From contig JAFUIQ010000027.1 in NCBI GenBank assembly GCA_017468385.1, forward strand, positions 1 through 60,439: 60,439 bases of DNA. Reading direction: 5' to 3'. Shown here one piece after another: positions 1 to 60,439 of the stretch (positions within the stretch are counted from its first letter, which is position 1; each line of letters starts with the position of its first letter). Below the pieces are notes generated by a model. The model saw only the letters and a program-made list of their open reading frames with translations, made no database searches and was not told the origin of the DNA. The DNA is from Clostridia bacterium (GTDB taxonomy: Bacteria; Bacillota; Clostridia; Oscillospirales; CAG-272). The translations under genes were made by a program, and so were the position numbers.

Positions 1-426
1 GACAAAAACCGCTCCGCCGGCAACCGGGTGACCATCGATCACGGGGACGGGGTGGTAACGAAATATTTCCACCTGGCAAACGGAAGTATTCCGGTGCAGG
101 TGGGCGATCACGTCACCGCCGGGCAGGTGATCGGACAGATGGGATCCACCGGGTATTCTACCGGGGCGCACCTGCATTTCCAACTGGAGATCTGCGGCGA
201 ACCCGTGGATCCTCTGCCGTTCCTTCTCGGGGAGGAAGGCGTCCCGGAACAGCCCGCCGACGACATGGACAACACCCCCGCCGACTGGGCGGAGGAGGCG
301 GTCCGATGGGCGGTGGGCAACGGCATTCTGTACGGGGACGAGCACGGCAACTACCGGCTCCATGAGAACTGCACCCGGGAGATGATGCTGGTGTTCCTGT
401 ACCGAGCGGTGGGAGGCGGCGCATGA
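1..426 (+). CDS. Phage endolysin, M23 metallopeptidase with C-terminal SLH-like segment (5' truncated)
   Basis: The reading frame is open from base 1, so this is the C-terminal part of a longer protein cut by the window edge. The fragment shows the end of a peptidase M23 (LytM/lysostaphin) fold: the DHGDGVVTKYFHL strand, a lipoyl-like VGDHVTAGQVIGQMG turn and the second zinc-site motif HLHF. Family members are zinc endopeptidases that cut peptidoglycan cross-bridges. After a short acidic linker, the last ~50 residues (WAEEAVRWAVGNGILYGD... TREMMLVFLYR) resemble one S-layer-homology-like repeat, a possible wall-binding tail. Its stop overlaps the ATG of the next gene in an ATGA. In this setting it is most likely the phage lysin. 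Confidence 0.8.
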   Translation, partial: DKNRSAGNRVTIDHGDGVVTKYFHLANGSIPVQVGDHVTAGQVIGQMGSTGYSTGAHLHFQLEICGEPVDPLPFLLGEEGVPEQPADDMDNTPADWAEEAVRWAVGNGILYGDEHGNYRLHENCTREMMLVFLYRAVGGGA

Positions 427-683
427 AGAAGTGGGAGTTTTCCAAGATCATCGTGGCCGCCACGATCCTGCTGGTGTATCCGGCGGTGATCCTTTTGTCC
501 TGGCGGGTGATCGAGCTGGCGGAGATGGCCGTCACCATGAAATTCACAGGGGCGCTGCCGTACCTGACCGCTATCATCACCCCGGCCTGGGCGGCCTTCG
601 CCACGATCCTCGGCTTCTATTTCAACAAGGCCAAGGGCGAGAACAAAGAGAAGATCCGCATGGCAAACAAACGAGATTTTTGA
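423..683 (+). CDS. Small holin-like membrane protein
   Basis: This 86-aa protein starts in an ATGA overlap with the endolysin, so the two are probably translationally coupled. Two hydrophobic stretches are visible, about residues 8-27 and 41-66, followed by a charged tail (NKAKGENKEKIRMANK). Size, two membrane spans, charged C-terminus and position next to a lysin fit a phage holin or holin-like spanin accessory. I do not recognise a specific holin family, so the role is inferred from context. Confidence 0.6.
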   Translation: MKKWEFSKIIVAATILLVYPAVILLSWRVIELAEMAVTMKFTGALPYLTAIITPAWAAFATILGFYFNKAKGENKEKIRMANKRDF

Positions 684-715
684 AATCGCCGGACATCCGG
701 CAGAAAGAGGTACAT

Positions 716-1018
716 ATGGAAAAACAAAATCTTACTTTTGGTGCAGCACTCGAAGCGCTGAAAGCCGGCAAAAAGGTGGCCCGCGCAGGCTGGAACGGCC
801 GCGGCATATATCTGTGGCTGTTGCCGGCGGCTGAAATCAAAAAAGAATGGTGCAGGGACGAGCGGCTGCTGGAATGTTTCGGAGACAGCGACACGTTGCT
901 GGCTCTGGGCAGTATTCGGATGTATACCCATGATGCAACCGGCCGCACCGCTGTGCTGACCGGGTGGCTGGCTTCGCAGTCCGATATGCTCTGCGAAGAT
1001 TGGTACATTGTAGAATGA
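716..1018 (+). CDS. DUF2829 / Tad2-type (Thoeris anti-defence 2-like) protein
   Basis: This 100-aa protein opens with LTFGAALEALKAGKKVARAGWNG, the characteristic start of the DUF2829 family, and ends in DWYIVE as those proteins do. The start ATG at 716 follows an AGAGG site. DUF2829 is now known as the Tad2 fold: characterised phage members bind the cyclic ADP-ribose-type signal of type I Thoeris defence and block it. Many family members are untested, so anti-Thoeris activity here is inference. It sits between two holin-like genes in the prophage lysis cassette, a place where accessory genes are often found. Confidence 0.8.
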   Translation: MEKQNLTFGAALEALKAGKKVARAGWNGRGIYLWLLPAAEIKKEWCRDERLLECFGDSDTLLALGSIRMYTHDATGRTAVLTGWLASQSDMLCEDWYIVE

Positions 1019-1032
1019 GGAGGTAAAAACTC

Positions 1033-1329
1033 ATGGAAAAGCTGAAACAGAAACTGTCCTCCCGCAAGCTGTGGGCGGCCATCATCGCGGTGATCGTGGT
1101 GCTGGCGGTCACAATCCTGGGGGAGGAATTGACCCCCGAAACCGTCGCCGCGCTGGAATGCGTGGTGGGCGCCGCCATGGCCTACATCTTCGGCGAGGGC
1201 GCCGTGGACGTGGCCCGCATTGTGGCAGAGGCGGTGAAGAAAGCATACTCCGCGGCGTATGAGGTCGTCATCGAGGACACCGAAACCGGCGAGGAAGACG
1301 GAAACGATCATCACGTGGAAAGTCAGTAA
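1033..1329 (+). CDS. Phage holin-like membrane protein
   Basis: A 98-aa protein behind a strong AGGAGGT site. Residues 12-31 (LWAAIIAVIVVLAVTILG) form one membrane span; a second weaker hydrophobic stretch lies near 41-58 (ALECVVGAAMAYIFGEG). The N-terminus is basic (KLKQKLSSRK) and the tail is very acidic. This layout is common in holin-type proteins of Clostridia phages. It is the last gene before the repeat region. Exact holin class is not resolved. Confidence 0.6.
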   Translation: MEKLKQKLSSRKLWAAIIAVIVVLAVTILGEELTPETVAALECVVGAAMAYIFGEGAVDVARIVAEAVKKAYSAAYEVVIEDTETGEEDGNDHHVESQ

Positions 1330-1486
1330 ATATACAGTACAATCATCCACGATTTTTCCACGAAAAATGTGAATTTCACGAAATAAACCGAATAATTAAC
1401 TGCAAGTGGACACAACATATGGTGCTTTGCAATATCGACACGTAACAATATATAGTGCAGGATATACGAGAGAAAAGCGCACTCAC
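1330..1486. other. Non-coding region between prophage lysis genes and first att-like repeat
   Basis: No convincing gene is seen. The stretch is AT-rich compared with its flanks and has short repeated CACGAAA words near 1362 and 1377 and the palindrome GTGAATTTCAC near 1370. Such short repeats beside a phage attachment core could be integrase arm-type sites, but this is only a guess from position. Confidence 0.35.
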
Positions 1487-1507
1487 TTCCAGTTGTCTCC
1501 ACCAAAA
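1487..1507 (+). repeat. att-like direct repeat, copy 1 (RNA-gene 3' end)
   Basis: This 21-base stretch begins TTCCAGTTG, ends CTCCACCAAAA, and is repeated exactly at 1651-1671. CTCCACCA is a typical 3' end of a tmRNA or tRNA gene with encoded CCA. A terminator hairpin follows at once, as it would after a real RNA gene. I read it as the right attachment site of the prophage. Confidence 0.65.
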
Positions 1508-1543
1508 GTAAAAGAGTCCGCTCTGCGGACTCTTTTACTTTTT
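1504..1543 (+). terminator. Rho-independent terminator after att-like copy 1
   Basis: A perfect 18-bp stem is formed by 1504-1521 and 1525-1542 (core GAGTCCGC/GCGGACTC) with a three-base loop and a T-rich end. It directly follows the CCA of the first repeat copy. Confidence 0.85.
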
Positions 1544-1650
1544 GACGAAGCTTATGCGGAACGAACCACGGACGCGCCTTGCGCGGCATGCGGTTCGCGT
1601 GTGAAGTGCGTCCGGGTTAGGATAGTATTGACCGCGAACCATGGTTCAGA
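1508..1650. other. Short segment between the two att-like repeats
   Basis: About 140 bases separate the two repeat copies and hold no credible gene. Downstream of the terminator it contains GC-rich inverted words (GGACGC near 1569 with GCGTCC near 1607; the palindrome GAACCATGGTTC near 1637). It may be a remnant of an earlier integrated element or the right flank of a second attachment site. Confidence 0.4.
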
Positions 1651-1671
1651 TTCCAGTTGTCTCCACCAAAA
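1651..1671 (+). repeat. att-like direct repeat, copy 2 (RNA-gene 3' end)
   Basis: Exact second copy of the 21-base stretch at 1487-1507. Here it is preceded by GGTTCAGA, which recalls the T-arm of a tRNA or tmRNA (GGTTCRA) but with one base too many, so the upstream part is not an intact RNA gene. A second terminator follows. This is probably the old chromosomal 3' end of the target gene. Confidence 0.6.
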
Positions 1672-1700
1672 AACAGCATCCCATGTGGGATGCTGTTTTT
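1669..1700 (+). terminator. Rho-independent terminator after att-like copy 2
   Basis: Arms AAAAACAGCATCCCA (1669-1683) and its exact complement (1686-1700) form a 15-bp hairpin ending in TTTTT. It follows the CCA of the second repeat, in the same arrangement as at copy 1 but with an unrelated stem sequence. Confidence 0.85.
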
Positions 1701-1714
1701 GCTTATATCCCCGC

Positions 1715-1743
1715 TTGTCATAATGGGCCTGTTGTGCTATAAT
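1715..1743 (+). promoter_or_regulatory. Sigma-A-type promoter for the 1775 gene
   Basis: TTGTCA (1715-1720), 17-base spacer and TATAAT (1738-1743) preceded by TGC, an extended -10. It lies 30 bases upstream of the ATG at 1775. Confidence 0.75.
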
Positions 1744-1774
1744 AGAAAAAAGACCATTCCACAAGGAGAACGGC

Positions 1775-3232
1775 ATGAAAAAAGAGGAAGGCATTTCATG
1801 GAATCTGGACAGGCCTGCGTCCGAATGGCAGGAACTGCGAAGAAAGTATCCCGACCGCAAAGAATACATAAAGCATTATCATGCGTATAGCGACGAAGAA
1901 TACCGCCGCAACATCGAATTTGTCCATTCTCTTGGACTGAAATGCGATTGCGTCGGTTGGAGTTATCTGGATCTTGCCCGACCGGATGTGGGGGAGATTT
2001 TGGATAAGATTGAGGCCTTTTGCCGTAAGGAGGGCTGGCTGGCTCGCGGCGGCTACGGATGCCGATACACGGATATGGAAAGCGATTGGTATGAAATAGA
2101 CGCTCCGTATATAAATGAGGTGGAAGGCTCCCGAGACCAATTCCTTTACAACATCCGCGCATACAAGAACAAAAATCAACCGTTCTTTTTGGGATGGTGT
2201 GATAGAATTCCTGCCGTTGTTTCCGAAAAATTCCGCGAGGTCTGTCTGCGCCATAACATCCCCGATATCCGTTTTTGCTGGGTGAAGGATGTGGGACGGT
2301 ACGATTCGATCCAGTATGCATTTATGTTCCCCGCCAACCGCGTGACCCGAATCGCCTGTGACCGGTATTTGCAATATTCTGACGATGAATCCCACAAGGG
2401 TGGTGAATTGGATCGGCCGCACGGACCGGGATCGGAGTTGTACGGGCAATTGGAGCTGTTGGGCGGATGGCTGCCGCGGCTTGCGGAGATATTCTATAAT
2501 TTTCAGTTCAACCTGCCGGACTATTACCGCGTGGAAGATTTGCCGGAAACGGGATTTGCCTTTGTCAAGGGCGGGCGTGGTTATTGTGTGCGCCAGAAAC
2601 TGCTTGTCCATAAAAACACCGCCGAGATTCTCGTGCGGGAAAAGGTGTTGGATCCGAAGTTTCTGCAGCCGGCACTTTTGTACAGCGGGGATGTTCCGCC
2701 GGGTTACAGCGAGCAGACGATGACCGAGGAAGATGAGAGAACGGCATTCGATCCGGCGCATGCGGCGGAGATGGAATTGGAGTACCAGAAAATCAAACAA
2801 CTGGTGCGCCCCAAACGGAAAGCTACTGAAAAGCAGACAGTGAGCGCCTTGCGTGCCGCTAAGCGGGATCGCAAAGAAGATTTCGGCAAAAAGATGCGTA
2901 AAGAAATCGCGGAATCGCTGACGGATACACCGTACGCTCCGCTGATCCCCTATTATCTGGTTGCTGATGGGGGAAGTTTGTGCGATGAGTACGAGTTTTT
3001 GCCCCATAAAGAGGCACTGGAGATGAGCCGGGAATACGAAGAGGACATGGCCAGGGAAGAATTGACGGATACGCCCATCGGTATCGTTTTCTGTAAGTGT
3101 GCAGACGGCGATAAAGTCATCCTGACGCCCCTTGGAACGGTTGTGCGTATGAGTCATGAGGTGCCCGAGGCCATCGAGAAGTGGCCCACCCCGGCTCAGT
3201 TTATTACCGATGCCCTGGAAATGGAAGAATAA
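1775..3232 (+). CDS. Hypothetical protein, 485 aa
   Basis: A long soluble-looking protein with no signal peptide or membrane span. It starts at ATG 1775 after an AAGGAG site. I do not recognise a family. Visible properties are many aromatic residues in the first 270 residues, a basic stretch near 345-375 (VRPKRKATEKQ..RAAKRDRKEDFGKKMRKE) and a C-terminal part with an acidic helix and a beta-rich end (GIVFCKCADGDKVILTPLGTVV). The last 50 residues loosely recall SUKH/SMI1-type immunity or cell-wall-assembly proteins, but this is weak. It lies immediately outside the att-like repeats and is followed 30 bases later by a YdcF gene, so the two may be co-transcribed. Confidence 0.75.
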   Translation: MKKEEGISWNLDRPASEWQELRRKYPDRKEYIKHYHAYSDEEYRRNIEFVHSLGLKCDCVGWSYLDLARPDVGEILDKIEAFCRKEGWLARGGYGCRYTDMESDWYEIDAPYINEVEGSRDQFLYNIRAYKNKNQPFFLGWCDRIPAVVSEKFREVCLRHNIPDIRFCWVKDVGRYDSIQYAFMFPANRVTRIACDRYLQYSDDESHKGGELDRPHGPGSELYGQLELLGGWLPRLAEIFYNFQFNLPDYYRVEDLPETGFAFVKGGRGYCVRQKLLVHKNTAEILVREKVLDPKFLQPALLYSGDVPPGYSEQTMTEEDERTAFDPAHAAEMELEYQKIKQLVRPKRKATEKQTVSALRAAKRDRKEDFGKKMRKEIAESLTDTPYAPLIPYYLVADGGSLCDEYEFLPHKEALEMSREYEEDMAREELTDTPIGIVFCKCADGDKVILTPLGTVVRMSHEVPEAIEKWPTPAQFITDALEMEE

Positions 3233-3262
3233 AGGGATGCTGTCACAAAATCGGAGGTGCCT

Positions 3263-4039
3263 ATGATAAAACGAAAACGATATCCGCTGCTCCGATCCGT
3301 TTTCGGGATTCTGTTCGGCCTTGTGCTGATCGCTTATTATCTGGCCGCCGGATGTATTGGCGGATTTACCGTGTCCGTGTTGTGGGTGTGGCTGGCGGCC
3401 GGGATGACCATCACGCTCCTCGGCCTCGCGGATCTGTGGATGTGGTTTCACCCCATCCGCCCCATACGGATTGCTGTGGCCGTCCTGCGGTGGCTCATCA
3501 TTGCGTGTGCCGTCGCCTTTTTCTCCGTCGTAGGAGCCGTTCTGTCCGCCATGCATGACACATGCCCCGTGCATGCGGATTATCTCATCGTGCCGGGGGC
3601 GAAAGTGTATGGGGATCAGCCCAGCGACGCGCTCCGCGCCCGCATCGATCTGGCGTGGGATTATCTGTCCCGCAATCCGGATACGGTGGCCATTCTCAGC
3701 GGCGGACAGGGAAGCGGAGAGAATATCAGCGAGGCGGAATGTATGCGCCGCACACTGGCGTCCTATGGCCTCACAGAGGATCGGATGCTCCTGGAGGAGC
3801 AATCTACCACCACCGCGGAAAATATGCAGTTTTCCTATGCATTGTACGGGGATCCCGATGCATCGGTGGGAATCGTCAGCAGCAATTTTCATCTGTACCG
3901 ATCCATCCGCCTGGCGAAGAAATGCGGCTGGACCCGGGTGTACGGAATCCCGGCCCCCTTTCGGGGAATTATGCTCCCTCATTATATCGCACGGGAATTT
4001 CTCACCATCACCGTGGACACCCTGCGGGGAAATATGTAA
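3263..4039 (+). CDS. YdcF/ElyC/SanA-family (DUF218) membrane protein
   Basis: 258 aa starting at ATG 3263, five bases after GGAGG; an in-frame GTG at 3257 would overlap that site and is rejected. The N-terminal ~95 residues hold three hydrophobic spans. The rest is a DUF218 domain: DYLIVPGAKVYGDQPSDALRARID opens it, SGGQGSGENISEAECMRR carries the conserved glycine-rich and acidic motif, and VSSNFHLYRSIRLAKK is the typical NxxHxxR-like segment. Family members are envelope proteins of poorly known biochemistry; ElyC acts in peptidoglycan or lipid-carrier metabolism in E. coli. Convergent with the O-acylation operon and separated from it by a bidirectional terminator. Confidence 0.85.
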   Translation: MIKRKRYPLLRSVFGILFGLVLIAYYLAAGCIGGFTVSVLWVWLAAGMTITLLGLADLWMWFHPIRPIRIAVAVLRWLIIACAVAFFSVVGAVLSAMHDTCPVHADYLIVPGAKVYGDQPSDALRARIDLAWDYLSRNPDTVAILSGGQGSGENISEAECMRRTLASYGLTEDRMLLEEQSTTTAENMQFSYALYGDPDASVGIVSSNFHLYRSIRLAKKCGWTRVYGIPAPFRGIMLPHYIAREFLTITVDTLRGNM

Positions 4040-4069
4040 AAAAGCAACTGTTTTCGCAGTTGCTTTTTT
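4038..4069. terminator. Bidirectional terminator between convergent genes
   Basis: AAAAAAGCAACTG and its exact complement flank a TTTTCG loop. The A-run on one side and the T-run on the other let it serve both the YdcF gene and the minus-strand operon that ends at 4077. Confidence 0.9.
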
Positions 4070-4076
4070 ATTCATA

Positions 4077-5180
4077 TCACTTCAGCATGTTGGACTGGTT
4101 CAGCACCATGGCGCTGTACAAAAACAGTACATCGTCCGCGGTGCTCAGATCCACCAGATTGGGCAGGTACGTGCTGTCTACATAGCGGATGTCTACCAGC
4201 GTGATCTTGGAGTAAGCCGGTACCAGCAAGGGTACGATGCTGCTTCCGAAGGAATCACGGAACACCACCAGCTCTCGTCCGTCCGTGCAGGCAGGATTCT
4301 CAATGGTGAGAAGGGCCGCCGCACCGGACAGGAACACCTCGTAGGGATCATCGCCGGTCAGCTGTTCCATATCGTAGATACCGGTGGTCTTTCCCGTTTC
4401 GTAGTTATATACCGTGCATCCGTCCAGAATCGGGTTGGTCAGATACGTCAGGGTGTCGGGCGCCATGGGCAGTGCCGCCTGGCCGTAATATACGCCGTAG
4501 AACGGGGCTTCCACCTTGTTCTCCACGTAATCCCATGTGAGGCGGTCGGCGATGTTCATGCCGCCTGCCAGCACATCCACTACACCGGACAGACATTCCT
4601 GCTTCCAGTGGGTATCGGTGCGGTAGTACTGATCGATGGTCAGAGCATCAAACAGATCGATGTGCTTGAAATCCGGCGTGCTTTCCCGGAACAGACGGAG
4701 CAACTCATCGTAATCGATGGAGGGATATCCGTTTTGTGCTGCCAGGAAATAGTTCTTGTCCGGGATTACGGCCGCAAATACATTCGCGCCCGTATCCTTG
4801 AAATGGGTGTTGTACAGCGTTTCGAACTTCTGACCCGCTGACGTAATCAATTCGGGACGAAGGGGATATTCCAACTTGGAAACGGAGTCACCGGCCAGAT
4901 ACACATCGTTGTTATCTTTTTGACCGAATACATAGTAGTGAGCGATGGCCTTCACCGTGCGGAACGCATCCCGGAAAGGGAACTGATCCAGCGTATAGGT
5001 TTCAAACTCGCTCATGAACTTGGTGTTCAGAACAGTTTCGGTGGTGATTTTGGGGAACTGCTTCAGCTTTCTTCTTTCACTGGTGGAGTATTCCTGAGGA
5101 GAATGAAGCAGGCATAGGAGCGCGCCGCCAAGGAAAAATACAAGAAAACAAACGGTTACAACATAATTCTTAATTTTCAT
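4077..5180 (-). CDS. DHHW/AlgJ-like protein, partner of MBOAT O-acyltransferase
   Basis: 367 aa with one N-terminal membrane anchor (about residues 8-25) and an extracytoplasmic domain. Start ATG 5180 is preceded by AGGAGGT; longer upstream extension would run into the MBOAT gene. It carries RTDTHW (residues 187-192), the equivalent of the DHHW signature, DKNYF near 141-145 and a RDSFGSS motif (D309, S310) typical of the SGNH-like AlgJ/AlgX fold. In alginate and related systems this protein takes acetyl from the MBOAT partner and places it on an exported polymer. The gene is 11 bases downstream of the MBOAT gene and is last in a five-gene operon. The polymer substrate is unknown. Confidence 0.88.
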   Translation of the reverse strand: MKIKNYVVTVCFLVFFLGGALLCLLHSPQEYSTSERRKLKQFPKITTETVLNTKFMSEFETYTLDQFPFRDAFRTVKAIAHYYVFGQKDNNDVYLAGDSVSKLEYPLRPELITSAGQKFETLYNTHFKDTGANVFAAVIPDKNYFLAAQNGYPSIDYDELLRLFRESTPDFKHIDLFDALTIDQYYRTDTHWKQECLSGVVDVLAGGMNIADRLTWDYVENKVEAPFYGVYYGQAALPMAPDTLTYLTNPILDGCTVYNYETGKTTGIYDMEQLTGDDPYEVFLSGAAALLTIENPACTDGRELVVFRDSFGSSIVPLLVPAYSKITLVDIRYVDSTYLPNLVDLSTADDVLFLYSAMVLNQSNMLK

Positions 5181-5191
5181 ACGGCACCTCC

Positions 5192-6580
5192 TCAGAAACG
5201 GAAATACAGGAACGGATTGAAGGATCCGTCCACCAGATAGGCAGTGCACAGCACGAGAAGCACCAGCATTACCGGGGCAATGACCACATTGGTGATCTTC
5301 GGGGTGATCTTGGATACAGCCGTTTTCACAACGGGAGTCGAGCCGATGATGGCCGCGATCAGCAGCACCGCATAGCTGCGCAGGTAGTACAGCGTCTCCG
5401 TGGTGACGAGGGGAATACCGCCCGCACCGAACAAGCCGCCTACATCTCCGGCAATGCCGCCCAGACCGTTTGCGTTGAAGATCACGAAGCTGATGATCAT
5501 GATAAACAGCAGATACACACGGGACAGAACGCGGGGGAGCTTTTTCAGTATCTTTCCGATCCACAGCTTTTCGATGATCAAAAAGAAAGCGAAATACAAC
5601 CCCCAAAGTACAAAGTTCCAGTCCGCACCGTGCCACAATCCGGTCAGCATCCATACCACGAACAGATTGAACAGCCAGCGGGGCGTGGAAACCCGGTTGC
5701 CGCCCATGGGAATATACACATAATCCCGGAACCAGGAGCCCAGGGACATATGCCAGCGGCGCCAGAATTCCGTTACACTGGTAGAAATAAAGGGATAGTT
5801 GAAGTTCTCAATAAATCTGAATCCGAAAATCCGTCCAAGACCGATGGCCATATCGCTGTAGCCGGAGAAGTCGAAATAGATGTGCAGACAGAACGCGATG
5901 GCATAGATCCAGAAGAACAAAACGGATTTCTCATTCGATTCACGGAAGATGTCGCACAATTCACCCAGAGGGTTGGCGATCAGGATCTTTTTGGCCAGAC
6001 CTACCGTGAACCGGAATGCGCCGGAAGAGAACAACTCCGCCGTGTGGGAACGCTGCTTCAGCTCCGCCGCCACATCGGTGTACCGAACGATCGGACCGGC
6101 GATCAGCTGGGGGAAGAGCGCCACATAGGTGGCCAGATCGATATAATTCCGCTGTGCTTCCGTGTCACCGCGATATACATCGATGACATAACTGATGCTC
6201 TGGAACGTGTAAAAACTGATACCGATGGGCAGAGCAATTCTCAGAAGCGGGATAGAGATGCCAAAAATACCGTTCAAGTTGGCGATCATAAAGTCCGCAT
6301 ACTTGAAGAATCCGAGCAAAAGAAGTCCCGCGCCAACACCAATCCACAAAAAAACACGCGCATACCGCGTGCCGCGGAAACGCTCAATGAGCAGTCCCGC
6401 GGCATAGCTTATGGTTATGGACGTCAGCATCAACAGTGTGTATTTGGGTTCACCCCAGAAGTAGAAGAACAGACTGAAGAAAAGCAGAACGGCGTTTTTA
6501 AATTTTCCGGGAGCGATATAGTACACCAGAAGTACTGCCGGAAGGAAATAGAACAAAAACGGAATACTTGAGAAGAGCAT
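5192..6580 (-). CDS. MBOAT-family O-acyltransferase (AlgI/DltB-like)
   Basis: 462 aa, polytopic, about ten hydrophobic spans. MBOAT signatures are clear: FPQLIAGPIVRY (156-167), FDFSGYSDMAIGLGRIFGF (237-254), FWRRWHMSLGSWFRDYVYIPMGGNR (272-296) and LTGLWHGADWNFVLWG with the catalytic His at 317. The family moves acyl groups, usually acetyl, from the cytoplasmic side across the membrane for O-acylation of exported polysaccharides or teichoic acids. With the DHHW protein directly downstream it forms an AlgI/AlgJ-type pair. It starts 25 bases after the lipoprotein gene ends. DltB is less likely because no dltA, dltC or dltD is adjacent. Confidence 0.92.
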   Translation of the reverse strand: MLFSSIPFLFYFLPAVLLVYYIAPGKFKNAVLLFFSLFFYFWGEPKYTLLMLTSITISYAAGLLIERFRGTRYARVFLWIGVGAGLLLLGFFKYADFMIANLNGIFGISIPLLRIALPIGISFYTFQSISYVIDVYRGDTEAQRNYIDLATYVALFPQLIAGPIVRYTDVAAELKQRSHTAELFSSGAFRFTVGLAKKILIANPLGELCDIFRESNEKSVLFFWIYAIAFCLHIYFDFSGYSDMAIGLGRIFGFRFIENFNYPFISTSVTEFWRRWHMSLGSWFRDYVYIPMGGNRVSTPRWLFNLFVVWMLTGLWHGADWNFVLWGLYFAFFLIIEKLWIGKILKKLPRVLSRVYLLFIMIISFVIFNANGLGGIAGDVGGLFGAGGIPLVTTETLYYLRSYAVLLIAAIIGSTPVVKTAVSKITPKITNVVIAPVMLVLLVLCTAYLVDGSFNPFLYFRF

Positions 6581-6605
6581 ATCAGCCTCCCGATGGAATC
6601 AGAAA

Positions 6606-7127
6606 TTATTTCTCCAGCTTCTCGCCGGGGTTGCCAACGATGGAAACAAATGCGTCGTACAGAGCGTTGGTCATCTCGGAGCCGCCAAAGTCGTTGCCAA
6701 CCATGACCATGATAACCAGATCGCGTGCATCGCCAACGATCATGTGATCGGCAGCAACACACATCCACTTACGCATGTCCATGTTGTCGAAGATTTCCTG
6801 CTTAACAGCAGCCATGTCCGCGCCTTCCTTAACGCGTGCGATGCAGAGAGAGTAGGGCTGAGAGCCGAACATAGTCTCTGCCCATACTGCTTCCGTCAGA
6901 TTGTCGCCATTGGCCAGACCAAAGTAGTAGTTCACAGCACCGGCATCAGCGATGTCAATGGGCATAGCGGGAGCAACACTGAACTCGGGCATATGAATCT
7001 CGTAGATGGAGTTAACCAACTCTTCCAGAGTGCCCTCATAAGGGGTAACCTTCTCTTCCTGCTTATTGCAGGCAACAACAGACAGCATCATGAGAGCAGC
7101 GAGTACGATTGCAAGAATTCTTTTCAT
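6606..7127 (-). CDS. Lipoprotein, DUF4358-like
   Basis: 173 aa with a lipoprotein signal: KR, a hydrophobic core and lipobox LSVVAC with Cys20. The mature part has two similar alpha/beta halves; the order (YYFGLANGD.. SLCIARVKEGADMAAVKQEIFDN..VAADHMIVGDARDLVIMVMVG) resembles DUF4358 proteins of Clostridia, which have no assigned biochemical role. It sits between the anti-sigma factor and the MBOAT gene with 24- and 25-base gaps, so it probably belongs to the same envelope-stress regulon. A role in signal sensing or in presenting the polymer is possible but unproven. Confidence 0.75.
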   Translation of the reverse strand: MKRILAIVLAALMMLSVVACNKQEEKVTPYEGTLEELVNSIYEIHMPEFSVAPAMPIDIADAGAVNYYFGLANGDNLTEAVWAETMFGSQPYSLCIARVKEGADMAAVKQEIFDNMDMRKWMCVAADHMIVGDARDLVIMVMVGNDFGGSEMTNALYDAFVSIVGNPGEKLEK

Positions 7128-7151
7128 TGTGATAATCCTCTTTTCATTTTT

Positions 7152-7772
7152 TTAATTTTCCGTGAAGGCGTACCAGACGCCTTCCTCGGTTTGATAACTA
7201 AGGGTAAGGGTTGCCAGAGTGTTTTCATGGAAATCCATGAATTGCGCCACAGGGGTAGTTTGCGATGTGCCGGGATCCACCGACCAGTATGCGGTTTGTC
7301 CTGCCTGAATAAGACCGGACTGTCCCGTATAATGCAACTTTCCGTCTTCATCGGGGAGAAGGAGTTTGCCACGGTTGATCACCACGAACACGTCACATCC
7401 GAAATCCATGTCCAGCAAAATGCAGTTTTCGGCGACTGCCATAACCTCAAACCCGTCCTCTCCGGTGAGGGAGGCACCGCGGGTCAAAGTGCCGCTGTAG
7501 GAAACGGTGTGTGTGGTCACGGGTGTGCCCGTGGGAGCGTCGGGGGAGGTAAGTCTGGGAAGCGCAAGGAGAACGCATCCCACAACAAGTACAAGGCTTG
7601 CCAGGGCAGCCGCGGGGCGCATCACTGACAGTGAGAAAATGTCCCGTTTTTTTCGTGGTGTAAGCACTTTTGCGCGAAGATGGGCGGGGGCATGGATCTT
7701 TCTGTAAGATTCTTTCGCAGAATCAAGCAGTCCGTCCAGCGCGTCATCCCTGCGCAGATGGCGATTGTTCAC
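7152..7772 (-). CDS. Putative membrane-bound anti-sigma factor
   Basis: 206 aa with a cytoplasmic N-terminal part of ~45 residues (acidic and basic helix, DALDGLLDSAKESYRKIHAP), one membrane span near 51-70 (RPAAALASLVLVVGCVLLAL) and an extracytoplasmic domain of ~130 residues. This topology and its position 12 bases after an ECF sigma gene are the usual marks of an anti-sigma factor. No zinc-binding HxxxCxxC motif is present, so it is not a ZAS-type protein, and it lacks an obvious RsiV lysozyme-binding domain. The outer domain is rich in small beta-type segments and may sense an envelope signal. Function is inferred from pairing and topology. Confidence 0.78.
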   Translation of the reverse strand: MNNRHLRRDDALDGLLDSAKESYRKIHAPAHLRAKVLTPRKKRDIFSLSVMRPAAALASLVLVVGCVLLALPRLTSPDAPTGTPVTTHTVSYSGTLTRGASLTGEDGFEVMAVAENCILLDMDFGCDVFVVINRGKLLLPDEDGKLHYTGQSGLIQAGQTAYWSVDPGTSQTTPVAQFMDFHENTLATLTLSYQTEEGVWYAFTEN

Positions 7773-7784
7773 GTTGTTCCTCCT

Positions 7785-8261
7785 TTACGTTTCTGTAAGA
7801 TAGGCCCGCATCATCTCTCTGGCCCGCGTCAATCGCATTTTCACGGCGGATTCGGAGATGGTGAGGGCAGCGGCCGTTTCACGGACGCTCATCTCTTCCA
7901 GGTGATGCAGAACAACTACTTCCCGGTACTTGTCCGGCAGAGCCGCAATCGCTTCCATAACAGGGGAAGCGGTGTCGGGTGCGGCCATCTCGGGGAGTTC
8001 TTCAAAGGGAAGCCAGGCGCGTATTTTTCGCCGCCGCAAAAGATCTTTGCATTGGTTGACAGTTACGCGGATCAGCCACGCCTTTTCGTGTTCTGTGTCC
8101 TGAAAGGAAGGAGCATGCTCCAGATACCGGCAAAATGCATTCTGTACAGCATCTTCCGCATCGTCCCCGCTTTGCAGGATCGAAACGGACACGCGGTAGA
8201 GCATATCGGCATATGTATCATAGACTTGATCCAGAGTGTGCATATGCGAATCTGTCGGCAT
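7785..8261 (-). CDS. ECF-type RNA polymerase sigma factor
   Basis: 158 aa from ATG 8261, chosen because a GAAAGGAG site lies 8 bases upstream; an in-frame ATG at 8288 has none. Sigma region 2 is seen at YADMLYRVSVSILQSGDDAEDAVQNAFCRYLEH and region 4 at LPDKYREVVVLHHLEEMSVRETAAALTISESAVKMRLTRAREMM, a typical ECF helix-turn-helix. Size and architecture fit the sigma-V/ECF30-like groups of Firmicutes. It heads the operon with anti-sigma factor, lipoprotein, MBOAT and DHHW genes, so the simplest reading is that it turns on O-acylation of an exported polymer under envelope stress and activates its own promoter. Confidence 0.92.
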   Translation of the reverse strand: MPTDSHMHTLDQVYDTYADMLYRVSVSILQSGDDAEDAVQNAFCRYLEHAPSFQDTEHEKAWLIRVTVNQCKDLLRRRKIRAWLPFEELPEMAAPDTASPVMEAIAALPDKYREVVVLHHLEEMSVRETAAALTISESAVKMRLTRAREMMRAYLTET

Positions 8262-8283
8262 CTCTACGACTCCTTTCATACAT

Positions 8284-8311
8284 AACACGCGTGGAAGGTG
8301 CGATTGGTCAC
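8284..8311 (-). promoter_or_regulatory. Candidate ECF-type autoregulatory promoter
   Basis: On the minus strand GTGACC, a 16-base spacer and CGTGTT lie just ahead of the sigma gene. Spacing and the CGT at -10 recall ECF promoters (AAC-like -35, CGT -10). The predicted transcript would start near 8277, just upstream of the Shine-Dalgarno site. A sigma-A-like TACAAT also lies near 8341-8346 on the same strand. Confidence 0.35.
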
Positions 8312-8420
8312 AAAAGAAATAAAAAATTTTTTCTTTTCTCTATTGTACACCATCCGTCGGGAAAAATCATCGGTTATTTGAAAATCTTTTGGGATTTTAC
8401 AAGAAAGTAATGAAAACGTA

Positions 8421-8449
8421 TTGACTTTTGACACAAAACGAAGTATCAT
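8421..8449 (+). promoter_or_regulatory. Promoter of the metal-efflux operon
   Basis: TTGACT (8421-8426), 17-base spacer, TATCAT (8444-8449). Both hexamers match the sigma-A consensus at five of six bases. The downstream operator starts inside or next to the -10 box. Confidence 0.7.
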
Positions 8450-8468
8450 ATGAATAGATGTTCAAATG
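8449..8468 (+). promoter_or_regulatory. ArsR/SmtB-family operator
   Basis: TATGAA, six bases, TTCAAA form the inverted half-sites ATGAA/TTCAA that are typical of SmtB, ZiaR, CzrA and CadC operators. The site overlaps the transcription start of the repressor gene at 8482, so apo-repressor would block the whole operon and metal binding would release it. Confidence 0.65.
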
Positions 8469-8481
8469 ATTGGAGGAAATC

Positions 8482-8844
8482 ATGGCAATTTTGGAGCAGG
8501 AAGAGCGAAACGAATATCTGTGCGTGCATGAAGATACGGTGAGAAAAGTGCTTAAGGAAATGCCGCCGGAGGAAGATCTGTACGATCTGGCGGAGCTTTT
8601 CAAAGTATTCGGTGATTCCACCCGGATCAAGATCCTCTACGCCTTGTTTGCCGCAGAACTTTGCGTGGGCGATATTGCCCAGCTTCTTGGTATGTCCCAG
8701 ACAGCGGTGTCCCATCAGCTGCGGGTGCTTCGTACCAACAAACTGGTGAAGGGGCGCAAGGAAGGGAAGATCGTGTTCTATTCACTGTCCGATGACCATG
8801 TCCGCACGATCATCGATCAGGGCATGGAGCATGTGGATGAGTAA
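8482..8844 (+). CDS. SmtB/ArsR-family metal-sensing repressor
   Basis: 120 aa from ATG 8482, after a GGAGG site; a TTG at 8470 overlaps that site and is rejected. The winged helix is ELCVGDIAQLLGMSQTAVSHQLRVLRTNKLV. The alpha-5 metal ligands fall at D104, H106, H117 and E120, the same residues and even the same numbers as in cyanobacterial SmtB, and the alpha-3N side keeps C61 and D64, with C14 and H16 in the N-terminal arm. This predicts Zn(II)-type sensing, possibly Cd or Pb through the thiol site. It heads an operon with an HMA protein and a P1B-ATPase and is probably autoregulated through the operator at 8449-8468. Confidence 0.92.
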   Translation: MAILEQEERNEYLCVHEDTVRKVLKEMPPEEDLYDLAELFKVFGDSTRIKILYALFAAELCVGDIAQLLGMSQTAVSHQLRVLRTNKLVKGRKEGKIVFYSLSDDHVRTIIDQGMEHVDE

Positions 8845-8879
8845 TATATTATAATGAAATTTTTATGAGGTGAATTTCT

Positions 8880-9098
8880 ATGACAAAAACATTCAAAATG
8901 CAGGATCTGGACTGTGCCAACTGCGCGCGGAAGATGGAGGATGCCATCCGCAAATTGGACGGCGTGGCGGAGGTTCATGTGAATTTTTTGACGCAGAAGA
9001 TGGTTCTGACGGCAGATGACGCCCGTTTTGATGAAATTGTACAAGAAGCGGTGAAACTGGTTCGCCGTGTGGATCCCGACTGCCGCATGGTGCTGTGA
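8880..9098 (+). CDS. Stand-alone HMA-domain metal-binding protein
   Basis: 72 aa, a single heavy-metal-associated ferredoxin-like fold with the metal-binding loop DLDCANCARKME (Cys14, Cys17). An acidic residue directly before the first Cys (DCxxC) is the form seen in Zn/Cd-type ATPase domains rather than in copper domains (MxCxxC). The gene lies four bases before the ATPase start. It probably passes or senses metal for the ATPase, replacing the N-terminal domain that the ATPase lacks. The Shine-Dalgarno is GAGGTG. Confidence 0.88.
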   Translation: MTKTFKMQDLDCANCARKMEDAIRKLDGVAEVHVNFLTQKMVLTADDARFDEIVQEAVKLVRRVDPDCRMVL

Positions 9099-9102
9099 TC
9101 GT

Positions 9103-10944
9103 ATGAGCCGCAAGCAGAAAAAAGTACTTATTCGGATTCTGATCGCGGCGGCTCTGTTCGCTGCCGCCTTCGCCGTTCCCGTTCATGGAATCGGAAAACT
9201 GTGTCTGTTTCTGATCCCCTATGCGGTGATCGGATGGGATATTCTGTGGCGTGCGGCGGTCAATATCGCCCACGGCCAGGTCTTTGACGAGAATTTCCTT
9301 ATGGCCTTGGCTACACTCGGTGCCTTTGCCACCGGCAGTTATGAAGAAGGCGTGGCGGTTATGCTGTTTTATCAGATCGGGGAATGGTTCCAAAGCTGTG
9401 CTGTTGCCCGCTCCCGCCGGTCGATTGCCGCGCTCATGGATATTTGTCCGGAATACGCCAACGTGGAAACGCAGGGGGGCATTACCCAGGTGGATCCGGC
9501 CGAGGTGGCGGTGGGCACGGTTATTCTGGTAAAGGCCGGTGAGAAGATTCCGCTGGACGGCGTTATCGCCGCGGGCGAATCCTCCCTGGACACCTCCGCC
9601 CTGACGGGGGAATCCGCCCCCCGATCGGTACGGACAGGGGATACGGTCATCAGCGGCTGTATCAATCGGGAGGGTCTTTTGCGTGTCCGCACTACCAAAC
9701 CTTACGATCAGTCCACCGTGTCCAAAATTCTGGAATTGGTGGAAAACGCCTCGGAGCGAAAGGCAAAATCGGAGGATTTCATCACCAAATTTGCCCGTTG
9801 GTATACTCCCTGTGTCGTGATTGTGGCGGTGCTTCTGGCCGTGATCCCTCCCTTGTTTATGGGGGCGTGGGCGGAATGGATTCACCGTGCTCTCATCTTT
9901 CTGGTGGTATCCTGTCCCTGTGCTCTGGTCATCTCCGTCCCCCTTAGCTTCTTTGGGGGAATCGGCGGTGCATCCCGTGCGGGTATCCTGGTCAAGGGGG
10001 GGAATTATCTGGAGGTGCTGGCGCAGGCGGACACCGTCGTGCTGGATAAGACCGGCACCTTGACCCGGGGCGAATTCCGTGTGAGCGGCATACATCCCGT
10101 GTCGATTGCGCCGGAGGAATTGCTGGACATTGCCGCCCATGCGGAGATGTACTCCACCCATCCCATTGCCCGCTCTATTGTGGAAGCGTACGGCAAGGAG
10201 CCGGATTCCCGTCGGGTTGCCAAAACGGAGGAGATCGCCGGTCACGGCGTACACGCCGTGGTGGACGGACGGGATATCTATGCCGGCAATCCTCGCCTGA
10301 TGGAGCAATCCGGGGCCAGTGCTGATCCCGTTACCTGCGGGGGGACGGTGGTCCATCTGTCCGCTGGTCCGGACTATCTCGGATATATCGTGATCTCCGA
10401 CGGATTGAAGGAAAATGCCGCAGAGGCGCTGTCCGATTTGCATAAACTGGGCATCCGCCGCACGGTGATGCTGACCGGCGATACAAAGGCGGCGGCACAG
10501 GGAATCGCATCGTCGCTGGAGATCGATGCGGTGTGCGCGGAGCTTCTGCCCGGGGATAAGGTGTCCGCCGTGGAATCCATGATGGAGGGTGAGCGCAAGG
10601 GCAAGCTGGTGTTTGTGGGAGATGGCATCAATGACGCACCGGTGCTGATGCGGTCCGATGTGGGCATCGCCATGGGCGCCATGGGATCGGATGCCGCTAT
10701 CGAGGCGGCGGATGTGGTCCTCATGGATGATAATCCCGCCAAAATTCCGTTGGCCATCCGTATGGCCCGCCGCACCATGGGAATCGTGTATCAGAATATC
10801 GTTTTCGCATTGGGCGTCAAAGGGGCGATTCTGCTCCTGGGTGCCCTCGGATACGCTGGTATGTGGGCCGCTGTCTTTGCGGATGTGGGTGTTTCTGTGA
10901 TCGCGATTCTGAATGCATCCCGGGCGCTTCGCGTTCCCAAATAA
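9103..10944 (+). CDS. P1B-type Zn/Cd(/Pb)-exporting ATPase
   Basis: 613 aa from ATG 9103; the upstream frame overlaps the HMA gene and is not homologous. P-type motifs are complete: TGES in the actuator domain, SCPC in the sixth helix (Cys271, Cys273), DKTGTLT with phosphorylated D315, the HP motif THPIARSI and GDGINDAPVLMRSD. The CPC and SmtB partner place it in the P1B-2 (ZntA/CadA) group that exports Zn, Cd or Pb at the cost of ATP. No HMA domain is fused at the N-terminus, because it is encoded by the small gene before it. Regulation is by the SmtB-type repressor heading the operon. Confidence 0.94.
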   Translation: MSRKQKKVLIRILIAAALFAAAFAVPVHGIGKLCLFLIPYAVIGWDILWRAAVNIAHGQVFDENFLMALATLGAFATGSYEEGVAVMLFYQIGEWFQSCAVARSRRSIAALMDICPEYANVETQGGITQVDPAEVAVGTVILVKAGEKIPLDGVIAAGESSLDTSALTGESAPRSVRTGDTVISGCINREGLLRVRTTKPYDQSTVSKILELVENASERKAKSEDFITKFARWYTPCVVIVAVLLAVIPPLFMGAWAEWIHRALIFLVVSCPCALVISVPLSFFGGIGGASRAGILVKGGNYLEVLAQADTVVLDKTGTLTRGEFRVSGIHPVSIAPEELLDIAAHAEMYSTHPIARSIVEAYGKEPDSRRVAKTEEIAGHGVHAVVDGRDIYAGNPRLMEQSGASADPVTCGGTVVHLSAGPDYLGYIVISDGLKENAAEALSDLHKLGIRRTVMLTGDTKAAAQGIASSLEIDAVCAELLPGDKVSAVESMMEGERKGKLVFVGDGINDAPVLMRSDVGIAMGAMGSDAAIEAADVVLMDDNPAKIPLAIRMARRTMGIVYQNIVFALGVKGAILLLGALGYAGMWAAVFADVGVSVIAILNASRALRVPK

Positions 10945-10956
10945 ATATATATGAAT

Positions 10957-11007
10957 GAGGCTGTCTTGTGCGGATGCTCTGTCCGTGCAAACGGCCTCTG
11001 TCTTTTT
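10957..11007 (+). terminator. Terminator of the metal-efflux operon
   Basis: GAGGCTGT (10957-10964) pairs with ACGGCCTC (10991-10998), with an inner hairpin GCGGA/TCCGTGC, and a T-rich tract ending at 11007. The stem contains one G-U pair. Confidence 0.65.
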
Positions 11008-11091
11008 CGTGTAAAATAGACGATATTTTGGAAGGATTTCACAGGATTTTTTGTAAAATGTAAAATTATAATGAAACTCTGTGCGATATTC

Positions 11092-11120
11092 TTGCAATTT
11101 CTCCCGTTTGCGCATATAAT
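11092..11120 (+). promoter_or_regulatory. Promoter of the UDP-GlcNAc precursor operon
   Basis: TTGCAA (11092-11097), a 17-base spacer and a perfect TATAAT (11115-11120), 35 bases before the ATG at 11156. Confidence 0.8.
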
Positions 11121-11155
11121 ATAACTGTATGTGCAATCGAAAGGAAGGGAATACC

Positions 11156-11827
11156 ATGAATACGATTTGTGTGCATGAGTTGTTTGATCTGTCCCACTCC
11201 ATCTCCGCCCCTCTGTTTGGGGAAAATACGGAACCCTATCGGGTTCTTTCCGGATTGGCCGATAAAATCATAGAACTGGGCAAAGCGCTGGATCCCGCGC
11301 TTTTCGATATGCCACAGGAAAACGTGTGGATTGCCAAAAGCGCCAAAGTGGCTCCTACCGCCTGCATTATGCCTCCTTGCATCATCGACGAAAATGCGGA
11401 AATCCGGCATTGTGCGTTTATCCGCGGCAGTGCGATCGTAGGCAAAGGGGCGGTTGTCGGCAACTCCACCGAGGTGAAAAACGCCATTCTGTTCGACGGC
11501 GTGCAGATCCCCCATTTCAATTATTGCGGCGACTCCATTTTAGGATATAAGGCTCATATGGCGGCGGGCGTGATCACCTCCAACGTGAAAAGCGATAAAA
11601 CCAACGTAAGTATCCGCACCGATGAGGGACGGATCGAAACCGGACTGCGTAAATTGGGCGCACTGGTGGGAGACTTTGTGGAGATCGGCTGCAATACCGT
11701 CCTCAATCCGGGTACGGTGATCGGCCGGAATACCACGGTGTATCCTTTGTCCCGTGTGCGGGGATTCATTCCTGCCGGGCATATCTATAAATCGGAAACG
11801 GAAATCGTTTTGAAACAAATGAAGTAA
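11156..11827 (+). CDS. Left-handed beta-helix protein, UDP-GlcNAc pyrophosphorylase-like
   Basis: 223 aa from ATG 11156 after AAGGAAGG. The central and C-terminal parts consist of hexapeptide repeats (VWIAKSAKVAPTACIMPPCIIDENAEIRH..., EIGCNTVLNPGTVIGRNTTVYP), the left-handed beta-helix of acyltransferases and of the C-terminal domain of GlmU. The N-terminal ~55 residues are too short to be a nucleotidyltransferase domain, so it is not a complete GlmU. Proteins like this are often annotated as UDP-N-acetylglucosamine pyrophosphorylase-related. Its place directly before glmM and glmS suggests an acetyl- or sugar-nucleotide role in GlcNAc synthesis; whether it acetylates glucosamine-1-phosphate is not shown. 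Confidence 0.82.
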   Translation: MNTICVHELFDLSHSISAPLFGENTEPYRVLSGLADKIIELGKALDPALFDMPQENVWIAKSAKVAPTACIMPPCIIDENAEIRHCAFIRGSAIVGKGAVVGNSTEVKNAILFDGVQIPHFNYCGDSILGYKAHMAAGVITSNVKSDKTNVSIRTDEGRIETGLRKLGALVGDFVEIGCNTVLNPGTVIGRNTTVYPLSRVRGFIPAGHIYKSETEIVLKQMK

Positions 11828-11846
11828 GAAAGGCTGGATCATACAT

Positions 11847-13196
11847 ATGGGAAGACTTTTTGGTACAGACGGAGTGCGCGGCGTTGCCAATACGGAACTG
11901 ACCTGCGAGCGTGCCATGGCCATCGGCCGTGCGGCGGCTGCCGTGCTGACGGAAGGCTGTAATCACCGTCCTGTGTTTGTCATCGGTGCGGACACCCGAC
12001 TCTCCTCCGATATGCTGATGTGCAGCGTTATGGCGGGTCTTTGCTCCGTGGGAGCCGATGTGATCCGTCTGGGCACGGTACCCACCCCGGCCGTTGCCTA
12101 TCTGGTAGGAAAATACCAGGCGGACGCGGGCATCATGATCTCCGCATCCCACAACCCCGCGGAATTCAACGGCATCAAAATCTTCAGCGGCGACGGATTC
12201 AAACTGCCCGATCTGCTGGAGGAGCGGATTGAAGCCATCGTTCTGGATAAAGCTGTGGAGCTTCCTGTTCCCACCGGCGCGGGTGTCGGAAAAATCCGGG
12301 ATGCCGAAAACGCCTGCCGCGATTACATTGACCACATCAAGAGCACCATGACGCAGTCTTTGTCCGGATTGCGCATCGCCATCGATTCGGCCAACGGAAG
12401 CGCTTCCCGTACGGCAGAGATGCTGTTTACGGAATTGGGCGCCGATGTACATATGCTGGCCGATCATCCCGACGGAATCAACATCAACGACGGATGCGGC
12501 TCCACCCATATGGAAGCATTGGCGGAGTATGTGCGGGAGCACGGCATGGATTGCGGCGTTGCCTTTGACGGCGACGCGGATCGGTGTCTCTGTGTGGATG
12601 AGCATGGCAATCTGGTGGACGGCGATATGATCATGTCCATTTGTGCCATGGATCTTAAGGAACGGGACAAACTGAACCACAACGCGGTGGTCGGAACGGT
12701 TATGACCAATTTCGGCTTCGGCAAGTTCTGCGAGGAATACGGCCTGCATTTTGTGGCTACCAAAGTCGGCGACCGCTTTGTGCTGGAGGAGATGATCCAG
12801 GAGGATTATTCCTTCGGCGGCGAGCAGTCCGGCCACGTGATCTTCCGCGAGTACGCCACCACAGGTGATGGCCAGCTGACCGCGGCACAGCTTCTTTCTG
12901 TTATCGCCCGGACGGGAAAATCCCTGTCGGAATTGAACCGCCGGATGGTAAAATATCCCCAGCGGATGGAAAACATCCGTGTCAATGACGAGGGCAAATT
13001 GCGTTTCTATACGGATCACGCCATCAAAGCCGCCATTGACGAAGCAAAAGCGTTTCTGGGCGCGAGTGGACGCGTTGTCGTCCGTCCCTCCGGAACGGAG
13101 CCGCTGATTCGTGTGATGGCGGAAGGCGAAAGCGAAGAATCCATCGCACAGGCGGTAAAACTGGTGTCGGATGCCATCAAGGCCCGACTCCTGTAA
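11847..13196 (+). CDS. glmM: Phosphoglucosamine mutase
   Basis: 449 aa, the usual family length. It begins GRLFGTDGVRGVAN, has the phosphoserine loop SASHNP with S101, the metal-binding DGDADRC, the sugar-binding GGEQSGH and the C-terminal phosphate-binding RPSGTEPLIRVM. The enzyme converts glucosamine-6-phosphate to glucosamine-1-phosphate for peptidoglycan and teichoic acid precursors. It lies 19 bases after the beta-helix gene and is followed by the glmS ribozyme and glmS, which makes its substrate. Confidence 0.97.
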   Translation: MGRLFGTDGVRGVANTELTCERAMAIGRAAAAVLTEGCNHRPVFVIGADTRLSSDMLMCSVMAGLCSVGADVIRLGTVPTPAVAYLVGKYQADAGIMISASHNPAEFNGIKIFSGDGFKLPDLLEERIEAIVLDKAVELPVPTGAGVGKIRDAENACRDYIDHIKSTMTQSLSGLRIAIDSANGSASRTAEMLFTELGADVHMLADHPDGININDGCGSTHMEALAEYVREHGMDCGVAFDGDADRCLCVDEHGNLVDGDMIMSICAMDLKERDKLNHNAVVGTVMTNFGFGKFCEEYGLHFVATKVGDRFVLEEMIQEDYSFGGEQSGHVIFREYATTGDGQLTAAQLLSVIARTGKSLSELNRRMVKYPQRMENIRVNDEGKLRFYTDHAIKAAIDEAKAFLGASGRVVVRPSGTEPLIRVMAEGESEESIAQAVKLVSDAIKARLL

Positions 13197-13204
13197 GGGT
13201 TGTA

Positions 13205-13375
13205 TGTAAGCGCAGCGCCAGACTTTCCATAGGGAAGTTGACGAGGTGAGGAGTGATCGAACATTCGGCGGATGCTCCTCCGGCAGAGCGAACTGCCGCA
13301 GACCGATGACAAATATGCGGGTGACTGCAAAACAAAGCATCGGTGAAAGCGATAGCGGATAGATCCGCTGAGGTA
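13205..13375 (+). promoter_or_regulatory. glmS ribozyme riboswitch
   Basis: The 186 bases between glmM and glmS match the glmS ribozyme: the AGCGCCAGA core at 13214-13222, GTTGACGAGGTGAGGAG (13238-13254), ATCGAAC, TTCGGCGGATGCTCCTC, the CCGCAGACC segment and GTGACTGCAAAAC, in the expected order. By homology self-cleavage occurs 5' of the G at 13215 when glucosamine-6-phosphate binds, which destabilises the glmS message and closes a feedback loop on UDP-GlcNAc synthesis. The site would also cut glmM-glmS read-through transcripts. The glmS Shine-Dalgarno GAGGT follows near 13370. Confidence 0.95.
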
Positions 13376-13382
13376 ATTTATT

Positions 13383-15212
13383 ATGTGTGGAATCATTGGA
13401 TTCAGCGGGGATCGCAACTGTGTGCCGATCCTGCTGGACGGTCTGGGAACGCTGGAATATCGGGGATATGACTCCGCCGGCGTGGCTGTACAGACCGAAT
13501 GCGGCATTGCCGTTTACAAAACGAAGGGCAGACTGGATGCGCTGCGGGAATTGCTCAAGACCCATCCCGAAGCACAGGGCACTTGCGGTGTGGGACACAC
13601 CCGCTGGGCCACTCACGGCGAGCCCTCCGATATCAATTCTCATCCCCACGAGGCAGAAAATCTGACACTCGTACATAACGGAATCATTGAGAATTACGCG
13701 GAACTGAAGAAAGAATTGGAAACACTCGGGTATACCTTCGTGTCCGAAACGGATACGGAAGTGGCCGCTAAATGGATCGGCCATGTCTATAAACAGATTG
13801 GCGATCCCGTGAAAACCCTGTTCGCCGCCGCAAAAGATCTGCGCGGATCCTTCGCCTTCGGCGTCATGTATCATGATCGCCCCCATACTCTGTATGCCAT
13901 TCGCCGCGACAGTCCCCTGATCGTGGCAAAGACGGATACCGCCGGCTTCATTGCATCGGATATCCCGGCCATCCTGTCCCATACCCGCTCTTACTATCGC
14001 CCCGGCGAGGATGTGGTGGCGGTTCTGTGCGGTTCCGATGTGCATTTCTATGAAGAAAGCGGCGCGGAGAAGAATCTGGTGCAGGAAACCGTCAACTGGG
14101 ACGTGGAAGCGGCACAGAAATGCGGATATCCACACTTCATGCTGAAGGAAATTCACGAGGAACCGGATGCGCTTCGCCGCACCGTAATGCCTCATCTGAA
14201 AGACGGCGTGCCTTTCTTCGGCGTGCCCATGCTGGATGGCGACGGATTGAAGGACGTGGGTACCATCCACATCGTAGCATGCGGTACCGCTATGCATGCC
14301 GGACTTCTCGGCCGTGCGTGGATCGAGCGCTTTGCCCGCATCCGCGTGGATGTGGATATCGCGTCGGAATTCCGTTACCGCAATCCTGTGCTGGCACCCA
14401 ACGATCTGGTGGTGCTGATCTCCCAGTCCGGTGAGACCGCCGATACGCTGGCGGCACTCCGCCTGGCGAAATCCCGGGGCGTGCATACCTTGGCTATTGT
14501 AAATGTGGTTGGTTCCTCCGTTGCCCGCGAGGCGGACGATGTGATCTATACCTGGGCGGGCCCCGAGATCGCCGTAGCCAGCACCAAAGCGTATATCGTG
14601 CAGTGTGCAACCCTTCGCCTGTTTGCTCTGCGCCTGGCCTTTGTCCATGGTAAGATGAGTGAGGAGGACGTGCGTACCCGCTGCAGCGCTCTGGCACAGG
14701 AAATGCCCGCCGAGATCAGCGAGACTTTGCAGTTGGCTCCTCAACTGAATGAGATCGCCCGCCGCTTTAAGGAGCACGAGCATATCTTCTACATCGGCCG
14801 CGGCGTGGATAGCCATTTGTGCACCGAGGGATCCCTCAAATTGAAGGAGATCTCCTACATCCATTGCGAAGCATACGCCGCCGGCGAATTGAAGCACGGC
14901 ACCATCTCCCTGGTGGAGGAGGGAACACCTGTTGTGGTGGTTATCACCGAGGATTCACTGGCGGAGAAGACCATCTCCGGCATCCGCGAGGTGCGCGCCC
15001 GCGGGGCTTATGTGGTGTGCTTCTGCGCATCGGCCGTGGCGGATCGCTACAGCATCCCCGCTGACGAGATCGTGCGGATTCCCGCACCGGCGGAGGATGC
15101 ACCCCTGCCGCTGATGACTGCGCTTCAGATGCTGGCGTATTACACCTCCTTCGAGATGGGATTGGACGTAGACCGTCCCCGCAACCTGGCAAAATCTGTT
15201 ACTGTGGAATAA
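13383..15212 (+). CDS. glmS: Glutamine-fructose-6-phosphate aminotransferase (isomerizing)
   Basis: 609 aa, the standard length. The glutaminase domain starts MCGIIGFSG with catalytic Cys2 exposed after Met removal, followed by LEYRGYDSAG and HTRWATHG. Two SIS isomerase domains follow (IVACGTAMHAG..LISQSGETADTLAALR and IGRGVDSHLCTEGSLKLKEISYIHCEAYAAGELKHG), and it ends with the conserved PRNLAKSVTVE. It makes glucosamine-6-phosphate from fructose-6-phosphate and glutamine, the entry step to amino-sugar cell-wall precursors. The gene is controlled by the ribozyme in its leader and ends at a strong terminator. Confidence 0.97.
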   Translation: MCGIIGFSGDRNCVPILLDGLGTLEYRGYDSAGVAVQTECGIAVYKTKGRLDALRELLKTHPEAQGTCGVGHTRWATHGEPSDINSHPHEAENLTLVHNGIIENYAELKKELETLGYTFVSETDTEVAAKWIGHVYKQIGDPVKTLFAAAKDLRGSFAFGVMYHDRPHTLYAIRRDSPLIVAKTDTAGFIASDIPAILSHTRSYYRPGEDVVAVLCGSDVHFYEESGAEKNLVQETVNWDVEAAQKCGYPHFMLKEIHEEPDALRRTVMPHLKDGVPFFGVPMLDGDGLKDVGTIHIVACGTAMHAGLLGRAWIERFARIRVDVDIASEFRYRNPVLAPNDLVVLISQSGETADTLAALRLAKSRGVHTLAIVNVVGSSVAREADDVIYTWAGPEIAVASTKAYIVQCATLRLFALRLAFVHGKMSEEDVRTRCSALAQEMPAEISETLQLAPQLNEIARRFKEHEHIFYIGRGVDSHLCTEGSLKLKEISYIHCEAYAAGELKHGTISLVEEGTPVVVVITEDSLAEKTISGIREVRARGAYVVCFCASAVADRYSIPADEIVRIPAPAEDAPLPLMTALQMLAYYTSFEMGLDVDRPRNLAKSVTVE

Positions 15213-15216
15213 GTTT

Positions 15217-15247
15217 AAAATGCCGCACGCATGTGCGGCATTTTTTT
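15217..15247 (+). terminator. Terminator after glmS
   Basis: AAAATGCCGCAC, loop GCAT, complementary arm and a run of seven T. Confidence 0.9.
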
Positions 15248-15287
15248 GCAAAAATCGCGTACTGTCGGGCGAATTTACACTTTCTCC

Positions 15288-15316
15288 TTGATATGGTGCG
15301 AAAAAAATGCTATACT
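15288..15316 (+). promoter_or_regulatory. Promoter placed directly at the start codon (leaderless candidate)
   Basis: TTGATA (15288-15293), 17-base spacer, TATACT (15311-15316). The ATG of the next gene is at 15323, only six bases after the -10 box, where transcription should start. Confidence 0.65.
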
Positions 15317-15322
15317 ACTTCT

Positions 15323-16261
15323 ATGGATATTATTATTGATGAAAAGAACGCCGGGAAGATGATCCGTGCTTTCACAAAGCAGGAGTTGGGCTTCTCCTCG
15401 GCGATCTTGAAAAAACTGAAATATTCCGAGGGCGGCATCCGTGTCAACGGGGAATTTGTCACCGTGCGCTATGTGCTTCGCGAGGGCGATGTCCTTATGC
15501 TGGCTATGGACGATCGGGAAGAGGACGTCAGTCCCTATATCGTTCCCGCCGATTTGCCCCTGCCGGTGGTGTTCGAGGACGACGCGGTTACCGTAATCAA
15601 TAAGCCCTCGAATATGCCGTCCCATCCTTCCTTTGGTCATCCCCTGGATACCGCCGCCAACGCTTTGGCCTATCGATATCGGGACCGTACCTATGTGTTC
15701 CGTCCCGTTAATAGGCTGGATAGGGACACCAGCGGCGTGATGCTGACCGCCAACACCAAGTTGGCGGCCCACCGTATGGCGCTGGCCATGCAGAGCGGAC
15801 GCATACAGAAAGGTTACATCGCTATCACGGAAGGCGTTCCGCCGACAACGGAGGGAGTTGTCGACGGCTATATGCACCGGACAGCCGACAGCATCATTAC
15901 CCGCGAAACCTGCGATGCCGATGCTCCCGGTGCTCGCCGTGCCGTGACGGAATACAGCGTGCTGTACGCCAATGATCGGCACAGCGTGATTTTGGCACGC
16001 CCCATCACCGGCCGGACGCACCAGATCCGTGTGCAGCTTACCTCCATCGGATGTCCGCTGGTGGGCGATACCTTGTACGGCCGGGAGGACGCGGATATGC
16101 CGCGGCACGCGCTTCACGCGTTCCAAACGGAGTTTCCCCATCCCGCCGATGATCGGCCCATGTGCGTGCGGGCACCGCTTCCCGAGGATATGAAAAACTG
16201 GATTGCAGAGCACTTCGGTACTGATGCGATAACTGCTTTGCAGGAAATGGATATACTATGA
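15323..16261 (+). CDS. RluA-family rRNA/tRNA pseudouridine synthase
   Basis: 312 aa. An N-terminal S4-like RNA-binding segment (GFSSAILKKLKYSEGGIRVNGEFV) is followed by the RluA catalytic domain with NRLDRDTSG, whose second Asp is the nucleophile, and the downstream ARPITGRTHQIRVQL motif. These enzymes isomerise uridine in rRNA or tRNA. The start ATG 15323 fits the homology; a longer frame opens at 15233 but runs through the promoter and terminator. There is no Shine-Dalgarno site, and the promoter suggests a leaderless mRNA. The end overlaps the DUF3810 gene by four bases. Exact target (RluC/D/TruC type) is not resolved. Confidence 0.92.
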   Translation: MDIIIDEKNAGKMIRAFTKQELGFSSAILKKLKYSEGGIRVNGEFVTVRYVLREGDVLMLAMDDREEDVSPYIVPADLPLPVVFEDDAVTVINKPSNMPSHPSFGHPLDTAANALAYRYRDRTYVFRPVNRLDRDTSGVMLTANTKLAAHRMALAMQSGRIQKGYIAITEGVPPTTEGVVDGYMHRTADSIITRETCDADAPGARRAVTEYSVLYANDRHSVILARPITGRTHQIRVQLTSIGCPLVGDTLYGREDADMPRHALHAFQTEFPHPADDRPMCVRAPLPEDMKNWIAEHFGTDAITALQEMDIL

Positions 16262-17367
16262 TAAAAACTGCTTACCGAAAAATCCGCCGATATATGCCCT
16301 CCGCCTCTTTTTGGCTGTTTGTGTCGGCCGCGATCGCCGCACTGCTTCATGCGGGATTTGTTTTCGCCCCCGCTTTTGCGGATTTCTTCAACGAAAAGAT
16401 CGCTGCCTTTTTCCGGGCAGTCTTCGCCCATATCACGGGATGGATTCCGTTTTCTGTAGCGGAAACGCTGGTTTTGTTTGTACCGGTGATTTTCGTGGCG
16501 GTGCTGGTTGGTTGTATCCGCCAGGCGGCCAAAGGATGGCGGCGCGCCATGTACAGCATCGTGTCACTGCTTTCTGTGATTGCTCTCATCTATACCATGT
16601 TTGTGGCTACCTTTGCCGCAGGCTATCATGCCACTCCGCTGGAGAAGAAATTAGGCCTGCCCACAAGGGAAGTATCCGCTTTGGAATTGGCGGAAACTGC
16701 GGCCATTCTGGCCGCCGGCATGGAAAGCACTCTGGATGAGGTGACGTTCCGCTACGAGGGTCCCTCGGTGATGCCCTACAGTTATGGGGAAATGTCCCGC
16801 CTGCTGATGGAAGCCTACGACCGGGTATGCGATACCTATCCTTTCATTCAGCACCTGGATTCCCGCATCAAACCCATCACCTGCAGTGAGGGGATGACGT
16901 ATACCCACATCTCAGGCGTGTATACCATGTTTACCGGTGAGGCCAATCTCAACGTGAATTATCCCGATTACGTGCTTCCGTATACGGCGGCCCATGAACT
17001 GGCCCATCAGCGCGGCATCGCCCGGGAAAATGAGGCGAATTTCGTGGCGTTCCTCGTCTGCATGGCGTCGGAGGATCCCTATATCCGCTACAGCGGCTAT
17101 CTGAATATGTATGAGTACGTATCCTCCGCCTTGTATTCCGCCTCCCGGGAGTATCACTCCATGATTCAGGGAGCACTGGATCTGCGGATCTATTATGAAC
17201 TCCGTTCGTACAGGACATTCTTTGAGAAATATCAGGACAATGTGGTTGCGGACGTGAGCGAAACAATCAATAATTCTTACCTGGTGATCCAGGGAACGGA
17301 AGGAACCAGAAGCTATGGCATGGTGGTGGATCTGGCCGTGCAGTATCTGCTGAAAAATCGAAAATGA
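16258..17367 (+). CDS. DUF3810 membrane protein with HExxH-like zinc site
   Basis: 369 aa starting in an ATGA overlap. Three hydrophobic spans occupy the first ~125 residues (about 15-37, 60-82 and 98-122). The rest carries AAHELAHQRGIARENEANFVAFL, a gluzincin-like HExxH motif (HELAH) with a downstream ExxxxF segment; this is the conserved core of DUF3810. A membrane zinc peptidase role is suggested by the motif, but the family is uncharacterised. It lies upstream of the NodB-like and walRK genes in the same direction and may be part of the same transcript. Confidence 0.85.
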   Translation: MIKTAYRKIRRYMPSASFWLFVSAAIAALLHAGFVFAPAFADFFNEKIAAFFRAVFAHITGWIPFSVAETLVLFVPVIFVAVLVGCIRQAAKGWRRAMYSIVSLLSVIALIYTMFVATFAAGYHATPLEKKLGLPTREVSALELAETAAILAAGMESTLDEVTFRYEGPSVMPYSYGEMSRLLMEAYDRVCDTYPFIQHLDSRIKPITCSEGMTYTHISGVYTMFTGEANLNVNYPDYVLPYTAAHELAHQRGIARENEANFVAFLVCMASEDPYIRYSGYLNMYEYVSSALYSASREYHSMIQGALDLRIYYELRSYRTFFEKYQDNVVADVSETINNSYLVIQGTEGTRSYGMVVDLAVQYLLKNRK

Positions 17368-17388
17368 TGGAAAGGAAGGATGGACGGC

Positions 17389-18546
17389 ATGAAAAGAAAA
17401 CAAATCGCGCTGATCGCGGCGGCGCTGGTCATCAGCATCGGACTGGGGTTTGTATTCTCCGTCCATGTCTCCGCCGCATCCACACCCAGTTTGTTCCACA
17501 ACGATGAGAGATGGTACCGGGATACATCGGCCGGCTTGGAAATTATCGGCGGGCTCTATTATGTGCCCGTGGATGTGTTCGGCATGTTCCGCCATCTGGA
17601 GTTGACCATGGACAGCCGACGGGGCGAGTTCATGGTGTATAACCGCAATACCGGGGCGTATATTTCCGTGTTGTACAGCGAAAAGATTGCTTCCATCAAC
17701 GGTGAGGACGAGGCGTATCTGAATCTGTATAAACTGCACGGGGGATATTATTACGTGCCGGCGGAGTATTTCTGTACCGTCTTGTCCCTGGGATACGAGG
17801 TGCGCCGCGGCAGCGGATCTGTGGTGGACGCATCCTTCCGTATACTCGATGGCAGGGAGACCAAAACCTTTGATGAATTGCTGGAGGGATATGCCCCTGA
17901 TACATCGGGCGGCACATCGGATACACTTCCGCCTGTGACGGATACGGGAACGCCCGGCACCGATTCTACCGCCCGTACCAACTATATTACGTTCAACACT
18001 ATCTCCTCCGCTCCCCTGGAGAGTATTCTGCAAACGTTGGAAGAATACAGGGTGATGGCCACGTTTTTTGTCACTGCAGAGGAACTGCGCAGTATGCCCG
18101 AGACAGCGGTTGCGCTGACAGCAGGAGGACATACGGTGGCACTGCGTTGTGATGATGCAGAGAACGTTCAGGATTTCCTGAACAAAATGGACGAGGCCAA
18201 CGACATCCTCTACGGAATTACCAAAAAACGCACTCGCATTGTGCAGTTTGCGGCGGGTGAGAACGGGTGGACCGACGAAGATTATGCTATGATCCGTGAC
18301 AGCGGCTATGTGCTGTGGGGATGGACCTATGATGTGCCCGACAGTGTAGGCTACAGCGTACGGTATGTGAAAAGTGCCTGCCGGCAGGAAGTGGTCCAAA
18401 ACGAGATCAACGTGCTTCGGTTCGGATGCAACAATACGGCCGCCCAGGTGCTGCCGGATCTGTTGGATTTTCTCACATCCAATAACAATTATCGTGTATA
18501 CCCCATATATGCCAGTCATGAAGAAGTTCGTCTTTCCGGAAAATAA
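17389..18546 (+). CDS. Degenerate NodB-fold (polysaccharide deacetylase-like) secreted protein
   Basis: 385 aa from ATG 17389 (AAGGAAGG nine bases upstream; ATG 17380 is too close). A signal anchor is followed by a copper-amine-oxidase-N-like region (YYVPVDVFGMFRHLELTMD...YVPAEYF), a Thr/Gly/Pro linker near 185-205 and a C-terminal NodB-type barrel (YITFNTISSAPLESILQTLEEYRVMATFFVTAEEL). Catalytic motifs are lost: ITFNTISS stands where active enzymes have TFDDGP, and HTVALRCDD replaces the HxxxxH metal site. It is therefore probably a binding or regulatory protein rather than a deacetylase. It lies 11 bases before walR, suggesting a link to the WalRK wall-homeostasis system. Confidence 0.8.
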   Translation: MKRKQIALIAAALVISIGLGFVFSVHVSAASTPSLFHNDERWYRDTSAGLEIIGGLYYVPVDVFGMFRHLELTMDSRRGEFMVYNRNTGAYISVLYSEKIASINGEDEAYLNLYKLHGGYYYVPAEYFCTVLSLGYEVRRGSGSVVDASFRILDGRETKTFDELLEGYAPDTSGGTSDTLPPVTDTGTPGTDSTARTNYITFNTISSAPLESILQTLEEYRVMATFFVTAEELRSMPETAVALTAGGHTVALRCDDAENVQDFLNKMDEANDILYGITKKRTRIVQFAAGENGWTDEDYAMIRDSGYVLWGWTYDVPDSVGYSVRYVKSACRQEVVQNEINVLRFGCNNTAAQVLPDLLDFLTSNNNYRVYPIYASHEEVRLSGK

Positions 18547-18557
18547 GGAGTGATTTC

Positions 18558-19268
18558 ATGGAAACCAAAAAGAAAATACTGATCGTTGAGGATGAAAAAA
18601 ATATCGCCCAGGTGCTGCAGTACAATATCATCAAATCCGGCTACGACGCCGAGATTGCGAGCGACGGCGGAAGCGGCCTGGTGCGGGCTTTGAGCGGCGA
18701 GTTCGATCTGGTCCTTCTGGATATCATGCTTCCTGTGATGAACGGCTTTGAAGTATGCGAGCAGATTCGTCTGAAAAGCCAGATTCCGATCATTTTCGTC
18801 ACCGCCAGGGAAGAGGAGAAGGATAAAATCCTCGGCCTGGACACCGGTGCGGACGATTACGTGACCAAGCCCTTTTCCTTCAAGGAATTGCTTTCCCGCA
18901 TCCGCGCTAACATTCGCCGCAGTGCCGGAGAACCTATTGCGGAAAAGAAGGCAGAGGAAGCGGCTCCCGTGGTGATCGGCGATCTGAGTATCGATTGCGC
19001 CAAGTATCTGGTTACCAAGGGCGGCGAGCCCATTGAGTTGTCCAAAAAAGACTACGATCTGCTGGCCTTTCTGGCAGCCAATCTGGGGCGGGCTTATTCC
19101 CGCGAGGAGCTGCTGGAGGAAATCTGGGGATACGAGAACTACTACGGCGATACCCGCAACGTAGACGTTACCGTGTGCCGCCTGCGCAATAAGATCGAGG
19201 CGGATCCCTCCAAACCCGAATATCTGATGACCAAACGCGGGGTAGGGTACTACCTGCGCCGTCCGTAA
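18558..19268 (+). CDS. walR: OmpR/PhoB-family response regulator, WalR-type
   Basis: 236 aa. Receiver domain with acidic pocket ED at 11-12, phospho-acceptor D55 in LVLLDIMLP, TAREEE and K at DDYVTKPFS, then a winged-helix DNA-binding domain (LSKKDYDLLAFLAANLGRAYSREELLEEIWGYENYYGDTRNVDVTVCRLRNKIE). The order walR, PAS-HAMP kinase, yycH-like, yycI-like is the conserved WalRK operon of Firmicutes, which controls cell-wall hydrolases. GGAG lies upstream of the ATG. PhoB is an alternative on sequence alone, but the two downstream regulators favour WalR. Confidence 0.9.
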   Translation: METKKKILIVEDEKNIAQVLQYNIIKSGYDAEIASDGGSGLVRALSGEFDLVLLDIMLPVMNGFEVCEQIRLKSQIPIIFVTAREEEKDKILGLDTGADDYVTKPFSFKELLSRIRANIRRSAGEPIAEKKAEEAAPVVIGDLSIDCAKYLVTKGGEPIELSKKDYDLLAFLAANLGRAYSREELLEEIWGYENYYGDTRNVDVTVCRLRNKIEADPSKPEYLMTKRGVGYYLRRP

Positions 19269-19289
19269 TCCTTTCTGCGGAGTATCGAG

Positions 19290-21101
19290 ATGTTTAAAAG
19301 TCTGTATTTTAAGATCGTTCTGATCTTGCTTGTGTTTATCCTGGCGGTTATGACCGTGGTGAGCATTGTCCTTCTCAACAGCGTCACTACATTCTACATC
19401 AACCAGTTCATGGATCAGATGGAGGAATGTTTTGCCGAAACATCCGCCTTGCATCAGGAATTGACGGATGCGTTGAGCGATTCCTCCTATGCGGAAAAGC
19501 AAAAGAGTATTCTCAAATCCTATGAGAGTATCCTCGGAATCGATCCCTACCGTAACTACTACATTCTTACCATGGACGGCGTGATGATCGACGGCTCCGA
19601 TACGGAATTGGGCCGGGAATTGCGCATCACCCCCAATATGCTGTCCGCCATGGACGGAAAAACGGAAAACAAACGCCTGCGCGGCGACGGATATACGGAT
19701 TTCGCGGTGTATCTGCACAACGGCAATGCGGAGTGTATTGTATATATGAAGGACAGCCTGGAGGAGATGGATCAGCTCAGCCTCATGCTACTGTCCATCG
19801 TTCTGCAGACCCTGTTTGTCGGTATTCTGATTGCCATTCTGCTGTCTTTCTTTCTGGCAAAAGCCATCACGGCACCGATTCAGATCCTGACAAAAAATGC
19901 CCAACTGGTGGCGCTGGGTGAGTTCTCCCACGAGATCGAAGTCCACTCCACGGACGAAATCGGTATTCTGACCGATACGTTCAACAACATGAAGAACGTG
20001 CTGAAAAACACGCTTCTGGAAATCGACGGTGAAAAAACCAAGCTGAAAACCGTGCTGTCCTGCATTTCCGATGCGATCGTGGCCTTTACGGATGGGGGAT
20101 ATGTGCTTCATTCCAATGAAAGCGCACAGAAGCTGTTCGGTGGGGATCTGGAAAAATCCTTCTCCATGGAGCGGTTCTTTGAACTTCTGGATATTCCGCT
20201 GGAGCGGAGTCCGAAGGGCATTGTCACAACATCCACCAATATCAACGTGGAGAAATCCGATGACGGCACCTTGATTTTCCGCGACAGACCCTTCGGCGGT
20301 CGTGTGTTCGATGTCAGCTTCGGACGGATCCACTATATTTCCGATAACGTTAAGCATGTGGGATTGATCGCCGTTATCCACGACATCACCAACCGCTTTG
20401 AATTGGATAAATCCCGCCGGGAATTCGTGGCTAACGTGTCTCACGAATTGCGTACTCCTCTGACATCCATCAAGGGCGCCTGCGAAACGGTGATGGATGA
20501 TCCGGAAATGCCGGCGGAAACCCGCCAGTACTTCCTGGATATGGCATTGACGGAAAGCGACCGTATGACGCGCATCGTGTCGGATCTTCTGGTGCTGTCC
20601 CGGCTGGATAACAAGCGGACCCAGTGGAAGGTGGAAACCTTTGATCTGTGCCGTTCCGTGTCCCGTCTGATTGAGGTTATGCGCGTGGATATTGAGGCGA
20701 GAGAACATACGGTTTCGTTTACTGCGGAAGAAAATATACCGCAGATTACCGCGGACCGGGAGCGCATTGAGCAGGTTATTGTCAATGTGCTGTCCAACTC
20801 CGTGAAATACACGCCGGTCGGCGGGAAAATCGATGTGAGTGTCCGTGCCGCAGAGGAGCGGATTTCCTTCTGTGTGAAGGATAACGGCATCGGTATTCCC
20901 GAGGAGGACCAGGAGCGGATCTTTGAGCGATTCTATCGCGTAGAGAAATCCCGAACATCGGAGATGGGCGGTACCGGTTTGGGCCTTGCTATTGCACGGG
21001 AACTGATTGAAGCTCATGGCGGTACCATCCGGATTGAAAGCCGACTTGGAGAGGGAACGGCGGTTACGGTCACACTGCCTGTGGTTTGTAACCCTGCCTG
21101 A
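19290..21101 (+). CDS. walK: Sensor histidine kinase, WalK-type
   Basis: 603 aa. One membrane span near 8-30, an extracytoplasmic domain of ~140 residues, a second span near 172-193, HAMP (AKAITAPIQILTKNAQLVALGEFSHE), a PAS-like domain (~255-365), HisKA with the phospho-accepting His385 in ANVSHELRTPLTSIKG, and a HATPase_c domain with N box VIVNVLSNSVKYTP and G boxes DNGIGIPEEDQERIFERFYR and GGTGLGLAI. This full architecture (extracellular sensor, HAMP, PAS, kinase) is that of WalK/VicK. It phosphorylates WalR and monitors cell-wall status. It lies 21 bases downstream of walR. Confidence 0.92.
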   Translation: MFKSLYFKIVLILLVFILAVMTVVSIVLLNSVTTFYINQFMDQMEECFAETSALHQELTDALSDSSYAEKQKSILKSYESILGIDPYRNYYILTMDGVMIDGSDTELGRELRITPNMLSAMDGKTENKRLRGDGYTDFAVYLHNGNAECIVYMKDSLEEMDQLSLMLLSIVLQTLFVGILIAILLSFFLAKAITAPIQILTKNAQLVALGEFSHEIEVHSTDEIGILTDTFNNMKNVLKNTLLEIDGEKTKLKTVLSCISDAIVAFTDGGYVLHSNESAQKLFGGDLEKSFSMERFFELLDIPLERSPKGIVTTSTNINVEKSDDGTLIFRDRPFGGRVFDVSFGRIHYISDNVKHVGLIAVIHDITNRFELDKSRREFVANVSHELRTPLTSIKGACETVMDDPEMPAETRQYFLDMALTESDRMTRIVSDLLVLSRLDNKRTQWKVETFDLCRSVSRLIEVMRVDIEAREHTVSFTAEENIPQITADRERIEQVIVNVLSNSVKYTPVGGKIDVSVRAAEERISFCVKDNGIGIPEEDQERIFERFYRVEKSRTSEMGGTGLGLAIARELIEAHGGTIRIESRLGEGTAVTVTLPVVCNPA

Positions 21102-21140
21102 TATAGTTTTGGGAAAGGAGGGAGAGTTATCCGTATTTCT

Positions 21141-22517
21141 ATGAAGCGTACGGGAAAGAAAATCACAGCAGATATTTGGCTGAACGTGCTGATCGTCGGC
21201 TTGCTGGCCGCGCTGTTGGCGCAGTGTGCTGTATATCTGGTGGAATATGCACATATGGGTAAGACCAGCGGCGAGATCCCCTTTGAAATGCAGATGCTTT
21301 CCACCTCTGCCAAGGATTCGCGGCGCAGTCTGGATGCCTCTATGCTGCAGCCATCCTGCATCGTCGTTACCGCCGGTGGAAAAACAACCGGGGTTGTAAA
21401 TTCCGCCGCGGTTGTGGATGAGATTTATACCGCTATCAGCGGAGCGTTGTTTGATGCTATGCAGAATGAGGCCGTTTCCGTTCCCATGGATGGGTGGCGG
21501 CAGGCATTGCTGCAGGATACCTATGTATATCTGCAGTATCCCACAGAACTGCCGTACCAGGTGATTTTTGCCTTTGCGGCGGCCAAAGAGGAAAGCGATG
21601 TGCAGATCCGTCGGGCGGATTCCTATATCGGCGTCCGGGAAATGGTTCTTACGGCGGATGCGGAGGGGAATCTGACGCGGATTCTGGTCCGCGGCGGCGA
21701 AAAAGTATATGCATTCTCTCCGGATACCAGCATTCCCATGGATACATTCACGGCGTATCCCCAGGCCTATCCCGAAGTGTTCTACAATGGCACGATGGAC
21801 GATCTTGTGACCCATACCGAGTTTGTTGTTACGGAAAAAATTACCGCCCGAGATATTTATGCCTCTGTGGGCGGCGCATCCATGCTCCGTGCCAACAGCG
21901 ATCACCTGGAGGATCTCCTCCGACTTTTGAATTTCAATCCGGATAAACTGCGGTATCACATGGAAGCGGACGGTACCTATGTGTATGTGGAATCCCACGG
22001 AATTCTGCGTATGGATACCAAAACCATTGCCTATACCGCGGCAGAGCAGGGCGGCATTTCGCTGTCCAAAGTGGTAGGACAGGACGCGGCGGGGGATATA
22101 TATACCTATCTGCGTGCTGCATCCTATATAGTGCGCCGGCTGCATGATATGGATAACCAGTATACGGGCGGAGATGCCCAGTTGCGGCTGAAATCCGTGT
22201 CTGTCCGAAACGGTTCCGTTACGCTGAACTATGCTTTCTATTCGGACAATGTGGCTATATATACGAAGTCCGGAAATACAGGGCTGTCCATCACATTTAC
22301 CGGCACGACCATCAGCCATATTTCCTTTGATATGATTGCGGTTCGCCGCAGCCTGAGCGAACATCGGCTGATGCTCCAGACATGGAGCAAAAAGCAGCTG
22401 GCCGGCAGCCGTCCCGCTATCATGCATCTGGTTTATCGGATGGATGCGGAAGAGATTGCGATTTCCGCGGAGTGGATGGCTCAGCTTGTCCGCAGGGAAG
22501 AAGGGAGAAGAGAATGA
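21141..22517 (+). CDS. yycH: YycH/WalH-like regulator of WalK
   Basis: 458 aa with one N-terminal membrane anchor (about 12-35) and a large extracytoplasmic region; no enzymatic motif is seen. Identity rests on topology, length and place between walK and a YycI-like gene, plus YycH-like segments such as VSLNYAF-type beta strands near the end; sequence similarity in this family is always low. In Bacillus YycH and YycI form a membrane complex that restrains WalK. GGAGGGAG lies 18 bases ahead of the ATG, an unusually long spacing. The gene overlaps the next by four bases. Confidence 0.75.
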   Translation: MKRTGKKITADIWLNVLIVGLLAALLAQCAVYLVEYAHMGKTSGEIPFEMQMLSTSAKDSRRSLDASMLQPSCIVVTAGGKTTGVVNSAAVVDEIYTAISGALFDAMQNEAVSVPMDGWRQALLQDTYVYLQYPTELPYQVIFAFAAAKEESDVQIRRADSYIGVREMVLTADAEGNLTRILVRGGEKVYAFSPDTSIPMDTFTAYPQAYPEVFYNGTMDDLVTHTEFVVTEKITARDIYASVGGASMLRANSDHLEDLLRLLNFNPDKLRYHMEADGTYVYVESHGILRMDTKTIAYTAAEQGGISLSKVVGQDAAGDIYTYLRAASYIVRRLHDMDNQYTGGDAQLRLKSVSVRNGSVTLNYAFYSDNVAIYTKSGNTGLSITFTGTTISHISFDMIAVRRSLSEHRLMLQTWSKKQLAGSRPAIMHLVYRMDAEEIAISAEWMAQLVRREEGRRE

Positions 22518-23434
22518 AGGGTTGGCGCGTGGTAAAAGTCACATTGGCCTGTGTGCTTGCGGCGGCCAATGTATTCATGCTCGGATTTCTTTACTCCGTG
22601 TTCCGTCCACTGGAATATATTCCGGAGGATGCCATCCGGCAGATGCGGGAATTGCTCCGCAAGGATGGCATTCTGATCCCGCAGGGAGTAGTCGATGGCC
22701 GGAAAATCGATCTGCCGATCTATGAAGGAACGATGACCCAGGATTACTATACAGTTACGGCAAGCAAACTGAGCCGCAGCGGCGTGTCGCTGACGTTCGA
22801 TGCCCCCAATGGTATGGTAGTGTCCATGGCCAACGGAGCCAGATGCGCATTTTATGACGGGTTTGGTATCCGCTATACCGCAGCAAATGCACCGGAACAT
22901 CATGTGCTGAGTACGTTGGATGAGACCGCATTGTCCCCCCTTTCCCCCGCCGATATGGAAACGGCACGGGAAGTCATCGACTTGTTTTTGGATGGCGTTT
23001 CCACGCCGAATGCCGCCTTCCCCTATACGATGGTGACTTGCGCCGAAGATACGGAAAGCGGCATACGGTACTGTGTGTGCGAGCAGGAAATGGGAGGACG
23101 ATCCCTGATGGACTTCCGGACGGTGTTTGCCGTGCAGGATTCTCGGGTGATCGGTATGAGCGGATCCTGGTGTTTTGCGTCGATTGGTGCTTCCTATTCT
23201 GCACAATTGCTGGATCAGATCAATATACTGTATAGTGTAAGAAACCGGATTTTGGAAGAACGCGCGGGCACAGCCGATGACCGAGTGGAGATCGTATCTC
23301 AGGAACTTGGCTATGCCGTGTATTTCCGCGGCGATACGGAGAATTTTTATCTGATCCCAGCTTGGAATGTGCGGACGGATACAGGTGAAAACTATTGTAT
23401 CAACGCGGTGGATGGTACATTATACACAAAATAA
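22514..23434 (+). CDS. yycI: YycI/WalI-like regulator of WalK
   Basis: 306 aa starting in an ATGA overlap with the YycH-like gene. A single membrane span (about 8-26) precedes an extracytoplasmic domain with the typical YycI pattern: a short linker, VDGRKIDLPIYEGTMTQDYYTVT, and a C-terminal YAVYFRGDTENFYLIPAWNVRTDTGENYCINAVDGTLY, recalling the C-terminal YycH/YycI-like fold where lost peptidase propeptide-type repeats occur. It probably acts with the upstream protein on WalK. The expected next gene of the Bacillus operon, walJ/yycJ, is absent; murA follows after 246 bases. Confidence 0.78.
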   Translation: MKGWRVVKVTLACVLAAANVFMLGFLYSVFRPLEYIPEDAIRQMRELLRKDGILIPQGVVDGRKIDLPIYEGTMTQDYYTVTASKLSRSGVSLTFDAPNGMVVSMANGARCAFYDGFGIRYTAANAPEHHVLSTLDETALSPLSPADMETAREVIDLFLDGVSTPNAAFPYTMVTCAEDTESGIRYCVCEQEMGGRSLMDFRTVFAVQDSRVIGMSGSWCFASIGASYSAQLLDQINILYSVRNRILEERAGTADDRVEIVSQELGYAVYFRGDTENFYLIPAWNVRTDTGENYCINAVDGTLYTK

Positions 23435-23680
23435 GAGGGGATTTGCTTCGCGATATTGTGTGAAAAACACCAAATATGTGATCACGATGAAAAAACTCGC
23501 AAAAAGCCCTTTCTTTTGTGGACACAAATTGATATAATATATACGTTAATAATTCCATAATGGATTCTTATGCTCGGACGTGAGTGCGCGGATCTGTCTT
23601 TCGGATCGCGTGCGGTCTTCCGTTCTCCGGGATAATACGGAAAGGAATAGATCTGTCATGACGACAGATTTGGATTATAT
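23435..23680 (+). promoter_or_regulatory. murA leader: extended -10 promoter, hairpins and a short overlapping ORF
   Basis: An extended -10 box TGATATAAT lies at 23530-23538, without a good -35. The ~130-base leader holds a stem formed by GTGCGCG near 23583 and CGCGTGC near 23606, and a hairpin ATCTGTC (23651-23657) / GACAGAT (23663-23669) between the Shine-Dalgarno AAAGGA (23641-23646) and the murA ATG at 23681. A 25-codon reading frame (ATG 23658 to TAA 23733-23735) starts in the hairpin loop, 11 bases after that site, and overlaps the murA start in another frame. No terminator for the yycI gene is visible. Confidence 0.55.
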
Positions 23681-24976
23681 ATGGAAAAAATCGTTGTTCG
23701 CGGCGGAAATCCGCTTTTTGGCAACGTCGAGGTAAGCGGTATGAAAAATGCCGCCCTGCCTATAATATATGCGTGTGTTCTTGTAAAAAATAAGTGCATC
23801 ATCGAAAACATCCCCGGCGTGCGGGACGTGACGGTTTCCTTCAACATCCTGCGTTCCATGGGTGCCTCCATTCGTATGCTGTCCAAAAACACCTACGAAA
23901 TCGATTGCACCAATATCGATATCGAGTCCGTACCCGTGGATTCCTTCCGCAAGATGCGAGCCTCTTATTATCTGCTCGGTGCGGAACTGGGCCGTATGGG
24001 ACGGGCTAAGGTTGGTTTCCCCGGCGGCTGTGACTTCGGCGAGCGCCCCATTGATCAGCATATCAAGGGATTTGAGGCACTGGGCGGCGTGGTCGATCTG
24101 GAAAACGGCAACATCTCCATCGAGGCCAAGGACGGCAAACTGGTGGGTACGAATATCTTCTTTGATCTGGTGTCTGTCGGTGCCACCATCAACATCATGC
24201 TGGCGGCGGCTACTGCGGAGGGTACTACCATCATCGATAATGCGGCCCGTGAGCCCCATATCGTTGACCTGGCCAACTTCCTCAACACCTGCGGCGCCAA
24301 TATCCGCGGTGCGGGTACCGATATGATCAAGATCAAAGGTGTTCCCAGCCTGCACGGTTGTACCTATGCCATCATCCCCGATATGATCGAGGCGGGCACG
24401 TTTATGATCGCGGCGGCGGCTACCGGCGGCTGTGTGCGTATCAATAATGTTATTCCTAAGCATCTGGAGTCCATCGCGGCCAAGCTGGATGAAATCGGTG
24501 TAACGGTGGAGGAGCTGGACGATGCGGTTCTCGTAAAGGGCAGTCATGAAATGACCCGTACCAGCGTGAAAACCCATCCCTATCCCGGATTCCCCACGGA
24601 TATGCATCCCCAGATGACGGTGCTGTTGTCCCAGGCTAAAGGTGTCAGCTACATCACCGAAGGCGTGTATGAAAACCGCTTCCGCTATGTGGATGAGCTT
24701 CGCCGCATGGGTGCGCAGATCAAGGTGGACGGCCGGACCGCTATTATTGAGGGCGGCGAAAAGTTGAGCGCGGCTCCCGTAAAAGCAGTGGATCTTCGCG
24801 GCGGCGTGGCTATGATCATTGCCGGATTGATTGCCGAGGGTGAGACCGAGGTGGAAGATATCCATCTCATTGAGCGCGGATACGATGATATCGTGGGCAA
24901 ACTGCAGCGCATCGGTGCGGACATCCGCAAGGTGATTCTGCCCGACGATGAAAATACACTGGCCAAAGCAAACTAA
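23681..24976 (+). CDS. murA: UDP-N-acetylglucosamine 1-carboxyvinyltransferase
   Basis: 431 aa, of standard length. It starts MEKIVVRGGNPLFGNVEVSGMKNAALPI and carries the catalytic loop GGCDFGERPIDQH with Cys117, the residue alkylated by fosfomycin in this family. Other conserved motifs are TDMHPQMTVLL, RF.YVDELRRMGA and the C-terminal DLRGGVAMIIAGLIAEG..IERGYDDI. The enzyme adds enolpyruvate from PEP to UDP-GlcNAc, the first committed step of peptidoglycan synthesis. There is no Shine-Dalgarno site directly ahead of the ATG (see leader). Its place behind the WalRK cluster is consistent with the wall theme of the region. Confidence 0.96.
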   Translation: MEKIVVRGGNPLFGNVEVSGMKNAALPIIYACVLVKNKCIIENIPGVRDVTVSFNILRSMGASIRMLSKNTYEIDCTNIDIESVPVDSFRKMRASYYLLGAELGRMGRAKVGFPGGCDFGERPIDQHIKGFEALGGVVDLENGNISIEAKDGKLVGTNIFFDLVSVGATINIMLAAATAEGTTIIDNAAREPHIVDLANFLNTCGANIRGAGTDMIKIKGVPSLHGCTYAIIPDMIEAGTFMIAAAATGGCVRINNVIPKHLESIAAKLDEIGVTVEELDDAVLVKGSHEMTRTSVKTHPYPGFPTDMHPQMTVLLSQAKGVSYITEGVYENRFRYVDELRRMGAQIKVDGRTAIIEGGEKLSAAPVKAVDLRGGVAMIIAGLIAEGETEVEDIHLIERGYDDIVGKLQRIGADIRKVILPDDENTLAKAN

Positions 24977-25001
24977 TAAATCTTAATAGAGGTATAAAAC
25001 A

Positions 25002-25205
25002 ATGGTAGTTACAAAAGACACAATTATCGGCGATGTTCTGGATTATGATGTAGAAACCGCCAAGTTCTTCTTTGAAATCGGCATGCACTGCCTCGGATGC
25101 CCTGCATCCCGCGGTGAGAGCATTGAGGACGCTTGTGCTGTGCACAACACCGATCCCACCGAATTGGTGAAGAAGCTGAACGAGTATTTCGCTGAAAAGA
25201 AATAA
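25002..25205 (+). CDS. DUF1858 domain protein (ScdA-N-like)
   Basis: 67 aa. It has the DUF1858 pattern IGDVLDYDVETAKFFFEIGMHCLGCPASRGESIEDACAVHNTDPTELVKKLNEY, with the CLGC pair (Cys24 and Cys27) typical of the family. Related domains occur at the N-terminus of iron-sulfur repair proteins (ScdA/RIC) and with hybrid-cluster-type proteins, so a redox or metal role is likely. A terminator follows directly. Confidence 0.88.
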   Translation: MVVTKDTIIGDVLDYDVETAKFFFEIGMHCLGCPASRGESIEDACAVHNTDPTELVKKLNEYFAEKK

Positions 25206-25211
25206 GAGAAT

Positions 25212-25236
25212 AAACGGCGGGGTAACCCGCCGTTTT
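25212..25236 (+). terminator. Terminator after the DUF1858 gene
   Basis: AAACGGCGGG, loop GTAA, CCCGCCGTTTT. It ends only eight bases before the start of trmK, so trmK probably has its own promoter or relies on read-through. Confidence 0.85.
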
Positions 25237-25243
25237 GCATAGT

Positions 25244-25972
25244 ATGATGAAAGAGTTACATGATTTGCCCATGACCGATGCCCGCCTGCGGCTGGCGGCA
25301 TCCTTTGTCCGTCCCGGATGCATCCCCTGTGATGTGGGAACGGATCATGGTTATCTGCCGATCTGGCTGATTTTGTCCGGTATCTGCCCCCGGGCTGTGG
25401 TGTCCGACGTGAATGCGTCCCCTTTGGATAACGCCCGGGAAAATGCCGCCCGCTTCGGCTGTATGTCCCGCCTGTCTTTTTATCTGGCGGACGGCCTGAA
25501 CGAAATCGATTTGGAAAAAGAGCAGGTGCAGGATATTCTCATCTGCGGTATGGGCGGCGAGTTGATCGCGCGGATTCTGGAGAATTCCGACTATACCCGC
25601 CGGGAAGGTGTGAAATGCATTTTGCAGCCCATGTCCTCCATTGTGGATCTGCGGCAGTATCTGGCACGCCGCGGATACCGGATCGAGGACGAAAAACTGG
25701 CGGGCGCGGCGGGGAAAATCTATACCTGTCTCCATGTGTCCTACGATGGCGTGGTCCGGGCCCCGTCCCCTGTGGAACTGCTTCTCGGCGAGGCCCACAT
25801 ACGCCGAGGCCGGGCGGGGAGTCAGTGGTTTTCCGATTATCTGCTTCGTGAGATCCGCTCTGTCCGGAAACGCCGGAACGGCCTCGCCGCCGGCGGACAT
25901 GATACTGCCTTTGAGGATGATCTCCTGGCGGAACTGCAAAAAATTGCTGAAAGTGAAGGTGTTGCACTATGA
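25244..25972 (+). CDS. trmK: tRNA (adenine-N1)-methyltransferase, TrmK family
   Basis: 242 aa if started at ATG 25244; ATG 25247 and 25271 are also possible and no clear Shine-Dalgarno decides. The Rossmann methyltransferase has the SAM loop CDVGTDHGYLPIWL, DVNASPLDNARENA and the family motif CGMGGELIARIL, followed by a coiled C-terminal part. TrmK methylates N1 of A22 in tRNA-Ser and some others. It overlaps the Nif3-like gene by four bases, the same pair as in many Firmicutes (trmK-yqfO). Confidence 0.92.
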   Translation: MMKELHDLPMTDARLRLAASFVRPGCIPCDVGTDHGYLPIWLILSGICPRAVVSDVNASPLDNARENAARFGCMSRLSFYLADGLNEIDLEKEQVQDILICGMGGELIARILENSDYTRREGVKCILQPMSSIVDLRQYLARRGYRIEDEKLAGAAGKIYTCLHVSYDGVVRAPSPVELLLGEAHIRRGRAGSQWFSDYLLREIRSVRKRRNGLAAGGHDTAFEDDLLAELQKIAESEGVAL

Positions 25973-26733
25973 CGATTCGCGACTTGTACCGCGCCCTTGA
26001 TGAAATGTATCCCCGATCCCTTTCCTGCGAGTGGGATAACGACGGATTTATGCTCTGCGCCGCTCCGGACAGGGAAGTGACCCGTGTTATGCTTGCATTG
26101 GATGCGTCTGACGAGGCAATTTCCTATGCGGCGGAGAATGGGTGTCAGGTGCTTCTTACCCATCATCCTCTGTTGTTTCGTCCTTTGCGCAGCGTTACTC
26201 CCGATTCTTTGAGCGGGAAACGTGCTTTGACCGCAGTCCGCTCCGATGTGGCGATCATGTCCTTTCACACCCGTCTGGATGCGGGGCAGGGCGGCGTAAA
26301 CGATGCCCTGGTGGAAGCGCTGGGATTCACCTCGGCCGGTACTTTTGGCGATGACGGTGCTCCCACGTTGGGACGGATCGTTCATCTGAATGAAGAAATG
26401 CCCCTGGCGGATTTTGCCGCCCACGTGAAGGCCAGATTGGGATGTCCCATGATCCAGTATGCGGGCAAACGGCCTGTCAAGACGGTGGCTGTAGTTGGCG
26501 GCGGTGGAGGGGATTTTATTTATCCCGCTTTGGCCGCTGGCGCTGATACGCTGATCACCGGCGATGCGGGCTACAATATTACCCTGGATGCAGCAGACGA
26601 CGGCATCAACGTGATCCAGGCCGGTCACTACTACACGGAGGCACCTGTCCTGTCCCGCCTGGCGGATATTTGCCGGAAGCTCACCGGTGCAGAGTGCCTG
26701 TTCTTCGACAGCAATCCCATCAAAGTCCTGTAA
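25969..26733 (+). CDS. Nif3-like dinuclear metal-centre protein (YqfO family)
   Basis: 254 aa starting in an ATGA overlap with trmK. Family motifs are CEWDNDGFMLC at the start, LLTHHPLLFRPLRSV with the metal-binding His pair, SFHTRLDAGQGGVNDAL, and the C-terminal GDAGYN..DAADDGINVIQAGHYYTE. Nif3/YbgI proteins form hexamers with two metals per subunit and have been linked to GTP cyclohydrolase I type 2 or folate-related activity, but a firm role is unknown. This version lacks the extra middle domain of longer YqfO proteins. Confidence 0.92.
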   Translation: MTIRDLYRALDEMYPRSLSCEWDNDGFMLCAAPDREVTRVMLALDASDEAISYAAENGCQVLLTHHPLLFRPLRSVTPDSLSGKRALTAVRSDVAIMSFHTRLDAGQGGVNDALVEALGFTSAGTFGDDGAPTLGRIVHLNEEMPLADFAAHVKARLGCPMIQYAGKRPVKTVAVVGGGGGDFIYPALAAGADTLITGDAGYNITLDAADDGINVIQAGHYYTEAPVLSRLADICRKLTGAECLFFDSNPIKVL

Positions 26734-26737
26734 ATCA

Positions 26738-26772
26738 AAGAACGCAGAATCAGCCGATTCTGCGTTTTTCTT
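26738..26772. terminator. Bidirectional terminator between convergent genes
   Basis: AACGCAGAATC, loop AGCC, GATTCTGCGTT followed by a T-run; the A-rich left side makes it usable for the minus-strand gene too. Confidence 0.85.
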
Positions 26773-26777
26773 TATGA

Positions 26778-27398
26778 TTATTCTCTTACCGCAATAAATT
26801 CCTTTGCATAGGGAAGTGTCATGATCCAGTCGCACAGCACGTGCCACTCCGCCAACTTGTGATAGCGGCGGGCATAATAAATGTTGCTCAGATTTTCGTA
26901 GTTCAGGGTGCAGGTGCGCATCTGATTGTAGGAGGAGGGGAGCAGCTGAATCATGTCGTGCCAGTAAGACAGCTCTTTGGTCTCCACAAACTTCACGCGC
27001 TGCTTCTCCAGCAGGGCGATCACGGAATCCAGACAAGTGAGCGCTTCCTCGCTCATGCGGTCACAGCTGAAATCGGCTCTCTCAAAGGATTTGGCGTGAA
27101 TCTTATGCATGGTGGAGGTGGAGTTGGCCACCGTGCCTACCTTGTAGGTGTCGAATTCCTTCCACCAGTACAGCGGCGCAGTGATATCCACCGATACGAA
27201 AATCTGCCGCAGGAATTTGCGGTGGTCCGTGCCGGCGACGGCAAGCCGATGTCCGAAATCCACGTCCACCGGCCCCAGTGTGAAAACGCCGTTCTCGTCG
27301 TACCCACTGTCGCTTTTCGCCCAACTGTTCATGGGATTGCGGGCGCCGCGGATGGCATTGTCCAGATTCATAACGGAGGTTCTTTCAATTTGGATCAT
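26778..27398 (-). CDS. Conserved hypothetical protein, possibly ThyX-related
   Basis: 206 aa from ATG 27398, seven bases after AAGGAG. No signal or membrane span. Segments such as MRNPM-like ARNPMNSWAKSD, AGTDHRKFLRQIFVSVDITAPLYWWKEFDTYKVGT, STMHKIHAKSF and YNQMRTCTLNYENLSNIYYARRYHKLAEWHVLCDWIMTLPY belong to a protein type I remember from Firmicutes genomes and phages. The arrangement of His, Arg and Asn residues recalls flavin-dependent thymidylate synthase (ThyX), but the RHRxxxSxxxxS signature is not present. I would call it a ThyX-like protein of unknown activity. It has a perfect own promoter. Confidence 0.7.
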   Translation of the reverse strand: MIQIERTSVMNLDNAIRGARNPMNSWAKSDSGYDENGVFTLGPVDVDFGHRLAVAGTDHRKFLRQIFVSVDITAPLYWWKEFDTYKVGTVANSTSTMHKIHAKSFERADFSCDRMSEEALTCLDSVIALLEKQRVKFVETKELSYWHDMIQLLPSSYNQMRTCTLNYENLSNIYYARRYHKLAEWHVLCDWIMTLPYAKEFIAVRE

Positions 27399-27435
27399 GG
27401 CGGACTCCTTTGTTCGTCGCGATATATTTACTGAT

Positions 27436-27464
27436 ATTATAGTACAAAAACGGAGCAATGTCAA
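27436..27464 (-). promoter_or_regulatory. Consensus promoter of the ThyX-like gene
   Basis: On the minus strand TTGACA (27464-27459), a 17-base spacer and TATAAT (27441-27436), a perfect sigma-A consensus, about 38 bases before the ATG. Confidence 0.88.
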
Positions 27465-27585
27465 TTTAGCTTGCCAAAATATTCGAATCATCGAATAAAT
27501 GTGTGATTTGTGGTAAAAATACCTTCGCAGGAATTTAGAAAATCCATCCCCATGTGCGAGAGTGCAGGGGAGAAAGGTTGAAACC

Positions 27586-28350
27586 ATGAATAACAGCAAG
27601 CAAGTAAACAGACAAAACCGCGTTCTTGTGATTACCATCGCCGTGATTCTCGCTTTTGCCGCCGTGCTGGTGTGCCTGACTGTGATGCAGGATCGCCGTG
27701 AGAAACCCGCGCCGATCCCTCCCGCCGATTCCGCAACCGATACGGGAACGGCCGGAAATCCCCCCACCACATCACATACGAATAAGGAACCCCCCGTGCC
27801 CCTGGCACCGGCCGATTCAGCCGACACCACAGCACCGGGTGAGTCGGACACCACCGCCGCCATGGAGCCGGAGGAAATCGTTGAGCCGGTGAATGCGGCA
27901 GATGTTCTGCCGAACTTCATTGCACCGGTAGCCGGGATGGTGACAAAATCCCATCAGGTGGATGTGCCCGTGTATTCGCTGACCATGAACGATTACCGCA
28001 CCCATTGCGGTGTGGATATCGTGTCCACCAGTGGATCTGCGGTATGTGCCGCGGCGGACGGGAAGATTGCCGAGATCTGGGAAGAGCCCATGATGGGCGT
28101 GTGCCTGTCCATTGAGCACACAGGCGGTGCGCGCAGTATCTATAAAAATCTGGCACCGCAGCTGCCGGACGGCGTGGTTGTCGGTGCGTCGGTGAAGGTG
28201 GGCGATCGGATTGCCGCCATCGGTGAAAGTGCTTTGATGGAGGTGGCGGAATCACCCCACCTTCATTACGAATTGGAGATCGACGGTGTGTGTGTGAACC
28301 CGGCGGACTATATGCTCATCGGATCCGAGGATACCGGGTACGAAGGATAA
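27586..28350 (+). CDS. Membrane-anchored M23 peptidase (LytM-type)
   Basis: 254 aa from ATG 27586, nine bases after AAAGG. One N-terminal span (about 15-37), a long Pro/Thr/Asp linker (about 45-105) and an M23 domain. The zinc site is intact: HCGVDI supplies His and Asp and HLHYE the second His pair. It thus should be an active peptidoglycan endopeptidase facing outward. SpoIIQ of spore formers has the same topology and a similar domain; with no other sporulation gene nearby this is only possible. A terminator follows. Confidence 0.87.
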   Translation: MNNSKQVNRQNRVLVITIAVILAFAAVLVCLTVMQDRREKPAPIPPADSATDTGTAGNPPTTSHTNKEPPVPLAPADSADTTAPGESDTTAAMEPEEIVEPVNAADVLPNFIAPVAGMVTKSHQVDVPVYSLTMNDYRTHCGVDIVSTSGSAVCAAADGKIAEIWEEPMMGVCLSIEHTGGARSIYKNLAPQLPDGVVVGASVKVGDRIAAIGESALMEVAESPHLHYELEIDGVCVNPADYMLIGSEDTGYEG

Positions 28351-28358
28351 AGAACATG

Positions 28359-28396
28359 GCGGGACTGTCGTTTGGTACGGCGGTCCCGCTGTTTTT
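28359..28396 (+). terminator. Terminator after the M23 peptidase gene
   Basis: A 12-bp stem (GCGGGACTGTCG with CGGCGGTCCCGC, including G-U pairs), seven-base loop and TTTTT. Confidence 0.75.
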
Positions 28397-28529
28397 GGGG
28401 AATTTTCGTGAAAAACAGAATGTTCACACAGATTCACTTGATTTTGGCCGCTGACGTGGTATCATATAATAGAATACGTATAGCCCGCATATATTGAATG
28501 GAAATGATGCTTTAACGGGGTACTGCACT

Positions 28530-31500
28530 ATGCATAAAAAATCGTCTTTGGCCGTTCGTGCAGCAGCGCTGCTTCTTTCGTTCGTCCTTTCTGCTGTGCT
28601 GTTTGCCGGATGCAGAGAAAACGAGGGGGAGATCCTTTCCTGCGCTCTTACTCCGGTGGAGACGGGGGCGGATGTGCCTGCACTGCGGGCGTTGATCGAT
28701 CCGGCCAGTGAAGTGCGCGGTGTGTACATTGCATCGGTGTATAATATTGATTTCCCCAGCAAGCCGGATCTGAGTGCCGCCTCCCTCAAAAAAGAGATCG
28801 ACGATATTCTGGATACCATGGCGACGGCCGGACTGAATACGGTGTATTTTCAGGTGCGTCCCGCCTGCGATGCTCTGTACAACTCGGATATTTTCCCCGT
28901 GTCCCAAGCTCTGTCCACCAAAGGCAAGCTGGTGATGGATCCCCTGGCCTATCTGGTGGAGCAGGCGCATAAACGGAATATCTTTGTGCACGCCTGGGTC
29001 AATCCCCTGCGGGTGTCCACCGGATCGGAAGCCAATCCCAATGTGAAGGTGGAGAATCTTCCCGAGGGAAATCCTGCCAAGGCCCACCCCGAGTGGGCGG
29101 TTGCCTATGCGGACGGACGGCTGTATTTTGATCCCGGTATCCCGGAGGTGCGGCAGCTGATTGCCGACGGTGTGCGGGAAATTGTGGCGGGATACGACGT
29201 GGACGGCGTCATTTTCGACGATTACTTTTATCCCTATCCCGTCACGCTGAAGGATGGCACCATCGCTCTCTTTGATGATGATGCCTCATACGCCGCTTAC
29301 GGCGGCACTATGGCCCGTGCGGATTGGCGGCGGGAGAATGTCAATAAAATGATCAAAGCCGTCTACGACGCCGTAAAAGGTGTCAGCGAGGACGTGCAGT
29401 TCGGCGTATCCCCCTTCGGTATCTGGAAAAACGATAACGGTACGAACGGCGGCTCCGCTACGCGGGGCATGCAGTCCTATTTCTCCATCTACTGCGATCC
29501 CCTCGCCTGGGCGGAGGGTGGATACATCGATTATCTCGCACCCCAGATTTATTGGCGATTCTCCACTGAGGTGGCTCCCTTTGGGGAGTTGGCGCGCTGG
29601 TGGAACCGGATGCTGGACGGCACAGGCGTTGATTTTCTCGTCTCCCATGCCGCCTATAATTACGATGTGTGGGCATCCCCCGAGGGGGAGATGGCGGAGC
29701 AGGTGCAGTTTGCGCGCAGTGAGCTGACCTACCGGGGCAGTATTTTTTACGGATACGATGAGATCCGCCGCAACGCCTTCTCCTTGCGGGACGAATTGCT
29801 GAAAGTGTATGCAGAGAACATACTGTACGTGACCCCGTCGCCCACCGGCGAGGCGCCCTTTGTCACATCCCCCCCCAGCGGCACCTATGTGAATGCATCC
29901 GGGACGTACCTGGTCGGTTCGTCCTCGCCGGACAAGCCCCTGCGTATGAACGGGCAGCCGGTCAGCCGCACCCGCGGCGGATATTTCTCCGTCTATGTCC
30001 CCCTGGCCAATGGAGAGAACACATTCACCTTCGTACAGGAGGGCGTGACGTATACCCACACCGTTTATCGCGGCACCGCACCGACGGAGCTGAAATCCGG
30101 CGACGTATCCCCCATGGACAAGTTCTCCATATGGGATGTGTCCCCCGCCAGGGATGTCCTCAAAGACAGCGGCAGTACCCTGCAGATCACGTGCACGGCC
30201 CCCGCCGGGTCCATCGTGACTGCCTATCTGGGCAATCTGTCGGTCCGCTTGAAGCAAACCGACACCAAGATGTCCGATAAAGAAAAGTGGATGCCCGCTT
30301 CCTTTGTGGGACAGTTGACGCTGCCGTCCTGTGAATCCGATGAAATCCGGGCCGCAGGCGAGATATTTATTCTGGCCGCATCCGGTGAGGAGGAAGCATC
30401 CGCCACCGGCGCATCCGTGCGCGTCAAGGGACAAAACGCGCTGATTCCCGTGCGTGTCAAAGAGGATCACACGGAACTTAAGGTGGGGATGAATTCCTAT
30501 TATTACGATGATTTTTCCGTCCAGTCTTCCGGCATGACGGACTATGCCCGCTGGCAGGGAAGCGGTATGTATCTGTTGCGCGTGGGCGGGTACGTTTATG
30601 AGGGCGCTGTTGAGGAATTGCCTCTCGATACGCAGATTCCCATCGGAAAATTGCAGAGCGTAACGGTCGGATCCGATGAGGACAACACCTATATTTCCAT
30701 TGGGGTGGATCAGAATATCCCCCACAATGGGACGGTGCGCAACGGTTCCTTTGAATTGACGCTGTATAACGTGGATACGTCCACCGTGCCGAAGGAGATA
30801 CCTGTCGCGGCGAATCCGCTGATCACCGCTGTGCGGGTGGTGTATCCCAATAAGGCCAATTGCGTCCGCTTTGTGTGCACGTTGGTGGATGAAAAAAACT
30901 TCTACGGATTCGATTTTGTGTATGATAAGGACGGCGCCCGCGCCGTTCTGCGCAATCCCCGCAATTTGCCGCTGGACTCCGATGCCCCCTTATCCGGTGT
31001 GCGCATCGTGCTGGATGCGGGCCATGGCGGTGAGGATACAGGTGCCCTTGGCTCCGGTGCGATGCACGAGAAGGATCTGAATCTGGCCGTGACCATGGCG
31101 GCAAAGACACGTCTGGAGGATTTGGGAGCGGAGGTGCTCCTTACCCGAGCGGATGACAGTACCGTATCTCTCACGGAGCGCACGGATTATCTGTGCCGCG
31201 TGCATCCGGATCTGGTCATTTCCATTCACCAGAACTCCATGGAGTATTCCACCGATATTACCCGCGTGCGGGGATCGCTCTGCCTTTGGTGGGCGGACGC
31301 CGGCGTTCTTCTGGCCGACTGTATGTCGGATGCCGTGGCCGATGCTTTGCATCGGTACGAACGGCCGCCGCAGCAGCAGAGGCTGATGCTGTGCCGCAAT
31401 CCCAAATTCCCCTCCGTTTTGGTGGAAGTCGGATTTATGACCAGCGTGGAGGAATACGAGTATATGCTGGATGGCGGTGTTGAGGATGCGGCCGAGGGCA

Positions 31501-31553
31501 TTGCCCGGGGAGTAATCGCCTACTTCGCCGAACAAAAACAATGGATTCAGTGA
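28530..31553 (+). CDS. GHL10 glycosidase-like / N-acetylmuramoyl-L-alanine amidase fusion lipoprotein
   Basis: 1007 aa from ATG 28530. Lipobox LFAGC places it on the outer face of the membrane. About residues 60-400 form a GHL10 (YngK/DUF187-type) TIM-barrel glycosidase-like domain: EVRGVYIASVYNIDFPS, NTVYFQVRPACDALY, VHAWVNPLRV and YDVDGVIFDDYFYPYP. Middle regions look like beta-sandwich modules (~430-800). The C-terminus (from ~822) is an Amidase_3 domain with all zinc and catalytic residues: LDAGHGG (His832), HEKDLN, ISIHQNS and LVEVGFM. It may cut both glycan and peptide bonds of peptidoglycan, or use the first domain for binding. A TATAAT at 28465-28470 is the likely promoter. Confidence 0.9.
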   Translation: MHKKSSLAVRAAALLLSFVLSAVLFAGCRENEGEILSCALTPVETGADVPALRALIDPASEVRGVYIASVYNIDFPSKPDLSAASLKKEIDDILDTMATAGLNTVYFQVRPACDALYNSDIFPVSQALSTKGKLVMDPLAYLVEQAHKRNIFVHAWVNPLRVSTGSEANPNVKVENLPEGNPAKAHPEWAVAYADGRLYFDPGIPEVRQLIADGVREIVAGYDVDGVIFDDYFYPYPVTLKDGTIALFDDDASYAAYGGTMARADWRRENVNKMIKAVYDAVKGVSEDVQFGVSPFGIWKNDNGTNGGSATRGMQSYFSIYCDPLAWAEGGYIDYLAPQIYWRFSTEVAPFGELARWWNRMLDGTGVDFLVSHAAYNYDVWASPEGEMAEQVQFARSELTYRGSIFYGYDEIRRNAFSLRDELLKVYAENILYVTPSPTGEAPFVTSPPSGTYVNASGTYLVGSSSPDKPLRMNGQPVSRTRGGYFSVYVPLANGENTFTFVQEGVTYTHTVYRGTAPTELKSGDVSPMDKFSIWDVSPARDVLKDSGSTLQITCTAPAGSIVTAYLGNLSVRLKQTDTKMSDKEKWMPASFVGQLTLPSCESDEIRAAGEIFILAASGEEEASATGASVRVKGQNALIPVRVKEDHTELKVGMNSYYYDDFSVQSSGMTDYARWQGSGMYLLRVGGYVYEGAVEELPLDTQIPIGKLQSVTVGSDEDNTYISIGVDQNIPHNGTVRNGSFELTLYNVDTSTVPKEIPVAANPLITAVRVVYPNKANCVRFVCTLVDEKNFYGFDFVYDKDGARAVLRNPRNLPLDSDAPLSGVRIVLDAGHGGEDTGALGSGAMHEKDLNLAVTMAAKTRLEDLGAEVLLTRADDSTVSLTERTDYLCRVHPDLVISIHQNSMEYSTDITRVRGSLCLWWADAGVLLADCMSDAVADALHRYERPPQQQRLMLCRNPKFPSVLVEVGFMTSVEEYEYMLDGGVEDAAEGIARGVIAYFAEQKQWIQ

Positions 31554-31578
31554 CAATTATAAATAAGGACAGACAACA

Positions 31579-32292
31579 ATGATAGGTGTTATAGCAAATA
31601 CAATTACGGTTCTGATCGGCAGTCTGTGCGGATTGCTGCTTTGCCGCGGCATTCCCGAGAAGGTATCGGATACGGTGATGCGCGCCATTGGCCTTTGTAC
31701 GTTGTACATCGGTATCAGCGGCGCGCTGGAAGGGGAAAATACGTTGGTGCTGATCCTTTCCATGACCATCGGAACGATGCTCGGTGCGTGGCTGGATATC
31801 GACAAGCACTTCACACAAGCCGTCGAGAAGATCGAGACGAAATTCCGCCGCGGCGACGGAAAGGTTTCCCTGGCGGAAGGGTTTATTTCCGCCAGCCTTC
31901 TGTTTTGCGTGGGTGCCATGACAATCGTCGGTTCCTTGCAGGCTGGATTGACCGGGGATAACCGTATGCTGTTCACCAAGAGCATTCTGGATCTGATCTC
32001 CTCCTTCATTTTTGCATCTACGTTGGGGATCGGCGTGGTCGCATCCGCGGGATTCGTGTTTGTGTTCCAGGGAGCTATCGTGCTGGCGGCCACGTGGCTG
32101 GCCCCTCTGTTGTCGGATGCCGTGATCGCTGAGATGACATGTGCCGGATCGCTGTTGATCGTGGCCTTGGGACTGAATCTGATCGGCGTGACCAAATTGA
32201 AAATCCTCAATTATCTGCCGGCTGTTTTCTTGCCGCTCCTGCTGTGTCCCGTATACGACTGGATTTCTTCGTGGCTGGCTGCCATTCTGTGA
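31579..32292 (+). CDS. DUF554 family membrane protein
   Basis: 237 aa with six to seven hydrophobic spans and almost no loops. The start MIGVIANTITVLIGSLCGLLLCRGIPEK is the family signature, and RAIGLCTLYIGISGAL and SGFVFVFQGA-like segments match. Function is unknown; a small-molecule transporter is likely from topology. AAGGA precedes the ATG, and the response-regulator gene follows 15 bases later, so the three genes 31579-34490 may be one transcript. Confidence 0.9.
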   Translation: MIGVIANTITVLIGSLCGLLLCRGIPEKVSDTVMRAIGLCTLYIGISGALEGENTLVLILSMTIGTMLGAWLDIDKHFTQAVEKIETKFRRGDGKVSLAEGFISASLLFCVGAMTIVGSLQAGLTGDNRMLFTKSILDLISSFIFASTLGIGVVASAGFVFVFQGAIVLAATWLAPLLSDAVIAEMTCAGSLLIVALGLNLIGVTKLKILNYLPAVFLPLLLCPVYDWISSWLAAIL

Positions 32293-32307
32293 CGAAAGGG
32301 GAAAACT

Positions 32308-33006
32308 ATGTACAAAATCCTGGTTGTGGATGATGAAGAAATGATCCGCCGGCTGATTACCAAATATGCCGCCTTTGAGGGGCATTCCGTCGTGGAAGCG
32401 GCGGACGGCATGCAGGCGGTGCAGATGTGCCGTGAGGGCGAATACGATATTCTCATCATCGATATTATGATGCCGGAGCTGGACGGGTTTTCCGCCTGTC
32501 GGGAAATCCGGAAGTTTTCGGATATTCCCATCATCATGCTCAGCGCCCGGGGCGAGGAGTACGATAAAATCAACGGATTCAGTCTGGGTATCGACGACTA
32601 TGTGGTGAAGCCCTTCTCACCGAAGGAATTGATGCTCCGCGTGGACGCGGTGATGAAGCGGGTGCGAGCCTCCGCCAAGCCGTCGGATTCTGCCCCCGCC
32701 AATGAAATCATTGCGTTGGGCGGACTGAAAGCAGATCTCACCGCGCGGATTGTCTACATCGACGGTGAGCGGGCAGATATGTCCCCCAAGGAATACGAGT
32801 TGTTTTTCTATATGCTGAAAAACCGGAATATCGCGCTCTCCCGGGACAAACTGCTGTCCGAGGTGTGGGGATACGACTATTTCGGCGATGACCGCACGCT
32901 GGACACCCATATCAAACTCCTGCGCCGCAGTTTGGGTAAGTACGCGGATTATATCGTCACATTGCGCGGTGTGGGCTACCGATTTGATACGGGCAAGATT
33001 TTATGA
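32308..33006 (+). CDS. OmpR-family response regulator
   Basis: 232 aa. Receiver domain with DDEE at 8-11, phospho-acceptor D52 in ILIIDIMMPELDG, and the K of DDYVVKPFSPKE; a winged helix follows (MSPKEYELFFYMLKNRNIALSRDKLLSEVWGYDYFGDDRTLDTHIKLLRRSLG). It overlaps the histidine kinase gene in an ATGA, so both form one two-component system. The stimulus is unknown; no target gene is clear except possibly the DUF554 transporter directly upstream. Confidence 0.93.
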   Translation: MYKILVVDDEEMIRRLITKYAAFEGHSVVEAADGMQAVQMCREGEYDILIIDIMMPELDGFSACREIRKFSDIPIIMLSARGEEYDKINGFSLGIDDYVVKPFSPKELMLRVDAVMKRVRASAKPSDSAPANEIIALGGLKADLTARIVYIDGERADMSPKEYELFFYMLKNRNIALSRDKLLSEVWGYDYFGDDRTLDTHIKLLRRSLGKYADYIVTLRGVGYRFDTGKIL

Positions 33007-34490
33007 AGAGAACAAAGAACGACACGTCCCGCTATACGGGACTCCGTGCCCAGATATTTGTTGTGTTGGCGGTGTTTGTGCTGGTCGTATTGGCAATTCT
33101 GTGGGTGTTTCAGCTGTTTTTGCTGAAGCCCATGTATGAGTCCATTAAATCCAGTGAACTGCGCGTTGCCTCTGAGCGGATCGCGGACAGCACGGACAAG
33201 GCCGATATGCAGTCATTGACGGATACGATAGCCAAGCGTGGGAACATCTGCATCTCCGTCTACGAAATCATAGGCAGAGATGCGATTCTTCGCGCCAACT
33301 CCCACATCCAGGGAAGCTGTATCATCCATAACGTCACATCGGATTCCCTGATGAACCGTTTGTATGCCGGTGCCCTGGCGGATACGTACTATACAGAGCG
33401 TATCTCGGAGAACTTTTTCGTGTCCCATACCGTGAGCGGTGGCTCGACGGGGGATGTGCCGGAGAGCATCATATCCTCCCGCCTGGCAAAGACCAAAGCG
33501 GGGGACACATATCTGATCGTGCTGAATGCGGAAATCGAGCCGGTGGGAAATACCACGAGAACGCTATCGGTACAGTTGGGGATCATCACCGGAATTCTTT
33601 TGATTGTGGCTGCTGGTATTGCTGTTTTCATTTCCCAACACATTTCCCGCCCCATTGCACAAATGAGCAAGGAAGCGAGAAAACTGGCGCTGGGATCCTA
33701 CGACGTCCATTTTGATGGCGGCACGTCCCGGGAAACGGCGGAATTGGGCGAGGCGCTGAACTACGCAGCACGCGAGTTGTCTGCGCTGGATACCATGCAG
33801 AAGGAATTGATTGCTAACATTTCCCACGATCTGCGCACACCACTGACCATGATCTCCGGTTACAGCGAAGTAATGCGGGATATCCCCGGCGAGATGACGC
33901 CGGAGAATATGCAGATCATCATTGACGAAACCAAGCGGCTGAACGCGCTGGTCAATGACATTCTGGATATCTCCACCATGACCGGCGCGGGGCGGAAAGA
34001 GTTGGCCTGCGAGACATTTTCGCTGACGGATACTGTGCGCCGGACATTGGATCGGTACGGAAAACTCCGCACCCATGACGGATATACAATTACTTTTGAA
34101 TGCGATCGGGAAGCGTTTATTTTTGCGGACCGCTCCAAAATTCTGCAGGTGGTCTATAACCTGATGAATAATGCCATCAATTATACGGGAGAGGATAAAG
34201 TAGTCCGCATCCGACAGATCACGGAGAGCGGTATGTGCCGCATCGAGGTGACGGACACAGGGGAGGGTATCCCTAAGGAGCAGCTGCCTCAAATCTGGGA
34301 TCGGTATTATAAAGTCAAAAACTATTATAAGCGATCCGTAACCGGCAGTGGCTTGGGATTGTCCATCGTGAAGAATATCCTGCTTCTGCATGGAGCAGAA
34401 TTCGGTGTGCGAAGCGAGGTTGGGCAGGGAAGCACTTTCTGGTTTGCTTTGCCGGAGGTGCCGCCGGAAGAAGCGGCTCTGGATCCGTAA
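33003..34490 (+). CDS. Sensor histidine kinase
   Basis: 495 aa. Membrane spans near 16-40 and 195-216 bracket an extracytoplasmic sensor of ~150 residues, followed by HAMP (SQHISRPIAQMSKEARKLALGSYDVHFDG), HisKA with His275 in ANISHDLRTPLTMISGYSEVM, and HATPase_c with VVYNLMNNAINYTGED, DTGEGIPKEQLPQIWDRYYK and GSGLGLSIVKNILLLHG. Partner of the response regulator it overlaps. The sensor domain is not recognised. A terminator follows, bidirectional with ispE. Confidence 0.93.
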   Translation: MKRTKNDTSRYTGLRAQIFVVLAVFVLVVLAILWVFQLFLLKPMYESIKSSELRVASERIADSTDKADMQSLTDTIAKRGNICISVYEIIGRDAILRANSHIQGSCIIHNVTSDSLMNRLYAGALADTYYTERISENFFVSHTVSGGSTGDVPESIISSRLAKTKAGDTYLIVLNAEIEPVGNTTRTLSVQLGIITGILLIVAAGIAVFISQHISRPIAQMSKEARKLALGSYDVHFDGGTSRETAELGEALNYAARELSALDTMQKELIANISHDLRTPLTMISGYSEVMRDIPGEMTPENMQIIIDETKRLNALVNDILDISTMTGAGRKELACETFSLTDTVRRTLDRYGKLRTHDGYTITFECDREAFIFADRSKILQVVYNLMNNAINYTGEDKVVRIRQITESGMCRIEVTDTGEGIPKEQLPQIWDRYYKVKNYYKRSVTGSGLGLSIVKNILLLHGAEFGVRSEVGQGSTFWFALPEVPPEEAALDP

Positions 34491-34507
34491 AATTTAACCG
34501 AAATAAG

Positions 34508-34540
34508 AAGGCGATGCCGAACCCGGCATCGCCTTTCTTA
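34508..34540. terminator. Bidirectional terminator
   Basis: AAGGCGATGCCG, loop AACC, CGGCATCGCCTT, T-rich end; lies between the convergent kinase and ispE genes. Confidence 0.88.
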
Positions 34541-34553
34541 ATGTATTATTGAT

Positions 34554-35426
34554 TTATCCCACCGTCCGGCAGACGGCGGCGAAAATTCCATTCTTGCGCA
34601 GAGCTGAAGCGCATACTTCTGCACGGGCGTCGGAGAGGAAGATGCCGAAAACGGACGGGCCGCTTCCGCTCATCTGAGTGCAGATGGCGCCGTAAGCATT
34701 CATCACATCCTTCAGCTGCTGTGCTAACGGGCGGATAGGCAGAATCACTTCTTCAAAAGCATTGTAGATGCAGTGCCGCAAAGCAGGGGCATTGTTGGCG
34801 GCCAGTGCCGCATAGACCTTATCCGCGGAGCGGATTTCGTGGGGCGTAACCGCATAGGTTTCATCCAGCATACGGAAGGCTTCCGCGGTGGAAACCCCCT
34901 CGCCGTTTTTGGCAATCAAAACCGTGTAATCGGGGTGTCCCATAATGGGTGTCAGAATATCGCCGATTCCCTCACACCGACAGGTACCGCCGTGGATGCA
35001 GAAGGGTACATCCGCACCCAGTCTGGCTCCCAGCGCCAGCAGAGAATCCATGTCCAGGGCATTACGGAAATGGCGGTTCAGCAGACGGAGAATGGCGGCC
35101 GCATCGGCACTGCCTCCGCCCAGACCGGCGAAAACAGGAATCCGTTTTTCAATACGGATGTCCAACGCATAAGAGGGGATATGGGCCGCCTGCATGTACA
35201 TCTGTGCCGCCCGATAAACAAGGTTTCCCTCGTCTGTCGGAAGCGATGCGTCAGAACACTGAATGGATATGGATTGTGTATTGGTATCGGTGGATATGTC
35301 GGCAGAAATCGTATCGCTCAAGCCGATTGTCTGCATACAACTGTGCAGTTCATGATAGCCGTTCTCGCGGCGTCCTGTAATATCCAGAAACAGATTGATT
35401 TTCGCGTGAGCAGTTTCGTGCAGCAT
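34554..35426 (-). CDS. ispE: 4-diphosphocytidyl-2-C-methyl-D-erythritol kinase
   Basis: 290 aa from the ATG at 35426, which puts AKINL seven residues in, as in homologues; an ATG at 35435 would add three residues. GHMP-kinase motifs are present: AKINLFLDITGRRENGYHELHS, the ATP loop PVFAGLGGGSADAAAIL and the C-terminal MSGSGPSVFGIF. The enzyme phosphorylates CDP-ME in the MEP pathway to isoprenoids. This shows the organism uses the MEP rather than the mevalonate route. No close Shine-Dalgarno is obvious (GGATGG at best). Confidence 0.94.
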   Translation of the reverse strand: MLHETAHAKINLFLDITGRRENGYHELHSCMQTIGLSDTISADISTDTNTQSISIQCSDASLPTDEGNLVYRAAQMYMQAAHIPSYALDIRIEKRIPVFAGLGGGSADAAAILRLLNRHFRNALDMDSLLALGARLGADVPFCIHGGTCRCEGIGDILTPIMGHPDYTVLIAKNGEGVSTAEAFRMLDETYAVTPHEIRSADKVYAALAANNAPALRHCIYNAFEEVILPIRPLAQQLKDVMNAYGAICTQMSGSGPSVFGIFLSDARAEVCASALRKNGIFAAVCRTVG

Positions 35427-35489
35427 AAGTACCATCCGTAAATCAGTATAGTGGTGGAGCGGGGAATGCGGGTCTGCATCTGTATATAC

Positions 35490-35518
35490 ATTATATCACG
35501 ATGCAGAACAACATGCAA
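35490..35518 (-). promoter_or_regulatory. Promoter of ispE
   Basis: On the minus strand TTGCAT (35518-35513), 17-base spacer and TATAAT (35495-35490) preceded by TGA, an extended -10. The leader would be about 55 bases. Confidence 0.78.
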
Positions 35519-35535
35519 GTGTAACGGCGTAACCG

Positions 35536-35577
35536 CAGAAAAGCAAGCCGACAAAATCACGACGGACAGTCGGCTTG
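35536..35577 (-). terminator. Terminator after the ROK-like gene
   Basis: On the minus strand CAAGCCGAC and GTCGGCTTG close a 16-base loop, followed by CTTTTCT. It directly precedes the ispE promoter. Confidence 0.7.
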
Positions 35578-35606
35578 TTAGATTGCTAAAACGGATCAAG
35601 AAGCAA

Positions 35607-36665
35607 TTATTCGGCTTTGACCCCAAAGATGCGGTCATGGAGCCAGGATTCCCGCAGCTGAATGGTCAGACCACGGTATGCGTGGGGTGTGCTTTCGGAG
35701 GTAACGGTGATCTGCGGCAAGGTAGGCGGAGTGAAATCGAATTTTTCGATCAGCATCTGCCGCACAAGATCCGAGAAATCGGCCCCGTTTTCATACATAG
35801 TGCACTCAAGGATGATCGTATCCGGGTCCACAATACGCATGACATTGTGAATGGCGCGAGCCAATTCCAGGGCATTTTCCTCCGGGCTGTTGGACAGGCT
35901 CAATACGGCGTTCAAAGGCTTGGCCGGGGCAGTCAGCATGCGGCCGAAATTTCCCGCCATATGATGGGCACCGCGAAGGAGATCCCCGCGGTGAATGACA
36001 GCACCGTGAACGGCAATGTCGGAAATACACCAGTACAGGATCGTTTTATCTCTGTAATCCGTGATGTGGGAGATGTTGGAGGTGGCCGCCGCATTGTACC
36101 CGGTCTCTATGTACAGAGGAGCGATGGAAATGTGGCTGCGCACCGTGGCAGCAACGGGGATTTGTTCCAGTTGGGGGAGATGCGGGCAAACGGTGCGGTC
36201 TGTGTCCGGAAAATAGGGACCGGGCACGGATACACCCATGCCAATGCAGAAATCTGTATTCATACTTTGAGACAGAAAGTGGGATACGCCGCGCAGGAAC
36301 TGATCCAGGTTATCGGAGAAGGACATGCTGTCCACATAGTGGAATGGTATTTTTTCCACACACTTCAGCCGCATATTCATAATGCAGCAGCTAAAATTTC
36401 GGGATGTGAGATCCAGAACCACAGCAAAGTGTTCCGGATTTATGCTGAGCAATCCGGCACGGCGTCCGGCGGATGCCTTCATTTCCTTGCATTGTTCGAT
36501 GACATGTATATCCAAGAGAGCGTCGGCTACTTTGCCGACGGTCATGAGACTCAAATCAGTTTCGGCTGAGATGTCTGCACGGGAGATTTTTTCCGCTTGT
36601 GCGATCGACAGGAAAACGGATTTTATACTTTCCCAACGGATGCTTTTCAGATTGATATTTTCCAT
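35607..36665 (-). CDS. ROK-family-like transcriptional regulator, degenerate kinase domain
   Basis: 352 aa from ATG 36665. The N-terminal winged helix (WESIKSVFLSIAQAEKISRADISAETDLSLMTVGKVADALLDIHVIEQ) and the following layout (VSVPGPYFPDTDRTV, GYNAAATSNISHITDYRDKTILYWCISDIAVHGAVIHRGDLLRGAHHMAGNFGRM, VDPDTIILE) are those of NagC/XylR-type ROK repressors. The zinc motif CxCGxxGCxE and the DxGxT phosphate loop are missing, so sugar phosphorylation is excluded and ligand binding may differ. AAGGAG lies 19 bases before the ATG, longer than usual. Divergent from the BlaI-like gene, with which it shares a 300-base intergenic region. The ligand and targets are unknown. Confidence 0.85.
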   Translation of the reverse strand: MENINLKSIRWESIKSVFLSIAQAEKISRADISAETDLSLMTVGKVADALLDIHVIEQCKEMKASAGRRAGLLSINPEHFAVVLDLTSRNFSCCIMNMRLKCVEKIPFHYVDSMSFSDNLDQFLRGVSHFLSQSMNTDFCIGMGVSVPGPYFPDTDRTVCPHLPQLEQIPVAATVRSHISIAPLYIETGYNAAATSNISHITDYRDKTILYWCISDIAVHGAVIHRGDLLRGAHHMAGNFGRMLTAPAKPLNAVLSLSNSPEENALELARAIHNVMRIVDPDTIILECTMYENGADFSDLVRQMLIEKFDFTPPTLPQITVTSESTPHAYRGLTIQLRESWLHDRIFGVKAE

Positions 36666-36740
36666 AATGCGTGAGATCCAGGGACTCCTTTCGTCTTGGG
36701 TGCGGCAAAATGCACGAGACAAAAAATGCCTACAAAAGTA

Positions 36741-36769
36741 ATTATAGAACAAATTGTCCGTTTTGTCAA
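36741..36769 (-). promoter_or_regulatory. Consensus promoter of the ROK-like gene
   Basis: On the minus strand TTGACA (36769-36764), 17-base spacer, TATAAT (36746-36741): a perfect consensus promoter. Confidence 0.88.
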
Positions 36770-36802
36770 CATTCTTTATAGGAATTTGTGGGAATTTCCC
36801 GT

Positions 36803-36815
36803 TTTGTATACGAAA
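36803..36815. promoter_or_regulatory. Candidate operator between the divergent promoters
   Basis: TTTGTATACGAAA is a near-perfect palindrome centred on GTATAC, inside CCGTTTTGTATACGAAATACGG, which is a longer imperfect inverted repeat. It lies between the two divergent promoters and could bind the ROK-like protein. No experimental support. Confidence 0.4.
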
Positions 36816-36868
36816 TACGGACATCGTAAGACGTGGATGGAAAAAGTCAGCAAAATTCAGATTAGTTG

Positions 36869-36897
36869 TTGACAAAGGAATTAGACAGGTGTATAAT
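36869..36897 (+). promoter_or_regulatory. Consensus promoter of the BlaI-like operon
   Basis: TTGACA (36869-36874), 17-base spacer, TATAAT (36892-36897): a perfect sigma-A promoter for the three-gene unit that starts at 36965. Confidence 0.9.
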
Positions 36898-36964
36898 ATG
36901 ATTTGCACCGCATTCCGGCAGTAGGATTGGGCCGGATATCAATATAAAGGACGGAGAGGACGTC

Positions 36965-37417
36965 TTGTATACAGACGTCTGTAAAACGAAAGTGACGTAT
37001 CAGAATTCTATCGCTGCGGAAGGGGAGTCATCCGCTCGCGAGATCGATTATACCAAAAAACTCCCGGATGCCGAATATGAAGTGATGCAGGCGATCTGGA
37101 TGGGAGAGCCGCCGCTGAATACAGCGTACCTGATGGAAAAGGTGGGCCGTGAGCACGGCTGGAAAGCCCCCACGCTGATTTCCTTCCTGGTCCGTTTGGA
37201 GGATCGCGGCTACATAACATCCTGTAAGCGCGGCAAGGAGCGGTATTATGCGCCGGTAGCTGAGCGCGATACCTATCTGCGTGCGGTCACCGAGCAGTTT
37301 GTTCATCAGTATCACGGCGGCTCATTTGTCCGCTTGATGGATGTGCTGTACAACGATAAAAAATTGTCCGAGGCAGATATCGATGATCTGCTGCAGTGGC
37401 TGAAAACCAAGTACTGA
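36965..37417 (+). CDS. BlaI/MecI/CopY-family repressor
   Basis: 150 aa from a TTG codon at 36965, five bases after GGAGAGG; no ATG upstream of the conserved part exists. The winged helix starts at LPDAEYEVMQAIWMGEPPLNTAYLMEKVGREHGWKAPTLISFLVRLEDRGYITSCKRGKERYYAPVAERDTYL, matching BlaI/MecI, and the C-terminal dimerisation part follows (FVHQYHGGSFVRLMDVLYNDKKLSEADIDDLLQWL). The N-terminus is ~27 residues longer than usual. No BlaR-type protease gene is next to it, so induction must differ from the beta-lactam system. The palindrome at 36970-36983 probably lets it regulate itself. Confidence 0.88.
   Translation: MYTDVCKTKVTYQNSIAAEGESSAREIDYTKKLPDAEYEVMQAIWMGEPPLNTAYLMEKVGREHGWKAPTLISFLVRLEDRGYITSCKRGKERYYAPVAERDTYLRAVTEQFVHQYHGGSFVRLMDVLYNDKKLSEADIDDLLQWLKTKY
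36970..36983. promoter_or_regulatory. Perfect palindrome inside the BlaI-like start region
   Basis: TACAGACGTCTGTA is a 14-base perfect palindrome five bases after the TTG start codon. TACA/TGTA half-sites are typical of BlaI, MecI and CopY operators, although here the half-sites are six bases apart. It is about 65 bases downstream of the expected transcription start. Confidence 0.5.
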
Positions 37418-37418
37418 T

Positions 37419-38216
37419 ATGGCGGATGTTTCCTTCAATCGGTCACGTTTTCTGCAGGTGTGCTATGCCATCAGTGCGGAGGGACACCCGCGTTTCAATA
37501 TCGGAACGTATAAGGAAAAGAAACTGCATCTCGTTCTGAAGCACTATTTTGAACCGCTTACCGCATGTCATGAGATTCCTCATGCCGGCTATATTGCGGA
37601 TATTCGGAGAGCAGATGGAATTGTGGAAATACAGACCTCCGGCTTTGCGTCCATGAAGGGCAAGCTGGAGGCTTTTTTGCCCGATTCCGCCGTCACGGTG
37701 GTCTATCCCATTGCCGAGAAAAAATGGGTGACATGGATTGATCCCGAAACCGGAGATATCCAGCCCCGGCATCGATCCCCGAAAAAAGGATCGCCGCTGG
37801 ATACGGTCCCGGAGATGTTTTTTATTCTGGATCACCTTAAAAATCCGCACCTGACCCTCCGTGCTGTGATGCTGGAGGTGGAGGAGTACCGTATGCTGGA
37901 CGGCAAACGAAGCCGCTCCCGTAAGCGTGGGTCCTCCCGCTACGAGCGGATGCCGCTGGATATCTATCGCGTGTACGACTTCCATGATACCGCGGATTAT
38001 ATCGGGTTGCTTCCGTTTGCGCCAGGGGCTGTGTTTACAGCCAAAGAACTGTCGGAGGCATGTGGATTTCGCGGCCGCCGGCTCAGTGCCGCTATCCGTG
38101 TGTTGGAGCGGGTGGAAGCCATTGCCCGCGACGGAAAGCAGGGGCGTGCTTTCCTGTATCGTGTTTGTGAAATTCCTTTCGATTCCGATTGCAATCGGGA
38201 GAAAAATGGAGTATAA
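37419..38216 (+). CDS. Unknown protein with nuclease-fold-like core and winged-helix-like tail
   Basis: 265 aa beginning one base after the BlaI-like stop (TGATATG), without its own strong ribosome site, so probably translated by coupling. I do not recognise a named family. The stretch FEPLTACHEIPHAGYIADIRRADGIVEIQTSGFASMKGKLEAFL shows an Asp on one strand and ExQ on the next, the D...ExQ/ExK spacing of PD-(D/E)XK nucleases. A positively charged middle (RSPKKGSPLD, KRSRSRKRGSSRYERMP) and a C-terminal winged-helix-like part (FTAKELSEACGFRGRRLSAAIRVLERVEAIARDG) suggest DNA binding. Nuclease activity is an inference. Confidence 0.8.
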   Translation: MADVSFNRSRFLQVCYAISAEGHPRFNIGTYKEKKLHLVLKHYFEPLTACHEIPHAGYIADIRRADGIVEIQTSGFASMKGKLEAFLPDSAVTVVYPIAEKKWVTWIDPETGDIQPRHRSPKKGSPLDTVPEMFFILDHLKNPHLTLRAVMLEVEEYRMLDGKRSRSRKRGSSRYERMPLDIYRVYDFHDTADYIGLLPFAPGAVFTAKELSEACGFRGRRLSAAIRVLERVEAIARDGKQGRAFLYRVCEIPFDSDCNREKNGV

Positions 38217-38254
38217 TACTGTCTGTGAGTATATATTGATGGAGGAGATATGCC

Positions 38255-39457
38255 ATGAGCCGCAGCCCGAAGGGAGTCAATATCCCGTGGTTTTTTATCA
38301 TATTGGCATTTGTATTCGGCGCGTGGCCGATCGGCGTAGTTCTCGTCCTTCTTCGGGAATTGCCTATCGGTATTTCCGCTGCCGAGACAACGCAAAATTC
38401 GGCAAAAGCCGCGGATGAGAGTGCTGACAAAAAGAGCCGCTCCGCCCCCAAAAAGAAAAAATCCAAGAAGACGCAAAAATCCGGCAAGGTCACAGTTTTA
38501 CGTATTGTGGCTGTGGTGCTTGTTGTGTTGGGCGTTTTAGCCGGTCTGTCGGAGTTTTCCGATATGATAGCCTATGGATTTGGCAGTCACCATGTTGAAA
38601 ATCTGATGACGGCACTGTACTTTATTCTGGGCGGCGGTGCTTCCTGGCTGATCGCCAATGTGTTCCGTAAGCAGGAGCGGGAAACGGCCCGCTATGCGGC
38701 CATCATCGGCAAGCAGGACAGCGTCAGTCTGATGAAAATCTCCTCTGCCACATCCTACAAAATCGGACGGATCAAACGGGATCTGCAGAATATGATCGAT
38801 GACGGATGGTTTGGCGATCAGGCGTATATCGATCATACCAATCTCTGCTTCATGCGCACACCGGATGCGGAGCCGGACGGCGTGGCTCAGGCGATGGATG
38901 CGCAGCGGCGCACTATGGCCAACGTCGCGCAGGATCTGGGGGCGGAAGCTCCTGTGGATATGTCGGACTACGATTCTATTCTGAAGAAGATCCGCCGCCT
39001 GGACGAGGACATCGTGGATGAATCCGTGTCTGCACGGATCCGCCGGATCGAGTCCATCACCCGTCATATTTTCCATTATGTCAATGAAAAGCCGGAGAAG
39101 AAAAACGAAATTCGCATGTTCATGAACTACTACCTTCCGACTACTCTGAAACTGCTGGAATCCTACCGGCGGATTGAGCAGGTAGGTGTGGCAGGGCAGA
39201 ATATGCGGGATACCAAGGACAATATTGAGAAGATCCTCGATATGCTGGTCGTTGGATTTGAAGGGCAGATGGATCAGCTCTTCAAGGCAGAAAGTCTGGA
39301 CATCACCAGCGATATCGAAGTGCTGGAACAGATGATGAACAAAGACGGCCTGACCGACCACTCGGATTTCGTCATCCGGGAGGAATATTCCGATGAGATC
39401 ACCGACGATCTTGCGGATACCGGTACGGCACAGGCACAGAGGCCGATGGATATGTGA
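38255..39457 (+). CDS. XpaC-like (5-bromo-4-chloroindolyl phosphate hydrolysis) family protein
   Basis: 400 aa. One membrane span near 10-30, a very basic linker (KKSRSAPKKKKSKKTQKSGK, ~58-77), two more spans (about 80-98 and 110-130) and a cytoplasmic helical domain. The part from ~285 on (MFMNYYLPTTLKLLESYRRIEQVG..DTKDNIEKILDMLVVGFEGQMDQLF) matches the XpaC family. XpaC is often encoded beside the toxic-anion-resistance protein TelA; no telA is here. True function is unknown; the family name comes from an old Bacillus phenotype. It is third in the BlaI-like unit, 38 bases after the nuclease-like gene, with GGAGGAG upstream. Confidence 0.85.
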   Translation: MSRSPKGVNIPWFFIILAFVFGAWPIGVVLVLLRELPIGISAAETTQNSAKAADESADKKSRSAPKKKKSKKTQKSGKVTVLRIVAVVLVVLGVLAGLSEFSDMIAYGFGSHHVENLMTALYFILGGGASWLIANVFRKQERETARYAAIIGKQDSVSLMKISSATSYKIGRIKRDLQNMIDDGWFGDQAYIDHTNLCFMRTPDAEPDGVAQAMDAQRRTMANVAQDLGAEAPVDMSDYDSILKKIRRLDEDIVDESVSARIRRIESITRHIFHYVNEKPEKKNEIRMFMNYYLPTTLKLLESYRRIEQVGVAGQNMRDTKDNIEKILDMLVVGFEGQMDQLFKAESLDITSDIEVLEQMMNKDGLTDHSDFVIREEYSDEITDDLADTGTAQAQRPMDM

Positions 39458-39460
39458 TAG

Positions 39461-39497
39461 AAAAAACCTACCCGATGCGGGTAGGTTTTTGTTTTTG
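39461..39497. terminator. Bidirectional terminator
   Basis: AAAAACCTACCCG, loop ATG, CGGGTAGGTTTTT; serves both the XpaC gene and the minus-strand DUF6320 gene. Confidence 0.9.
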
Positions 39498-39498
39498 C

Positions 39499-40194
39499 TT
39501 AAATGAAAAACTTTCGTTCCATGGACTCTCTTGCCGGGCGGCAGATGGCCAGGAAAATCAACATGCCGCCCAGCAGCACCAGCGTGGTCAGCGGATACAA
39601 AGACCATCCGATAAAGCGGGAGAAACCGAAGGTGATATTGATCAGAAACTCCGTCAGGAGTGTCAGCGCGCCGAAGGCAATGAGGGCACCGCCGAAGATG
39701 TACAGCTTGCCTCGCTTCACATATCGCACAAGAGACACCGCCGCAGTTACGATAGCGCACACACCGCCGATCACGGGAAGAGCAAAACTAAGATACCAAT
39801 GACCGTCCGTGGCGAAATTGATGTACAGCACATAGAGGGCGACAGTGGCGAATCCGCAGGGAACAAAGATTACGGGATTGGGATCCCGGAACCACATAGG
39901 CAGAATCAGAACCACATAGGCAGTTATAAGGGCACCGATAACATATCCGGCCCATGTCAGCGTTCCGTTCAACTGCAGATCACACAGCAGCACGATCAGG
40001 ATAGGCAGAAGAAACGCCGCACTTAAAATGATCAGCGGCCAGCGGGATGAGGAGGAAGAAGCAGGATGTTTTCCCGCAGGGTACAATTCCTCCCCCGATT
40101 CCCGGGTGATATCCGGGTGGAAAACTATCGTGGCACAAAGAGGGCATTGCTTCTCCGTATCCGCCAGCTTTACACCGCATTTAACACAATACAT
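39499..40194 (-). CDS. DUF6320-like zinc-ribbon membrane protein
   Basis: 231 aa. The N-terminus is a short zinc ribbon (MYCVKCGVKLADTEKQCPLCATIV, two CxxC pairs), followed after a Ser-rich linker by six hydrophobic spans. The pattern matches DUF6320 proteins that usually accompany alcohol-acetyltransferase-like genes. It begins 12 bases after the hydrolase-acyltransferase gene ends, so the two are an operon. A membrane partner for lipid or acyl transfer is a plausible but unproven role. Confidence 0.8.
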   Translation of the reverse strand: MYCVKCGVKLADTEKQCPLCATIVFHPDITRESGEELYPAGKHPASSSSSRWPLIILSAAFLLPILIVLLCDLQLNGTLTWAGYVIGALITAYVVLILPMWFRDPNPVIFVPCGFATVALYVLYINFATDGHWYLSFALPVIGGVCAIVTAAVSLVRYVKRGKLYIFGGALIAFGALTLLTEFLINITFGFSRFIGWSLYPLTTLVLLGGMLIFLAICRPARESMERKFFI

Positions 40195-40206
40195 ACGTCT
40201 ACCTCC

Positions 40207-42369
40207 TTAATTTGGGCAATTGCTTTGCACCTGCATAGGCAAGCCCATGTCCCGCAGTACGCAGTGGAAATGATATTCCAGTTTCGGCTCGCGGATGTTG
40301 CGGATGAAATTGATGCGCAACTTATCCCCGAAGGACAAAACGCCGCAGTTGTACGGGGCCGTAGCCTGGATACCCAGAATGAAATCCATCGTCTCCACAT
40401 AGGGCACCATCGCCTCGGGCAGCGTTACCGCGCCCAGATTGGATAATGTGAGGCAGGATTTTCGCTCACCCACGGAATCAAATACGGCCTTCATCACGAT
40501 GTTTTTGATAAACAGCGGCATCAAGCGCACCGCCAGAAGCAGTTCGCTGTTTACGTTGGTGGCGATCTTCATGCTCATCTGCTTCGGGTTGATATCCATG
40601 CCCATCCGATGGCGGATCGCCTGACAGATTTCCTCAAAGGTGTACTCCCCCAGCTGAGGCAGGATCTCCGGCGTGGTGTACAAGGCGAAATTCCGCAGTG
40701 TACGGCTGGGGAACAGCTTGCGCAGATTGACCGGAATCAGCACCTTCAGCGGCTTCCGCTTCTTGAAATTGGGAACGGAATCCTTCTGCAGATTCTGCAT
40801 GGCCATCATCATTGCTGCGCACAAAAAGGTGGTCAGACTGACTCCGTATTCGTGGGCTTTGGCAAGCACGTCCTTGGTGGATATCTCAAAACAGGTCAGA
40901 TGGAGAAATCCGGACACCTCCGGTGTACCCGTCAAACGCCACGCGGTCCGTTCCTGTCGGCTGGCGGACACACTGCCGGCATATTTCAGGAAGCTATCCT
41001 CCATTTCCGCGTCCGACGGCTCCTCCAGCCGGCCCAGGACCCCGTACTCTGCCGGAATATGGATACCGTGCTTTTGCTCCAGATATTCGGCAACCAGACT
41101 CTTCAGAAAGACCAGAGCGCCGTTTCCGTCCGTCAGTGAGTGGAACAATTCAACCGCAATACGGCGGTTGTATACGATCACGCGGAACGCGCATCGGTTG
41201 ATTTCTTCCCGGGACATCTTGGTGAGGGGATAACTGCTTTCCTCCCGGATGTCCGGCACCTCGGACAGCTGCTGCAGATAGTACCAGAACACACCGCGGC
41301 GCAGGCGGACAGCAATGGAGGGAAAACGGCGCACGGTGACATCCAGCGCGGTTTTCAAGATTTCCGTATCCACCGGTTCCTTCAGCGTGGCCGACAGACG
41401 GAACACATTGCTCCAGTTCTGTGTGCGGGCGGCGGGATAAATTTTAGCTGCATTGTCCAGACGAAGCCAGCGAAGTTTGTTTTCCTTGGCCATGACCTGA
41501 TTCAAAAAACGGTTAATGGCATACAGATCCTTTTGATCTTCCGCCAATCCGTAGAGAATGTAGGAATGCCAGCGATCGGGTGCCGTGATGCATTGACTTC
41601 GGCATCCGGCCGCCAGAAGCCGCTCGTGCATGCCTTTGGCATCGCCGTACATGATTTCGTTCTTACCCACAAAAATCAGCGACGGCGGCATACCGTCCAG
41701 ATCGGCGAACAGGGGAGATACCAACGGATTGTGGGGATCGTCGGTATAGCTGGAGGCAAAGAAGTCCAGGATCTCTTTGGTCATGGATGGATCCGCGTCC
41801 CGATTGGCAGTGTAAGACTCGCCCGACTGAGTCAGATCGGTCCAGGGAGAGATCGCGATGATTCCGCAGGGCATCGGCATATGATCCTCTCGCAAACGCA
41901 GGCAGAGGGAATAGCAAAGTCCACCTCCAGCACTTTCGCCGCACAGGGTAATGTGTTCCGCACCATAGCCCTTTTCCAACAGATACTGATAGGCTGCCAT
42001 GACGTCGTCCAGCGCGGCGGGGAAGGGATTTTCCGGCGCCAGCCGGTAGGCGGCACAAAACACGCGGGTGCCGCTTTGTACGGCCAGCATGGCCCCCACG
42101 CCGGTGGAGTATTCCAAGTCCCCGCAGGTGAAGCCGCCGCCGTGCAGGTACAGGATCACGCCCTGACGGCGTTCATCCTTGGGGATTACCCATGCGCCGT
42201 CAAATCGATCAAAGGCGTGCTCCTTGACCATGACCTGTCCCTTCTGGCGGAATTCCATCAATTCACCGATCTTGTTCTGGCATTTCCGGATGGTTTTCAG
42301 GGACGCGCCGCTGAGAAGCGGCTTCAGAATGGCAAGCTGAGTGCGAATGATTTTAGCTGATAATGGCAT
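40207..42369 (-). CDS. Alpha/beta-hydrolase fused to alcohol-acetyltransferase/condensation-like domain
   Basis: 720 aa from ATG 42369, eight bases after AAGG. Residues ~30-310 are an HSL-type alpha/beta hydrolase: oxyanion motif HGGG (76-79), nucleophile elbow GESAG with Ser146, and PDRWHSY bearing the likely catalytic His. From ~325 on a second enzyme domain resembles alcohol acetyltransferases and condensation domains: LRLDNAAKIYPAARTQNWSNVFRLSATLKEPVD at its start and the active-site HSLTDG in ELFHSLTDGNGALVFLKSL. In related genomes the two activities are, to my knowledge, often adjacent genes; here they are one protein. It may hydrolyse one ester and transfer the acyl group. Substrate unknown. 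Confidence 0.85.
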   Translation of the reverse strand: MPLSAKIIRTQLAILKPLLSGASLKTIRKCQNKIGELMEFRQKGQVMVKEHAFDRFDGAWVIPKDERRQGVILYLHGGGFTCGDLEYSTGVGAMLAVQSGTRVFCAAYRLAPENPFPAALDDVMAAYQYLLEKGYGAEHITLCGESAGGGLCYSLCLRLREDHMPMPCGIIAISPWTDLTQSGESYTANRDADPSMTKEILDFFASSYTDDPHNPLVSPLFADLDGMPPSLIFVGKNEIMYGDAKGMHERLLAAGCRSQCITAPDRWHSYILYGLAEDQKDLYAINRFLNQVMAKENKLRWLRLDNAAKIYPAARTQNWSNVFRLSATLKEPVDTEILKTALDVTVRRFPSIAVRLRRGVFWYYLQQLSEVPDIREESSYPLTKMSREEINRCAFRVIVYNRRIAVELFHSLTDGNGALVFLKSLVAEYLEQKHGIHIPAEYGVLGRLEEPSDAEMEDSFLKYAGSVSASRQERTAWRLTGTPEVSGFLHLTCFEISTKDVLAKAHEYGVSLTTFLCAAMMMAMQNLQKDSVPNFKKRKPLKVLIPVNLRKLFPSRTLRNFALYTTPEILPQLGEYTFEEICQAIRHRMGMDINPKQMSMKIATNVNSELLLAVRLMPLFIKNIVMKAVFDSVGERKSCLTLSNLGAVTLPEAMVPYVETMDFILGIQATAPYNCGVLSFGDKLRINFIRNIREPKLEYHFHCVLRDMGLPMQVQSNCPN

Positions 42370-42398
42370 TCTTTCATCCTTCTTTTGTGATACAGTAA

Positions 42399-42436
42399 AG
42401 AGGCTTATGGATTCCCGGCGGGATCTGTAAGCCTCT
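42399..42436 (-). terminator. Hairpin between XRE gene and hydrolase gene
   Basis: AGAGGCTTA and TAAGCCTCT form a perfect 9-bp outer stem, with an inner GGGA/TCCC-type stem. On the minus strand TTTACTGT follows, only a weak T-run, so it may terminate the XRE transcript partly or act as a leader structure for the gene at 42369. Confidence 0.5.
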
Positions 42437-42486
42437 CTGTCATGAATAGTGCAATACGATGTGGGTATGATGCATACAGTATACAA

Positions 42487-43383
42487 TTATTTTGCGAACT
42501 GCTCCAGCAGTTTAATCTTTTCCGTGGAATATTGATAGGCATTTTTGAAATCTCCCAGCGTGCTGGCACAGCTTTCCAGCGCATCCAGCACACGGAATGC
42601 GGTAAAGAAGCCCTTATCGGCGGATGCGTGTACCTTTTGCAAAAGCGTAAACGCATCTTCGTGCCGGTCCTGCTTCATCATTCCCTTGGCCGAGATCATA
42701 TCCCGGTATATCGGTGAAACAATCAACTCGGATTCGTTCAGAACGGATGCGGCGGACAACTGATTCCGGTCGATGGCATCCAGCGCGTGAAGATAAACAA
42801 AGAACTCCGTAGGAATGCGGGAGGATGGATAGCGGGATGCGTCAAGCAGTTCCTGCGGCAGCCGGTTCTGATGGGCACATTGGATCAGGAGAAGCAGAAA
42901 ACGGATTGTGGACGCAAGGGACTCCGATGCATAGGTGCACCCGGCAAGGGCATCTTGTGCGGCGGCAAGATGGGTGGATGCCGCGGTCAGCGTGCCCGAC
43001 GCGCAGGCGGCGCCGGCTTGCGCAAAGGAACATTCCGCCATGACCATGCAGATTTCGTCGTCAGGACGGGGAAACTCCCGGCATGCCGAAAGGCATCCGG
43101 CATAATCACCGGATCGGTACAGCCGACGGATTTCCCGGATGCGGCTCATCTTCGTGAATTCGGAGATCTCCTCATCCGACGAAGCGAAGAAATATCCGAC
43201 AGGAACTTCCAACCGCTCAGCCAGATAGGTCAGGGTGGGCAGGGAAGGCGTTGCATTGCCGTTCTCAATCAGGCTGAGCATATTGCGGGTGATCACATCA
43301 CCGCATAACTCCGTCTGTGTCATGGAGCGGCTCAGCCGCAGAGCGCGGATCTTTTTTCCGATATCACAGTATTTCGGATCCAT
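42487..43383 (-). CDS. XRE-family regulator with TPR-like C-terminal domain
   Basis: 298 aa. A helix-turn-helix_3 domain at 8-62 (IGKKIRALRLSRSMTQTELCGDVITRNMLSLIENGNATPSLPTLTYLAERLEVPVGYFF) is followed by ~200 helical residues in TPR-like repeats. This is the layout of Rgg/PlcR-type (RRNPP) regulators, whose repeats bind a signalling peptide in known cases. No peptide gene is obvious nearby, and some XRE-TPR proteins are not peptide sensors. It starts five bases after the DivIVA-like gene, so both are in one unit. Confidence 0.87.
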   Translation of the reverse strand: MDPKYCDIGKKIRALRLSRSMTQTELCGDVITRNMLSLIENGNATPSLPTLTYLAERLEVPVGYFFASSDEEISEFTKMSRIREIRRLYRSGDYAGCLSACREFPRPDDEICMVMAECSFAQAGAACASGTLTAASTHLAAAQDALAGCTYASESLASTIRFLLLLIQCAHQNRLPQELLDASRYPSSRIPTEFFVYLHALDAIDRNQLSAASVLNESELIVSPIYRDMISAKGMMKQDRHEDAFTLLQKVHASADKGFFTAFRVLDALESCASTLGDFKNAYQYSTEKIKLLEQFAK

Positions 43384-43388
43384 GCCGA

Positions 43389-44195
43389 TCAGTCTTTCCG
43401 GGAGGGCACACGGATGCCGTATTTCTGATCCATTTCCGTCAGGGCGCGGCGTATGGTCTCGGTAACGGATGTCTGGTAGTAGGCTACTTTTTCTTTCAGG
43501 TCCCTGTTGCGATTTTCAAAATCAGCCAGGAGTGAAGATGTGCTGTCCCGCATTTCCCGCAATACCGTCAACAATTCGCTGACGCAGTGATCCGTAGATG
43601 TGTGCAGCTCGGTGCTGATCTGCGACAGCATACTGTCGGCCGCGTCGGACAAGCGTGAGTGGATATACGTGGCTTCATTTTCGGTTTCCGTCATGATCCG
43701 TGTTGCTTCCGCATTGGCGGAGGCAATGATGCGGTCGGCGGAGGTGTTGGCATTGATCAGAATATCACCGATCTGAGCGCTGATCTGATCGTATTTCAGG
43801 GATTTCTTGATATCATCGGATTCCGGATCCTGTGCGGGAGCCTTTTCCGCTTCCGCCAGTTTGGCGGCATATGCATCCACCTGGGATTGCAGGAGTGCAA
43901 TTTGCTCTGTCAGACGGGCATTTTCTTCTTTCCGATTGTCGTTGGATTCGCGAAGGGCGCCCAGCACTGCCTCGGCTTCCTCTTTGGCTTTGTTGGCAGC
44001 GGACGCGTCCTCTTTGGCCGCGGCGAGAGCGGTGTCCGCTTCGGCAAGACGCGCCTCTGCGGCGGCAAGCTGTGCGTGAAGATCCGCCTCACGTGCTTCA
44101 AAATCACGGTTCAGGTCTATAATATAGGCGTTAACGTCCTCCCGTTTGTATCCGCTTAATGCGGTGCGGAATGCTACATCTTTCTGATTGGCCAT
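43389..44195 (-). CDS. DivIVA-like coiled-coil protein
   Basis: 268 aa from ATG 44195. The N-terminal FRTALSGYKREDVNAYIIDLNRDFE is the DivIVA membrane-curvature-binding motif, in the less usual form FRTALSGY. A long coiled coil rich in Ala, Glu and Lys spans ~35-120, and a second one ends at VSETIRRAL. DivIVA-type proteins mark negatively curved membrane at poles and septa and recruit partners. Between the GAGGA site (44225-44221) and the ATG lies a hairpin GCGCTGTCACAGCGC. A promoter with a 17-base spacer is seen upstream. Confidence 0.85.
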   Translation of the reverse strand: MANQKDVAFRTALSGYKREDVNAYIIDLNRDFEAREADLHAQLAAAEARLAEADTALAAAKEDASAANKAKEEAEAVLGALRESNDNRKEENARLTEQIALLQSQVDAYAAKLAEAEKAPAQDPESDDIKKSLKYDQISAQIGDILINANTSADRIIASANAEATRIMTETENEATYIHSRLSDAADSMLSQISTELHTSTDHCVSELLTVLREMRDSTSSLLADFENRNRDLKEKVAYYQTSVTETIRRALTEMDQKYGIRVPSRKD

Positions 44196-44203
44196 GATAC
44201 ACA

Positions 44204-44219
44204 CGCGCTGTGACAGCGC
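44204..44219 (-). other. Hairpin between ribosome site and start of the DivIVA-like gene
   Basis: GCGCTG, loop TCA, CAGCGC lies between GAGGA and the ATG at 44195. With the hairpin folded, the spacing from ribosome site to start falls from about 25 to roughly ten bases. A GTG at 44204 is an alternative start. Confidence 0.5.
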
Positions 44220-44246
44220 ATCCTCACATAATATTTTTATACAGTA

Positions 44247-44275
44247 AGTATAGCATAATCCGGCAAAAAATGCAA
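44247..44275 (-). promoter_or_regulatory. Promoter of the DivIVA-XRE unit
   Basis: On the minus strand TTGCAT (44275-44270), 17-base spacer, TATACT (44252-44247). Confidence 0.75.
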
Positions 44276-44366
44276 CGGTTGTGTGCAGGATTCCCAATAT
44301 ATATTTCTTTTTTATGGAAAAGAAGGGAAAATCCGCGGATTTTCTATGGACGAAAGGGAAATATTG

Positions 44367-44375
44367 TGATATAAT
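44367..44375 (+). promoter_or_regulatory. Extended -10 promoter of the MBL-gltX-glnS unit
   Basis: TGATATAAT is a full extended -10 element. No good -35 lies 17 bases upstream. The start codon at 44429 is ~47 bases beyond the expected +1. Confidence 0.6.
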
Positions 44376-44428
44376 ACTCCTGATATGGTACTGTTTCCGA
44401 AATTGCATATCAACTATTGGAGAACTGT

Positions 44429-45058
44429 ATGATAATAGAGAGTATTCCCACCGCATATCCTGCCGGGAATTGTTGGCTTTGTTACGATGAAGCATCCCGG
44501 TATGCGGTTCTGGTGGATCCGCCCCGGCAGGCGGATGATGTGGATGCCGTGCTGAAAGCACAGGATCTGCGTCTGCAGCTCATTCTTTTGACGCATGGAC
44601 ATTTTGATCATATTTTCGGAGTAGATGCACTGCGTGATCGGTACGGCGTGCCGGCGGCTATCCATGAAGCGGACGCCGATATGCTGGGCGATCCTATAAA
44701 GAACGCATCCATGCTGTTCTTCGGTGAGAGGCATATCTACCGCCCGGCGGACAGATTGCTGCGGGACGGGGATGAAATTGCTGTCGGCGCATCGACGATC
44801 CGTGTTATGCATACCCCCGGCCATTCCCCCGGATCGGTCTGCTACTGTATGGGCAGGGACTATATCACCGGCGATACCTTGTTCCGGGAAAGCATCGGCC
44901 GTACCGATCTCCCGGGCGGGGATTGGGAAACCATGCGCCATACACTGGACCGCTTTGGGGACTGGTCGGATCGGATCCGCATTTACCCCGGTCACGGGGA
45001 ATCATCCGGTATGGCACACGAGAAAAAATACAACCCTTATCTGCAAAGGAGAATATAA
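44429..45058 (+). CDS. Metallo-beta-lactamase-fold hydrolase (glyoxalase II/YcbL-like)
   Basis: 209 aa from ATG 44429, after GGAG. The zinc motif THGHFDHIFG, PGHSPGS, GDTLF and YPGHG show a complete binuclear MBL site of the glyoxalase II-like group. Substrate is unknown; thioester hydrolysis is the common activity. The stop overlaps the gltX start by one base (TAATG), so translation is probably coupled to gltX, an unusual partner. Confidence 0.9.
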   Translation: MIIESIPTAYPAGNCWLCYDEASRYAVLVDPPRQADDVDAVLKAQDLRLQLILLTHGHFDHIFGVDALRDRYGVPAAIHEADADMLGDPIKNASMLFFGERHIYRPADRLLRDGDEIAVGASTIRVMHTPGHSPGSVCYCMGRDYITGDTLFRESIGRTDLPGGDWETMRHTLDRFGDWSDRIRIYPGHGESSGMAHEKKYNPYLQRRI

Positions 45059-46746
45059 TGGATTATCAATATCTTGCCGAGTTGCTGTTTCCGCAGGTGA
45101 CACTTACTCCCGAGGAGTTGGAAGCACGCTATCCGGCACGTCAGTTGCCCGAGGGAGCCAAGGTGACCCGATTTGCCCCCAGCCCCACGGGATATGTACA
45201 TTTCGGCGGACTGTTTCCATCCACGGTAGGTGAGCGTCTGGCTCATCAAAGCGGCGGTGTATTTTATCTTCGCATAGAGGATACCGATGCCAAGCGTGAG
45301 GTGGAAGGCGCGGCGGAAGGACTTATCCGTACCCTGGCCACATACGGCATTCATTTTGATGAGGGCGCCATTCTGGACAATAGCGGCCAGATTTCCGATC
45401 AGGGGGCGTACGGACCGTACCGTCAGTCCGAGCGTGCGGAAATTTATCAGACGTTCGCCAAACAGCTTATCCGTGAGGGAAAAGCGTATCCCTGCTTTAC
45501 CACGGAAGAGGAGCTGGACGAGCTCTCCCAGATAAACAAAAAAGAAGAGTTGAAAAATACGGATTGGCAGGCGGAAGCAGAAGCGCGCCGGGCTGAAATG
45601 CTCGCCCGCAGAAACTTTACCCTAGCCGAAGTGGAAGAGCACCTGCAGGCGGGACATCCGTTTGTTGTCCGGATTCTTGCGGACGGTGCGGAAGATAAGA
45701 AGGTCAAATTTACGGATTTGATCAAGGGAGATATGGAAATCCCCGAAAACGACGAGGATTTTGTACTTTTGAAATCCGACGGTATTCCCACATACCATTT
45801 CGCTCACGCAGTGGATGATCATCTGATGCGGACTACCCATGTAATCCGCGGTGAGGAGTGGCTTCCCAGTCTGGCCAAGCATTTGCAGCTTTTCCGGTAC
45901 CTTGGATTCAAAACTCCGAAATATATGCACATCGCACAGATTATGCGTCTGGATGAGGCGGGCAATAAGAAGAAGCTTTCCAAGCGTGATATGGGCGCCA
46001 ATATGGATGACTATACCCGCATGGGTTATTGCGCTGAGGCAGTGTGTGAGTACGTGATGACATTGCTCAACTCCAATTATGAGGAGTGGCACATGCAGAA
46101 TCCCGATAAGCCGTACACAGATTTCCCATTCAGCATCAAAAAGATGTCTGTTTCCGGATGTCTGTTCGATTTCGATAAACTGAACGACGTGTCCAAAAAC
46201 GTGATCTCCCGCATGACGGCGGATCAGGTGTACGATCAGGTGCTGGGATGGGCGAAGGAGTTTGATCCCGATTTCGCCGCAAAACTGGCAACCGATCCCG
46301 CGTATGCCAAGTCCATTCTCGCCATCGGCCGCGGCGGCAATAAGCCCCGCAAGGACATCACCGTATGGAGCGGTGTCAAGGATTACATGGGCTTCTTCTA
46401 TGACGATTACTTCCGGGTGGAGGAATCCTATCCCGAGACTTTCGCTAAGGCGGATATCGTTACCGCGCTGGAGAAGTTCATCGAAACCTACGATTACAAC
46501 GACGATTCCACGACTTGGTTCACCAAGATCAAGGAGATCGCTCCCGTCATCGGCTACGCCCCCGAGATGAAACTGTATAAAAAAGACCCGGATGCATATA
46601 AAGGCCACGTGGGTGACGTCAGCATGTTCTTGCGGATTGCCGTAACGGGCCGCATGAATTCTCCCGATATGTACAGCGTTATGCAGATCCTCGGCGCGGA
46701 GCGTGTGATTGCACGTGTGCGCGCGATGATCGATTCTATTCAGTAA
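45058..46746 (+). CDS. gltX: Glutamate-tRNA ligase
   Basis: 562 aa, starting in TAATG, after GGAGA. Class I synthetase with the HIGH-type motif [13 protein letters not shown] (HIGH as VHFG) and KLSKRD as the KMSKS loop. [14 protein letters not shown] follows the first motif as in GluRS. It is longer than typical GluRS (~480), mostly in the C-terminal half, as known in Clostridia. It charges tRNA-Glu; whether it also mischarges tRNA-Gln is unknown, since glnS lies downstream. Confidence 0.95.
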
Positions 46747-46765
46747 TTTACGGAAGGTTTGCAGT

Positions 46766-48421
46766 ATGGAATACACATCCAAAAATTTTATTCATGATTT
46801 TATTGACGAGGATATCGCGGCAGGGAAGACCGAAACCGTCCACACCCGCTTTCCTCCCGAGCCCAACGGATATCTGCACATCGGTCACTGCAAGGCGCTG
46901 ATGATCGACTTCGGCACCGCGGAAAAGTACGGTGGCCTGTGCAATCTCCGTATGGATGACACCAACCCCACCAAAGAAGATGTGGCCTTTGTGGAAGCCA
47001 TCAAGGAAGATATCCACTGGCTGGGATTTGATTGGGGCGACCGCTTCTTCTACGGCTCCGATTATTTCGAGAAAGACTACGAGTACGCCGTTGAGCTGAT
47101 CAAAAAAGGTCTGGCCTATGTTTGCGAATTGACTCCCGACGAGTTCCGCGAATTCCGCGGCGATCTGACTACACCCGCGAAATCTCCTTACCGGGATCGT
47201 CCCATTGAGGAGAGCTTGGATCTGTTTGCCCGCATGCGTGCCGGCGAGTTCGAGGATAACAAGTACACCCTCCGGGCCAAGATTGACCTTGCCTCCGGCA
47301 ACTTCAATATGCGTGATCCCGTTATCTACCGCATCCGCCATATGCACCATCACCGCCAGGGCGATAAGTGGTGCATCTATCCCATGTACGACTTTGCTCA
47401 TCCTATCCAGGATGCGCTGGAGGGCATCACCCACAGCCTGTGCTCTCTGGAATTCGAGAATCACAGACCTCTGTACAACTGGGTGATCGATAATGTCAGT
47501 GTACCCCATAAGCCCCGCCAGATCGAGTTCGCCCGCCTCGGTATCAACTATACCGTCATGAGTAAGCGCAAGCTTCGCCAGCTGGTGGAGGAGAATCGGG
47601 TGTCCGGCTGGGACGATCCCCGTATGCCTACTCTGTGCGGTCTGCGCCGCCGCGGCTATACGCCCAAGTCCATCCGCAACTTCTGCGAGCGCATCGGCGT
47701 GGCAAAAGCGGCCAGCGTGGTGGAATTCCCCTTCCTGGAGCACTGTCTCCGTGAGGATCTGAATGAAACCGCATGCCGTGTCATGGCGGTGCTTCATCCG
47801 ATCCGCCTGACCGTCACCAACTTCCCTGAGGATGTTGTGGAAAAAGTGACCGTGGAGAACAATCCTATGGATCCCGAAGCCGGCAGCCGTGAAGTAACCT
47901 TCTCCCGTCATCTGTGGATTGAAGCCGATGACTTCATGGAAGAGAAGGTGGGCAAGTTCTTCCGTCTGTTCCCGGGCAACGAAGTCCGACTGAAGGGCGC
48001 ATATGTAGTAAAATGCACCGGCTGCGTGAAGGACGAAAACGGCAATGTGACCGAGGTCCTCTGCGAGTATGATCCCGAATCCCGCGGCGGCGATCCCAAG
48101 GACGGCCGCAAGATCAAGAGCACCATCCACTGGGTGGATGCTTCCAACTGCGTGGATGCAGAGGTCCGTCTGTACGACAATCTGTTCAGCGATCCCGATC
48201 CGGACGGGGAAGGAAAGAACTTTCTGGATTGCCTGAATCCCAATTCTCTTGAGGTGCTGACCGGTTGTAAGCTGGAGGCATCCCTGGCCGATGCCAAGGC
48301 ACCTGCTTCGTTCCAGTTTATGCGTCTCGGCTACTTCTGCCCGGACTCCAAGGATTCCACACCCGATCATCTGGTGTTCAACCGCTCCGTCAGCCTGAAG
48401 GACAGCTACAAACCCCAGTAA
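46766..48421 (+). CDS. glnS: Glutamine-tRNA ligase
   Basis: 551 aa, 19 bases after gltX. GlnRS motifs are [15 protein letters not shown] (HIGH), DDTNP, RHMHHH.. and VMSKRKL, and the GlnRS-type two-barrel anticodon domain with [29 protein letters not shown] near the end. A direct GlnRS is uncommon in Firmicutes, most of which use GatCAB transamidation, though Clostridia groups do have it. It ends in a strong terminator. Confidence 0.96.
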
Positions 48422-48428
48422 TTTCTAT

Positions 48429-48457
48429 AAACCGCCGTATGCGTACGGCGGTTTTTT
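48429..48457 (+). terminator. Terminator after glnS
   Basis: AACCGCCGTA, loop TGCG, TACGGCGGTTTTTT. Confidence 0.9.
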
Positions 48458-48516
48458 AATGGGTGAAAGTTATGGCTTCTGGAAACAATTGCATGGAATT
48501 ATTTTTGCAAAATCTA

Positions 48517-48545
48517 TTGACAAATTGATGGAGATATGATATTAT
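48517..48545 (+). promoter_or_regulatory. Promoter of the tRNA-Lys gene
   Basis: TTGACA (48517-48522), 17-base spacer and TATTAT (48540-48545); a TATAAT also occurs at 48543-48548 with 20-base spacing. It lies about 20 bases before the tRNA. Confidence 0.75.
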
Positions 48546-48565
48546 AATTAAGCCGTTTTTTGGAT

Positions 48566-48641
48566 GCCCCATTAGCTCAGTTGGCAGAGCACTTGACTTT
48601 TAATCAAGGTGTCCGGAGTTCGAATCTCCGATGGAGCACCA
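48566..48641 (+). tRNA. tRNA-Lys (UUU)
   Basis: 76 bases with encoded CCA. D-arm GCTCAGTTGGCAGAGC, anticodon stem CTTGA/TCAAG with loop CTTTTAA (anticodon TTT at 48599-48601) and T-arm CGGAGTTCGAATCTCCG are regular. The acceptor stem GCCCCAT/ATGGAGC has one C-A mismatch at the third pair, where related tRNAs have T-A. A terminator follows four bases later. Confidence 0.93.
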
Positions 48642-48644
48642 CGG

Positions 48645-48690
48645 AAAATCCCGCAAATGACCTGTTACCAGGCGTTTGCGGGATTTTTTT
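48645..48690 (+). terminator. Terminator after tRNA-Lys
   Basis: AAATCCCGCAAA pairs with TTTGCGGGATTT around a small CCTG/CAGG hairpin, then TTTT. Confidence 0.9.
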
Positions 48691-48716
48691 CGTCTTATTT
48701 TCATTTGGCAAAAATA

Positions 48717-48737
48717 TATCGATATTTGATATCGATA
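48717..48737. promoter_or_regulatory. Palindrome upstream of the rex promoter
   Basis: TATCGATAT, loop TTG, ATATCGATA; two copies of a self-complementary ATCGAT core. It lies 12 bases upstream of the rex -35 box. It may be an operator or upstream element; it does not look like the usual Rex site (TTGTTAA-type). Confidence 0.4.
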
Positions 48738-48749
48738 CGATCCGTTCTA

Positions 48750-48778
48750 TTGACTTTGCATAGACCGCATGATATAAT
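48750..48778 (+). promoter_or_regulatory. Promoter of the rex redox cluster
   Basis: TTGACT (48750-48755), 17-base spacer, TATAAT (48773-48778) preceded by TGA, an extended -10. Confidence 0.85.
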
Positions 48779-48791
48779 GAATCTGTTAGGC

Positions 48792-48809
48792 GGGGCTTTT
48801 TTAAGCCCC
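48792..48809 (+). promoter_or_regulatory. 5'-end hairpin of the rex transcript
   Basis: GGGGCTT, loop TTTT, AAGCCCC lies within the first 25 bases of the expected mRNA. No strong T-run follows, so it is more likely an mRNA-stabilising or regulatory structure than a terminator. Confidence 0.45.
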
Positions 48810-48872
48810 AATGTCTGTTTAATTTATCGTGCAAGGTACACCCATCATCTGCATAGGAAACGGAGAAAGATT

Positions 48873-49505
48873 ATGGAACAAAAGAATGTCTCTCTGCAAA
48901 CGCTGCGCCGTCTCCCCGTGTATTTGCATTACTTGCGCACAGTGCAGGATCAGTGTGTCAATATTTCCGCCACCGCAATTGCGGACAAACTGGGGCTGAA
49001 TGATGTGCAGGTCCGGAAAGACCTGGCATCGGTCAGCGGAAGCGGCCGTCCCAAAACCGGCTACAAAACGCTGGAACTTCTGCAGCAGCTGGAAGATTAT
49101 CTCGGATGCGGTTCCAGTTCCACCACGGTGCTGATAGGCGCGGGCAATCTGGGAAAAGCGCTTATGGCTTATTCCGGATTCGACGATTACGGCCTCGAAA
49201 TCGTCGCCGCCTTTGATAAGAACCCCGCATTGATCGGCGAAGAAATCAGCGGAAAACCTGTGTATCCCATGGAAAAATTGGGCGAGGTGTGCAAAAAGCA
49301 TAATATCCTGGTTGGTATAGTTACGGTTCCCGCATCGGTGGCCCAGGACGTGTGTGATGTGCTGGTAGCCCACGGCGTCCGTGCCATCTGGAATTTTGCA
49401 CCTACCATTCTCCGCGTTCCCGAAGGAGTGCAGGTGGAGAACGAAAATCTGGCGTCCTCTCTGGCGGTACTTTCCCAGCATTGGCGTTCCCCCCGCAATA
49501 AGTGA
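48873..49505 (+). CDS. rex: Redox-sensing transcriptional repressor Rex
   Basis: 210 aa from ATG 48873 (GGAGA upstream). The N-terminal winged helix (LQTLRRLPVYLHYLRTV...ISATAIADKLGLNDVQVRKDLASVSGSGRPKTGYKT) and the Rossmann domain with VLIGAGNLGKALMAY and AAFDKNPALIGEEI are those of Rex. Rex reads the NADH/NAD ratio and represses fermentation and redox genes when NADH is low. Downstream genes encode a hydrogenase-like sensor, a phosphatase and NfnAB, the expected type of regulon. A longer frame open upstream lacks a ribosome site and overlaps the tRNA. Confidence 0.95.
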   Translation: MEQKNVSLQTLRRLPVYLHYLRTVQDQCVNISATAIADKLGLNDVQVRKDLASVSGSGRPKTGYKTLELLQQLEDYLGCGSSSTTVLIGAGNLGKALMAYSGFDDYGLEIVAAFDKNPALIGEEISGKPVYPMEKLGEVCKKHNILVGIVTVPASVAQDVCDVLVAHGVRAIWNFAPTILRVPEGVQVENENLASSLAVLSQHWRSPRNK

Positions 49506-49550
49506 TCGTAGTATATACCAATCCATTAAAATTTTCAGGAGGCATCCACC

Positions 49551-51236
49551 ATGGCTGAAATCCTGCGACTGAAAAAATCCAATTGCCGAAATTGTTATAA
49601 ATGTATCCGCAACTGCCCCGTGCAGGCCATCCGCTTTTACGGAAATCAGGCGTATATCGCCAACGATATGTGTGTGTATTGCGGACAGTGCTTTGCTGTG
49701 TGTCCCCAGGAGGCACAGGAATTTGCGGATTCCACCGAAGCGGTATCCAGCCTTTTGCAGGGGAATGAAACAGTTGTTGCATCGGTTTCCTCTGCTTTCC
49801 TTGCGTATTATGACGGCATCGGCTTTGATGCTGTGCGCCGCGCCCTTATGCAGCTTGGCTTCACCGATGCAGAAGAAACGGCGCGAGGCGCCGTGCTTGT
49901 AAAGCGGGAATACGAACGGATTCTGCGGGAAGGGGAGCGGGAGATTATCCTTTCGTCCACCTGTCACGCTGTGAATTTGCTGGTGAAGAAGTATTATCCC
50001 ACCCTGGTGCATTGTCTGGCACCGGTGATTTCCCCCATGGCCGCCCATGCCCGTATGATTAAAGAAAAAATGCCGCAGGCCAAGGTGGTGTTTGTCGGTC
50101 CCTGCCTGTCTGCCAAAGATGAGGCGATGGCCGGTGCGGCCGATGCGGTGCTGACCTTCAGTGAATTGGATCGTATGCTGGCGGACCGGCAGATCGTGAT
50201 GGACACTCTCCCCGAGAATGCGCCCCGGGAAGGCAGCACCCGCATGTTCTCTGTAGCGGGCGGTATTTTGAAATCCATGGCTTGCGAGAATGAAACATAT
50301 ACATACATGAGCGTAGACGGCATGGACGATTGCCGCGATGTGTTGGACGAGATTGAAAAAGGGAACATCTCCCGCTGCTTTATCGAGATGTCCGCCTGCG
50401 TCGGCGGATGCATCGGCGGCCCTGTGATGAAGAAGTACAGCCTGTCGCCGATCCGCCACTATCAGGCGGTGGCGGCCTGTGCCGGAAAAGCGGATTTTTC
50501 GGTGGATCCGCTGCCGGAGGAGTGCGTTCGCTGTGAATACACCAGCGATCGTGCGGAGCGGCATGAACCCAGCGAGGAGGAGATCCGCGCGGTCCTTCAC
50601 CAGATGGGCAAGATCCATCCGGAGCAGGAATTGAACTGCGGCACGTGCGGATACGATTCCTGTCGGGAGATGGCGGCGGCTGTCTGCCGCGGTAAGGCGG
50701 ATATCAGTATGTGCCAGCCCTATGTGATGGCCAAATCCGAGCATTTCACCAACACCATTCTGGACAATTCTCCCAACGGAATCCTGGTTCTCAATGAAGA
50801 TTACGAAGTGCAGAGAATCAACCGGGCGGCGATGCAGATGCTGCATATCCAGTTCCAGTCGGATATGCTGGGACAGCCGGTTATGAATATTATGGATCCC
50901 GTACCGTTTATGGAGGTATTGCAGAACAAGATTCCAGTAGTTGCCCGTCGCGACTACTACGCGGAGTACGGCATCTATCTGGAGCAGACCATCCTGCACG
51001 ATACGACTGCCCGACTGCTGCTGGCCTTTCTGCGGGATGTAACGGCGGAGGAAACGGATCGCCAGTACCATGAGCGCCTTCTGGAATTGACGGCGGAAAC
51101 CGCTGATAAAGTGGTCGATAAGCAGATGCGTATCGTTCAGGAAATCGCCTCGCTTCTCGGCAAAACAGCTGCGGAGACAAAAATCGCTTTGACAAAGCTG
51201 AAGGAGTCCATGAAGCATGAGCAGCACGAACATTGA
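49551..51236 (+). CDS. Sensory [FeFe]-hydrogenase-like PAS protein (HydS-type)
   Basis: 561 aa behind AGGAGG. Two 4Fe-4S ferredoxin motifs (Cys12-22 and Cys41-51), an [FeFe]-hydrogenase large-subunit core, a CxxCGYDSC-type 4Fe-4S domain (~363-388) and a PAS domain (~400-505). The four Cys that would hold the cubane are present: Cys138 (STCH), Cys185 (GPC), Cys283 and Cys287 (SACVGGC). The proton-transfer Cys is replaced by Thr137, the residue aligned with Lys358 of CpI is an Ala, and Met353 and Met497 equivalents are Gly and Ser. This points to a hydrogen or redox sensor, or even a protein that no longer binds the diiron site, rather than a catalytic hydrogenase. Confidence 0.88.
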   Translation: MAEILRLKKSNCRNCYKCIRNCPVQAIRFYGNQAYIANDMCVYCGQCFAVCPQEAQEFADSTEAVSSLLQGNETVVASVSSAFLAYYDGIGFDAVRRALMQLGFTDAEETARGAVLVKREYERILREGEREIILSSTCHAVNLLVKKYYPTLVHCLAPVISPMAAHARMIKEKMPQAKVVFVGPCLSAKDEAMAGAADAVLTFSELDRMLADRQIVMDTLPENAPREGSTRMFSVAGGILKSMACENETYTYMSVDGMDDCRDVLDEIEKGNISRCFIEMSACVGGCIGGPVMKKYSLSPIRHYQAVAACAGKADFSVDPLPEECVRCEYTSDRAERHEPSEEEIRAVLHQMGKIHPEQELNCGTCGYDSCREMAAAVCRGKADISMCQPYVMAKSEHFTNTILDNSPNGILVLNEDYEVQRINRAAMQMLHIQFQSDMLGQPVMNIMDPVPFMEVLQNKIPVVARRDYYAEYGIYLEQTILHDTTARLLLAFLRDVTAEETDRQYHERLLELTAETADKVVDKQMRIVQEIASLLGKTAAETKIALTKLKESMKHEQHEH

Positions 51237-52404
51237 TCTGTGTACAGATATTGGCTACGTCAGCTTGAATCACGTGGGCGAACAGCTTTGCGGCGATCAC
51301 GTGGAAGTTGTGTCTCCGGAGGGGGGCACATCCACCGTCGTTGTGCTGGCGGACGGCCTGGGAAGCGGCGTAAAAGCCAGTATTCTTTCCACGCTGACGG
51401 CCAAAATCATCTCTACCATGATGGCCGCCGGTATGAAGTTGGAAGATGCGGTGGAAACCATCATCGCTACCTTGCCGGTGTGCGCTGTGCGTGGCGTGGC
51501 CTATTCCACTTTTACCGTCCTGCATTTTGTGGATAATTCCCGGGCGGAAATCATCCAGTACGATAATCCCCGCGTCATTCTTCTGCGTCACGGAAAGAAT
51601 TACGAAATGCCCACCACCCGCGTGTCTATTGCGGGCAAAGAAATTCTCCGTTCTGAAATTGAACTGAGCGAAAACGATGTGTTTATCGCCTTCAGTGACG
51701 GTGTCGAGCATGCCGGCGTGGGCGGTATCTACAGCTTCGGATGGAAACGGGAAGATATCATCTCTTTCGTGGAGAAGTATTGGGATGTTAAATCCTCCGC
51801 TATGGAGATGACTTCCGTTCTGCTGGATGAGTGCGAGCGTCTGTATGACGGCCGTCCCGGCGATGATGCCACCGTGTGCACGGTGCGGATTCGTCCCAGC
51901 CAGCCGGTGAATCTGCTGTACGGACCTCCTTCCAACCGGAACGACAATTACAAGATGATGTCCCAGTTCTTTGAGCGGGACGGAAAACATATCGTGTGCG
52001 GCGGTACCACGTCATCCATCGCCGCCCAGTTTCTGGAGAAGCCGCTGCGCGTGGGATTTGAATATGTCGATCCGGAAATTCCGCCGGTGGCGGAGCTGGA
52101 AGGCGTGGACCTGGTGACGGAGGGCGTGATCACCGTCAACCGTGTGGTGGAATATGCCAGACAGTATCTGGAAGACGGAAAATCCTACGAGGATTGGTGC
52201 GATAAACAGGACGGCGCTTCCCGCATTGCCCGCATGCTTTGCGTGGATGCCACGGAGATACACTTCTTTGTGGGATGTGCGGTCAATCCGGCCCACCAGA
52301 ACCCGAATCTGCCCATCAACTTCAACATCAAAATGCACCTGATCAAGGATTTGGCGGATGTGTTGGGGCGCATTGGAAAAGTGGTAAAAGTAACATACTA
52401 TTGA
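51217..52404 (+). CDS. SpoIIE-type PP2C protein phosphatase
   Basis: 395 aa overlapping the sensor gene by 20 bases, after AAGGAG. The PPM fold shows VVVLADGLGSGVKAS and the second Asp motif FSDGVEHAG plus PGDDATVCTVRI. The C-terminal ~180 residues (from ~225) form an extra domain of unknown role. Such phosphatases usually oppose a serine kinase or act on an anti-sigma antagonist; the target is not visible here. Its place directly behind a PAS-bearing hydrogenase-like sensor suggests the sensor controls phosphatase output. Confidence 0.9.
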   Translation: MSSTNIDLCTDIGYVSLNHVGEQLCGDHVEVVSPEGGTSTVVVLADGLGSGVKASILSTLTAKIISTMMAAGMKLEDAVETIIATLPVCAVRGVAYSTFTVLHFVDNSRAEIIQYDNPRVILLRHGKNYEMPTTRVSIAGKEILRSEIELSENDVFIAFSDGVEHAGVGGIYSFGWKREDIISFVEKYWDVKSSAMEMTSVLLDECERLYDGRPGDDATVCTVRIRPSQPVNLLYGPPSNRNDNYKMMSQFFERDGKHIVCGGTTSSIAAQFLEKPLRVGFEYVDPEIPPVAELEGVDLVTEGVITVNRVVEYARQYLEDGKSYEDWCDKQDGASRIARMLCVDATEIHFFVGCAVNPAHQNPNLPINFNIKMHLIKDLADVLGRIGKVVKVTYY

Positions 52405-52434
52405 ATTCTATTGAAACAGTAAGTGGAAAAAATC

Positions 52435-53277
52435 ATGTATAAAATTTTGAAAAAACGGATACTGAATCCGACAGTGACACAGATGTCCATCGAGGCCCCC
52501 CTGGTCGCCCGTAAGGCGGAGCCGGGACAGTTTATCATTCTGCGCGTGGATGAGGAGGGGGAACGTATCCCTCTCACCATTGCCGGATATGATCGGGAAG
52601 CCGGATCGGTGGATATCATTTTCCAGATTGTCGGTGCGACAACGGAGAAGCTGAATCATAAAGAAGAGGGCGAGTCTATTACCGATTTCGTTGGTCCTTT
52701 GGGCAAGCCCACGGAAACCGACGGCGTAAAAAAGGTTTGCATCGTCGGCGGCGGTGTGGGATGTGCAATCGCTCTGCCTGTGGCACGAAAATTTCGCGAG
52801 CTCGGATGTGAGGTTCATTCCATCATCGGCTTCCGCTCCAAAGATCTCGTGATCCTGGAGGAGGAATTCCGTTCGGCATCCGATCGGCTGACTGTCATGA
52901 CCGACGACGGCTCCTATGGGCGTCAGGGCGTAGTTACCGTTCCTCTTGCCGAGGCTATAGATGCGGGCGAAAAGTACGATGAGGTCATCACCATCGGTCC
53001 TTTGATCATGATGAAATTTGTGGTGGCGACCACCAAACCGCACGGCATCAAAACCACCGTTTCCATGAATCCGATCATGATCGACGGCACGGGTATGTGC
53101 GGCGGATGCCGACTTACCGTGGGCGGTGAGACGAAATTCGCCTGTGTGGATGGTCCGGATTTCGACGGATTTGAAGTGGACTTCGACGAAGCCATGCAGC
53201 GCGGTACCATGTACCGGGATTTCGAGCGGCACGCGTACGAAGAAACGTGCAATTTGTTCCAAAAAGAGGTGCGGTAA
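52435..53277 (+). CDS. nfnA: NADH-dependent ferredoxin:NADP+ oxidoreductase, subunit A
   Basis: 280 aa from ATG 52435; a GTG at 52423 is possible but lacks homology. FAD-binding part ERIPLTIAGYD, NAD-binding CIVGGGVGCAIALPVARKF, and the C-terminal [2Fe-2S] site GTGMCGGCRLTVGG..FACVDGPDFDG. This is NfnA (formerly a dihydroorotate dehydrogenase electron-transfer subunit-like protein). With NfnB it bifurcates electrons from NADPH to NAD+ and ferredoxin, balancing redox pools in anaerobes. It lies 30 bases after the phosphatase gene. Confidence 0.93.
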   Translation: MYKILKKRILNPTVTQMSIEAPLVARKAEPGQFIILRVDEEGERIPLTIAGYDREAGSVDIIFQIVGATTEKLNHKEEGESITDFVGPLGKPTETDGVKKVCIVGGGVGCAIALPVARKFRELGCEVHSIIGFRSKDLVILEEEFRSASDRLTVMTDDGSYGRQGVVTVPLAEAIDAGEKYDEVITIGPLIMMKFVVATTKPHGIKTTVSMNPIMIDGTGMCGGCRLTVGGETKFACVDGPDFDGFEVDFDEAMQRGTMYRDFERHAYEETCNLFQKEVR

Positions 53278-53279
53278 GA

Positions 53280-54701
53280 ATGGCAGCCAATATGAATCCG
53301 AAAAAGAATCCCATGCCCACCCAGGCCCCCGAGGTGCGTGCTCATAATTTCGACGAAGTAGCCCTCGGTTACGATCGGGAAACCGCCATCGATGAGGCGC
53401 TCCGCTGCCTGAATTGCAAAAATATGCCCTGCGTGACGGGATGTCCCGTCAATATCCATATCCCCGCCTTCATTGAGAAGATCAAGGAGGGGGATTTCGA
53501 GGGGGCGTATCAGATCATTGCCCAGTCCTCCAGCCTGCCCGCGGTCTGCGGCCGTGTATGTCCCCAGGAAACCCAGTGCGAGGCGAAATGCGTCCGCGGC
53601 ATCAAGGGCGAGCCGGTGGGCATCGGTCGTCTGGAGCGATTTGTGGCCGATTGGCACAATACCTATTGCACCGGTGCGCCCGTTGCTCCTGCATCGAACG
53701 GTCACCGCGTGGCTGTGGTGGGATCCGGACCGTCCGGTCTGACCTGCGCCGGCGATCTGGCCAAGAAGGGCTATAAAGTTACCGTATTTGAAGCCCTCCA
53801 CCTGGCCGGTGGCGTGTTGGTGTACGGCATCCCCGAGTTCCGTCTGCCGAAAGCCATCGTTCAGAAGGAAGTGGATACCCTCCGCGCCCTGGGCGTGGAT
53901 ATCGAAACCAACGTGGTGATTGGCAAAACCATCACCATCGATGAGTTGTTTGAGGACGGATACGAGGCGGTGTTTGTGGGCTCCGGCGCGGGCTTGCCCC
54001 GGTTTATGGGCATCCCCGGCGAATCTCTGAAGGGCGTCTATTCCGCCAACGAGTTCTTGACCCGCTCCAATCTGATGAAGGCTTACCGCACCGATTCCGA
54101 TACGCCGATCCTGCGCGCCAAGCGTGTAGCGGTGGTAGGCGGCGGTAACGTGGCCATGGATGCCGCGCGTACCGCTTTGCGGCTGGGTGCGGAGCACGTG
54201 TATATCGTGTACCGCCGTTCCATGGATGAACTGCCTGCCCGGCTGGAAGAGGTGGAGCACGCCATGGAGGAGGGAATTGAGTTCAAACTGCTGAACAATC
54301 CCACCAAAATCCTCGGCTATACCAATCCCGATGACCGCCGTGATCCGAAAAACGGATGCGTCATCGGCATGGAGTGCATCCGTATGGAATTGGGCGAGCC
54401 GGATGAGAAGGGCCGCCGCCGTCCCGTGGAGATCCCGGGATCGGAATTTACGATGGATGTGGATGCGGTCATTATGTCCATCGGCACCTCTCCCAATCCG
54501 CTGATCAAATCCACCACGGACGGCCTGGCGGTGAACCGCCACGGCGGAATCATCGTGGAGGAGGAAACGGGCGCTACCACCAAAACCGGCGTGTACGCCG
54601 GCGGTGATGCGGTCACCGGCGCGGCTACGGTGATTCTTGCCATGGGCGCGGGCAAAACCGCGGCCAAAGCCATCGATGAATACTTGACGGGGAAGAAGTA
54701 A
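53280..54701 (+). CDS. nfnB: NADH-dependent ferredoxin:NADP+ oxidoreductase, subunit B
   Basis: 473 aa starting two bases after nfnA. N-terminal double 4Fe-4S part (CLNCKNMPCVTGCPVNIHIP and CGRVCPQETQCEAKCVRG), then FAD (VVGSGPSGLTCAGDLAKKG) and NAD(P) (VVGGGNVAMDAARTALRLGA) domains; AGGDAVTGAATVILAMGAGK closes it. NfnB/GltD-type flavoproteins bind NADPH and the bifurcating FAD. GltD of glutamate synthase is similar, but the neighbour NfnA identifies the complex. A terminator ends the rex cluster directly after it. Confidence 0.94.
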   Translation: MAANMNPKKNPMPTQAPEVRAHNFDEVALGYDRETAIDEALRCLNCKNMPCVTGCPVNIHIPAFIEKIKEGDFEGAYQIIAQSSSLPAVCGRVCPQETQCEAKCVRGIKGEPVGIGRLERFVADWHNTYCTGAPVAPASNGHRVAVVGSGPSGLTCAGDLAKKGYKVTVFEALHLAGGVLVYGIPEFRLPKAIVQKEVDTLRALGVDIETNVVIGKTITIDELFEDGYEAVFVGSGAGLPRFMGIPGESLKGVYSANEFLTRSNLMKAYRTDSDTPILRAKRVAVVGGGNVAMDAARTALRLGAEHVYIVYRRSMDELPARLEEVEHAMEEGIEFKLLNNPTKILGYTNPDDRRDPKNGCVIGMECIRMELGEPDEKGRRRPVEIPGSEFTMDVDAVIMSIGTSPNPLIKSTTDGLAVNRHGGIIVEEETGATTKTGVYAGGDAVTGAATVILAMGAGKTAAKAIDEYLTGKK

Positions 54702-54703
54702 AC

Positions 54704-54735
54704 AAAAAGAGCCTATCTCTCGATAGGCTCTTTTC
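54704..54735 (+). terminator. Terminator of the rex-nfnAB cluster
   Basis: AAAGAGCCTATC, loop TCTC, GATAGGCTCTTTT. Confidence 0.9.
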
Positions 54736-54808
54736 TCATTCTCCCAATTACCTTTTGTGTTCCCACAAACAACAAGGAAAAATGGACGATAAATTGGGAT
54801 TGGTTAGT

Positions 54809-55321
54809 CTACTTAAGTTCGTTTCCGTTTTCGTCAAGAAATAAATACTCATGAGGAAGCAAGACGTTATAATAAATAAACGGGTATTCTGTTACCTCAA
54901 TTTCTTCTACACCTGCATAGTCATCAATTTTGATGGTCTTGCATTTCGGGTTATTAATGCAAAACGAATAGCCGTTGTGCCATTCTAGAACATAAATATC
55001 TTGCCCCCTCAGTAATGGCTTATATGTTTTCACGAATTTGTACTCATTGTTTTCGAGTTCAACAAATTCTATGGGATGAGGACGATTCATTTGGTACTCA
55101 TTACCCGTGATAAACCAAAATAGATGTGTATTACGGTCGATTGTTGATTTGCCAGCAATAACCATCTCAATGGTATCCGCTTCTGCAAGATTTATTTCTT
55201 TGCGAGCCTTTGCAATCAATCCTTCTTCGCCAACTATTTTGGATGATTGCACAGCAAATACACTGATAAGGCATATTACTACCAATAGTACGAAAACACA
55301 AATCAGAATTCTCTTTTTCAT
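54809..55321 (-). CDS. Hypothetical exported protein, AT-rich
   Basis: 170 aa from ATG 55321, after AAGGAG. One N-terminal hydrophobic segment (KKRILICVFVLLVVICLISVFAVQ) suggests a signal anchor; the rest is a small beta-rich domain with no motif I recognise. Base composition is far from its neighbours: two 60-base lines I counted had 19 and 23 G+C, against roughly 33-36 in genes on either side. Codon use is correspondingly AT-ended. It is probably a recent arrival. A promoter (TTGATA-17-GATAAT) lies just upstream. Confidence 0.72.
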   Translation of the reverse strand: MKKRILICVFVLLVVICLISVFAVQSSKIVGEEGLIAKARKEINLAEADTIEMVIAGKSTIDRNTHLFWFITGNEYQMNRPHPIEFVELENNEYKFVKTYKPLLRGQDIYVLEWHNGYSFCINNPKCKTIKIDDYAGVEEIEVTEYPFIYYNVLLPHEYLFLDENGNELK

Positions 55322-55362
55322 TCAATCATAACTCCTTTGACAAATTCTTATTCATCGAACAC

Positions 55363-55391
55363 ATTATCATAGTCCGGGAACACAATATCAA
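55363..55391 (-). promoter_or_regulatory. Promoter of the AT-rich gene
   Basis: On the minus strand TTGATA (55391-55386), 17-base spacer, GATAAT (55368-55363). Confidence 0.55.
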
Positions 55392-55402
55392 ATGGGGACT
55401 TC

Positions 55403-56416
55403 TCATTTTCTATCCAGTTTCTTTTTCACATCCGACAGGCGGAAGAATTCCAAAAAACGCACATCCGTCAGCGGCACGGTAAACGTCCTTCCGTTCAAAT
55501 AAGCCAAATGTCCGCCGGGTACGGTAAAGCGCAGCTTGTAGGAATACAGTGCCTGATAGGAATACCCCAGTGCCCGATCGTTTTTGTTCACGCCGTATTT
55601 TCCCTCACCCAACAGGGGATGGCCGATGGATGCCATATGGGCACGGATTTGGTGGGTACGTCCCGTCATCAGATCCACCTCCAGCAGGGACAGATCCTGC
55701 GCCTCGGAATACGCCAATGCGCGGTAGGCGGTGATTATCTCCTTGGCTCCCCGTGTGGGATGGCTTTGCACCCGCACCGTTTTCGTCTTCGTGTTCTTGA
55801 ACAGATAATCCCGCAAAGTAGCGGATGGCTTCTCCATCCGTCCGTGGACGGCGCACAGATAGGATTTATGGACGTTGCCCAGCCGGATCTGTTCGTTCAT
55901 CTCCCGCAGGGTTTCCGCGTTCTTCGCCGCGATTACGATGCCACCCGTGTTGCGGTCGATCCGATTGCACAGGGCAGGGGCGAAGGAGTGTTCCTTTTCC
56001 GGATCGTACTCGCCTTTTTGGAACAGGTATGCCTGTATCTGGAAAATCAGCGTTTCCCGCTCCGATACCTTATCGGAGCCGGATTCGTCCTTGTCTCCCG
56101 TGTGAGATAGGACACCGGGGCGCTTGTTGCATAGGAGAATGTTATCGTCCTCGTAAACGATGTCCAACTTTACATGGACCCGCTCCAGTTCGTTTTCTGC
56201 TGTGGCCGTGGTAAAAAACTCATCAGGAATGTACATCTGCACCGTGTCCCCGGGCACAAGCATTTGCTTTTGCTCGGCTCGCTTGCCGTTCACTTTGATC
56301 CGCTTGGTGCGGATGAATTTATACATAAGAGAAACGGGCAGACCTTTTACGGATTTGGTGATAAACTTATCCAGCCGCTGTCCGCCATCATTTGCATTGA
56401 TCACAAATTCGCGCAT
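55403..56416 (-). CDS. RluC/RluD-type pseudouridine synthase
   Basis: 337 aa, with an N-terminal S4 RNA-binding domain (GQRLDKFITKSVKGLPVSLMYKFIRTKRIKVNGKRA) and the RluA catalytic core with NRIDRNTGG (second Asp catalytic) and MTGRTHQIRAHMASIGHPL. It modifies rRNA, most likely the large subunit. It differs clearly from the RluA-like protein at 15323. The ATG 56416 is preceded by AGGAGG. Divergent from mtaB, each with its own promoter. Confidence 0.93.
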   Translation of the reverse strand: MREFVINANDGGQRLDKFITKSVKGLPVSLMYKFIRTKRIKVNGKRAEQKQMLVPGDTVQMYIPDEFFTTATAENELERVHVKLDIVYEDDNILLCNKRPGVLSHTGDKDESGSDKVSERETLIFQIQAYLFQKGEYDPEKEHSFAPALCNRIDRNTGGIVIAAKNAETLREMNEQIRLGNVHKSYLCAVHGRMEKPSATLRDYLFKNTKTKTVRVQSHPTRGAKEIITAYRALAYSEAQDLSLLEVDLMTGRTHQIRAHMASIGHPLLGEGKYGVNKNDRALGYSYQALYSYKLRFTVPGGHLAYLNGRTFTVPLTDVRFLEFFRLSDVKKKLDRK

Positions 56417-56456
56417 GAAACCTCATTCCTCCTATGTGATAGCATCAATCTATCGT

Positions 56457-56485
56457 ATTATACTACGGATGTGCGGAATTTTCAA
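56457..56485 (-). promoter_or_regulatory. Promoter of the RluC/D-type gene
   Basis: On the minus strand TTGAAA (56485-56480), 17-base spacer, TATAAT (56462-56457). Confidence 0.8.
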
Positions 56486-56504
56486 GGGATGCAGGCGGAA
56501 AGTC

Positions 56505-56532
56505 TTGTTTTTTTTCGATTCTGTGATACAAT
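56505..56532 (+). promoter_or_regulatory. Promoter of mtaB
   Basis: TTGTTT (56505-56510), 16-base spacer, TACAAT (56527-56532) preceded by TGA. It lies about 20 bases from the minus-strand promoter's -35. Confidence 0.55.
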
Positions 56533-56561
56533 AGATATAATAAAAACCACCGGAGTAATCT

Positions 56562-57881
56562 ATGACTTGTGAATCCAGCACCGCACCTCGCGTGGCATAC
56601 TGCACGCTGGGGTGCCGCGTGAATCAATATGAATCGGATGCCATCGCCGCTCTTATGGAGGCGGATGGCTTTGTTGTGGTGCCCATGGGGCAAGAGGCGG
56701 ACATTATCATCGTCAATACCTGCACGGTGACCGCGGAGAGCGATCGCAAATCCCGTCAGCATATCCGCCGCGCCGCCGCGGCCAATCCGGGGAAGCCACT
56801 GATCGTTACGGGATGCTTTGCCCAGGTGTCCCCCGATGCCGCATCCGCCATTCCCGGGGTCACCGCTGTGATCGGCAACGGACATAAAGCGGAGATACCC
56901 GCCATCGCCCGCCGTTTGATGGATGGATTGGCATGTGAAGCCCGGACGGTGACGGATATGTGCTTGGCCGCCTATGACGGATTGACACTGACCACGCCGC
57001 GCCGCAGTCGTTCCTATATCAAAATCCAGGACGGATGCGAGAATCGTTGTGCTTATTGCATTATCCCCGCCGCACGCGGGAAAATCCGCTCCAAACAGCC
57101 GCAGGATGTTCTGGCTGAAGCCACCGCTTTGGCGGATGCCGGCTGCAGTGAGATTATTCTCACCGGCATTGAGACCGCCGCCTACGGCCGGGATTCCGGC
57201 GGTGCCTTCGATCTTGCCGGATTGATGGAGCAGTTAAACCGGATTCCCGGGATCGAGCGGATCGGCCTCGGCTCCTTGGAGCCGAATCTGATGCGGGAGA
57301 AATTCCTTTCGCGGATCTCATCGCTGACGGCCGTTCTGCCGCATTTTCACGTATCCCTCCAGAGCGGATCCACGTCCGTTCTGCGCCGTATGCGCCGCCC
57401 GTACAATGCGGAGCAGGCCATTGATTTCATCCGCGCTGTGCGGGAGTATTTTCCCGATGCCATGCTGACCGCGGACGTGATCGTCGGATTCCCCGGGGAG
57501 ACGGAGGAAGAAGCCGCCGAAACCATGGCGTTTTGCCGGGAAGCGCGTTTTTTGCATCTGCATATCTTCCCGTACTCCATTCGCCAAGGGACGGAAGCGG
57601 CCGCTATGCAGGGCCAGATTCACGATTCATTGAAGCGCAGTCGCGCCGCTAAGCTGGCGAAGCAGCAGGCGGAGATCAAGCGCGCTTTGCTGGATGCCTA
57701 TGTGGATTCCCACCGCGATATTCCTGTACAGGTGCTGATTGAAGAAGAAAAAAACGGATATCTGCACGGTCATTCCGAGCATTATGTGGAGGTTATCCTG
57801 CCGACCAAGGCGGGGCAGATCGGTGAAACCGTACCCGTTTGTCTCACCCAAACGGACGGTGACGTGTGTTACGGACAATAA
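56562..57881 (+). CDS. mtaB: tRNA t6A37 methylthiotransferase MtaB
   Basis: 439 aa. Methylthiotransferase N-domain with Cys residues in YCTLGCRVNQYESD, NTCTVTAESDRKSRQ and VTGCFAQ, then the radical SAM cluster motif CENRCAYCIIPAARG, and a C-terminal TRAM-like domain (VQVLIEEEKNGYLHGHSEHYVEV). The LGCRVN and the gene length fit MtaB (2-methylthio-t6A in ANN-decoding tRNAs such as tRNA-Lys) rather than MiaB or RimO. GGAG lies before the ATG. Confidence 0.93.
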   Translation: MTCESSTAPRVAYCTLGCRVNQYESDAIAALMEADGFVVVPMGQEADIIIVNTCTVTAESDRKSRQHIRRAAAANPGKPLIVTGCFAQVSPDAASAIPGVTAVIGNGHKAEIPAIARRLMDGLACEARTVTDMCLAAYDGLTLTTPRRSRSYIKIQDGCENRCAYCIIPAARGKIRSKQPQDVLAEATALADAGCSEIILTGIETAAYGRDSGGAFDLAGLMEQLNRIPGIERIGLGSLEPNLMREKFLSRISSLTAVLPHFHVSLQSGSTSVLRRMRRPYNAEQAIDFIRAVREYFPDAMLTADVIVGFPGETEEEAAETMAFCREARFLHLHIFPYSIRQGTEAAAMQGQIHDSLKRSRAAKLAKQQAEIKRALLDAYVDSHRDIPVQVLIEEEKNGYLHGHSEHYVEVILPTKAGQIGETVPVCLTQTDGDVCYGQ

Positions 57882-57915
57882 TAAAACCAGCCGGGATAAA
57901 CCGGCTGGTTTTATT
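57880..57915. terminator. Bidirectional terminator overlapping two stop codons
   Basis: A perfect 15-bp stem (core AACCAGCCGG/CCGGCTGGTT) with a GATAAA loop. It contains the end of mtaB and touches the stop codon of the convergent MATE gene. Confidence 0.9.
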
Positions 57916-59254
57916 ATGCGGTCAATGATAGTTCGTCTTGTTTTTTAAACAATATACTCCGGCGATAGCAGATAGTCAAAAGCAAACTGCACAGTACCCA
58001 TCCGGCAGGATAGGCCAATGCCGTTAACAACAGAGACTGCCCGATAAACCGATGTGTCAGATACAAATAGGTCTGCCGGAACAAAACGAAAGAGAACAGC
58101 ATGATTACCATGGGGATTTTAGCGTTTCCTATGCCGCGCAAGGCACCTGCATAGATCTGGTTGAAGCAGATCATCACATAGAACGGAGAGATGACGGTGA
58201 TGAAATAGGCACCGAATTCAATCACATCTGCCTCGGGCGAAATCAGCCCCAGAAGCGGCCGTTTGCAAATGATGACCAGAACGGCCAGTATCGCAGTAAT
58301 GATGGCGGACAGCTTGAGAGCCTCCTTCACACCATCCCGGGCGCGGGTGTATTTTTTGGCGCCGTAATTCTGTCCTACAAAGGTGGTGGATGCCATGGCA
58401 ATGCTCTGTACGGGGATCAAAAGAAACGCATCCAATTTGTTGTAGCTGGTCCAGCCCGCCATACAGGCGGATTCAAAGGCGTTGATGTAGGATTGCACGA
58501 ACACGTTGGAGAACGAAGTGACAGCCTGCTGGATACCGGCGGGCATGCCCACGGCAAGGATGCTTTTCAGCATGTCTGCTTTGATGTGCAGGCAATGCCA
58601 GCGGATGCCATAGGGGGCATCGGTGCGCGTGAGGACGACCAAAACCAGAATGGCGGAGCAGAATTGGGACAGAATGGTAGCCAGTGCCACACCGGCCACG
58701 CCCATGTCAAATACCAGAACGAACACGAGATCGCCTGCGATGTTCAGCCCGGCAGAGAAGGCGAGGAAGTACAGCGGTCGCTGGGAATCTCCCACAGCAC
58801 GCAAAATGCCTGCGCCCATGTTGTAGAGAAGAAGTCCCGATATGCCGGAAAAGTAGATGGACAGGTAGGTCTTGGCCTGCTCAAATACGTCCTCCGGTGT
58901 GTCCATCATTTTCAGCATCGGTGTTACGATCAGCATGCCCACCGTGGTGGCAATCATGCACAACAGGAATGTTACCGACAGAGTGGTATGTACCGCTTCA
59001 TGCAGTTTTTCATTATCCTTGGCGCCGAATCGTTGCGATATGATAACGCCCGCGCCTACCGACAGACCGTTGCATAACCCCACCAGCATATTGATGATGT
59101 TGCCGGTGCTGCCTACGGCGGCCAGTGCCTGTTTGCCAACATACTGACCGACCACCACGGAGTCCACCGCGTTGTACAGCTGCTGGAACAAGAGCCCCAG
59201 AGACATGGGGATAGCAAATTCCAGAAGATGCCGCCATATGGCGCCATTCGTCAT
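57914..59254 (-). CDS. MATE-family efflux transporter
   Basis: 446 aa, 12 hydrophobic spans. The start WRHLLEFAIPMSLGLLFQQLYNAVDSVVVGQYVGKQALAAVGSTGNI is the classical MATE (DinF/NorM-type) N-terminus, and VGQNYGAKKYTRAR in the second half repeats the family motif. These are Na+ or H+ driven exporters of drugs and cationic compounds. No nearby regulator. GATACGGAT ahead of the ATG is a weak ribosome site. Confidence 0.94.
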   Translation of the reverse strand: MTNGAIWRHLLEFAIPMSLGLLFQQLYNAVDSVVVGQYVGKQALAAVGSTGNIINMLVGLCNGLSVGAGVIISQRFGAKDNEKLHEAVHTTLSVTFLLCMIATTVGMLIVTPMLKMMDTPEDVFEQAKTYLSIYFSGISGLLLYNMGAGILRAVGDSQRPLYFLAFSAGLNIAGDLVFVLVFDMGVAGVALATILSQFCSAILVLVVLTRTDAPYGIRWHCLHIKADMLKSILAVGMPAGIQQAVTSFSNVFVQSYINAFESACMAGWTSYNKLDAFLLIPVQSIAMASTTFVGQNYGAKKYTRARDGVKEALKLSAIITAILAVLVIICKRPLLGLISPEADVIEFGAYFITVISPFYVMICFNQIYAGALRGIGNAKIPMVIMLFSFVLFRQTYLYLTHRFIGQSLLLTALAYPAGWVLCSLLLTICYRRSILFKKQDELSLTA

Positions 59255-59295
59255 ATCCGTATCTTTTTTACGATGGAAAATAAGAATCGCCTCGC

Positions 59296-59315
59296 TTTCG
59301 GGAATGTACCCGAAA
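59296..59315 (-). other. Weak hairpin between metA and the MATE gene
   Basis: TTTCGGG, TACATT loop, CCCGAAA; no T-run follows on the minus strand, so termination is doubtful and the MATE gene may be read from the met transcript. Confidence 0.4.
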
Positions 59316-59316
59316 T

Positions 59317-60237
59317 TTACTCGGAAACCTTGTTGATATCGTAAGGAGTTGTCTGGTATACGAAATAGTTCAGCCAGTTGGAGTACAGCAGATTGGCATG
59401 GGAGCGCCAGCTGACAATGGGTTCCTTGGTGTCATCGTCATCGGGATAGTAGTTCTTCGGAACAGTGATGGGAAGACCGGCGTTTTTGTCGCGCAGGTAT
59501 TCCTTCTCCAGCGTACCCCGATCGTATTCGGAGTGACCGGTGATGAAGATCTGGCGGCCGTTTTTGGAGGAAATGGCATATACACCTGCTTCCTTCGAGG
59601 AAGCAAGGATCTTCAGCTCCGTCACTTTTTCAATATCTTCCCGCAGTACCGTAGTGTGGCGGGAATGGGGAACAGGGAACACATCATCAAATCCGCGGAG
59701 CAGAATGGAACGGACATAATCCGCCTTGTGGGGGAAAATGCCGAACATCTTCTTATCCAGCGGATGTTTTTTTACTCCGTAATGATAATACAGACCGGCC
59801 TGCGCACCCCAGCAGATGTGGAAGGTGCTGTGAACATGGGATTTGGACCATTCCATGATCTCGCACAATTCCGGCCAGTAATCCACGTCCTCGAATTCCA
59901 TCTTCTCCACCGGCGCGCCGGTGATCACCATGCCGTCGAAGTACTCATTCTTGTATTCCGCAAACGTGCGGTAAAAGGAAGTCAGATGTTCTTCGGACAC
60001 ATTCTGGGATTTATGGGTGGCGGTGTGCATCAGATACAACTCTACCTGCAAAGGGGTGTTGCTCAACAGGCGGGACAGCTGTGTCTCCGTGTCAATTTTG
60101 GTAGGCATCAGATTCAGAAGCAGTATCCGAAGCGGACGGATATCCTGGGTGATGGCCCGGGTTTCCGTCATAACGAAAATATTTTCCTCTTCCAGCACCC
60201 GGGTGGCGGGCAGTTCGTTGGGAATTTTAATCGGCAT
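59317..60237 (-). CDS. metA: Homoserine O-acyltransferase (MetA family, predicted acetyl type)
   Basis: 306 aa, standard length, from ATG 60237 behind AAAGGA. The nucleophile Cys142 lies in [16 protein letters not shown] and the catalytic His in [13 protein letters not shown]. Residue 111 is Glu (GAPVE), the residue that in characterised MetA enzymes selects acetyl-CoA, while Gly selects succinyl-CoA. It should therefore make O-acetylhomoserine, despite the family name homoserine O-succinyltransferase. The upstream partial gene encodes a Cys/Met metabolism enzyme that would use this product, only five bases away. Confidence 0.94.
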
Positions 60238-60242
60238 GTGTA

Positions 60243-60439
60243 TTATCCTTTCAGTGCACGGTCCAGATCGGCAATCAGATCTTCCGCGCTTTCCAGACCA
60301 CAGGACAGACGAACCAGCTCCGGCAGCACACCGGCGGCCAGCAGTTCTTCGTCGTTCATCTGTCGATGGGTAGCGGATGCGGGATGCAGACAGCAGCTCC
60401 GTGCATCGGCCACGTGCGTTTCAATGGCGAATACTTCCA
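60243..60439 (-). CDS. metY: O-acetylhomoserine sulfhydrylase-like protein (C-terminal part)
   Basis: Minus-strand frame open to the window edge; only ~64 C-terminal residues are seen. [56 protein letters not shown] matches the end of Cys/Met-metabolism PLP enzymes, most like O-acetylhomoserine aminocarboxypropyltransferase (MetY); MetB or MetC are alternatives because the distinguishing parts are outside the window. It should join sulfide or another thiol to O-acetylhomoserine, the product of the metA enzyme encoded directly downstream. Confidence 0.85.

Follow-up and report, generated by a model that had tools for sequence, protein, structure and literature searches.

In Bacillus subtilis the sigV-rsiV-oatA(-yrhK) genes form a single autoregulated operon which, according to passages of PMC5014341 and PMC8287880, encodes an ECF sigma factor, a single-span anti-sigma factor and an envelope O-acetyltransferase. 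For PatA, extracts from PMC12148441 describe a C-terminal FXYXXF hexapeptide that serves as an acyl shuttle and that, together with a conserved MBOAT histidine, takes part in the acyl-transfer mechanism. The locus described here lies within a window of 60,439 nucleotides, the whole stretch of DNA analysed, from a Clostridia bacterium, and with a probability of roughly two in three we consider it to be a self-contained, sigma-controlled operon for envelope acylation. Its five genes together appear to sense at the cell surface, to activate mainly themselves and to acylate a surface polymer. The sequence-only reading of this DNA knew of no described system with such a gene order, and none was found among the papers listed in searches of open-licence PMC articles.

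Operon layout and promoter

The five ORFs lie on the minus strand in the order that had been claimed, with intergenic gaps, calculated from the coordinates, of 12, 24, 25 and 11 bases. A putative promoter of the ECF type precedes them at 8312-8284, and a hairpin follows at 4070-4037.

8284..8312, minus strand: putative autoregulated ECF promoter; TGTGACC (8312-8306), 16-base spacer, CGTGTT (8289-8284)
7785..8261, minus strand: ECF sigma factor, 158 aa; Pfam Sigma70_r2 6e-15, Sigma70_r4_2 5.1e-16
7152..7772, minus strand: predicted single-span anti-sigma factor, on the basis of its position and topology; predicted TM, residues 53-71
6606..7127, minus strand: lipoprotein with lipobox Cys20 and conserved Trp121/Cys123; distantly related to DUF4358
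5192..6580, minus strand: MBOAT acyltransferase; Pfam PF03062 3.8e-26; His317; FLYFRF 457-462 (Tyr459)
4077..5180, minus strand: DHHW/SGNH acyltransferase (PatB1 family); Pfam PF14286 2.4e-17; Ser310, Asp189-x-His191-Trp192, Asp330-x-Arg332-Tyr333
4037..4070, minus strand: terminator-like hairpin from RNA folding; symmetric, could serve both strands

The promoter, the hairpin and the acyl-shuttle C-terminus of the MBOAT protein are additions to the sequence-only reading.

Regions 2 and 4 both match Pfam in a protein of only 158 residues, which bears out its earlier designation as an ECF sigma factor. Its likely start is the ATG at 8261, preceded by the ribosome-binding site AAAGGAG at 8276-8270; the mechanical ORF start, a GTG at 8288, overlaps the -10 element of the promoter, and in loci L313-L315 the promoter site also falls within an over-long ORF call. 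The pattern TGTGAC[CT]-N16-CGTNT[TA] is present at 26 of 31 group-1 sigma genes, group 1 comprising sigmas that match, at E<=1e-12, a profile made from five of the operon sigmas, and the spacer is 16 every time in searches that allowed 14-19 and 12-21 bases. These sites divide into 18 of the 22 distinct group-1 sigma genes and eight of the nine loci fetched once the motif was fixed, some of the nine being closely related to one another or to loci already in the set (L308/L310, L314/L315, L309). A subgroup of sigmas (L048, L104 and L144) has neither the strict promoter nor the anti-sigma ectodomain discussed below, and for the second sigma group a promoter pattern derived post hoc from six loci is missing at L138 and L145, the two loci outside its derivation.

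With spacers of 15-18 on one strand, the promoter pattern turned up three times in 2.27 Mb of mononucleotide-shuffled sequence; an isolated match is therefore weak support, and it is position and spacer that carry the weight. Among 161 regions the N16 motif matches solely at sigma genes, the two further matches being N14, and a chance origin of the promoter was rejected on that ground. Within the 2.23 Mb genome the exact site occurs once, at its own operon, with seven sites at one mismatch and 127 at up to two mismatches as against 170 for the reversed control. The sigma factor is putatively autoregulated through the site upstream of its own gene, and its regulon may comprise this one target, judging by exact matches to the motif in an assembly that is 94% complete, where one-mismatch sites could add others. 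In a tree of sigma factors a branch (90/92) separates the 22 operon sigmas from six other ECFs of the genome; two nearby sigmas, L047 and L230, fall inside the operon-sigma side, and a constraint that groups the operon sigmas without them gave a p-AU of 0.231.

At the other end of the operon the hairpin folds at -16.5 kcal/mol (z -6.88), with none of 200 shuffles equally low. It is absent from the output of a consensus terminator scan of 2500-11000, a range over which the consensus scans were near chance, with 11 sigma-70 promoters against 7.0 expected and 10 terminators against 8.4 expected. Two sigma-70-like matches of the promoter scan lie inside the operon on the same strand (6736-6709 and 6264-6237), and internal promoters are therefore possible. 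The earlier proposal of one regulated, self-contained unit gains support from the single exact promoter match in the genome together with the terminator-like hairpin.

The enzymes and the lipoprotein

The MBOAT protein has the features of the MBOAT-SGNH type, namely the MBOAT domain, the conserved histidine and the C-terminal FXYXXF. His317, which had been singled out from the sequence, is invariant across seven aligned MBOATs, and a hexapeptide of the acyl-shuttle kind ends the protein in 110 of 113 distinct loci (161 regions less 42 without an MBOAT-DHHW pair and six duplicates; 14 of the 113 have too little upstream DNA, which leaves 99 that are readable upstream). An identity as DltB was rejected, the NCBIfam LTA_dltB score being 154.2 bits against a cutoff of 375. 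Its partner scores 63.7 bits against PF14286 (cutoff 25), and the motifs RTDTHW (Asp189, His191, Trp192) and RDSFGSS (Ser310) are confirmed as earlier called, being invariant in five aligned DHHWs except for the first R of RTDTHW. The DHHW profile matches PatB1 (PDB 5v8d) at 3.2e-20 with the Ser, DxHW and DxR(Y) motifs aligned, the match of the window protein to ALGX is weak (6.1e-4, below cutoff), and the DHHW motifs are present in 108/113 loci. The expected motifs in both proteins thus support an MBOAT-SGNH acyl-transfer pair, and the group transferred would most likely be acetyl.

The sequence-only reading had staked its proposal on conservation of the gene order outside very close relatives, and the order does recur beyond the genus. 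Lipoprotein, MBOAT and DHHW genes form a broad core, found in 76 of 80 named loci, these being the top 80 of 557 when ranked by the resemblance of their DHHW proteins to those of five sigma-bearing operons; in 80 regions chosen by lipoprotein or anti-sigma similarity the presence of the lipoprotein is largely by construction. An ECF sigma/anti-sigma pair precedes the core in 28 of the 99 readable loci (22 of one sigma group, six of another) and the triad stands without either sigma group in the remaining 71, so sigma control would be optional for triad function. Cultured relatives that carry the triad free of sigma include Oscillibacter sp. MSJ-31 (L191), O. valericigenes An907 (L186) and Acidaminobacter hydrogenoformans DSM 2784 (L154); all sigma-bearing loci among the named ones come from records titled MAG. 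Other kinds of upstream regulator were looked for by eye in 15 loci. One similarity-search tally was left unused, as many of its weaker listed matches cover mainly the signal peptide.

Of the label "DUF4358-like", a weak kinship is what stands: of 45 aligned members, 11 reach E<=0.01 against DUF4358 (the best 3.5e-6), whilst the window protein itself has no Pfam match and falls below the gathering score of PF14270 (DUF4358). Plain membership of DUF4358 was rejected at an hhalign probability of 11-12% against the two DUF4358 proteins that the genome itself encodes, a weak test with two sequences on one side. Searched as a profile against the PDB, the lipoprotein gave two weak matches to a viral fusion protein, which were read as chance. 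The lipoprotein gene has the highest codon adaptation in the window, as for high expression, and exceeds both enzymes in 103/111 loci, by weights that come from this genome's fusA and tuf (themselves the reference set) and are crude outside the genus. In the 161 regions there are 10 fusions of its domain to DHHW, with SLH domains on four of the five fusions scanned, and the domain occurs also with transglutaminase-like domains in SLH proteins.

It could be argued that the pair acylates an exported polysaccharide, capsular or cellulose-like, and not a wall-bound polymer, since an MBOAT/DHHW pair, CcsH/CcsI, is encoded with a clostridial cellulose synthase (in passages of PMC7710045). The neighbours named near the operon are a DUF218 protein, ArsR, a P-type ATPase and glmM/glmS (the last three named by eye, glmS also via its ribozyme) and include no polysaccharide synthase; this and the SLH domains on the lipoprotein-DHHW fusions make an exported substrate unlikely.

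The anti-sigma ectodomain

Position, transmembrane segment and an N-terminal YxxIxAPxxL-like segment of the anti-sigma factor are common to the operon relatives; the window protein has no Pfam match at E<=0.1. Between the two sigma groups the ectodomains (here encoded by 7152-7559) show homology by hhalign (98.6%, E 6.2e-16), as compared with 1.3% for the anti-sigma N-termini of the two groups and 0.0-0.4% for five column-shuffled controls. A profile built from 25 ectodomain sequences, all within such operons, was searched against 394 genomes to see what else matches. The ectodomain was found at 21 places, every one directly preceding a lipoprotein gene (L308, at a contig edge, does start one), and the complete five-gene set is present at 18 of them; the profile missed the divergent L048, L104 and L144. 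No ectodomain was found in the 85 loci without an ECF pair, nor in the regions with lipoprotein-DHHW fusions or transglutaminase-like SLH proteins. Among four congeners the anti-sigma search was positive in two, and negative in G001 (83% complete) and G004; matches in G053 (E 0.001) and G110 (E 0.007) were dropped, none of the other operon genes being there.

The lipoprotein had been suggested as a possible sensor, which now seems less likely because it often occurs without either sigma group, whereas the ectodomain was found only in sigma-bearing loci. A related idea, which we regard as doubtful, is that the ectodomain has the lipoprotein as its signalling ligand: the lipoprotein would monitor the polymer or the acylation of that polymer and, in its free form, trigger or silence the anti-sigma factor. 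High-expression codon bias would suit such a titrant, and the gene next after that of the ectodomain encodes the lipoprotein at each of the 21 places, including L138, where no MBOAT or DHHW was detected, and L145, where no MBOAT was. The same lipoprotein, however, stands without either ECF group in most readable loci, its domain joins DHHW or transglutaminase-like partners in regions where no ectodomain was found, and profile similarity between the two is lacking, kinship having been rejected at hhalign probabilities of 0.0 and 0.1%.

Lysozyme would be the signal if the operon served a defence like that of sigma-V, in which lysozyme binds the anti-sigma factor and peptidoglycan becomes O-acetylated. 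The logic of the autoregulated B. subtilis operon (passages of PMC5014341 and PMC8287880) is shared, and the two operon-bearing congeners correspond to MAGs obtained from the colon of sheep and roe deer. A receptor of the RsiV type was nevertheless rejected, as DUF4163/DUF3298, the RsiV domains named in the relevant part of PMC5014341, are found in none of five anti-sigma members at E<=1, and lysozyme is therefore not specifically implied. The effector is moreover a DHHW protein, not OatA or PatB, and the DHHW characterised in an extract of PMC9487903 acts on a secondary cell wall polymer. Taken together, we consider lysozyme defence highly improbable.

Proposed circuit and comparison with known systems

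For the sigma-controlled acylation operon that we favour, the single-span anti-sigma factor would at rest tether the ECF sigma factor at the membrane, until its extracellular ectodomain reads a signal and the sigma factor is freed. The freed sigma would then transcribe from its own promoter the genes for sigma, anti-sigma, abundant lipoprotein, MBOAT and DHHW. With acyl-CoA as donor and through His317, MBOAT is predicted to load an acyl group, acetyl most likely, onto Tyr459 in its FLYFRF tail, which would pass it to Ser310 of the DHHW protein for deposition on an envelope polymer, and the lipoprotein may be a stoichiometric, polymer- or wall-binding partner of the DHHW step at the outer face. 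More tentatively, and on balance rather unlikely, the ectodomain could be a receptor devoted to the state of the polymer that the operon modifies (or to its lipoprotein), moved by evolution onto two sigma-binding modules with two promoters. Were this so, the circuit would be a closed homeostatic loop in which the very abundant lipoprotein is both acyltransferase subunit and signal.

If the operon is what we propose, a number of uncultured gut Clostridia would carry a self-contained switch for changing their surface chemistry as required, and its sensor domain was found only in operons of this kind. With a sigma factor, a single clear target promoter and an effector all in one operon, the circuit would be small and open to testing; the receptor domain, shared by two sigma systems, offers a route to the signal, and the abundant lipoprotein hints at a missing part of clostridial MBOAT-DHHW acylation.

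Several known systems share parts of this arrangement. The AlgI/AlgJ/AlgX/AlgF system of alginate O-acetylation (as described in part of PMC9487903) likewise combines MBOAT and SGNH proteins with an accessory part, but the accessory lipoprotein here has no Pfam match. CcsH/CcsI of clostridial cellulose operons (again from passages of PMC7710045) are also an MBOAT and DHHW pair in Clostridia, whereas here the named neighbours lack a cellulose synthase and a lipoprotein and ECF control are present. With the PatA/PatB pair of peptidoglycan O-acetylation the MBOAT protein shares FXYXXF and the conserved His, although its SGNH partner is DHHW, not DUF459/PatB, and the setting is Gram-positive, as judged from the taxonomy of relatives. 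PatA1/PatB1 of Bacillus cereus, which O-acetylate a secondary cell wall polymer, are an MBOAT and DHHW pair as well, yet here a lipoprotein and a sigma/anti-sigma pair accompany the enzymes. Finally, as in sigV-rsiV-oatA(-yrhK), the sigma/anti-sigma pair and the acylation effector genes share one operon; the effector differs, being MBOAT, DHHW and lipoprotein in place of OatA (AT3-SGNH), the anti-sigma factor is without the DUF4163/DUF3298 of RsiV, and there is one exact target promoter in the genome, in contrast to sigma-V, which also drives dlt genes (in the relevant part of PMC5014341). By analogy, the operon would work like sigV-rsiV-oatA, with other parts.

Operon layout and probable control by its own sigma factor

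The sequence-only reading had placed five minus-strand genes in a row here, and the ORF coordinates agree in both position and order, with Pfam supporting the sigma factor, the MBOAT protein and the DHHW protein.

Features of the operon, in window coordinates
8312-8284, minus: putative ECF-type promoter, bounding the operon upstream
7785-8261, minus: ECF sigma factor gene (ORF and Pfam, strong)
7152-7772, minus: predicted anti-sigma factor gene (ORF, without a Pfam match)
6606-7127, minus: lipoprotein gene (ORF, without a Pfam match)
5192-6580, minus: MBOAT gene (ORF and Pfam, strong)
4077-5180, minus: DHHW gene (ORF and Pfam, strong)
4070-4037, minus: terminator-like hairpin (-16.5 kcal/mol, z -6.88), absent from the list of the consensus terminator scan

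From the sigma gene to the DHHW gene the intergenic gaps are 12, 24, 25 and 11 bases. The mechanical GTG start of the sigma gene at 8288 overlaps the -10 element; the likely start is the ATG at 8261, which is preceded by AAAGGAG. Internal promoters may exist, as a consensus scan gives sigma-70-like matches within the operon on its own strand. Elsewhere on the plus strand, 28-426, at the window edge, encodes part of an M23 peptidase that carries an SLH domain, and an ordinary glmS ribozyme (13203-13355; Rfam RF00234, 89.7 bits) adjoins a downstream glmS-looking ORF.

Group 1, the window's own sigma group, is defined by a profile of five operon sigmas at E<=1e-12. Of its 22 distinct sigma genes, 18 have the pattern TGTGAC[CT]-N16-CGTNT[TA], with a spacer of exactly 16 where 14-19 was allowed; elsewhere in the 161 annotated regions it occurs just twice, both times with a spacer of 14, and 2.27 Mb of mononucleotide-shuffled control sequence contains it 3 times. 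Among nine group-1 loci obtained later for a different purpose, several of them close kin, eight have the pattern, each with N16 (12-21 allowed); in three of these the site falls within an over-long ORF call. At two loci, L120 and L203, the match lies 189 bases ahead of the sigma ORF, much farther than elsewhere, possibly leaving room for a structured leader.

In the genome itself (2,225,653 bases in 62 contigs, 93.6% complete) there are seven sites with one mismatch, and the 127 sites with up to two mismatches are fewer than the 170 of a reversed control. The exact pattern occurs once in the genome, at the operon; read most simply, the sigma factor would have its own operon as sole clear target. 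For the proposed self-contained acylation unit, the sequence gives good support to the predicted regulation by its own sigma factor, and the motifs support acyl transfer.

Gene order and repeated gain or loss of the sigma cassette

The 161 regions comprise the window, 80 stretches from relatives picked by similarity to the lipoprotein or anti-sigma factor, and 80 named loci that are the best 80 of 557 by DHHW similarity. Of the 80 named loci, 76 have lipoprotein-MBOAT-DHHW; in the other four a contig edge removes the lipoprotein (two) or the MBOAT is undetected (two). Across all regions the MBOAT-DHHW pair is present in 119, of which 113 are distinct, and the lipoprotein is present in every one of the 99 distinct loci with sufficient upstream DNA for judging. 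A group-1 sigma lies upstream in 22 of these 99, and a second ECF sigma group (group 2) in 6 of the remaining 77. When the group-1 label is placed on a FastTree of MBOAT and DHHW, 12 changes are needed, at least nine of them forced by well supported branches, so the sigma cassette has been gained or lost repeatedly.

The sequence-only reading had proposed looking for the gene order outside close relatives, and group-1 operons are indeed present in four families of the order (f1, f13, f16, f17) and in Lachnospiraceae-labelled MAGs (L201, L218, L219, L223); among four other genomes of the genus, the anti-sigma gene was found in two and not in the remaining two. The operon is real and conserved.

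The eight group-2 loci (L115, L134, L174, L178, L209, L212, L138 and L145) have their sigma in the same position as the window's. A different candidate promoter site, TGCAACC-N13-GTTGTC, recurs in five of the eight, with an N11 variant in a sixth; the pattern was drawn from six loci, and the two left out of the drawing, L138 and L145, are without it.

The anti-sigma ectodomain and the lipoprotein

Between sigma and lipoprotein, 21 of the 22 group-1 loci have one ORF with one computed transmembrane span, and the intervening gene of the 22nd (L043) was read by hand. Group-2 anti-sigmas have an N-terminus of their own, IDDxLI-like in most, and the same ectodomain, the predicted outer part (encoded in the window by 7152-7559). 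The ectodomains of group 1 (22 sequences) and group 2 (5 sequences) are homologous (hhalign 98.6%, E 6.2e-16, 122 columns; five column-shuffled controls 0.0-0.4%), whereas the cytoplasmic N-termini have no similarity detectable by hhalign (1.3%). The ectodomain occurs in none of 85 loci without an ECF pair, and group-1 loci L048, L104 and L144, which fall within one well supported sigma subgroup, have neither ectodomain nor strict promoter match. Searching 394 genomes of the order with its profile gave 21 places, spread over 20 genomes (E<=0.001); 18 places carry all five genes, L145 is without MBOAT, only sigma, anti-sigma and lipoprotein are detected at L138, and the contig of L308 (91% identical to locus L310 over 138 residues) stops inside the lipoprotein gene. 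We take the ectodomain to be the probable sensor, linked to the acylation module irrespective of which sigma reads it.

The lipoprotein, described earlier as DUF4358-like, is at best a distant DUF4358 relative. Its lipobox Cys and Cys123 are invariant, and Trp121 is nearly so. NCBIfam gives it two matches, both below cutoff and within the signal-peptide region. Its codon adaptation to fusA/tuf (0.637) is the highest among window ORFs of >=150 aa and among 19 lipobox-like ORFs in scanned stretches of the genome, compared with 0.324 for sigma, 0.334 for anti-sigma, 0.406 for MBOAT, 0.482 for DHHW, and 0.688 and 0.800 for fusA/tuf themselves; across loci, and with crude weights, its value lies above those of both enzymes in 103 of 111. 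The domain is fused with DHHW in one protein in 10 of 161 regions, with SLH domains in four of five fusions scanned with Pfam, and its recurrence inside SLH proteins with a transglutaminase-like core (L111, L119, L131, L132, L133, L135) suggests a general wall-associated accessory domain. The sequence-only reading had offered sensor or polymer-binding part; codon adaptation, fusions and SLH-protein occurrence together point to an abundant wall-facing partner of the exported enzymes rather than a primary sensor. Less probably, the lipoprotein may have a feedback role in ectodomain signalling, as its gene directly follows the ectodomain gene at all 21 places found.

Some loci have more than one copy of the lipoprotein, either in tandem genes or as two to three repeats within one protein (L223; L109, L112, L125; L044, L104, L110, L130), and in L223 an additional copy (3174-3827) lies upstream of sigma. 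At L192 and L193, and in fusions like those of L049 and L057, DHHW occurs with the lipoprotein domain and MBOAT is undetected in the fetched stretch; the MBOAT that would donate the acyl group may be encoded at another site, or these proteins could be esterases.

Probable acyl-transfer enzymes and described systems

Acyl transfer by the operon enzymes is supported by motif. The MBOAT retains His317, as read earlier, and ends in FLYFRF, which fits FXYXXF, the acyl-shuttle hexapeptide described for PatA; the Tyr of that hexapeptide is auto-acetylated and then supplies the SGNH partner (PMC12148441). The DHHW motifs also hold: Ser310, Asp189-x-His191-Trp192 and Asp330-x-Arg332-Tyr333 are kept and align with PatB1 (PDB 5v8d, 3.2e-20), a protein with DHHW and DXRY blocks that is described as O-acetylating a secondary cell wall polymer (PMC9487903). 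Among the distinct MBOAT-DHHW loci, 110 of 113 MBOATs have the C-terminal FXYXXF and 108 of 113 DHHW proteins all three motifs. This organism probably uses SLH-type anchoring, as its genome has 22 SLH matches. Two more MBOAT-DHHW pairs lie on other contigs of the genome (C16 and C21); the sigma, anti-sigma-ectodomain and lipoprotein profiles have no match (E<=0.01) in the 15-16 kb around each, so the operon pair is one of three, and for it alone was a sigma factor of its own detected.

The sequence-only reading knew of no described system with this gene order, and none is described in the titles and abstract openings of the open-licence PMC papers listed. The closest described logic is sigV-rsiV-oatA-yrhK, an autoregulated operon of sigma, anti-sigma and O-acetyltransferase (PMC5014341, PMC8287880); compared with it, the present operon is without RsiV domains, uses another acyltransferase class and carries an extra lipoprotein.
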